Virus record (IMG/VR): IMGVR_UViG_3300022221_000026
Location: 1-24,793 of that record
Origin: a virus
Reading direction: 5' to 3' (one strand)
DNA: 24,793 nucleotides
Of this stretch, positions 1 through 24,793 are shown in pieces. Position 1 is the first letter of the stretch; each line of letters starts with the position of its first letter. The notes beneath the pieces are model-generated. The model did no database searches, was not told where the DNA came from, and saw only the letters and a program-made list of their open reading frames with translations. Position numbers and translations under genes: made by a program.

Positions 1-1082
1 TTAGCCAGAAGCGGGCGCCCACCAAGATTAAAGTTGGTCGGCGTGATGTGGGTGATGCCAGCCATACTGCGGCACTGAACGCGATTGAAGCGGAAGATTC
101 TGATTTTTACTGTGTTCTGACCGATTACAAATTGAGTGCTGAAATCGTTGAGATCGCCGCATGGACCGAAGCCAGAACCAAGATATTTGCCGCCAGCTCT
201 GAGGATGTGGACGTACTGGATTCCGGTGTGGCAACCGATGTGGCCAGCCTGTTGAATCTGGCCGGGTATAACCGGACGCTATACGAATGGCATCATCAAG
301 CCGGTGTGGATGTGACCGGCGCGGCCTATACGGTAACCAGTGGTGTGGCCACCATTACCCAGGCGGCACACGGCTTGAACGTGGGTGACCCGATCACGTT
401 CAGCGGGTCAACCGGCGCCAGTATCGACGGGAATAACACAGTGGCCAGCGTACCAACATCCGGCACCTATACAGTGGCCACCACAGCGGTTGACGAAGCT
501 GGTCCAGTTACGGTTAATTACTTTGCCAGGTACACTTTCCCTGAATGCGCGTGGTCTGGTTACATGTTACCCAGTGACCCAGGGTCAGAAACTTGGAAGT
601 TTAAAGCTCTAGCAGGCGTAGTACCCGTACCAAAGACAATATTGACCCCTACCGAGGAAGCAAACGCGCTTGCTAAGAATGCAAATCTGTATACCCCTCT
701 TGCCGGCGTCGGCCATACCCATGAAGGCAATATGGCGTCAGGCCGGTTTATCGACATTCAAAGAGGTATTGATTGGATAGAAGCGCGGATCGCTGAAGAA
801 ATCGCAAACCGTGTTTTGAATACCCCGAAAGTACCTTATTCAGATGCCGGTATGGCAATTTTTGAAGGTGATATAGCCAAAGTGCTTGACCTGGCTGTAA
901 CCAACGGAATACTTGGCCCTATTTTGGATGGTTCTGGAGACTTCTACCGGATCACAATTCCCAAGGTGGCCACACAATTAACGGCTGACCGGGCGGCGCG
1001 AACCGTCAAAGGTATTACCGTTCAAGCACAGATGGCCGGTGCAGTACACAGCCTGAATATCACGGTTAATGCAGCGATATAA
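1..1082 (+). CDS. Tail sheath protein (DUF3383-like), 5'-truncated by the window edge
   Basis: The frame is open from base 3, so the gene starts upstream of the window; the GTG at 48 is only an internal codon. The residues before it (QKRAPTKIKVGRR) resemble the phage sheath N-terminal core. The C-terminal half (residues around IDWIEARIAEEIANRVL, then a domain ending MAGAVHSLNITVNAAI) fits the beta-rich C-terminal sheath domain of DUF3383-type myophages. The sheath polymerises around the tail tube and contracts to drive it through the envelope. A small beta-rich module with an AAHGL..GD signature interrupts the middle, at about 327-500. It is followed after 15 bases by the tail tube gene, the usual order. 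The sheath call is fairly firm; the insertion is unusual. Confidence 0.82.
   Translation, partial: SQKRAPTKIKVGRRDVGDASHTAALNAIEAEDSDFYCVLTDYKLSAEIVEIAAWTEARTKIFAASSEDVDVLDSGVATDVASLLNLAGYNRTLYEWHHQAGVDVTGAAYTVTSGVATITQAAHGLNVGDPITFSGSTGASIDGNNTVASVPTSGTYTVATTAVDEAGPVTVNYFARYTFPECAWSGYMLPSDPGSETWKFKALAGVVPVPKTILTPTEEANALAKNANLYTPLAGVGHTHEGNMASGRFIDIQRGIDWIEARIAEEIANRVLNTPKVPYSDAGMAIFEGDIAKVLDLAVTNGILGPILDGSGDFYRITIPKVATQLTADRAARTVKGITVQAQMAGAVHSLNITVNAAI
327..500 (+). other. E1_FCCH-like beta module inserted in the tail sheath (copy 1)
   Basis: The encoded segment reads GVATITQAAHGLNVGDPITF followed by SG and, later, an NN..VASVP..GTYTV stretch. It matches three other segments in this window (6319-6516, 11474-11700, 11957-12168) through the pattern VxTxxxHGLxxGDxVxIxG, then N, then V.xVxxxTF/Y. 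Databases commonly label such phage segments 'ubiquitin-activating E1 FCCH domain', although no ubiquitin chemistry is implied. A surface loop of the sheath is the inferred position. Confidence 0.65.
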
Positions 1083-1097
1083 TAAGAGGAAATTTCA

Positions 1098-1520
1098 ATG
1101 AGTTTAGAAACGTATGATCCAAAAGACATTGAAGTAATTGTGTCTGGCTTAATTATCGCCGGCTTTGCTGATGAAAAGGTGACTGTTGAGCGTACAGCAG
1201 ATGGTGTCACGTCTGAAGCCGGCGCAAATGGTGATGTTTGCAGGGTAATCAATAACGACAAGCGCGGCGCCATCACTATTACCCTGCAGCAAACCAGCAA
1301 ATCAAATGCGGTTTTGTCAGCACTATATAAAGCCGATGAATTTTCCGGCACTGGTGTTTTTCCTGTTATGGTAAAAGATACCCGAGGAAATGATCTGCAT
1401 ATTGCGGCCCAAGCATGGATCAAGAAGATTCCAACAGCTGGATATAATAAATCAGTGGGTACCCGGGTATGGGTAATTGAAACAAATAACCTTCAGAACT
1501 TCGTCGGCGGCGCCGCGTAA
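1098..1520 (+). CDS. Tail tube protein (DUF3277-like)
   Basis: This 140-residue protein is small and beta-rich, of the size of myophage tube proteins. Features resembling the DUF3277 family are the N-terminal MSLETYDPKDIEVIVSGL start, the central RGAITITLQQTSKSN strand and a C-terminal GTRVWVIETNNLQNFVGG stretch. It would stack as hexameric rings to make the inner tube through which DNA passes. An AGAGGA ribosome-binding site at about 1085-1090 supports the ATG at 1098. It sits directly after the sheath and its stop overlaps the next start (TAATG), the standard sheath-tube-chaperone order. Confidence 0.8.
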   Translation: MSLETYDPKDIEVIVSGLIIAGFADEKVTVERTADGVTSEAGANGDVCRVINNDKRGAITITLQQTSKSNAVLSALYKADEFSGTGVFPVMVKDTRGNDLHIAAQAWIKKIPTAGYNKSVGTRVWVIETNNLQNFVGGAA

Positions 1521-1954
1521 TGAAGCAAAAAGATATCAGTTTTGGTGAAACCCGGTTTGTGATCCAGCAGTTACCCGCGACTGAAGCACTGACCGTGGCT
1601 ATTCACCTGTCAAAAATTATTGCCGGCATGTCAGACGGTGTGGGAAGTACATACACAGATGATTTAATGAGGACGCCAATCAACCCAGGCAAGATTGTTT
1701 CAGGTCTCATTGATCGGTTTGACGCAAAGGAAACGCCGATACTGATTAAAAAAATGGTGATTGACAGTATCGTCAGACCAGATAATTTCGGTGATGATGA
1801 ATTCAATGTGGCGTTTGCGGGTAACTTGGATCACCTGATTGACCTTTTGATCGCTATCATCGAACTGAATAATTTCATCGAGGTACTAAAAAAAAGAGTA
1901 CAGGAACCTTTGAAAGCCTTGTTTTCTACCCCTCAGCCGGTATCCACCCCCTGA
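1520..1954 (+). CDS. Tail assembly chaperone, short (zero-frame) product
   Basis: The 144-residue product lies between tube and tape measure genes, where tail assembly chaperones sit. These non-structural proteins coat the tape measure while the tube polymerises and are absent from the virion. The sequence is mostly helical in its second half (LDHLIDLLIAIIELNNFIEVLKKRV). Near its end is a run of eight A residues (1888-1895) whose zero-frame reading is ctA AAA AAA, a classical -1 slippery heptamer. The -1 frame then stays open to 2085. Identification rests on position, size and the slippery site rather than on a recognised motif. Confidence 0.7.
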   Translation: MKQKDISFGETRFVIQQLPATEALTVAIHLSKIIAGMSDGVGSTYTDDLMRTPINPGKIVSGLIDRFDAKETPILIKKMVIDSIVRPDNFGDDEFNVAFAGNLDHLIDLLIAIIELNNFIEVLKKRVQEPLKALFSTPQPVSTP

Positions 1955-2085
1955 TAGAATTACCTCTGATCATGCGTTACACAACCATGACAGAGGTAAA
2001 AACTACATTATCACTTCAAGAGTTGATTGACCTAAACTACTTGATAGAGACAACAATCAAGAGTGTGAATCATGATCCTTCGTGA
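1520..2085 (+). CDS. Tail assembly chaperone, long frameshift product (predicted)
   Basis: If ribosomes slip by -1 at 1888-1894, translation joins residues 1-125 of the short chaperone to 63 residues from 1894-2082. That gives about 188 residues, ending at TGA 2083-2085, just inside the tape measure start at 2072. The extension includes TTLSLQELIDLNYLIETTIK, a short acidic-helical stretch like C-terminal chaperone extensions that bind the tape measure. An independent start at ATG 1972 in that frame is possible (37 residues), but no ribosome-binding site precedes it. The long form is predicted, not shown. Confidence 0.6.
1888..1894 (+). promoter_or_regulatory. Slippery heptamer A_AAA_AAA for programmed -1 frameshifting
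   Basis: In the chaperone frame the codons are CTA AAA AAA AGA, so bases 1888-1894 form the X_XXY_YYZ heptamer A_AAA_AAA. A -1 slip moves reading to AAG at 1894-1896, and the new frame is open for 63 codons to a TGA at 2083-2085. Myophage tail chaperone pairs (for example Mu and P2 types) use exactly this arrangement. No downstream pseudoknot was evaluated. Confidence 0.65.
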
Positions 2086-3169
2086 CCTTGTAACCCGTTT
2101 TTCATTTGAAACCGATGAAAGCGGGATAGCTAAATACAATAATAAACTTGCCGGAATGCGTAAGGGACTTGGACGCTTTCTTGGTTTGTTGGGTGTCGGT
2201 CTTGGCGCAAAGGAACTGTTTGATGTTGGTCAGAACGCCAAACAGGCTGAATTCAATCTCAGGCGGTTTGTTGGTACCGACTTCACAAAACTGCGTCAGC
2301 AATTTTTCCAGACTCAAAAAGATATTAATAAATTACGTGAAGGCGCCGGTGATCTGATTATCAGAAAGGATTTTGACCTGGCGGCCGGTAAATTCTTTCA
2401 GACATTCGGCCGCGGCCAGAAACAGATGGAAGATTTTTCAAAGTTTTGGGACTTCGCCGCAAAGCAAAGCGCCCTGACTGGCCAGAATGTCAATTCAATA
2501 TTTGAACAACTTCAGAGCGGCGTTCGTGGTGGTGATTTTGGTTCATTATTGAATATCCCGGGTATCGATGTATTCCGAAAACAGTTACTGGAATTTCAAA
2601 ATCAGGTACTTGATCCAAATGAACCCGGTGGTCGCATTGCTATTCAGAACAGAATGCGGACCTTCTTCAGAATTATTCAACAGGCCCGGGCAGAGCAGGA
2701 TAAAAGCCTGACCGAATTACCTGCAGGCATTCTGGAATCTCGAAAAACCGTGACAGAATTCCGTGAAGCATTTGAAAAGCTCGGGAAAACGGTCAATGAA
2801 TTGCTTGTGCCAGCCCTTCAGCAGTTGAATAAATTACTGGAAATTATGAACAAAGGGTTTGGCTTTGCTGAAAAAAATACTGATTCAATTAAAAGTGGTG
2901 TTGGTAGATTTTTTGAAGGCTTTGATCCGGTATACCTGGCCAGTCAGATTGATCCAATATATCGTGTCAAACAATTACGTGACGCCATATCTGGAACAGG
3001 TCAATTTGAACAATCAAACAGACCTTCGGCCGGGTCTCAGATAAATATGACAAATAACTTCACGGTGTATACCAACGATTCAGAAGACGCAGCAAATAAA
3101 GTTTTGCAAAAACTCGATCAGAAGTATAAAGATGCTGCAAAGGCAATACCAAAAACTGAGGACAGATAA
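2072..3169 (+). CDS. Tail tape measure protein (short)
   Basis: The position directly after the chaperone frameshift pair and before Dit-like genes is diagnostic. The N-terminus (LVTRFSFETDESGIAKYNNK, then a glycine-rich helix GRFLGLLGVGLGAKELFD) and the C-terminal NMTNNFTVYTNDSEDAANKV segment are typical tape measure ends. The protein sets tail length, guides tube polymerisation and is ejected ahead of the DNA. At 365 residues it is short for the family. With about 1.5 angstroms per helical residue it would specify a tail near 55 nm (inference). No lysozyme or peptidase domain is visible. Its start overlaps the stop of the frameshifted chaperone. Confidence 0.8.
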   Translation: MILRDLVTRFSFETDESGIAKYNNKLAGMRKGLGRFLGLLGVGLGAKELFDVGQNAKQAEFNLRRFVGTDFTKLRQQFFQTQKDINKLREGAGDLIIRKDFDLAAGKFFQTFGRGQKQMEDFSKFWDFAAKQSALTGQNVNSIFEQLQSGVRGGDFGSLLNIPGIDVFRKQLLEFQNQVLDPNEPGGRIAIQNRMRTFFRIIQQARAEQDKSLTELPAGILESRKTVTEFREAFEKLGKTVNELLVPALQQLNKLLEIMNKGFGFAEKNTDSIKSGVGRFFEGFDPVYLASQIDPIYRVKQLRDAISGTGQFEQSNRPSAGSQINMTNNFTVYTNDSEDAANKVLQKLDQKYKDAAKAIPKTEDR

Positions 3170-3673
3170 ATGAGCGCGTTCGGTTCACCGTTTGTAATCA
3201 ATACCAAGGTCGGTGGGATCGTCATGGATGTGACATTAGATGAAGATCACGTTTATGAATCCGTGATCACGGATAACCCGGTGGAAGATGGGACTGTATA
3301 CAGCGATCATATTATCCTATTGCCTGTTGTTTTGAACCTTGTTGCCAGGGTATCAGATGCGGCAATTGCTTTTCTAGGTGTACCAAAACTGGCACAGTCA
3401 ATTGATGCCTATCGGGAATTGGTGCAACTACAAACCAAACGCGAACCCTTCTCAGTGGTTACCGGTATTGGTGATTATGAATCAATGGTTCTTCAAAATC
3501 TGTCGGTACCCAGGACAGCGCCAGATGGTCAGTCATTACGATTTAATATGCGCCTTCGTGAAATTCTTATTGTTGGCGATAACACGCAAACAAACCGGGA
3601 TCGGATAGTGGCTGAACTTCAGCATACCGGCCTTGATCCGGTTGATAATGGCTATGTTCAGAAGGTGGCATGA
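3170..3673 (+). CDS. Dit-like baseplate/distal tail protein
   Basis: The 167-residue protein begins immediately after the tape measure stop. It has the sequence character of the 'Dit-like phage tail protein N-terminal' family: an early strand pair (FVINTKVGGIVMDVTLDE), an ESVITDNPVEDG loop, a conserved DAYRELVQLQTKREPFSVVT core and a basic LRFNMRLREILIV strand. Such proteins cap the distal tube and link it to the hub. It fits the gene order sheath, tube, chaperone, tape measure, Dit, plug, hub. Its stop overlaps the next start (ATGATG). The family call is by eye. Confidence 0.7.
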   Translation: MSAFGSPFVINTKVGGIVMDVTLDEDHVYESVITDNPVEDGTVYSDHIILLPVVLNLVARVSDAAIAFLGVPKLAQSIDAYRELVQLQTKREPFSVVTGIGDYESMVLQNLSVPRTAPDGQSLRFNMRLREILIVGDNTQTNRDRIVAELQHTGLDPVDNGYVQKVA

Positions 3674-3993
3674 TGGCAACATACACGATTCCAGTTCGGT
3701 CAGGTGTTGAGGCTTTCAAACAAACTATTGAGCTGGATGGAAAATATTACAGTCTGTCATTTTATTACAATATACGTGACCAACACTGGTTTCTGACGAT
3801 AGCCAGGGAAACCGTGATACTGGTTTCAGGTCTCAAGTTGGTGCATTCAGATGATCTTCTATCTCAATTTCGACACATTGAGGACGCACCACAAGGCGCG
3901 CTTTTTATTCAAGACACAAAAGGGCTGTACCGCGATCCGGATACCGTCGATTTTGGGTCAACTATCTTGATGAAGTATACCGATGCTATTTAA
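3673..3993 (+). CDS. Baseplate plug protein (Pam3 gp18-like)
   Basis: This small beta-rich protein starts TIPVRSGVEAFKQTIELDGK and has the YYSLSFYYNIRDQHWFLTI stretch typical of the 'phage baseplate plug' family known from cyanophage Pam3. The C-terminus (LFIQDTKGLYRDPDTVDFG then LMKYTDA) also fits. It would help close the tube between Dit ring and hub. Two ATGs occur at 3670 and 3673; the AAGG at 3662-3665 is seven bases from the second and only four from the first, so I chose 3673. It overlaps the hub gene by 11 bases. Confidence 0.72.
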   Translation: MATYTIPVRSGVEAFKQTIELDGKYYSLSFYYNIRDQHWFLTIARETVILVSGLKLVHSDDLLSQFRHIEDAPQGALFIQDTKGLYRDPDTVDFGSTILMKYTDAI

Positions 3994-4876
3994 CCGTGGC
4001 GCCCGTATAGAGTTTGAAGGAGAAAATATCAGAGATATTGAGGACCTTCGTATTCAGTTTGATGTGGATAAAAACGACGGCGAGACTTTCAATAGCGGTA
4101 CAATTCATGTATTCAATTTGAATGAAACAACACGCAAGGCTGCTGCCAGAACTATTCCATTCGGTGACGAACTGGTAAAACCGATCAAGGTCACGCTGTA
4201 TGTCGGCTATCAAAATGAACTGGTGCAAATTATATCCGGCACCTTGCTCGAGTCCAGAAATTACCGTGTAGGACCAGACTGGATCACGGAAATGGTAATA
4301 AAAAGTGGATTGGAAGCGGCTCACAAAGGATTTACCCAGGTTAGTTACGCCACCAAAACACCCGCAAAAAAGATCGCTGAAGATTTGCTGGCGCCTTTGA
4401 ATATGGATATCAAGTACACAGATGATGCAAATCAGGCGCTTCAGAATAAATTCCTGACCAGCTTTAGTGCAAGCGCCCTGGCGATTGATGAAATTCAATC
4501 CTTTTTATCCAGATACAATCTTGAGTTTACGATTGAAGAACATGACCAGTGTTTGATTTACAAAAAGGATTCACCCAGGGACCAGCAGACGGCACGCAAT
4601 AATCTGAACACATTCAAACCGACTGGCGGTATGATAGGAACGCCGCAAATACTTCGTTATGGTGTCGTGTTTCGCGCACTGTTGCGCCCTTCAATACGGA
4701 TATTGCAACGGATCTATGTTGAGTCAGTCAGTATCAATAGCTCTATTCAGAATAATCCCAGTCTTGCCCCTGAATACTATGTGAAGCGAATCAAGCATGT
4801 TGGAGATACCCGATCAGATGATTGGTTTACTGAGATTGAAGCAGCCTATACCGGTTTGGTTGAGGGTAATTTCTGA
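3983..4876 (+). CDS. Baseplate hub protein (gp27-like)
   Basis: At 297 residues, this protein lies between the plug and spike genes, the place of the hub that connects tube to spike. The N-terminal barrel (ARIEFEGENIRDIEDLRIQF, DGETFNSGTIHVFNLN) and the later YVGYQNELVQIISGTL and KIAEDLLAPLNMDIKYT segments resemble gp27/gp44-class hubs. The end (KRIKHVGDTRSDDWFTEIEA) is a typical hub C-terminus. No lysozyme insertion is present, so peptidoglycan cutting would need another protein. It overlaps the spike gene start by one base (TGATG). Confidence 0.75.
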   Translation: MLFNRGARIEFEGENIRDIEDLRIQFDVDKNDGETFNSGTIHVFNLNETTRKAAARTIPFGDELVKPIKVTLYVGYQNELVQIISGTLLESRNYRVGPDWITEMVIKSGLEAAHKGFTQVSYATKTPAKKIAEDLLAPLNMDIKYTDDANQALQNKFLTSFSASALAIDEIQSFLSRYNLEFTIEEHDQCLIYKKDSPRDQQTARNNLNTFKPTGGMIGTPQILRYGVVFRALLRPSIRILQRIYVESVSINSSIQNNPSLAPEYYVKRIKHVGDTRSDDWFTEIEAAYTGLVEGNF

Positions 4877-5559
4877 TGGTAGAAAAACTGATCAAGGTTA
4901 TGATAACAGAAGCTTTGGCGGAAACCCGGGTTTGTCTGCCAGCTAAAATTGAAGGCTATAATCCAGATACGCACCTCGCATCGGTACAGCCGCTGATAAA
5001 GCGCAAACCATACAAACGGAACAAATCAGTGTTGTTACCGATTATCGACCGGGTACCGGTGGTGTTTCCTAGGTCCGGCAAGGCGCTGATCCGGATACCG
5101 ATAGCGGTAGGCGATATCGTCACCTTAGTTTTTTCTGATCGCGACCTTGAGAACTGGATCGGCGGCAATGGTGAGGCAAAAGATCCGTTATCAACACGAA
5201 TTCACCACTTGTCAGACGCCTACGCGATCCCTGGCGGATACTCGGAAGGTAAACCGTGGAATGCGAAGAACCCCGGCGCGCTTGAAATACAAGTTCTATC
5301 AGGAACAAAAATCACGATTGGCAACGGCACAGACGAACTTCTACAGCTTGCACACGATGCCTTCACAGAATTGATGAACGCCGCTACTCAGCTGAATGAC
5401 ACCCTGACACAGATTCAGGCAATCACTGTTACAACGTCTGGCGTCATTTCTGGACCACCAAACAACGCAGCTTTATTTGCAACTATCGCAACCCAAGTCA
5501 ATACTATTATCACAAATTCAAACAATGTTATAACCAAACTCGGAAACATAAAAGTTTGA
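4876..5559 (+). CDS. Baseplate spike, Gp138 N-terminal/gpV-like OB-fold protein
   Basis: The first 100 residues (ETRVCLPAKIEGYNPDTHLA, SVQPLIKRK, then RVPVVFPRSG and IPIAVGDIVTLVFSDRDLEN) match the OB-fold membrane-puncturing spike family defined by Gp138 and gpV. HHLSDAYAIPGG is another typical segment. The C-terminal 80 residues are a Thr/Asn-rich helical stretch rather than an obvious beta-helix with a metal-binding HxH tip. The trimer would sit at the tip of the tube and pierce the outer membrane. It is followed by the gp25-like wedge gene one base after its stop. Confidence 0.78.
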   Translation: MVEKLIKVMITEALAETRVCLPAKIEGYNPDTHLASVQPLIKRKPYKRNKSVLLPIIDRVPVVFPRSGKALIRIPIAVGDIVTLVFSDRDLENWIGGNGEAKDPLSTRIHHLSDAYAIPGGYSEGKPWNAKNPGALEIQVLSGTKITIGNGTDELLQLAHDAFTELMNAATQLNDTLTQIQAITVTTSGVISGPPNNAALFATIATQVNTIITNSNNVITKLGNIKV

Positions 5560-5560
5560 C

Positions 5561-5905
5561 ATGGATATTCAGTACGATAATGATTTAGTGGTTACCAAGG
5601 GCGATCTTGTTCTGGTAACCGGCGTGAGTGAATCGGCACAGCATGTACGCGATCGATTTCAGACCTTTTTAGGTGAATGGTTTTTAGATTTGAAATACGG
5701 TGTTGATTACCGAAAAGACATTCTGGTAAAGAACCCGAATTCAACATTCATTTATACAATACTGAAGCGCGAAGCTTTGAAGTCTGAACCTGATGCTGTT
5801 TTTGAAAGTTTTGATATTGACTTGGATAACCTGACAAGAGCAATGACTATTAAATTTAAAATATCAGTGAATGGTGAAACGGAAACTGGAGTGGTAACCG
5901 TATGA
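5561..5905 (+). CDS. Baseplate wedge protein, gp25/gpW-like
   Basis: The 114-residue protein has the order and motifs of gp25-like wedge subunits: an early acidic strand (DNDLVVTKGDLVLVTG), the QHVRDRFQTFLGEWFLDLKY signature with GVDYR, and a C-terminal beta hairpin. In contractile machines this subunit joins the sheath to the baseplate and triggers contraction. It sits between spike and baseplate J genes, as in P2 and related phages. The stop overlaps the next start by four bases (ATGA), indicating translational coupling. Confidence 0.82.
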   Translation: MDIQYDNDLVVTKGDLVLVTGVSESAQHVRDRFQTFLGEWFLDLKYGVDYRKDILVKNPNSTFIYTILKREALKSEPDAVFESFDIDLDNLTRAMTIKFKISVNGETETGVVTV

Positions 5906-7272
5906 CGTTTGGTGTGACAGCGCAGGGTTTTAACCCAAAACGATTGACCGATATCAAATCAGAAATTGAAGCTGATTACCGTACTGTTTTCGGCGCCGGT
6001 ATAAAAACCAGTCCTGATACCCAATTTGGAAAAATTATCGGCGCACAGGCAGAGCGTGAAACCTTATTGTGGGAATTAATGGAAGCGATCTATAACGCCA
6101 GTTATCCGAATTCAGCCAGTGATATTTCACTGGATCGCGTAACAGAGATCACGGCCATTTCAAGAAACCCGGCCACCCGATCCACGGTGACACTGTACCT
6201 GGCCGGTACCGCCAGCACATTGATTTCAACCGGTGCCTTGTTTGCGGTACAGGATGCTGAAGACCAATTTCAGACCACAGCGAACGCCACCCTTACCGGC
6301 AGTCAAATCACTATTTCCAGCCTTACCCGATCCGGTACCACGGTTACCGCCACGTCTGTTGCTCACGGTTTTGCAGTCGGCCGGCGTATGTTTATCACCG
6401 GTGCTGTGCAGCCTGAATATAACGGGCTGGTGACGATTGCCACGGTACCCACGGTTGATACGTTTACCTATGTCATATCCGGCACACCGGTCAGCCCTGC
6501 AACCGGTACGATAGTGGGTGACCCGGCCACAGCCGTTACCGCTGAAGCCGTAAACACCGGACCAATACAGGCTCTGGCCGGTACCCTGAACGTGATCGTC
6601 AATACTATTTCAGGCCTTGATCGCGTCGAAAACCAACTGGATGCGGTGAAGGGTGTCAACCTCGAAACCGATGCCGAATTCAGAACCCGGCGAGTAGCCG
6701 CACTGCAAGGCCTTGGTGCCGCACGCCTTGAGGCTATTCGCGGCGCACTGTTGCAACTGGCCGGGGTATCAAATGCGAAGGTTTTTGAGAATGCCACGGG
6801 TACCACAGATGGCAGCGGCCGGCCGCCATACTCGATTGAATGCCTGGTGGTCGGTGGTGTTGATGCCGATATCCTTGAAAAAGTATGGGATAAAAAGGCC
6901 GCAGGAATTGAACCTTACGGCACCATTTCCGGCACCGTCACCGACAGCCAGGGCATTGATCACACCAGTAAATTCAGCCGGCCAGCGGCCGTACCTATAT
7001 ATATAGAGGTGGACTTGACTGTAAACGCCGATTTTCCGGGCGTTTCAGAAGTCGAAAACAGGCTTTTGGCTTACGGAAACACACTCACTATCGGTCAGGA
7101 TGTAGTGGTAGAGCCTTATATTTACGGGTCATTTAAAGATGTACCGGGTATTCTAAATGTTGTGATCCGGATAGGTACAGCCGCCAGCCCGACACTCGAT
7201 AACAACATCACGATCAATGATACGCAAATATCATCTTGGGATAGTTCCCGGATCACAGTGGCCACGGTATGA
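5902..7272 (+). CDS. Baseplate J-like wedge protein with inserted E1_FCCH-like module
   Basis: At 456 residues, this protein carries baseplate J hallmarks: KSEIEADYRTVFGAGIKTSP near the N-terminus, ISLDRVTEI, the central VKGVNLETDAEFRTRRV segment with GLGAARLEAIRGALLQL, and a C-terminal PIYIEVDLTVNADFPGVSE domain. It forms the wedge iris that rearranges on host contact. Residues of about 140-205 are an extra beta-rich module with a SVAHGF signature, shared with the sheath and with the gene at 11309. Both ends overlap neighbours by four bases (ATGA), placing it firmly in the baseplate operon. Confidence 0.85.
   Translation: MTFGVTAQGFNPKRLTDIKSEIEADYRTVFGAGIKTSPDTQFGKIIGAQAERETLLWELMEAIYNASYPNSASDISLDRVTEITAISRNPATRSTVTLYLAGTASTLISTGALFAVQDAEDQFQTTANATLTGSQITISSLTRSGTTVTATSVAHGFAVGRRMFITGAVQPEYNGLVTIATVPTVDTFTYVISGTPVSPATGTIVGDPATAVTAEAVNTGPIQALAGTLNVIVNTISGLDRVENQLDAVKGVNLETDAEFRTRRVAALQGLGAARLEAIRGALLQLAGVSNAKVFENATGTTDGSGRPPYSIECLVVGGVDADILEKVWDKKAAGIEPYGTISGTVTDSQGIDHTSKFSRPAAVPIYIEVDLTVNADFPGVSEVENRLLAYGNTLTIGQDVVVEPYIYGSFKDVPGILNVVIRIGTAASPTLDNNITINDTQISSWDSSRITVATV
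6319..6516 (+). other. E1_FCCH-like beta module in baseplate J (copy 2)
   Basis: The encoded stretch reads GTTVTATSVAHGFAVGRRMF followed by ITG, then YNG..TIATVPTVDTFTYVI. It aligns with the modules at 327, 11474 and 11957. The GD pair is replaced by GR here. It separates the N-terminal and central parts of baseplate J, so it looks like an insertion. Confidence 0.6.
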
Positions 7273-8501
7273 CGATAAAGCAAATCACAGACCACGCCGC
7301 AGCGGCTCAGGCCAGGTTACCAAGTCAGTTTATCGGCGCTACTAAATTACAGGCCTTGATCGGCAAAATAGGTGAACGCGCCCAGGGTATTGAAACCGTC
7401 CTGTTCGACTTGCTGAACAATCGGGCGCTATCAACCGCCACCGGCCTGCAACTCGATAACCTTGGTACCATCCTTGACACGGCCCGGACGGTTGGCGAAA
7501 CAGACGATTCATACCGGGCGCGGCTTTTCTCTGCCACCTCACAACTTCAAAAATCCGGCGAACCTGAACACCTGATTGAAATATTCAATTTCCTTCTCAA
7601 TCCCGATTCAATGATATTGCAAGAAATATATCCAGCCGGTGTTCAGCTGACAGCGCATGACGATACCGATCCAGAATCATTCACCATTGATTCTGATACA
7701 CGCGAAGCCATGGATAATGTAAAAGCCGCTGGCATTGAATTAATTTTGCAAATGGCCACCACTTCAGACTATTTTATGATGGCAGATGAATCAGAAACTG
7801 ATGTGAATGGTGATGGCCCTGATGATGCTTTGCATGGTTTAGGTGATGAAACACTGACAGAAGGCGGGGCGCTGGCAAGGGTTTTTGGATATCCGTTTGA
7901 AATTACTAATATGCTTGCCTATTCAGAGCAGTTTGATCATGCGGACTGGGTAAAGATGGGTACTCCAATAATAACCGCAAATACTGATATAGCGCCTGAT
8001 GGTACATTAACAGCATCTACTATCGAAGATGATGATGCAGTAACAGAACAGGAACGAATAAGACAAGATATATCAAGCTTTGACGCTAAGCAGAATTATA
8101 CGGCATCAATATATATTAAAAAGGATTCAACGCCACGGGCAACGAGATTCGTTGCCTTGAGAATAAAGTATCTTGGATCATCAGACGAACATAACTATTT
8201 AAAATTTGATACTAGCACAGGAGAGTATGATTTAAGCGTTGCCGATACGAGCGCAACCGTTAATATAGTCAGCGATGGTGATTATTGGCGTATAGCTTTA
8301 AGTGCAAAATCACAGGATGCAGCTAACACGCAAATATCATTATGGTTTCATCCCGCTTCTGGTGCAAGCACATCATGGGCTTATTCATCAACGGCCACCG
8401 GATCCGCTGTTATATGGGGCGCACAATTAGTAAAAGGCAGCTACCCTGGCCCATACGTTAAAACAACAAATTCACCCGTAACGAGGTTATTCAATGGCTA
8501 A
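7269..8501 (+). CDS. DUF2612-like baseplate protein fused to a C-terminal jelly-roll domain
   Basis: The first 165 residues resemble DUF2612-type baseplate proteins found after baseplate J: TVLFDLLNNRALSTATGLQL, DNLGTILDTAR, DDSYRARLFS. An acidic Gly/Asp linker follows at 165-205. Residues 213-410 read like a carbohydrate-binding-module jelly roll: NMLAYSEQFDHADWVKMGTP at its start, YTASIYIKKDS, DGDYWRIALSAKS, and WGAQLVKGSYPGPYVKTTNS at its end. Such modules occur on phage spikes and fibres and may bind host sugars. The start overlaps baseplate J (ATGA) and the end overlaps the fibre gene by eight bases. The domain boundary is clear; the ligand is unknown. Confidence 0.72.
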   Translation: MTIKQITDHAAAAQARLPSQFIGATKLQALIGKIGERAQGIETVLFDLLNNRALSTATGLQLDNLGTILDTARTVGETDDSYRARLFSATSQLQKSGEPEHLIEIFNFLLNPDSMILQEIYPAGVQLTAHDDTDPESFTIDSDTREAMDNVKAAGIELILQMATTSDYFMMADESETDVNGDGPDDALHGLGDETLTEGGALARVFGYPFEITNMLAYSEQFDHADWVKMGTPIITANTDIAPDGTLTASTIEDDDAVTEQERIRQDISSFDAKQNYTASIYIKKDSTPRATRFVALRIKYLGSSDEHNYLKFDTSTGEYDLSVADTSATVNIVSDGDYWRIALSAKSQDAANTQISLWFHPASGASTSWAYSSTATGSAVIWGAQLVKGSYPGPYVKTTNSPVTRLFNG

Positions 8502-9459
8502 ACCAGACTTACCAAAATGGGTTCCAAGTGATGATGCACTTGCTATCAGCGATCCTGGCTCAACAAAAAAAGCGACAGGATTGATATACAAGGAAAGGCC
8601 AGCATTTCAGTTTGTAAACTGGTTGTTTAATCGTATTTCAAAATGGTTGCTTGGCCTTCAGGGTAATTATTTTGATATCGTGGTTGGCAGTTCCACACAA
8701 GTCACAAACCATGAAGCCACACACACGATTAATGATCTTGATGATACCCTGGTAACCGCTGGCACAAAGGTTCTGTTTCTGGTTGGCACACATACCCTGA
8801 CCGCAAATCTCGCACTTTCTAATAACGATATTTCCCTGATTGCTGAAAGTTCTGAAGCCATTATTGATGTATCAACATTCACAATCACATTGTCTGGTTT
8901 AAGAAGCTATTCAAAAATCAGGGTAATAAATGCTGGTGCTGGTGATATTATTGTTTCAGGTGTAGGAAGTAAGATATTAGTACCTGATATTGATCATACT
9001 GTATTCAGTTTAGGGAGTGGGGTTGATGCTGAATCAACGGGCGCTTCTGGTGGAAGATATAAAAATGGAAAATATGCTGATTTTCCACCAGGAACATTAA
9101 TGTTGTTCCAACAAAGTTCTGCGCCTATTGGGTGGACCAAACAAACCACCCATAACGATAAAGCATTAAGGGTTGTGTCTGGCTCTGTTTCTAGTGGTGG
9201 ATTATCGGCTTTTAGTTCAGTTTTTTCTAAAACAGCTACTGACGATCATGCTTTAACTGTTGCTGAAATGCCAAGCCACAACCACCCAGGGTCATATATA
9301 GTTGGCACTGGTGGAGCTACTGTTGGCGCTGTTGGTGCAGGTGATGGCTCGCCAACAACTTCAGCTTATGTTCCATCTCAAGGTGGCGGCAGCGCTCACA
9401 GTCATAATATTGATATTCGTGTTCAATATGTTGATATAATTATCGCGAGTAAAGACTAA
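8494..9459 (+). CDS. Tail fibre protein with beta-helix shaft and collar-type C-terminus
   Basis: The N-terminal 60 residues (PDLPKWVPSDDALAISDPG, RPAFQFVNWLFNRISKWLLG) are a typical fibre attachment segment. Residues 60-165 are short repeated strands resembling a pectate-lyase-like beta-helix. From about 198 the protein has a tail-collar type domain: PPGTLMLFQQSSAPIGW, then ALTVAEMPSHNHPG, a Gly-rich stretch, and AHSHNIDIRVQYVDIIIASK at the end. The HNH and HSH clusters could bind metal, as in known fibre tips. It is likely the main receptor-binding fibre. GAGG at 8482-8485 is eight bases from the chosen ATG. No separate fibre-assembly chaperone was recognised. Confidence 0.8.
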   Translation: MAKPDLPKWVPSDDALAISDPGSTKKATGLIYKERPAFQFVNWLFNRISKWLLGLQGNYFDIVVGSSTQVTNHEATHTINDLDDTLVTAGTKVLFLVGTHTLTANLALSNNDISLIAESSEAIIDVSTFTITLSGLRSYSKIRVINAGAGDIIVSGVGSKILVPDIDHTVFSLGSGVDAESTGASGGRYKNGKYADFPPGTLMLFQQSSAPIGWTKQTTHNDKALRVVSGSVSSGGLSAFSSVFSKTATDDHALTVAEMPSHNHPGSYIVGTGGATVGAVGAGDGSPTTSAYVPSQGGGSAHSHNIDIRVQYVDIIIASKD

Positions 9460-9737
9460 TGCAAAAACCAGATTCTGATACTACTTGTCGATATACGGGT
9501 CATGAAAAAAAATGTAGAGACCTATTTATGAATTGCCCTGCATGGATAAATGTTCAAGGAACAAACCCGCAAACTGGTGAAATAATAAATAAATTCGGAT
9601 GTTCAGATTCGTTTCTACATTTATTGTTGATAGAAAATTCTCAAATGCAAAAACAAACAGGTGCATCTATTGAGTCGTTCAGAAATGCTGTTATTCAAGC
9701 TAACAATACAAAAGCAATTGAGCATAATGGTGATTAA
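9459..9737 (+). CDS. Small four-cysteine protein after the fibre
   Basis: The 92-residue product starts at a TAATG junction with the fibre gene. Its N-terminal half has cysteines at positions 10, 19, 26 and 48 in a compact region (CRYTGHEKKCRDLFMNCPAW, then NKFGCSDS), which could hold a metal ion or iron-sulfur cluster. The C-terminal half is helical. I do not recognise a function; similar small proteins occur next to fibre genes in other phages, so a role in fibre attachment or as a virion accessory is only a guess. Confidence 0.6.
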   Translation: MQKPDSDTTCRYTGHEKKCRDLFMNCPAWINVQGTNPQTGEIINKFGCSDSFLHLLLIENSQMQKQTGASIESFRNAVIQANNTKAIEHNGD

Positions 9738-9811
9738 TGTCTATCATTTCTGAATATATATCAATCCTTGAAACCAGCAGGATAATCTTGCTAAAAATAT
9801 CGGCTTTATAA
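9737..9811 (+). CDS. Possible 24-residue coupled peptide
   Basis: An ATG overlaps the preceding stop (TAATG at 9735-9739) and opens a 24-codon frame ending at TAA 9809-9811, one base before the holin-candidate ATG at 9813. The peptide (MSIISEYISILETSRIILLK plus four residues) has no recognisable motif. It fills an otherwise gene-free gap and could simply keep ribosomes moving into the lysis cassette. Weak support. Confidence 0.25.
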   Translation: MSIISEYISILETSRIILLKISAL

Positions 9812-9812
9812 T

Positions 9813-10073
9813 ATGGGTATAATTCGACACACAATCGAACAAACAAAACACGCACCAGAAACGGTCAAGCATTTTTTTGATTTATCAGCTCTTGGGTATC
9901 TTACAAGCATGTTGACCTATTACATTGGGTTGACAGCGGAAATGTTCGATAAAATTATAAACCCTTTGCTTGTTGGTGTCGGGTTGATTCTGTCAGCCGT
10001 TTGGACATTTTACCGCATTGAAGAAATGCGATTCAAAAAACGAAACAGGGTGAATACTGATGAAGATAATTGA
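9813..10073 (+). CDS. Small membrane protein, holin candidate
   Basis: The 86-residue product directly precedes and overlaps the endolysin gene. It has two hydrophobic stretches (about residues 24-43, LSALGYLTSMLTYYIGL, and 49-67, INPLLVGVGLILSAVWTFY) followed by a strongly charged tail (EEMRFKKRNRVNTDED). This is the profile of a two-segment phage holin that lets endolysin cross the inner membrane. Holins share little sequence, so the call rests on topology, size and neighbours. A second two-segment protein follows the endolysin, and either could be holin or antiholin. Confidence 0.55.
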   Translation: MGIIRHTIEQTKHAPETVKHFFDLSALGYLTSMLTYYIGLTAEMFDKIINPLLVGVGLILSAVWTFYRIEEMRFKKRNRVNTDEDN

Positions 10074-10635
10074 TAGACTGTTACCTATTCAATGTTATTC
10101 ATCGGCCCGCACCAATTATGAACCCAGGCTGATAAAACCACTTGGGATCGTTTTGCATTATTTTTCCTGTATCTACGTCAAACCTGATAATCCATACGAT
10201 ACCGATCTGTGCTGGAATCTGTTTCATGATCTGAATTTCAATATTAAAGATCGACAATACAATATCTATCACGGCAAACGTGCTGGTGCATCAACTCACT
10301 ATATGATCGGCCGTGACGGTGAAATATTGAGATTGGTTCCAGATGAATATCAGGCCTGGCACGCCGGCCCTTCATCCTTCAACGGCATGGCTAATTGTAA
10401 TGAATTTATGTTCGGAATCGAATTAATTGGATCGCATAACAAGCCTTTTGAATATGCACAATACGAGTCACTTGCCTGGCTGTGTTATCAACTCATGGAT
10501 AAATATAATATTGACCCTGACTGGATTACGCGCCATTCTGATATTGCACCTGGCCGGAAAAAAGATCCGGGACCAAGTTTTGATATGGATAAAATGCTGC
10601 AACTGATTCAAGAGGTTGAAGTCTATGAAGATTAA
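10060..10635 (+). CDS. Endolysin: N-acetylmuramoyl-L-alanine amidase (Amidase_2/AmpD-like)
   Basis: This 191-residue protein has an AmpD-type zinc amidase domain. The predicted zinc ligands are H33 (GIVLHYF), H159 (ITRHSDIAPG) and D169 (KKDPG), and E121 and K167 match the catalytic Glu and Lys of AmpD with the same spacing. It would cut the bond between N-acetylmuramic acid and L-alanine in the periplasmic cell wall at lysis. No signal peptide or wall-binding domain is present, so it should depend on a holin. It overlaps the holin candidate by 14 bases and the next membrane protein by about 10. The catalytic call is strong. Confidence 0.9.
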   Translation: MKIIDRLLPIQCYSSARTNYEPRLIKPLGIVLHYFSCIYVKPDNPYDTDLCWNLFHDLNFNIKDRQYNIYHGKRAGASTHYMIGRDGEILRLVPDEYQAWHAGPSSFNGMANCNEFMFGIELIGSHNKPFEYAQYESLAWLCYQLMDKYNIDPDWITRHSDIAPGRKKDPGPSFDMDKMLQLIQEVEVYED

Positions 10636-10849
10636 AGGCAGTACAGGCAAAACAAGCCGGACAATGATATTTAATTGGGTGATTGAATTCCTGATTGCGG
10701 TGAATGCCGGTTTGTATTTAATCAAAGATTTAATGACTGCAGAAACCTTTGCGATCATTTCATTTGTCTTGCTGGTTTCAACCACCACAGGAAATAAGAT
10801 TTTGAGAAAATCGACAACCGGCCCACTTCATGACGGTACCCAGTTTTGA
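10625..10849 (+). CDS. Two-TM membrane protein in the lysis cassette, second holin/antiholin candidate
   Basis: From ATG 10625 the product is 74 residues; AGAGG at 10610-10614 suits this start better than the TTG at 10616. Two hydrophobic segments are visible (MIFNWVIEFLIAVNAGLYLI and TFAIISFVLLVSTTTG), separated by a short polar turn, with a basic N-terminus and a polar C-terminus. It lies between the endolysin and spanins, a common place for a holin. Its stop overlaps the TTG start of the i-spanin. Holin versus antiholin cannot be decided from sequence. Confidence 0.55.
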   Translation: MKIKGSTGKTSRTMIFNWVIEFLIAVNAGLYLIKDLMTAETFAIISFVLLVSTTTGNKILRKSTTGPLHDGTQF

Positions 10850-11160
10850 AAGAAAAAATCGTTTTTGTGCTCATTGTTATTCTGGTTGCGGCCTTTGCTG
10901 AATATGACGGATACCACCGATTCAAGACAGGAGCAGAAAAAGCGGCGATCACACAGAAAGCAAACGATAAAACAGCATTGATCGAAATCAATAAGAAGCA
11001 GATCAAGAGGGAAAAACACTATGAACAATCAAAAGGTTATATCCAATCTGTATCGGATTCTTCTGGCTGCGTTCGTTCTCCTGTGCCTGGTGAGCGTATC
11101 GACCGGCTGTACAACCTATATTCCGGTACCACGCGATCCGGAACTGACAAAGCCGATTAA
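10846..11160 (+). CDS. i-spanin (Rz-like inner-membrane spanin)
   Basis: The 104-residue product begins with an inner-membrane anchor (KIVFVLIVILVAAFAEYDGY) followed by a charged, Ala/Lys/Glu-rich helical region (TGAEKAAITQKANDKTALIE) that would span the periplasm as a coiled coil. This is the Rz architecture. It pairs with the o-spanin encoded in another frame from 11021, overlapping by 140 bases as in lambdoid and other Rz/Rz1 pairs. Together they fuse inner and outer membranes at the last step of lysis. The start is a TTG inside the preceding gene's end, with only a weak ribosome-binding site. Confidence 0.78.
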   Translation: MKEKIVFVLIVILVAAFAEYDGYHRFKTGAEKAAITQKANDKTALIEINKKQIKREKHYEQSKGYIQSVSDSSGCVRSPVPGERIDRLYNLYSGTTRSGTDKAD

Positions 11161-11296
11161 AAAGGTTCCGCCGAGAAATAAACACGGTGAACCGTTCGGT
11201 CCTGGTACAACATGGGCGGACTATGAAACAGCATTAATCGAACAATGGAAAGAAGTTGATCACGCAAATGATCGGTTTGATGTTTTACGAAAATAA
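11021..11296 (+). CDS. o-spanin (Rz1-like outer-membrane lipoprotein)
   Basis: The 91-residue product has a lipoprotein signal: hydrophobic ILLAAFVLLCLVSVSTGC with the acylated cysteine predicted at position 30. The lipobox is imperfect (Ser at -3, Thr at -2, Gly at -1). A proline-rich start to the mature part follows (TTYIPVPRDPELTKPIKKVP), typical of o-spanins. It starts inside the i-spanin gene in a different frame and extends 136 bases past it, so this is an overlapping rather than fully embedded pair. It would sit in the outer membrane and bind the i-spanin. Its presence indicates a Gram-negative host. Confidence 0.8.
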   Translation: MNNQKVISNLYRILLAAFVLLCLVSVSTGCTTYIPVPRDPELTKPIKKVPPRNKHGEPFGPGTTWADYETALIEQWKEVDHANDRFDVLRK

Positions 11297-11308
11297 GAGG
11301 TTAATACA

Positions 11309-12253
11309 ATGCCATTAAGTAAATTTTTCCTTCAGGATACCGCTATTCAAAACCTTATGACCGGTGATCTTGATCTCAATCTTGCATCAAACCTGTATGC
11401 CATTTTGCTATATGGTGGTCATCAGCCGGCTGCAGCCAATGGCACCTATTCTGATCTGGCTCAGATATCAAGTCATTCCATTACGGGTGCCACACAGGCA
11501 AATCCAGTAGTGATTACCAGTGTTGGTCATGGGCTTACAACTGGCGATCATGTTGCTATTTCTGGTGTTGTCGGTATGACTGAACTGAACGGCAATACTT
11601 ACCATGTGACTGTCTTAACAGCTAACACCTATTCATTGCAATCAGTCACGGTCAATGGCGCAAACAGCTATACCAATACGGATGTGGATGGAACCGCTTA
11701 TACTGCATACACCAGTGGCGGTACCGGTTATGAAACGCTTGAAATCAGCGCGCAGACCGGATATGTCAGACAGCAACTGACAGGCAATACTATTATTACA
11801 GACGGTAAACGCCGCGCCTTTGATTGTGATGATATCTCTTTTGGTACCACAGTGACCCTGGCGGCTAAGTATCTTTATATTCTCGAAGGTAATGCAGCGG
11901 CACCAGCGGCAGGCGATCTGATTGTGGGTTGGACAGACCTGAATGAAAATGGTGGCGATATCACAGATATTACCGTGGCCAATCCTGGTGTAGTGACTTC
12001 AGCGGCACACGGCCTGGCAAACTCTGACATTGTTTCCATTCTTGGTTCAGATATGGTGGATGTGAACCGAACAATTCACACAGTTGCCGGTGTTGCTGCA
12101 AACACCTTCCAGATTGGTGATACTTCAAGTTATCCGCTTTCAGGCCGTTCTGGCCGATGGACAAAATTGAATAGCAATACTGAAGTGGCTTCATCACTAT
12201 CAAACTTTGGGGTGAATATACCAGCGTCTGGCGGCTGGTTTGCTGTTGGTTAA
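11309..12253 (+). CDS. Accessory virion protein with two E1_FCCH-like modules
   Basis: At 314 residues, the protein begins SKFFLQDTAIQNLMTGDLDL and LASNLYAILLYGG, a start seen in phage proteins of unknown role encoded near fibres. Two beta modules with HGL signatures occupy about residues 56-131 and 217-287, the same kind of module seen in the sheath and baseplate J. Between them lies a beta-rich stretch (RRAFDCDDISFGTTVTLAAK, LYILEGNAAAPAAGDL). The composition (Thr, Gly, Ser, Asn) fits an exposed virion component. AGAGG at 11295-11299 supports the start. Its position after lysis genes and before a fibre-like gene suggests a decoration or fibre-base role, unproven. Confidence 0.6.
   Translation: MPLSKFFLQDTAIQNLMTGDLDLNLASNLYAILLYGGHQPAAANGTYSDLAQISSHSITGATQANPVVITSVGHGLTTGDHVAISGVVGMTELNGNTYHVTVLTANTYSLQSVTVNGANSYTNTDVDGTAYTAYTSGGTGYETLEISAQTGYVRQQLTGNTIITDGKRRAFDCDDISFGTTVTLAAKYLYILEGNAAAPAAGDLIVGWTDLNENGGDITDITVANPGVVTSAAHGLANSDIVSILGSDMVDVNRTIHTVAGVAANTFQIGDTSSYPLSGRSGRWTKLNSNTEVASSLSNFGVNIPASGGWFAVG
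11474..11700 (+). other. E1_FCCH-like beta module (copy 3)
   Basis: The encoded segment contains NPVVITSVGHGLTTGDHVAI then SGVVGMTELNGNTYHVTV and NTYSLQSV. This is the most canonical of the four copies, with HGL, GD, a GMTELNG turn and a closing TY/F strand. It occupies roughly residues 56-131 of the 11309 product. Confidence 0.7.
11957..12168 (+). other. E1_FCCH-like beta module (copy 4)
   Basis: The encoded segment contains NPGVVTSAAHGLANSDIVSI then LGSDMVDVNRTIHTVAGVAA and NTFQIGDT. It aligns with copy 3 in the same protein but has diverged strongly: SD replaces GD and MVDVNR replaces MTELNG. This suggests an old duplication or separate acquisition. Confidence 0.62.
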
Positions 12254-12456
12254 TGTTTAAAGATCCTGAATCCAGAAAGCGAGTAAAAGTGAAACTGGTT
12301 CGTGATGCAATTGGTGGGCTACAACTGGAAACAGTCAACGGTGAACTACTTGATAATGTGTTCGTGAAACAAGTGGAACGCATTGAGGGTAGTGTGAATC
12401 GTTTGAACTTGGAAATGATATTTTTAACGAAAGATTGCAAGGTTAAAAACTGGTGA
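12253..12456 (+). CDS. Small hypothetical protein in the accessory structural cluster
   Basis: The 67-residue product starts at a TAATG junction with the gene before it and ends in a GTGA overlap with the fibre-like gene after it, so it is almost certainly translated. It is charged and likely alpha/beta (RKRVKVKLVRDAIGGLQLET, then DNVFVKQVERIEGSVNRLNL). I see no known motif. Its place between two virion-type genes suggests a small linker or assembly protein, but nothing in its sequence confirms that. Confidence 0.6.
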   Translation: MFKDPESRKRVKVKLVRDAIGGLQLETVNGELLDNVFVKQVERIEGSVNRLNLEMIFLTKDCKVKNW

Positions 12457-14165
12457 TCATACAGCCCAACTCAAATGCTCGATTTATCGGCAAGTATAAC
12501 AACGCCTTGCTTGAAGTCGGGGAAAACACTTCAAATTTTCTACCTGTATTAACCTTAAACAGGTTCACAGATTCTGGAGAAAATGTTTATGCGTCGTCTA
12601 TGCGCTGTGAATTGCTGGATACAGCCAGTAATGGCATAATATTAACAGATGGCAGAGTCATTGAGACTGGGCCAAAAAAAACAAGAATTATCTCAGAAGG
12701 CCCGTATGGCACTCGATTAGAAATTGATTATAACGGCAGGCCTGAGGTTGACGAAGAATTTGAAATAACATTCAGTCCTGATTCGTGGCCGTACTTTCAG
12801 GGCGAGTTATCGGCAGAAGAATTAGCAGATGGGTCGTTTCGTCCTGACCACGTGATCAATAGCTGGGCTATTTACAGTAATAAAGCACACCATGAGATCG
12901 GTGGAATCAATTACGAAAATGGCAAGGTTGGTCATCTTTATGCGCTGTATCTATACGAACGTGGCAATCCAAATAACAGAGTTAAAGTACCCTGCGTACT
13001 AATCCAAATCAGTGCCTATACGTGGCGACTCAGTACTAATTTCACAGCGATACAAAGTTTTATTAATACAACGCCATTTTGTGTTCTCGACCCTGATTTT
13101 GGATATACTTCTATTGGTGGGTCTTCGAATAATGCCTCTAATGGCTCATTTCGAGTTTGCTCGTTAGATGCTTTTCCCGAAGCTGGTGATATCACATCCG
13201 CCTCAATGTATACAAACAACGCTAATACAGCAGCGAGAGAGGTGATATTAGCTTTATATGATGACAGTGCAGGTGCACCTAATAATCTAGTCGCTAACAG
13301 CGCCGCAACTTACGACGCCGCTGCAACTCCGGGATGGCTTACCGCTTCGCTATCTTATAGCGCGACTGCATCACAGCTATTGCACGTTGGATTCATGCAG
13401 GAGGATGCCGCCACCGTCCGATATTATGACGCGGTAACTGGTTATAACTCGCCGGGCGGTATAGGAACATGGCCGACTTTACCTGATCCCTATACGGGGT
13501 CGGGGGCAGCTAATTTTCGCATGTCTGTCTATGTAACATATACCGCGAGCGGCACACCCTTCAGCGGTACAGCGGTTAAATCAGTGTCATCGATTACCAG
13601 TAAACAAGGTGGACTGGTTTCAGGTTTTAATTCAAACGCAGTAAAAACAGTAAATAATACAGATTCGCGTATTGCCAGCCTGGTATCCGGTTTAAATTTC
13701 TCAGCAATAAAATCAATCAACGATATTGAAAGTAATTCAGGAAACATTCTAATTGGTTTAAATTTATCGGCTGTAAATTCAAAATCTGACATTCAATCAT
13801 ATTCAGCCGTACTAGATAATACAGGCGGCTTCACTGGCATTGCTGTTCGTGGTGTTGTTGATATCGGTTCCCTGGCCGGCACCCTTCAACAAGGCTTCAT
13901 CGGTTTAGGTGTTACGGATAAACTTGATCTTTCATCGGTTGCATCAGAAATCGTGCTGGGTATTGTTCAGGAAGCAAGGCACACAGAAACTGATTCGGTG
14001 GGGTATGTGGCTGATCTGGTACTGTTTGATAATTCACATGTTGATGTGGTCGTGAAGCAGGTTGTTTTAAGTAGCAAGGCTGTCAAACCAGTAACATTGA
14101 AAACTGTGATCAGAAAATCAATTTTGCTATCCAGCAAGAAAAAACATACATTTATAATTCATTGA
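12453..14165 (+). CDS. Fibre-like virion protein with beta-sandwich and six 22-residue repeats
   Basis: The 570-residue protein begins at a GTG overlapping the previous stop (GTGA). Residues 1-210 are a mixed beta region I do not recognise. Residues of about 215-364 look like a secreted-type beta-sandwich (AREVILALYDDSAGAPNNLV, VRYYDAVTG, ending FRMSVYVTY). Residues 370-503 hold six tandem repeats of about 22 residues with pattern (hydrophobic)-x-x-x-A-V/I-K-S/T-V/I..I-x-S..L-x-x-G, probably stacking as a shaft. The last 65 residues are strand-rich and basic (SILLSSKKKHTF). It is probably an accessory or side fibre. No collagen-like or autoproteolytic domain is seen. Confidence 0.62.
   Translation: MIIQPNSNARFIGKYNNALLEVGENTSNFLPVLTLNRFTDSGENVYASSMRCELLDTASNGIILTDGRVIETGPKKTRIISEGPYGTRLEIDYNGRPEVDEEFEITFSPDSWPYFQGELSAEELADGSFRPDHVINSWAIYSNKAHHEIGGINYENGKVGHLYALYLYERGNPNNRVKVPCVLIQISAYTWRLSTNFTAIQSFINTTPFCVLDPDFGYTSIGGSSNNASNGSFRVCSLDAFPEAGDITSASMYTNNANTAAREVILALYDDSAGAPNNLVANSAATYDAAATPGWLTASLSYSATASQLLHVGFMQEDAATVRYYDAVTGYNSPGGIGTWPTLPDPYTGSGAANFRMSVYVTYTASGTPFSGTAVKSVSSITSKQGGLVSGFNSNAVKTVNNTDSRIASLVSGLNFSAIKSINDIESNSGNILIGLNLSAVNSKSDIQSYSAVLDNTGGFTGIAVRGVVDIGSLAGTLQQGFIGLGVTDKLDLSSVASEIVLGIVQEARHTETDSVGYVADLVLFDNSHVDVVVKQVVLSSKAVKPVTLKTVIRKSILLSSKKKHTFIIH
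13560..13961 (+). repeat. Six tandem 66-bp (22-residue) protein repeats
   Basis: The units start at 13560, 13626, 13692, 13758 (72 bp), 13830 and 13896. Each begins with a Phe or Leu, has A-V/I-K/R/N or G-V-T at positions 5-7 and ends with Gly. Units 1-3 are closest to each other (AVKSV, AVKTV, AIKSI); units 5 and 6 have drifted. The DNA itself is well diverged, so the repeat is conserved at protein level. Confidence 0.7.
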
Positions 14166-14179
14166 CTTGGTGAATAACT

Positions 14180-14494
14180 ATGACGTGTGATTATGATTTT
14201 GTTGAAGGCGATACCTCCAGACCATTGGAAAATCCGTTTATTGATGAAAATGGCGCGGCCGTTGACCTAACAGGAAAAACAGTAAACCTTCGCTGGCTGG
14301 ATAAAGACGGTGTTTTACAATCAAAACAAATGACCGTCAGTGATCCATTGACCGGTATTGCCAGTTATAAATGGGCGGCAAATGAATTATACCCACCATC
14401 AATGGATCTAGAATTTGAAGTTGTAAATCCTGACGCAACAAGAATGTATAGTGACTGCAAGCTGACTGTCAAAGTTCGGGGAAAACTAGGCTGA
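14180..14494 (+). CDS. BppU-type Ig-like baseplate/virion protein
   Basis: The 104-residue protein has the sequence pattern of the BppU N-terminal domain: FVEGDTSRPLENPFIDENGA, AVDLTGKTVNLRWLD, then ASYKWAANEL and LEFEVVNPDATRMYSDCKL. These are small Ig-like domains that attach receptor-binding proteins to baseplates, or stand alone in many phages. It is the last gene of the plus-strand late region and its 3' end overlaps the minus-strand ankyrin gene by 26 bases, tail to tail. No terminator hairpin separates them. Confidence 0.68.
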   Translation: MTCDYDFVEGDTSRPLENPFIDENGAAVDLTGKTVNLRWLDKDGVLQSKQMTVSDPLTGIASYKWAANELYPPSMDLEFEVVNPDATRMYSDCKLTVKVRGKLG

Positions 14495-14810
14495 TCCCTA
14501 TCTTGCTGGCTAGTTGTTCAACCGACATTCCAAAACCTGAAACCCTTTTTGTATCGGCGCCCAAGCTTAACAGGTGCTGGATAATCTCAACCTTCAGACA
14601 CAGCACAGCATAAAATAACGGCGTGGCCAGGTACTGATCAACGGTATCGACATTATCCGTATTGAACAGCGATTTTACTTCACTCAGATTACCGGTAATA
14701 ACCGACTGGTGAAGGTGGCTAACTGAATAATGATGATGGTGAACTGAGTATGAATCCTTTCCATATATATTCACGTTCACATTGTTTTGAATGTCGTTTT
14801 CTGACGGCAT
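14469..14810 (-). CDS. Ankyrin-repeat protein
   Basis: The 113-residue protein has a His-rich N-terminal part (YSVHHHHYSVSHLH) and about two ankyrin repeats: HQSVITGNLSEVKSLFNTD, then ATPLFYAVLCLKVEIIQHLL with SLGAD. Ankyrin repeats mediate protein binding, so a host-directed or anti-defence role is possible but unproven. ATG 14810 is chosen because GAGG at 14820-14823 is correctly spaced for it; the upstream GTGs at 14816 and 14819 are too close. It is last in the minus-strand run and meets the late operon tail-to-tail. There is no signal peptide, so it should act in the cytoplasm. Confidence 0.68.
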   Translation of the reverse strand: MPSENDIQNNVNVNIYGKDSYSVHHHHYSVSHLHQSVITGNLSEVKSLFNTDNVDTVDQYLATPLFYAVLCLKVEIIQHLLSLGADTKRVSGFGMSVEQLASKIGISLVFPEL

Positions 14811-14834
14811 ACTCACCACCTCAATTTAATAAGG

Positions 14835-14854
14835 TTATCGGACAAAATCCCGAT
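14835..14854 (-). promoter_or_regulatory. Inverted repeat upstream of the ankyrin gene
   Basis: TATCGG and CCGATA arms flank an eight-base centre in the 101-base gap between the exported protein and the ankyrin gene. The gap is AT-rich and holds no gene. The repeat could be an operator or a weak terminator; no U-run follows on the minus strand. Confidence 0.3.
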
Positions 14855-14911
14855 ACCTGTAATATAAAGTAGTGAAAACTATTTACTAAGTGATTGAAAT
14901 ATTATGAAATT

Positions 14912-15301
14912 TCACTGAAACACGGCTGGTGTAATAATGTAAATTTCCATGTACTTTTTGTCCCGGTGAAGCATTTCCTTGAAATATTCAATATACTTCA
15001 TATCCCGGTTTACATCAGTCACAATAAAGGCACATGCACCCATTTTCCCGGTTTCCTGTTCGTACCATGTCGCCTGGCCATAACAGTATTTGAAATTCTT
15101 AGCATAATCCATTTCAATAGCGTGCGTTTTGGTCAGGCAATCGATCCGGCCGGCCCGTATCGGTACTTCATAGTTCACTTTCGGGATTAGTGATCCATTC
15201 TGCTTGGCGCACCATGCCCGGTTGTAATCATCTTCGGTGGCCGCGGTGGCCAGAACCGGCGCAAATAGAATCAATACAATGACCTTGATCGGCAGTTTCA
15301 T
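14912..15301 (-). CDS. Exported four-cysteine protein, possible PD-(D/E)XK-like fold
   Basis: The 129-residue product has a clear Sec signal peptide (MKLPIKVIVLILFAPVLATA) with cleavage near residue 20. The mature part has four cysteines (31, 55, 73, 90), consistent with two periplasmic disulfides. A core of GRIDCLTKTHAIEMDYAKNF followed by YGQATWYEQETGKMG resembles a family of small exported proteins whose D...ExD...K...GQ spacing recalls PD-(D/E)XK nucleases. A role against superinfecting DNA in the periplasm is conceivable, but this is inference. A GGAG is eight bases before the ATG. It directly follows the HTH gene. Confidence 0.6.
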   Translation of the reverse strand: MKLPIKVIVLILFAPVLATAATEDDYNRAWCAKQNGSLIPKVNYEVPIRAGRIDCLTKTHAIEMDYAKNFKYCYGQATWYEQETGKMGACAFIVTDVNRDMKYIEYFKEMLHRDKKYMEIYIITPAVFQ

Positions 15302-15304
15302 TTT

Positions 15305-15529
15305 TTACACTCCAAATTGTTTACCGATATCAGTATTGTGAATCGCCAATAATAATTCAATAATCTTTTCTGTGTGCGGTTGAATAGTCTGGTTACCCTG
15401 GCCGGTCTCAATTCGGATCACTTGAGACTTGCTCAGGCATATTTTATCAGCGAACAGTACCCGGGAAGATGTTACCGTGTCGGCCGGGCAGAGTGTTTCC
15501 CGGGCTAGTTTGAATTGTTCAGGTGTCAT
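15305..15529 (-). CDS. Small helix-turn-helix DNA-binding protein
   Basis: This 74-residue protein resembles short XRE-like phage and plasmid regulators: MTPEQFKLARETL at the start, then a candidate HTH in residues of about 25-45 (FADKICLSKSQVIRIETGQG) and a final helix (HTEKIIELLLAIHN). It is the only recognisable transcription regulator in the window, so it is the best candidate to bind the operator-like sites near 17.3 kb. The start overlaps the previous stop (ATGA). It lacks a dimerisation or peptidase domain, so it is unlike a classical CI. Confidence 0.65.
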   Translation of the reverse strand: MTPEQFKLARETLCPADTVTSSRVLFADKICLSKSQVIRIETGQGNQTIQPHTEKIIELLLAIHNTDIGKQFGV

Positions 15530-15729
15530 TTATTCAACCTTTCTTCGGAATTTAATGCTTTTATTATCAGGTCACGATCTTTTTCAGTTGTATAGACTTC
15601 GATAGCGTTTCCATGCACTTCAATATTTCCTTTTTTATCCGTGTATTCCATATTTATTCCAAAAGTCGGACCACCATCAATGTTTTCTTCTTCTGAAATA
15701 TCGTCACCTTTACTGAATATTCGCTTCAT
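15526..15729 (-). CDS. Small acidic hypothetical protein
   Basis: The 67-residue product lies between two ATGA overlaps, so it is translationally coupled on both sides. It is acidic at the N-terminus (SKGDDISEEENIDGG), with two likely beta strands (FGINMEYTDKKGNIEVHGN, AIEVYTTEKD) and a short helix. I recognise no family. Its link to the HTH gene may imply a shared regulatory role. Confidence 0.6.
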   Translation of the reverse strand: MKRIFSKGDDISEEENIDGGPTFGINMEYTDKKGNIEVHGNAIEVYTTEKDRDLIIKALNSEERLNK

Positions 15730-15971
15730 TTTTCCATCCTCTCAAAATAAATATCACACGCTTCACGCATTAACCGCGTCAGCCGTGCAAGGTTCTTTTT
15801 GGTGATCGGCTGCAGTTCTTCAGGCACCACAAGCGCGGTACCGTCAGAAGTTTGCGGATCGTCTGTCAGATTATCCAGTCGAACGATCAAGCCTGATTTG
15901 TGCTGTACGCATTGAGTGGACGGATCAACCGTCCACTTTCCGCGCCAGCCCCTGTTGGGGTGGTTTGCCAT
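15726..15971 (-). CDS. Conserved-looking small phage protein
   Basis: The 81-residue product starts MANHPNRGWRGKWTVDP, a tryptophan-rich segment seen in small phage and plasmid proteins, followed by a helical C-terminus (NLARLTRLMREACDIYFERM). No catalytic or metal-binding motif is visible. AAGGAAAC stands just upstream of the ATG at 15971. Its stop overlaps the next gene by four bases. Function unknown. Confidence 0.6.
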   Translation of the reverse strand: MANHPNRGWRGKWTVDPSTQCVQHKSGLIVRLDNLTDDPQTSDGTALVVPEELQPITKKNLARLTRLMREACDIYFERMEK

Positions 15972-15973
15972 AT

Positions 15974-16159
15974 TTAGTTTCCTTGTTCGATTTTCCCAAT
16001 TAAAACACCTAGGTATTCAGTATTTTCTATTTTCACTGAGAACTGATAAAAATCATCAGGACGCGGTTCCATTTCAAAATACATACTGGATTGGATTAAG
16101 TTATTTGCAACACGCTTTGCAGATTCAGCGCCTTCGATTGTTCCGTGTGTAAGTTTCAT
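15974..16159 (-). CDS. Small hypothetical protein behind hairpin copy A
   Basis: The 61-residue product starts at ATG 16159, which has an AAGGGG eight bases upstream; longer in-frame starts would run back through the conserved hairpin. The sequence (MKLTHGTIEGAESAKRVANN, then FYQFSVKIENTEYLGVLI) looks alpha/beta and has no recognised motif. It is one of three genes in this run that carry the same GC-rich hairpin 13-14 nt before the start codon. Two bases separate its stop from the next gene. Confidence 0.6.
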   Translation of the reverse strand: MKLTHGTIEGAESAKRVANNLIQSSMYFEMEPRPDDFYQFSVKIENTEYLGVLIGKIEQGN

Positions 16160-16173
16160 TTTGTGTACCCCTT

Positions 16174-16192
16174 GCCCCTGGTATCGAGGCGC
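16174..16192 (-). promoter_or_regulatory. GC-rich hairpin, copy A of a repeated leader element
   Basis: On the minus strand GCGCCTC and CAGGGGC flank a short centre. GCCTC and GGGGC can pair (one G-U) around a seven-base loop. Fourteen bases separate it from the ATG at 16159, with an AAGGGG in between. Copies B (16718-16735) and C (17234-17254) have the same arms but different loops. Confidence 0.6.
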
Positions 16193-16207
16193 ATATATTT
16201 TGATTAA

Positions 16208-16213
16208 ATTATA
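16208..16213 (-). promoter_or_regulatory. Possible -10 box before hairpin A
   Basis: TATAAT lies on the minus strand, inside the end of the preceding gene and just upstream of hairpin A. The best -35 match (TTGAAA) is 19 bases away, which is long. It is supported mainly by analogy with the promoter before hairpin C. Confidence 0.3.
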
Positions 16214-16481
16214 ACAAAGCAAGAACAGCCTTTTTCAACTCATTCCTTGCTTCAGGTCTGGTGGTGTAAATAGCATGAAATTGATCCATCTTCTTGAAAG
16301 CGTGCACAGCATAAGCCTGGATCATATCCGTTTGATCATCGGCGTCCATTTTCAGATAGGTTTGAACTGAATTATCTTGTTGAAGGCTATTAATTATTGA
16401 GTTTGCCAAACATTTCAGATCGTGGACATTCACACCAAATTGTTCTGATAATTTCTGCATTTCGGTATCTAGCGTATTCAT
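16209..16481 (-). CDS. Small helical hypothetical protein
   Basis: Starting at ATG 16481 the product is 90 residues and almost entirely helical (NTLDTEMQKLSEQFGVNVHD, then ADDQTDMIQAYAVHAFKKMD). AAGGCGG precedes this ATG at good spacing. An upstream in-frame ATG at 16547 would overlap the preceding gene by 56 bases and has no clear ribosome-binding site. No motif recognised. The arrangement, ten bases after the previous stop, fits the same transcript. Confidence 0.55.
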   Translation of the reverse strand: MNTLDTEMQKLSEQFGVNVHDLKCLANSIINSLQQDNSVQTYLKMDADDQTDMIQAYAVHAFKKMDQFHAIYTTRPEARNELKKAVLALL

Positions 16482-16491
16482 GATATCCGCC

Positions 16492-16704
16492 TTATGCTCT
16501 GAAAATGGTAGCCATTGAATACCGGCCATCCGGGTAAATGAATTCACCTTGATTATTGGTGTGTATTTTACAACGCTTTTCAGTCCCGTCTTCGTTAATA
16601 GTAACTGTTTTGGCAGTACGCTTGATCACGGTGGCTTCAAAAATACAGTCATGATTGCAGATTGACCGGGCTGTGAGTTTTTGACCATTTGTAAAAGTTT
16701 TCAT
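16492..16704 (-). CDS. Small conserved-looking protein behind hairpin copy B
   Basis: The 70-residue product reads MKTFTNGQKLTARSICNHDC, FEATVIKRTAKTVTI, KRCKIHTN and IYPDGRYSMATIFRA. This SH3-like beta pattern with CNHDC recurs in small plasmid and phage proteins of unknown function. ATG 16704 is preferred over 16710 because AAGGA then sits at normal distance and the hairpin lies 13 nt upstream, as in the other two copies. It might bind nucleic acid, but no direct evidence exists. Confidence 0.62.
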   Translation of the reverse strand: MKTFTNGQKLTARSICNHDCIFEATVIKRTAKTVTINEDGTEKRCKIHTNNQGEFIYPDGRYSMATIFRA

Positions 16705-16717
16705 TTTCATCTTCCTT

Positions 16718-16735
16718 GCCCCTGTACCGAGGCGC
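16718..16735 (-). promoter_or_regulatory. GC-rich hairpin, copy B of the repeated leader element
   Basis: The minus-strand sequence is GCGCCTCGGTACAGGGGC: same arms as copies A and C with the shortest loop (six bases between GCCTC and GGGGC). It lies 13 nt before ATG 16704, followed directly by AAGGAAG. Confidence 0.6.
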
Positions 16736-16751
16736 GTAATTATTAAAGGTT

Positions 16752-16771
16752 CCCCAGCCTTGCGGCTGGGG
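16752..16771 (-). terminator. Strong 8-bp hairpin between two early genes
   Basis: CCCCAGCC and GGCTGGGG form a perfect eight-base-pair stem with a four-base loop, nine bases after the stop of the DUF2958-like gene. On the minus strand the following bases are AACCTTTAATAATTA, AT-rich but without a clean U-run, so it may be a partial terminator or an RNA-stability/attenuation structure. Confidence 0.55.
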
Positions 16772-16779
16772 TGTTGCGG

Positions 16780-17220
16780 TTATTTGCTGGCTTTAATCTC
16801 GGCCAGTGTTTTTGGTGTGAAGTGCATATCCAGTTCAATATTATTCAGAATTAATTCCTGAATGGAAATGTACCCAAGTTCACCACCATATCCGAGATCC
16901 GCCATTCCGAAGGCTTGGATTTGGCCTTCACCTTCTGGATCACAATCTTTTTCAGTTATGTACCAATCCATATTGCCGCGGAAGTAATGCAGGAACACAA
17001 CAGCCTGTTTGCCTTTCCCGTCCTGTTCGTAAGTTTCCGGCATATTGCTCACCAAGTCGGCCATTTCTACTGCCTTATCAAAGAAATATTGTTTTTCTTC
17101 ACCCTGGCAACCTTCACAGATAGCGGATAATTGAGATTGGCCGATAAACTGGCGAAGGGTTTGAAGTGCTGAAATGGCGTCTGATTTGGTGTTACGAACT
17201 TTCTTGATTGATTTAGTCAT
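16780..17220 (-). CDS. DUF2958-like early protein
   Basis: The 146-residue product has a helical N-terminal part with a CEGCQGEEKQYFFDKAVEMA segment, then VVFLHYFRGNMDWYITEKD and FGMADLGYGGELGYISIQEL with HFTPKTLAEI at the end. The second half matches the DUF2958 pattern common in plasmids and phages, function unknown. ATG 17220 is chosen because GGAG lies eight bases upstream; extending to 17307 would translate through the hairpin, the operator and the promoter. It is the first gene after the promoter at 17284-17312 and carries hairpin copy C. Confidence 0.68.
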   Translation of the reverse strand: MTKSIKKVRNTKSDAISALQTLRQFIGQSQLSAICEGCQGEEKQYFFDKAVEMADLVSNMPETYEQDGKGKQAVVFLHYFRGNMDWYITEKDCDPEGEGQIQAFGMADLGYGGELGYISIQELILNNIELDMHFTPKTLAEIKASK

Positions 17221-17233
17221 TCTTGTTTCTCCA

Positions 17234-17254
17234 GCCCCTGATAACCCGAGGCGC
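17234..17254 (-). promoter_or_regulatory. GC-rich hairpin, copy C of the repeated leader element
   Basis: The minus strand has GCGCCTC, a seven-base centre, then CAGGGGC. GCCTC/GGGGC can pair around a nine-base loop. It lies 13 nt before ATG 17220. It has the largest loop of the three copies, while arms and distance are kept. Confidence 0.6.
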
Positions 17255-17259
17255 GGTTC

Positions 17260-17276
17260 AGTTGAATCACTCAACT
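17260..17276 (-). promoter_or_regulatory. Inverted repeat at the predicted transcription start
   Basis: AGTTGA and TCAACT flank a five-base centre. The repeat begins about eight bases after the -10 box, covering roughly +1 to +17, so it could be a second operator or a 5' RNA hairpin. Confidence 0.45.
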
Positions 17277-17283
17277 TGTAATA

Positions 17284-17312
17284 ATTATAGTCGCACCGTG
17301 CGACCAATGCAA
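17284..17312 (-). promoter_or_regulatory. Early promoter with palindromic operator in its spacer
   Basis: On the minus strand TTGCAT (17307-17312) and a perfect TATAAT (17284-17289) are separated by 17 bases. The spacer contains a perfect 15-base palindrome, GTCGCAC-C-GTGCGAC (17290-17304, plus strand), spaced to be covered by a dimeric repressor. It reads leftward into the DUF2958-like gene and the downstream small genes. The -35 box is weak (TTG matches only), so activation is also possible. Confidence 0.65.
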
Positions 17313-17369
17313 GGAATATTTGTGATTATTTGCGCTTGTAACCGCTTGTTTTGGTGGGTATAGTTCGGC

Positions 17370-19070
17370 TCACGGAATTAATGGCACTTCGGTTAAATAA
17401 GTACCGAATCCCACCCCCGCTACCATATTTACTGAACCCCCTGATAGCCTAGCTATCATGGGGGCATATTCAGCTTTAATTTCAGCTACTAAGCACCCCT
17501 GTTCGGCGTCCTGCCTCAATACGATAGAATCCCCGGTAATTGCTTTGATCCGCTCCCGTGCGGCCGTTATATCCGTACTCAGGGCGATATCAAGCTGTTC
17601 AACAAAGGTCAGAAACAATTCACCAGCATTGGGCAAAATAGCCTGTAGTTTAGTTTGGCTATGGGTAAGGCCTTCGAGCTTGGTAATAATATCGGCTTTC
17701 CGGCCTTCGGCATCTGCCAGGGCATCGAGTAGGGCGCTTGAATGGCCCTGACGTACCGCGTCAACCAAGTTCCGGATCTCCTTATCCAGTTTGGTTGCCT
17801 CTGATTTTAGTCGGTTCAGTTCCAGCCCTGCACCGGCACGGGCTTCTTTCATAACCCGGATCGCTTCTTTACGAAAGGCGTCAAGCGCATCCGGGTGTAA
17901 CAGTTCATCCCGGATCACGGCCAGCAACCGTTCTTCGACAATTTTACGAGATACCCGCATTTCATTCTCGCACGCATCCGGGCCACCCCCGGCGCGAGAA
18001 GAACAGCCGTATTTGTAATGGCTGATCATGATGTAATTTGCCCCGCAGTCTTTACACTTGAGCAGGGAAGAAAACAGGAATTTGGGACCCCGGCCGGTCC
18101 TGGCGTTTTTGTGTAGTGCATCCCGGATATGCTGGCTGTTTTCGTGGACCTGCTTTTGACGGGCTTTGGCGCGATCCCATAGTGGCTTATCAATGATCTG
18201 CAGTTCAGGCAATTCAGCGGTGATCCATTCTGATTCAGGCCGTTCCCGTCTTTCCTTGCGGCCCGTGCGGCCGGTCTTGTTTTTGACTGACTGCGGGACT
18301 TTGATCCACTGGCTTTTATTCCAAACATAAATCCCGTTATAGATTTTATTATTCAGGATCCCTGTGCCTTTTTGCTGGTGGCCGTATATCGAGGATTGCC
18401 GCCAGGTTCGGTTTCGTGGTGAAGGTATGCCCAGGGCGTTCAATTCTTTCGCAATGGCAATGATCGAATATCCAGAAGCAAACTTTTCAAAAATGAAGAT
18501 TACCCACTTGGCCTGTTCTGGATCAATCTCGAGTCCAGCCGGTTTGAATTCGGGCTTGCCGTTCTTGCCGACTGTTTCAGCGTACACAGATCGATACCCG
18601 TAAATCTTTCCCCCGGCGTGCAGGCCTTTTTCAACCAGACCAGCCATACTGTTATGTGTTTTTTTGGACACGAACCGAATGAAGTCTTCATTCTGTGCGC
18701 CTTTGACCGCCAGTAATAATTCATATCCTTCACGCCGAGTATCGATACCATCATTCACACCAACAATATGGATCCCCAGGTACTTTAAAGTTTCAACGGC
18801 TTGGTACTGTTCGCCCATATCGCGCCATAACCGGGATATTTCATCGACCACGATAATATCAAACAGGCGCTTTTCAGCATCGTTAATCATTTGACGATAA
18901 TCAGGGCGATCTGAATACTGGCCGGACATGGCCGGATCACTGTATTTTTTAACTAAGCGGAATTTTTCACTGGCAACACGCTTATTGTTTACGCGATCCT
19001 GATCGGTGATGGACGTTAGATCCTGGTTGTCGGTTGAATACCGGGTATATGTGGCTGCGCGTAGTATCAT
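17370..19070 (-). CDS. Large serine recombinase (phage integrase)
   Basis: The 566-residue protein has the full large serine recombinase layout. The catalytic domain has nucleophile S12 (ATYTRYSTDNQ) with R10, and further conserved arginines at R80 and R83 (VVDEISRLWRD). A recombinase domain follows at about 155-300 (GGKIYGYRSV, AIAKELNALGIPSPR). The zinc ribbon has C339, C342, C356 and C367, and a coiled coil spans about 395-480. It would catalyse attP x attB integration; excision normally needs a directionality factor, not recognised here. It ends 57 bases before the promoter region of the next genes. It is flanked by phage genes on both sides, with no att site visible. Confidence 0.9.
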   Translation of the reverse strand: MILRAATYTRYSTDNQDLTSITDQDRVNNKRVASEKFRLVKKYSDPAMSGQYSDRPDYRQMINDAEKRLFDIIVVDEISRLWRDMGEQYQAVETLKYLGIHIVGVNDGIDTRREGYELLLAVKGAQNEDFIRFVSKKTHNSMAGLVEKGLHAGGKIYGYRSVYAETVGKNGKPEFKPAGLEIDPEQAKWVIFIFEKFASGYSIIAIAKELNALGIPSPRNRTWRQSSIYGHQQKGTGILNNKIYNGIYVWNKSQWIKVPQSVKNKTGRTGRKERRERPESEWITAELPELQIIDKPLWDRAKARQKQVHENSQHIRDALHKNARTGRGPKFLFSSLLKCKDCGANYIMISHYKYGCSSRAGGGPDACENEMRVSRKIVEERLLAVIRDELLHPDALDAFRKEAIRVMKEARAGAGLELNRLKSEATKLDKEIRNLVDAVRQGHSSALLDALADAEGRKADIITKLEGLTHSQTKLQAILPNAGELFLTFVEQLDIALSTDITAARERIKAITGDSIVLRQDAEQGCLVAEIKAEYAPMIARLSGGSVNMVAGVGFGTYLTEVPLIP

Positions 19071-19071
19071 T

Positions 19072-19347
19072 TTATAAATCGAATGTTATGAAACCGCCGA
19101 AAATAAACAGATTAGATCCCTTGTCGCCACCATCGGACAGCATGGATCGGTGTTCGGCTTTGTAGAATACCCCGGCCCATTTGTGGCTTTGTTTAATTTC
19201 AAAGGCCAGGTACCCAACATCGTGATCACGGAATTTATCATCATTTGCCCCGAATGGGGTACCCATACCAGCGTAAATATTCAGTTCAGCGGCCAGGGTA
19301 GGCCATGACAGAACCGATAAAATTATGATTATTATGTATTTACTCAC
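19072..19347 (-). CDS. Small exported protein
   Basis: The 91-residue product has a Sec signal peptide (SKYIIIIILSVLSWPTLA) and a mature part of about 72 residues rich in aromatic beta strands (VGYLAFEIKQSHKWAGVFYK), ending GGFITFDL with a terminal aromatic pattern seen in outer-membrane proteins. It faintly resembles small phage proteins related to lipid-A-deacylase-type barrels, but is too short for a full barrel. The start is a GTG with GAGGG six bases upstream. It stands one base before the integrase gene, so the two are probably co-transcribed. A surface-modification role in lysogens is a guess. Confidence 0.55.
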   Translation of the reverse strand: MSKYIIIIILSVLSWPTLAAELNIYAGMGTPFGANDDKFRDHDVGYLAFEIKQSHKWAGVFYKAEHRSMLSDGGDKGSNLFIFGGFITFDL

Positions 19348-19356
19348 AATCAGCCC

Positions 19357-19524
19357 TCACATTCTGCCCTTAAATCTCGTATGCCCACAATGGGTACATT
19401 GCTCAATAGGTTGTGCTTGTTGCCATAGGGCCTGGGAATTAATCAGCCCGTGACAGGGCAGCTTTAGACTCACCGGCTTGTAGTCGTGAGTCATGCTTTG
19501 CGAAAACTCGCACCGGCTTTCCAT
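19357..19524 (-). CDS. Tiny zinc-ribbon-like protein (55 residues)
   Basis: This frame opens at ATG 19524 and ends at TGA 19357, filling what would otherwise be a 200-base gap. The product has C5, C24, H25 and a C-terminal CTHCGHTRFKGRM with C43 and C46, a zinc-ribbon-like knuckle. The ribosome-binding site is weak. Its end contains the upstream region of the GTG-started exported gene. It is likely a real small early gene; the function is unknown. Confidence 0.55.
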   Translation of the reverse strand: MESRCEFSQSMTHDYKPVSLKLPCHGLINSQALWQQAQPIEQCTHCGHTRFKGRM

Positions 19525-19547
19525 TACAGTTTGCCCGTTACTTATGC

Positions 19548-19742
19548 CTATTTCCCCTCACACTTTGCTTTCATCGCTTCCCGTTCTTCCGGACTATCTA
19601 TTGTCATGGTGTAGCCGCAGCACTTGGGCCAGCCTGTTTGGAATGCTTGGCTGGAATTAACTTTTTGAGAACGCTTGCAGACAGTACACCAGACCATACC
19701 TCTTGCTAATGACGGGTGAGAATTTGCCATTTCGTTATACAT
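19548..19742 (-). CDS. Small zinc-ribbon protein
   Basis: The 64-residue product has a four-cysteine ribbon: VWCTVCKRSQKV (C19, C22) and WPKCCGYTMTID (C41, C42), followed by an acidic EERE helix. Small proteins beginning MANSHPSLARGMVWC are widespread in phages of Proteobacteria, so the start may be the internal ATG at 19730. GGGG at 19748-19751 fits the upstream ATG. The role is unknown; zinc-dependent nucleic-acid or protein binding is likely. It follows a coiled-coil protein gene after two bases. Confidence 0.65.
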   Translation of the reverse strand: MYNEMANSHPSLARGMVWCTVCKRSQKVNSSQAFQTGWPKCCGYTMTIDSPEEREAMKAKCEGK

Positions 19743-19744
19743 AC

Positions 19745-20023
19745 CTACCCCTTATAGTGTTCATTAATAGCCAGAATCAAATCATCAGCTAAGCAAGGTC
19801 TATCGGTAAGCTGCTCTCTGATTATTTCGATATGTTTGGCTTGCTGTTCCCGTTTGGCTTTTGAGTATTTCTGATTTAACTCGTTTAGCTTGGCTCTTAA
19901 TCGGCTATTTTCTTCCTTCTCTCTGAGTAACGCTTTTTCATACTTGTCAGCCATTAAAGCGAATTGTTCAGGTGTTTGTGGCATCCGTTCGCCTTTTGCA
20001 AGTTCTTCAGGTTTGTTTGTCAT
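19745..20023 (-). CDS. Coiled-coil protein
   Basis: The 92-residue product is dominated by one charged heptad-like helix, residues of about 20-72 (ALMADKYEKALLREKEENSR, LRAKLNELNQKY, then KREQQAKHIEII). Such proteins dimerise through the coil, and short ones in early phage operons often accompany replication or host-takeover genes. The start follows a GGGG at close range. No enzyme motif is visible. Confidence 0.6.
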   Translation of the reverse strand: MTNKPEELAKGERMPQTPEQFALMADKYEKALLREKEENSRLRAKLNELNQKYSKAKREQQAKHIEIIREQLTDRPCLADDLILAINEHYKG

Positions 20024-20068
20024 ATTAGCCCCAAATTACAATAACTAGAAGAGCCAAAAGAAGTATAT

Positions 20069-20341
20069 CTAATCTATAATCAACTTAATCCCAGCGCTTT
20101 GTAATGCAATATCAATATCAACGTATTGCACATCAACGGCGGGGCGAACTCGCTGATCAATATAATCTTTTGGCCACGGCACATCTGTTTCCCGATGCTG
20201 GTGATATTCAACAGCTTCTTCTTTGGTGAAGATGTGTGCTTTTGAAATATCAGTGGTATACCCTTTACCGTCTTTTGCCCACCACAAGATATCATTGCCT
20301 ACATACTGGCGTTTGTCCTGCAAATAAAACAATTCACTCAT
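20069..20341 (-). CDS. Conserved-looking small phage protein with WWAKDGKGYTTD motif
   Basis: The 90-residue product contains YVGNDILWWAKDGKGYTTDI, then AHIFTKEEAVEYHQHRETDV and PWPKDYIDQRVRPAVDVQY. I recognise this as a small family frequent in phages and plasmids, without an assigned function. AGAGGA stands seven bases upstream of the ATG. A 45-base gap on its downstream side holds no convincing gene. Confidence 0.65.
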   Translation of the reverse strand: MSELFYLQDKRQYVGNDILWWAKDGKGYTTDISKAHIFTKEEAVEYHQHRETDVPWPKDYIDQRVRPAVDVQYVDIDIALQSAGIKLIID

Positions 20342-20379
20342 TTATCCATCCTCTTTAATGCTGGTTAGACCTCTATCCA

Positions 20380-20656
20380 TCACTCATACAATTTAATTGC
20401 AAAACATCGCTTCGGAATATTATTCCATTCTTCGCTGATAATCGTTTTCATTTCATATCCGTTCCAAGGAAAATATAAATACCATTGCTGTTCAGTTTTC
20501 TTTGGGAAGCCCCAGATAATCACTACGCGATCAAACTCCTTGCCAATGATTATTTTTTTGCCAATGTTCTTTATCTAGTCGGTATTCTTCTTTTTTGGTG
20601 CCAGCCTTTATCTGGTCAAACCATTTACGTTTTACCCTTAATGTTAGGTCTGTCAC
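20380..20656 (-). pseudogene. ASCH-domain gene broken by a one-base frameshift
   Basis: Two adjacent frames each read like half of an ASCH (PUA-like RNA-binding) protein. From GTG 20656 the first gives LTLRVKRKWFDQIKAGTKKE and EYRLDKEHW, then stops at 20531. The second gives IIIGKEFDRVVIIWGFPKK and continues to TGA 20380. Deleting one A from the run of seven at 20553-20559 would join them into about 91 residues (EHWQKIIIGKEFDRVV across the seam). So it is a recent frameshift, a homopolymer sequencing error, or +1 recoding. The GTG overlaps the previous stop (GTGA) and AGAAGGA lies upstream. Confidence 0.72.
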
Positions 20657-20814
20657 AGTGAATTAATCCTTCTCAACTTCCGCAATATGCAAGACGCTTT
20701 TGAAAGGCTGGCGTTAGCAATGCCGGTCAACATTCTGCCACCGGTAAACATGGCGGTCTTTTTGTTTGGTGGTAACCGACTTAGCCACATAGTAACTGCT
20801 TGTTTATAATTCAT
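20653..20814 (-). CDS. Small basic hypothetical protein
   Basis: From ATG 20814 the product is 53 residues and basic (MNYKQAVTMWLSRLPPNKKT, then CILRKLRRINSL). The longer frame back to 20862 is rejected because ATG 20814 overlaps the stop of the tiny membrane gene (ATGA) and has a GGTGG before it. Its own stop overlaps the GTG of the broken ASCH gene. No motif recognised. Confidence 0.5.
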   Translation of the reverse strand: MNYKQAVTMWLSRLPPNKKTAMFTGGRMLTGIANASLSKASCILRKLRRINSL

Positions 20815-20909
20815 GATCCACCACAGTATGACGCTAATAAAATTATGCCGATTCCGATACACAGGGCCAGCACATGAATAACGATGGTAAACCTATCGCC
20901 CGGGTGCAT
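20811..20909 (-). CDS. Tiny single-TM protein (32 residues)
   Basis: ATG 20909 opens a 32-codon frame ending in TGA that overlaps the next ATG (ATGA at 20811-20814). The peptide is a short polar head (MHPGDR) and one membrane helix (FTIVIHVLALCIGIGIILLA) with two terminal-side cysteine and glycine residues. The ribosome-binding site is poor. The overlap on both sides and the clear membrane profile favour a real gene. Confidence 0.45.
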   Translation of the reverse strand: MHPGDRFTIVIHVLALCIGIGIILLASYCGGS

Positions 20910-21030
20910 CTTTCAAATTAAAATTATTTTGCACCGCTACCCTGGCCATGTGCTTGGCTAACTCAATAATCCCAGGTGAAACTGGTTTTCCTTTGTTTTG
21001 GTTTAACTTGCTTTTAACCTTTTTGTTCAT
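20893..21030 (-). CDS. Small basic protein (45 residues)
   Basis: ATG 21030 is preceded by GAAGGTG at good distance and opens a 45-codon frame ending at TAG 20893. The product is very basic at the N-terminus (MNKKVKSKLNQNKGKPVSPG), then helical (IIELAKHMARVAVQ). It overlaps the DUF3850 gene end by 17 bases and the tiny TM gene start by a similar amount. It could bind nucleic acid; no family recognised. Confidence 0.55.
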   Translation of the reverse strand: MNKKVKSKLNQNKGKPVSPGIIELAKHMARVAVQNNFNLKDAPGR

Positions 21031-21322
21031 GGGACACCTTCTGTAAATAATTGTGGTTGTAGATCGGATCGATGGACATAACGCAGTAACCCGGCATAAT
21101 AATCACCGGCACGTCACCGTGATTCATTTCGTCAAAAACGTATTTCACTCTGGCACACATCTTGCGGCCGGTGAATTCATTTTTCTTTGGATTCCATTCG
21201 TTCAAGATAAGTACGTCACCCATTTGGTAATTGCGATCATTTTCTCGGTACTGAAAACTTAGGTGGCCATTAACTACCTTTTGATATTGTTCTGGCCATA
21301 TTTTTAAATCGTGTACTGTCAT
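21014..21322 (-). CDS. DUF3850 / ASCH-like RNA-binding domain protein
   Basis: The 102-residue product matches the DUF3850 pattern: VHDLKIWPEQYQKVVNGHLS, QYRENDRNYQMGDVLILNEW with NPKKNEFTGRK, and PGYCVMSIDPI near the end. DUF3850 belongs to the ASCH/PUA-like superfamily, associated with RNA binding and translation control. A second ASCH-like gene, broken, lies about 360 bases downstream. The start overlaps the previous stop by four bases. Confidence 0.78.
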   Translation of the reverse strand: MTVHDLKIWPEQYQKVVNGHLSFQYRENDRNYQMGDVLILNEWNPKKNEFTGRKMCARVKYVFDEMNHGDVPVIIMPGYCVMSIDPIYNHNYLQKVSHEQKG

Positions 21323-21483
21323 TCGTTTATCACTCTCGCTGGATCAATTACTTCAACGTCCATCCAAATATATTCATCACCATCAATTTCAACCAGTTCA
21401 AGTATTTCATTCTGGTATCTGCACTGGCTCCCGATATACCAATAAACTGGACAAGTATCACGCTGAACAATTTTTATTGTCAT
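21319..21483 (-). CDS. Small hypothetical protein coupled to dsrC
   Basis: ATG 21483 overlaps the dsrC stop (ATGA), so the start is fixed there rather than at the longer frame reaching 21588, which would lie wholly inside dsrC. The product is 54 residues and beta-rich (TIKIVQRDTCPVYWYIGSQC, then DGDEYIWMDVEVIDPARV), with two cysteines ten residues apart. It has no recognised family. Confidence 0.55.
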   Translation of the reverse strand: MTIKIVQRDTCPVYWYIGSQCRYQNEILELVEIDGDEYIWMDVEVIDPARVINE

Positions 21484-21806
21484 ATACAGCCAAGTGTTGA
21501 AGGAAGACCGGCGTAACGGCAGGCCTGTTTGGCTGGCCCGTATGGAAACAACTTGAACAGGTATTCGGTATTTCCTTTTTCCCGACAAAGTATTTTGCCG
21601 GTGAATTTAGTTAATACCCGGATAGCCGGTGCAATTGCATATTCTTCATAATAATCACGAAGGAAATTTATGATTATCCAATGATCATCATTCAATAAAA
21701 GATCATCTTCCTTTGCCATTTCAATGGCAACATCAGTGGTCCAGTGTTTGAATTCTTTTATGAATCCATCTTCAGTAAATAATTCAGCGTTCAATATTGT
21801 TTCCAT
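21480..21806 (-). CDS. dsrC: DsrC-like sulfur-relay protein (auxiliary metabolic gene)
   Basis: The 108-residue product matches the DsrC/TusE family along its length: TEDGFIKEFKHWTTDVAIEM, HWIIINFLRDYYEEYAIAPA with IRVLTK, and a C-terminus LFPYGPAKQACRYAGLP..GCI. Two cysteines, C96 and the penultimate C107, are eleven residues apart, the CysB/CysA pair of true DsrC; E. coli TusE has Thr at the first position. DsrC carries sulfur as a trisulfide or persulfide between dissimilatory sulfite reductase and partners. ATG 21806 is chosen because GAGGGG is seven bases upstream. A third cysteine, C74, is unusual. It suggests redirection of host sulfur metabolism. Confidence 0.88.
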   Translation of the reverse strand: METILNAELFTEDGFIKEFKHWTTDVAIEMAKEDDLLLNDDHWIIINFLRDYYEEYAIAPAIRVLTKFTGKILCREKGNTEYLFKLFPYGPAKQACRYAGLPSTLGCI

Positions 21807-21810
21807 TGTG

Positions 21811-22098
21811 TTACCCCTCAATTAAATCTTCTATCATAGGGACCAGGTACATACGTTTTCCCGGGATCATGGCTTTTGCATGAAGTTCACGATCTTTGAT
21901 ATCGGTTCTGATGGTGGTATACACGCCACCTTTGCCTGTTTTTGATTCCACCACGGTCACCTGAAGGGCATCTTTAAATGGTCGCTCACGGTGATACGCC
22001 GCTTTTTCTTTTGGGTTACAGAATTTTTTCTTCCGCTTCAATTCTTCTTCGGTGAATTCCTTTCCGCAGTATTGGCAGTGGGTGAATACTTCAGACAT
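21811..22098 (-). CDS. Small zinc-finger protein
   Basis: The 95-residue product has an N-terminal finger HCQYCGKEFTEEELKRKKKF followed by C27 (CNPK) and H36, then a beta-rich C-terminal region (ALQVTVVESKTGKGGVYTTI). The finger type, C8-x2-C11 with a later Cys and His, occurs in small phage proteins of unknown role. ATG 22098 is close to the preceding gene's stop, with AGG eight bases upstream. It is followed by dsrC after four bases. Confidence 0.62.
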   Translation of the reverse strand: MSEVFTHCQYCGKEFTEEELKRKKKFCNPKEKAAYHRERPFKDALQVTVVESKTGKGGVYTTIRTDIKDRELHAKAMIPGKRMYLVPMIEDLIEG

Positions 22099-22099
22099 A

Positions 22100-22558
22100 T
22101 CAAGCAGCCTGTTTTACACGAAAAGCATATTGAACCGCCTTAATTATCCGGCACAGATATTCATATTCATGGTTTGTTTTTTTCGGTAATTTATCAGACC
22201 AATCAACCATGTCTGGCCCATACATATCTTTCATGAATTCATAATCATTCCATGGATCATCACGCCAGCATTCAACGCCTTTTTCTTCAGCGTCTTTTCG
22301 TATGGCATCGATATCAAATGATTCACTATTAATATCGCTGAGTTTGTTGGCAATATAATGTTCATCACATGAAACAAAGAATTCACTTATAGTAAGATCG
22401 CCCATACCGCTCCAATAAGCTGTCCATGCCTTTCCATAACACGTGATAGTAATTTTTCCCTGATGTGGGCCTAAATCTTCGGCGTACACGCTGACCGGAT
22501 CTAAACGATCAATATCTGTAATTAATATTTTTGTGATAGATGATTTTTCAATTTTCAT
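22100..22558 (-). CDS. Conserved-looking phage protein, function unknown
   Basis: This 152-residue product contains LDPVSVYAEDLGPHQGKITI, TCYGKAWTAYWSGMGDLTIS and EFFVSCDEHYIANKLS. I recognise these segments from a family of unknown proteins frequent in phages of Proteobacteria. The second half is acidic and helical with several Trp. No catalytic motif stands out. It overlaps the previous gene's stop by four bases and belongs to the same early transcript as ssb. Confidence 0.68.
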   Translation of the reverse strand: MKIEKSSITKILITDIDRLDPVSVYAEDLGPHQGKITITCYGKAWTAYWSGMGDLTISEFFVSCDEHYIANKLSDINSESFDIDAIRKDAEEKGVECWRDDPWNDYEFMKDMYGPDMVDWSDKLPKKTNHEYEYLCRIIKAVQYAFRVKQAA

Positions 22559-22767
22559 AATTCACCAATCACTTTTCCCATATTTACCCGGACAAGGCCC
22601 ATACCCATATACTCAGCACTGCAGCCATCAAACATTGATGGTGACCACCAATCATTTCTTTTTCTGCAATTGTCCAGCACATCATGAAGTTTATCTTCAA
22701 ACTGTTCAGGGCATTCAATACGGATCAGTTCCCCGTTATCTAAAACCAAATCAACTAATGCAACCAT
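22555..22767 (-). CDS. Conserved-looking small phage protein
   Basis: Starting at ATG 22767 the product is 70 residues. An AGGAGGTGAT upstream, complementary to the end of 16S rRNA, is eight bases from this ATG and contains the alternative GTG at 22776, which decides the start. The NDWWSPSMFDGCSAEYMGMG core with RVNM is seen in small phage proteins of unknown function. The very strong ribosome-binding site suggests high expression. It follows ssb after 12 bases. Confidence 0.65.
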   Translation of the reverse strand: MVALVDLVLDNGELIRIECPEQFEDKLHDVLDNCRKRNDWWSPSMFDGCSAEYMGMGLVRVNMGKVIGEL

Positions 22768-22769
22768 AT

Positions 22770-22780
22770 TAATCACCTCC
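22770..22780 (-). promoter_or_regulatory. Unusually strong ribosome-binding site
   Basis: The minus strand reads AGGAGGTGATT, almost the full anti-Shine-Dalgarno complement, placed at ideal distance before ATG 22767. It overlaps the ssb stop region. Most other genes in the run have only four- to six-base matches. Confidence 0.7.
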
Positions 22781-23229
22781 TAGAAGGGAATATCATCATC
22801 GAAATCACCGGCCGGCATCATATCTGGTTCACTGTGTGACTGATTAACTGGCTGACTTGCCTGTGATTGATTGTTGTTCTGTGCCGGTACCCCAGTCCGG
22901 CTGTCGAGCATTTGAAGTTCACCACCAACAATTTCTGTTGTATAGCGGTCCTGTCCCTGGTTGTCCTGCCATTTCCGGGTTTGAAGTTTTCCTTCAATGT
23001 AAACCTTTGAGCCTTTTTTCAGGTATTCACCAGCGATTTCAGCCAGGCGCCGGAACAGGATTACACGATGCCATTCTGTTTTTTCCTGTTGTTCACCTGT
23101 GTTCTTATCCTTCCAGCTTTCGGAAGTGGCAATAGCGAGATTGGCAACCGCTCCACCATTGGGCATGTAACGCAATTCAACATTACGCCCTAATCGACCA
23201 ACTAAAATGACTTTATTAATTCCGCGCAT
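22780..23229 (-). CDS. ssb: Single-stranded DNA-binding protein
   Basis: The 149-residue protein is a standard bacterial-type SSB. Its OB-fold covers residues of about 1-110 ([20 protein letters not shown], then [20 protein letters not shown] and [13 protein letters not shown]). A Gln/Ser-rich linker follows, and the acidic tail DFDDDIPF recruits replication and repair partners. It would protect single-stranded DNA during phage replication as a tetramer. The start overlaps the end of the HNH gene by 14 bases. A phage-specific copy suggests replication at least partly independent of host SSB. Confidence 0.95.
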
Positions 23230-23611
23230 TGTTTAATTCCTTGTTTGAGTGAGGGCCAGCACCACGATATCCAACTTTTCCTGGTCTTAGGTTCATATAC
23301 GATTTTTTGTTAATACGGTTCTTTTTTGAAGCGTCCATCATATTTTCTTTTTGTGATCCTAAAAACAAATGATCAGGGTTCACACATGAAGGTATATCGC
23401 ACTTATGACACACATTCATTCCTTTTGGTATTTCGCCTTTAAATATCAAAAAGCTAACCCTGTGTGATTTATATGGCGCTTTCTTAAATCCTTTTGACAT
23501 AATTCCATAACCTTTATCATCAGTAGCAGCCATCCAAATCCAACAACCAGATTCAGTTACTATTTCAATTTTTGGCAAAAACCTTTTTAACAAATTGTTT
23601 TTATCAATCAT
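23216..23611 (-). CDS. HNH endonuclease, free-standing homing type
   Basis: The 131-residue product has the [18 protein letters not shown] signature of a common HNH family, preceded by [15 protein letters not shown] and [16 protein letters not shown]. The His in VCHKC and the NPDHL residues would form the beta-beta-alpha metal site. Such genes spread as homing elements in phage genomes; a packaging role is less likely this far from terminase. ATG 23611 overlaps the exonuclease stop (ATGA), fixing the start; the longer frame to 23647 lies within the exonuclease gene. It is wedged between dnaQ-like and ssb genes. Confidence 0.85.
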
Positions 23612-24186
23612 TTCTGATCCTGAATCCCAAAATAAACACTCATACACGCCCGAGTATCATCCATGGCATTATGAGCATTATCGAGTTTCAGCCCGGTGAA
23701 AAATTCATATGCTTCAATTAGTTTTGGCATCTTGTAGCCATACTTGCCTTTTTTGCCCATTTTCATGATTGGCTTTGAAAGCAGGCCTGTGCATTCGTAC
23801 TCACCTTCTTTCCATGCCGTGATTATGCTTTCATCTGAATACCGCTTGGTGGCAATCCGAATAATCCTATTGTCAAACGTGGTGTTATGTGCGACACGCG
23901 ATCTGAAGTTCCATAAAGCCAGAAACTGATTCAATGCTTCTTCTTCCGGAATACCAACTTCTATGGCACGTTCATTAGTAATACCGTGAATGTCGATCAC
24001 GTCTTGAGGTATTACCCATCCATCAGGCTTTATAATTACATCCATGCTTTCAATTATTTGACGTGTATCAACATCAACCAGCAAGGCCGCAAGCTGGACC
24101 ATGTGCGGTTGTTTGTCACCACCAGACGGAGTTTTCCAATCAGGTAAACCAGTTGTTTCAGTATCGAAGAATAATTTCAATGTCAT
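23608..24186 (-). CDS. DnaQ-like 3'-5' exonuclease (DEDDh)
   Basis: The 192-residue protein carries all DEDDh motifs: D8 and E10 in FFDTETTGL, D105 in AHNTTFDNR, and H172 with D177 in AHNAMDDTRA. It would remove mismatched nucleotides or degrade single strands, either as a proofreading partner or in recombination. The DEDDh type and the ETTGLP start are close to the bacterial DnaQ epsilon class. No polymerase domain is attached, and a polymerase may lie beyond the window. Its stop overlaps the HNH gene start by four bases. ATG 24186 follows the previous stop by four bases. Confidence 0.9.
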   Translation of the reverse strand: MTLKLFFDTETTGLPDWKTPSGGDKQPHMVQLAALLVDVDTRQIIESMDVIIKPDGWVIPQDVIDIHGITNERAIEVGIPEEEALNQFLALWNFRSRVAHNTTFDNRIIRIATKRYSDESIITAWKEGEYECTGLLSKPIMKMGKKGKYGYKMPKLIEAYEFFTGLKLDNAHNAMDDTRACMSVYFGIQDQK

Positions 24187-24190
24187 TTGT

Positions 24191-24412
24191 TTAACTCCAA
24201 AGTGGCACCCATCGGATGCAGTTACGTTTTATAGTCGGGTGACTGCCTAACTTTTCAGTGCATTTGTCATACTTGTCCTGTTGTTTACCGCACATATCAC
24301 AAGTCACTCTGATATCATCCAGTTTACCGGTACACACTTGTTTTTGACGTGCGCGGTATTCAGGTGTTGGCACAATCCCTGTGCAGTGTTTTTTCTGTTT
24401 TGGCACGGGCAA
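24191..24412 (-). CDS. Small cysteine-rich zinc-finger-like protein
   Basis: The product is about 73 residues with six cysteines (10, 27, 38, 41, 51, 65); VTCDMCGKQQDKYDKC forms a likely zinc knuckle. The N-terminus is basic and Pro-rich (PVPKQKKHCTGIVPTP). The start is uncertain: TTG 24412 or GTG 24406, neither with a good ribosome-binding site. It lies between the partial gene at the edge and the exonuclease gene, on the same strand. Function unknown. Confidence 0.5.
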   Translation of the reverse strand: MPVPKQKKHCTGIVPTPEYRARQKQVCTGKLDDIRVTCDMCGKQQDKYDKCTEKLGSHPTIKRNCIRWVPLWS

Positions 24413-24426
24413 GTGGATCGGTTTCG

Positions 24427-24793
24427 TTATGCTCTGGCACTAACACCTGACTTATCAGCATCAATAATTGCTTCAGCTTGGTCAGCTAGTATTTTTGCTT
24501 TCAAATGCAAATCTGGCGACCAAGCAATACCTTTACCAATCCAAATAAATATGTGCATAAGTTCATCATCAAAATCTTCGGCATCAACTCCAATTGCTTT
24601 TCCAAGTAAGTTTTTTAGTTCTGCGTGTGGATCAATAGTGCGTAACGTGGCTTGATAACCAACAGAAACCGAATCAGAATTTAACGGTGCCACATATTTA
24701 GGTTTATTAAGATTAACCGTCAGTTCTCCGGCAACCTCAACTGGTACTGGTGATTCATCTTCATTAAGAGCGTCAACCAAAACCTGTTTCAAT
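24427..24793 (-). CDS. Early protein of unknown function, 5'-truncated by the window edge
   Basis: The frame is open to the right edge of the window; the TTG at 24792 is not a credible start, so the N-terminus is missing. The visible 121 residues contain an Asp/Glu-rich region (NEDESPVPVEVAGELTVNLN), then DPHAELKNLLGKAIGVDAED and HLKAKILADQAEAIIDADKS. No catalytic motif is evident. It is followed by the zinc-finger gene after 14 bases and by the exonuclease, so a replication-operon role is plausible but unsupported. Confidence 0.5.
   Translation of the reverse strand, partial: LKQVLVDALNEDESPVPVEVAGELTVNLNKPKYVAPLNSDSVSVGYQATLRTIDPHAELKNLLGKAIGVDAEDFDDELMHIFIWIGKGIAWSPDLHLKAKILADQAEAIIDADKSGVSARA

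What the first reader, a model, noticed from the sequence alone, without database searches (positions are those of the whole stretch)
16174..17254. Three copies of a GC-rich hairpin at a fixed distance before three different start codons
Hairpins at 16174-16192, 16718-16735 and 17234-17254 (minus strand) share arms GCGCCTC and CAGGGGC but differ in centre length. The spacing to the chosen ATGs is 14, 13 and 13 nt, with a ribosome-binding site in between. A fixed distance to the start codon rather than to a promoter, and conserved arms with free loops, suggest an RNA-level control site (translational operator, protein-binding hairpin or stability element). The three genes (DUF2958-like, SH3-like small protein, unknown) would form one regulon. 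I know of no described element with this sequence. This is the best candidate here for an undescribed system.
Basis: partly seen in the sequence, partly recalled or inferred. Interest (0 to 1): 0.72.

Follow-up and report, generated by a model that had tools for sequence, protein, structure and literature searches.

The report
Phage mRNA pseudoknots paired with peptide tag
Many phages and at least one plasmid carry a tiny knotted RNA structure directly in front of small genes, nearly always beside one protein that starts with the same short tag, which looks like an undescribed switch controlling how much of these (partly anti-defence) proteins is made.

Summary
The three copies are real and far beyond chance. 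They are not simple hairpins. Over 100 relatives in IMG/VR show an H-type pseudoknot: stem 1 (variable, covarying) / GC / stem 2 (GCCUC:GGGGC) / G / stem 1' / loop ending CA / stem 2', then a Shine-Dalgarno, with the start codon 11-13 nt behind. Both stems show compensatory changes, which argues for an RNA-level site. Rfam has nothing like it.

The strongest new fact is a partner. Elements go with one protein per mobile element that begins M-x-N-H-P-N-R-S. Of 71 such ORFs fetched by peptide pattern alone, 62 have an element upstream on the same strand. The arm is fused to unrelated domains; in one large class the domain is Aca10 (62% identical), a known anti-CRISPR operon repressor. Twelve homologues of this HTH domain without the arm have no element. 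The one with it (Dyella plasmid p2) has five, all at annotated start codons (antirestriction, VbhA antitoxin and others). The window fits: three element-headed genes, then an NHPNR ORF 2 nt behind.

Best reading: translational operators read by the NHPNR arm, forming a regulon partly of anti-defence genes. Structure and association are shown; binding and sign of control are inferred.

The parts
17234..17258 (-). Pseudoknot element A: S1 AACC (17258-17255) / L1 GC / S2 GCCTC (17252-17248) / L2 G / S1' GGTT (17246-17243) / L3 ATCA / S2' GGGGC (17238-17234)
   Evidence: 48.0 bits
16780..17220 (-). First element-headed gene, 146 aa, DUF2958 domain (PF11171), phrog_5203
   Evidence: ATG 13 nt behind element A
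16718..16738 (-). Pseudoknot element B: S1 TAC / GC / GCCTC / G / GTA / CA / GGGGC
   Evidence: 37.3 bits
16492..16704 (-). Second element-headed gene, 70 aa, no significant family match (start also possible at 16710)
16209..16547 (-). ORF in the same operon, 112 aa, phrog_26169 (unknown function); no element of its own
16174..16195 (-). Pseudoknot element C: S1 TAT / GC / GCCTC / G / ATA / CCA / GGGGC
   Evidence: 32.6 bits
15974..16159 (-). Third element-headed gene, 61 aa, no family match
15726..15971 (-). NHPNR-armed protein, 81 aa (MANHPNRGWRGKWTVD...), 2 nt behind the third gene; proposed trans-acting partner
   Evidence: relatives L254, L278, L327; model pLDDT 78; no PDB match

Best explanation
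Each copy is a compact H-type RNA pseudoknot in the mRNA, ending 0-3 nt before the Shine-Dalgarno. It is a translational operator. Left alone it leaves the SD unpaired. When a phage- or plasmid-encoded protein with an M-x-NHPNR(S/K/R) N-terminal arm binds it, the stabilised pseudoknot keeps the 30S subunit off the start site (or, less likely, helps it on). The armed protein is made from the same operon, so control is autogenous, and several small early or anti-defence genes share the operator. Shown: the sequence element, its place at the start codon, covariation in both stems, its presence in many unrelated mobile elements, and its frequent, same-strand company with usually exactly one NHPNR protein. 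Inferred: binding of the arm to the RNA, repression as the sign, autogenous feedback.
For: (1) Stem 1: 55 of 98 exact-core copies have 3 or more bp, permuted mean 11.6, maximum 23 in 10,000. In a 75-member alignment 96.3% of cells pair against 82.5 +- 0.9% shuffled and 62% or less when slid; 59 cells changed on both sides against 15.8. (2) Stem 2: a scan with S2 left free gave 41 of 78 fully paired (0.6 expected for random letters), with compensated variants UCCCC/GGGGA, GCACC/GGUGU, CACCC/GGGUG, GCCCC/GGGGC, GCCUC/GAGGC; one contig, L453, has pair 1 as U-A in one copy and A-U in another. (3) Position: modal 11-13 nt to the start codon. (4) Partner: NHPNR starts in 52 of 86 element loci (one each) against 5 of 127 other viral loci, and four of these five proved to have an element too. 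Independent sample by peptide pattern: 62 of 71 have an element upstream on the same strand; in the 62 ORFs checked for exact cores, none lay on the opposite strand. Synonymous sites of the arm vary, so the peptide is conserved rather than the RNA. (5) Natural contrast: 13 HTH homologues; the only one with the arm (Dyella plasmid p2) is the only one with elements, five of them, all at annotated starts, none on the other strand. (6) The HTH class is Aca10-like (Foldseek E 2e-5, 62% identity, rmsd 0.5; profile E 1.6e-26).
Against: No binding or expression data exist. About a quarter of element-bearing loci show no NHPNR-like ORF (21 of 86 with a relaxed motif; some are truncated, but L018's 39-kb record has four copies and no strict NHPNR match). 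The armed proteins share nothing but the arm, so an indirect partner (a host factor recognising both) is possible. Stem 1 is only 2 bp in many copies. The variants with a changed S2 have no canonical NHPNR nearby.
Confidence: 0.68

Rival explanations
1. A riboswitch-like or host-factor-sensing pseudoknot: a metabolite or a host RNA-binding protein reads the invariant loops (GC, G, CA) and stem 2, and the NHPNR protein is only a common passenger of the same operons.
For: Loops stay fixed while stem 2 can change with compensation, as in an aptamer; about a quarter of element loci lack an NHPNR ORF.
Against: 62 of 71 NHPNR ORFs have an element, and HTH homologues without the arm have none: too tight and too arm-specific for a passenger. 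The genes controlled have no common metabolic theme.
Confidence: 0.17
2. A constitutive translation enhancer or mRNA-end stabiliser (a 5' knot that protects or positions the RBS) without any trans factor.
For: Always directly before the SD; SD left unpaired in the pseudoknot; present before many unrelated genes.
Against: A plain stabiliser needs no invariant core of about 14 letters and no companion peptide; only 1-4 genes per phage record carry it.
Confidence: 0.1
3. A DNA-level site (repressor operator or promoter part) that happens to lie at the start codon.
For: The armed proteins include HTH DNA binders related to Aca10, which binds promoter inverted repeats (PMC9410881).
Against: Fixed distance to the start codon and SD, variable loop lengths, pseudoknot-type compensation in two interlocked stems, and copies inside operons about 250 nt apart (L310).
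Confidence: 0.03

Closest known systems
T4 gene 32 mRNA pseudoknot (autogenous operator of gp32)
   Same: Phage H-type pseudoknot in the leader of an mRNA, bound by the protein of that gene to stop translation; [quoted passage not shown]
   Different: The T4 site lies 67 nt upstream of the start codon and nucleates cooperative gp32 binding; here the knot abuts the SD, occurs before many unrelated genes and has an invariant core. No gp32 relation.
Aca10 and acr-aca operons (Aca10, PDB 7XI5; PMC9410881, PMC9410906)
   Same: The HTH class of NHPNR proteins is Aca10-like (62% identity over 55 residues) and sits behind small ORFs in the same operon.
   Different: Aca10 itself and the plasmid homologues lack the NHPNR arm, and the homologues' surroundings lack the RNA element; Aca10 is described as a DNA-binding transcriptional repressor.
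Aca2 of phage ZF40, reported as an RNA- and DNA-binding HTH repressor (own knowledge; paper not in the library)
   Same: HTH protein of an acr operon reported to repress translation as well, through RNA structures at the RBS.
   Different: Different HTH family; no NHPNR arm or H-type pseudoknot family known to me.
Start-associated sequences SAS/ESAS of cluster K mycobacteriophages (PMC3203893)
   Same: Conserved element directly before several start codons in a phage, proposed to act in translation initiation.
   Different: Other sequence and hosts; the authors report that ESAS changes do not support RNA pairing, whereas here they do.
STAXI RNA motif (RF01728; PMC2864571)
   Same: Small pseudoknot near DNA-processing and antirestriction genes.
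   Different: Repeated at least twice with frequent UUCG loops in enterobacteria; no Rfam match here, single copies at start codons.

Membership tests
T4 gene 32-type pseudoknot operator | H-type pseudoknot in the mRNA leader | tested here: met
   both stems covary
T4 gene 32-type pseudoknot operator | bound by an SSB (gp32) encoded by the controlled gene | tested here: not met
   controlled genes are not SSB; an SSB lies elsewhere in the window
Aca10 family | HTH domain homologous to Aca10 | tested here: met
   for the HTH class of NHPNR proteins; the window's own NHPNR protein is of another class
Aca10 family | gene lies behind small ORFs in one operon | tested here: met
   same strand, typically 160-600 nt behind the element-headed start
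Aca10 family | operon encodes an anti-CRISPR | not tested
   no CRISPR assay possible; families found include antirestriction/ArdC-N, RadC and DUF932
STAXI RNA (RF01728) | match to the Rfam model | tested here: not met
STAXI RNA (RF01728) | two or more pseudoknots in tandem | tested here: not met
   single copies hundreds of nt apart
SAS/ESAS of cluster K phages | GGGATAGGAGCCC-type 13-bp repeat at the RBS | tested here: not met
   consensus differs
Known riboswitch or other Rfam cis-regulatory family | reaches the gathering score of any of 4227 models | tested here: not met
Protein-controlled translational operator (general kind) | specific binding by a regulator that changes translation | not testable with these tools
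   needs binding and reporter assays

The most novel reading that the evidence does not exclude
NHPNR is a portable RNA-binding peptide that phages and plasmids graft onto unrelated proteins, including Aca10-type anti-CRISPR repressors, and the pseudoknot is its operator. Together they form a widespread two-part translational regulon of early anti-defence genes in mobile elements, and the operator can serve as a sequence handle for finding new anti-CRISPR and antirestriction genes.
Probability: 0.42. Interest if true: 0.92.

Novelty: new variant of a known kind. Interest (0 to 1): 0.84.

Why it matters
Protein-controlled pseudoknot operators are rare in phages. This one recurs before dozens of unrelated genes, has a candidate partner defined by a short N-terminal arm, and gives a clean test: swap stems, delete the arm. 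If right, it adds an RNA layer to acr-aca-type operons and marks small genes of unknown function (DUF2958, DUF6948, DUF4942, LPD29 and many orphans) as one class of early or anti-defence genes that can be found by sequence.

Tried and rejected
Simple hairpin: rejected, since it leaves the covarying stem 1 unexplained. Alternative stem-2 register GCGCCU/AGGGGC: disfavoured, because the A of CAGGGGC varies to T, G or C without change of its would-be partner. Terminator: no U-run follows. Promoter or DNA operator: see rivals. Known Rfam family: none. In 369 genomes of one class a single convincing copy was found. No element in phiHAP-1 or the Sirocco stretch. No named phage relative by short blastn or by tblastn of NHPNR proteins beyond one armless HTH; no plasmid relative of the DUF6948 class; no IMG/VR relative of the window NHPNR protein by back-translation, although L254, L278 and L327 carry relatives; its model has no PDB match. 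Searches failed on input errors. Literature searches for NHPNR, STAXI and phage pseudoknots found no description.

Full report
What was checked. The three motifs are at the stated places, all on the minus strand, and the joint pattern has an expectation of zero. A family covariance model (built from 75 members, window copies included) scores them 48.0, 37.3 and 32.6 bits, and nothing else in the window above 7.6. Folding them singly gives only a 5-bp hairpin of average stability, so the case rests on comparison.

Relatives. A loose scan of IMG/VR and a stricter one that asks for a start codon returned, besides chance hits, about 85 contigs with the same core, a Shine-Dalgarno directly behind it and an ATG mostly 11-13 nt on. 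The three window copies belong to this family. The genes behind are short and diverse: 97 proteins align with 5% mean column identity. Pfam names only a few: DUF6948 in 7, RadC in 3, and DUF932, DUF7666, pentapeptide repeats, ArdC N-domain, and DUF2958 (the window's first gene) once each. Viral records of 7-105 kb carry one to four copies.

Structure. The letters just 5' of GCGCCTCG pair with those just 3' of it: CCG/CGG, CTG/CAG, GAC/GTC, CGC/GCG, AACC/GGTT and, in the window, TAT/ATA and TAC/GTA. Three or more pairs occur in 55 of 98 copies against 11.6 expected by permutation, with a maximum of 23 in 10,000. On the alignment A2 the named pseudoknot is 96.3% paired; shuffles reach 82.5 +- 0.9% and slid versions 62% or less, with 59 double-sided changes against 15.8. 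Stem 2 could not vary in samples chosen by its letters, so I scanned with stem 2 left free. Of 78 hits 41 are fully paired (0.6 expected for random letters), and several carry compensated changes: UCCCC/GGGGA, GCACC/GGUGU, CACCC/GGGUG, GCCCC/GGGGC, GCCUC/GAGGC. One contig, L453, has two copies in which pair 1 is U-A in one and A-U in the other. The loop letters GC, G and CA stay. The element is therefore an H-type pseudoknot: S1-GC-S2-G-S1'-n(0-6)CA-S2'-SD.

The partner. Many downstream ORFs begin M-x-N-H-P-N-R-S. Counting starts of this kind, 52 of 86 element loci have exactly one, against 5 of 127 other viral loci (Fisher p 8e-21); four of those five turned out to carry an element that my filter had missed. 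With a relaxed arm, 65 of 86 have one downstream on the same strand within 2.6 kb. In an independent sample, fetched from IMG/VR by the codons of the peptide alone, 62 of 71 ORFs have an element upstream on the same strand; of the nine without, four begin within 400 nt of the contig edge. The codons vary at synonymous positions (CAC/CAT, all four CCN, all four CGN), so the peptide is what is kept. The rest of the protein differs from phage to phage: alignment A5 of 32 armed proteins is nearly invariant only in the arm.

Aca10. The commonest armed class is a small HTH protein. Its model is confident apart from the arm (residues 1-10 pLDDT about 52), and its closest solved relative is Aca10, the repressor of the acrIC7-acrIC6-aca10 operon (Foldseek E 2e-5, 62% identity, rmsd 0.5; profile E 1.6e-26; PMC9410881). 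The Aca10 chain lacks the arm. Twelve further homologues, eleven on named plasmids and one in phage Sirocco, also lack the arm, and the stretches around them hold no element. The one homologue with the arm, on Dyella sp. BiH032 plasmid p2, is the one with elements. That plasmid has five exact cores, all on the same strand, each placed directly before an annotated start codon: VbhA-family antitoxin, LPD29-domain protein, antirestriction protein, DUF4942 protein, and a hypothetical next to ssb; and it has a single NHPNR protein. Arm and element thus go together independently of the HTH domain.

The window. Reading the minus strand: element A - DUF2958 gene - element B - 70-aa gene (overlapped by a 112-aa ORF) - element C - 61-aa gene - NHPNR ORF (81 aa). 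The NHPNR ORF starts 2 nt behind the third gene and belongs to a small class 'NHPNRxWRxRWxVD' with L254, L278 and L327. Its model (pLDDT 78 from four sequences) has no PDB match. In L278 the arm sits on this class and the Aca10-like neighbour lacks it, as if each element set needs one armed protein.

How it most likely works. The knot ends 0-3 nt before the SD, where the 30S subunit must dock, and leaves the SD itself free. A bound protein would stabilise the knot and hinder docking, as known for other operators (the T4 gene 32 knot acts from further upstream, PMC3014915). The armed protein being the last or a nearby gene of the same operon fits autogenous feedback. An arm of six fixed residues with a basic, apparently disordered tail resembles arginine-rich RNA-binding arms in general (own knowledge). 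The sign of control and the binding itself are inference.

Limits. Element copies with altered stem 2 have no canonical NHPNR near; L453 has an ORF with THANRSK behind its elements, which would fit co-change but is one case. The 'controls' are contigs fetched by chance matches, not a random draw. The 0.6 expectation for stem 2 assumes equal base use; GC-rich DNA would raise it somewhat.

Noticed in passing
L453, about 780 nt behind the element at 7826: ORF MTYGLTHANRSKHVVRLCAWCQ...: an arm-like THANRSK in the contig whose elements have an altered stem 2 (UCCCC/GGGGA, ACCCC/GGGGT); possible co-change of peptide and RNA.
   Followed up: no
L431, L436, L440 (Klebsiella pneumoniae IncFIA/IncFII/IncR plasmids): Armless Aca10-like HTH gene directly behind a hypothetical of about 148 aa, near umuD and parM/stbA: looks like an acr-aca pair on clinical plasmids, without the RNA element.
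   Followed up: partly
window 16780-17220 and L335 (Xanthomonas phage Rb1, 54459-54875): The window's DUF2958 protein is 54% identical to part of a 3.7-kb Rb1 gene annotated as internal head protein, so a DUF2958 domain may be virion-associated there.
   Followed up: no
L102:990-1038: Hammerhead type I-like match just below Rfam's gathering score (28.4 against 34 bits, E 0.0019) near an element-bearing operon.
   Followed up: no
L333:356-1995: Cluster of tRNA-like matches (six, two of them tRNA-Sec-like) surrounding an element-headed NHPNR ORF.
   Followed up: no
L262 and L376 (same contig IMGVR_UViG_3300050016_000100): The element plus NHPNR ORF is present twice on opposite strands about 2 kb apart: inverted duplication.
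   Followed up: no
window 17370-19070 (-) and 22780-23229 (-): Large serine recombinase (Resolvase plus Recombinase plus zinc ribbon) directly upstream of the operon, and an SSB further on: probably the early/lysogeny region of a temperate phage.
   Followed up: partly
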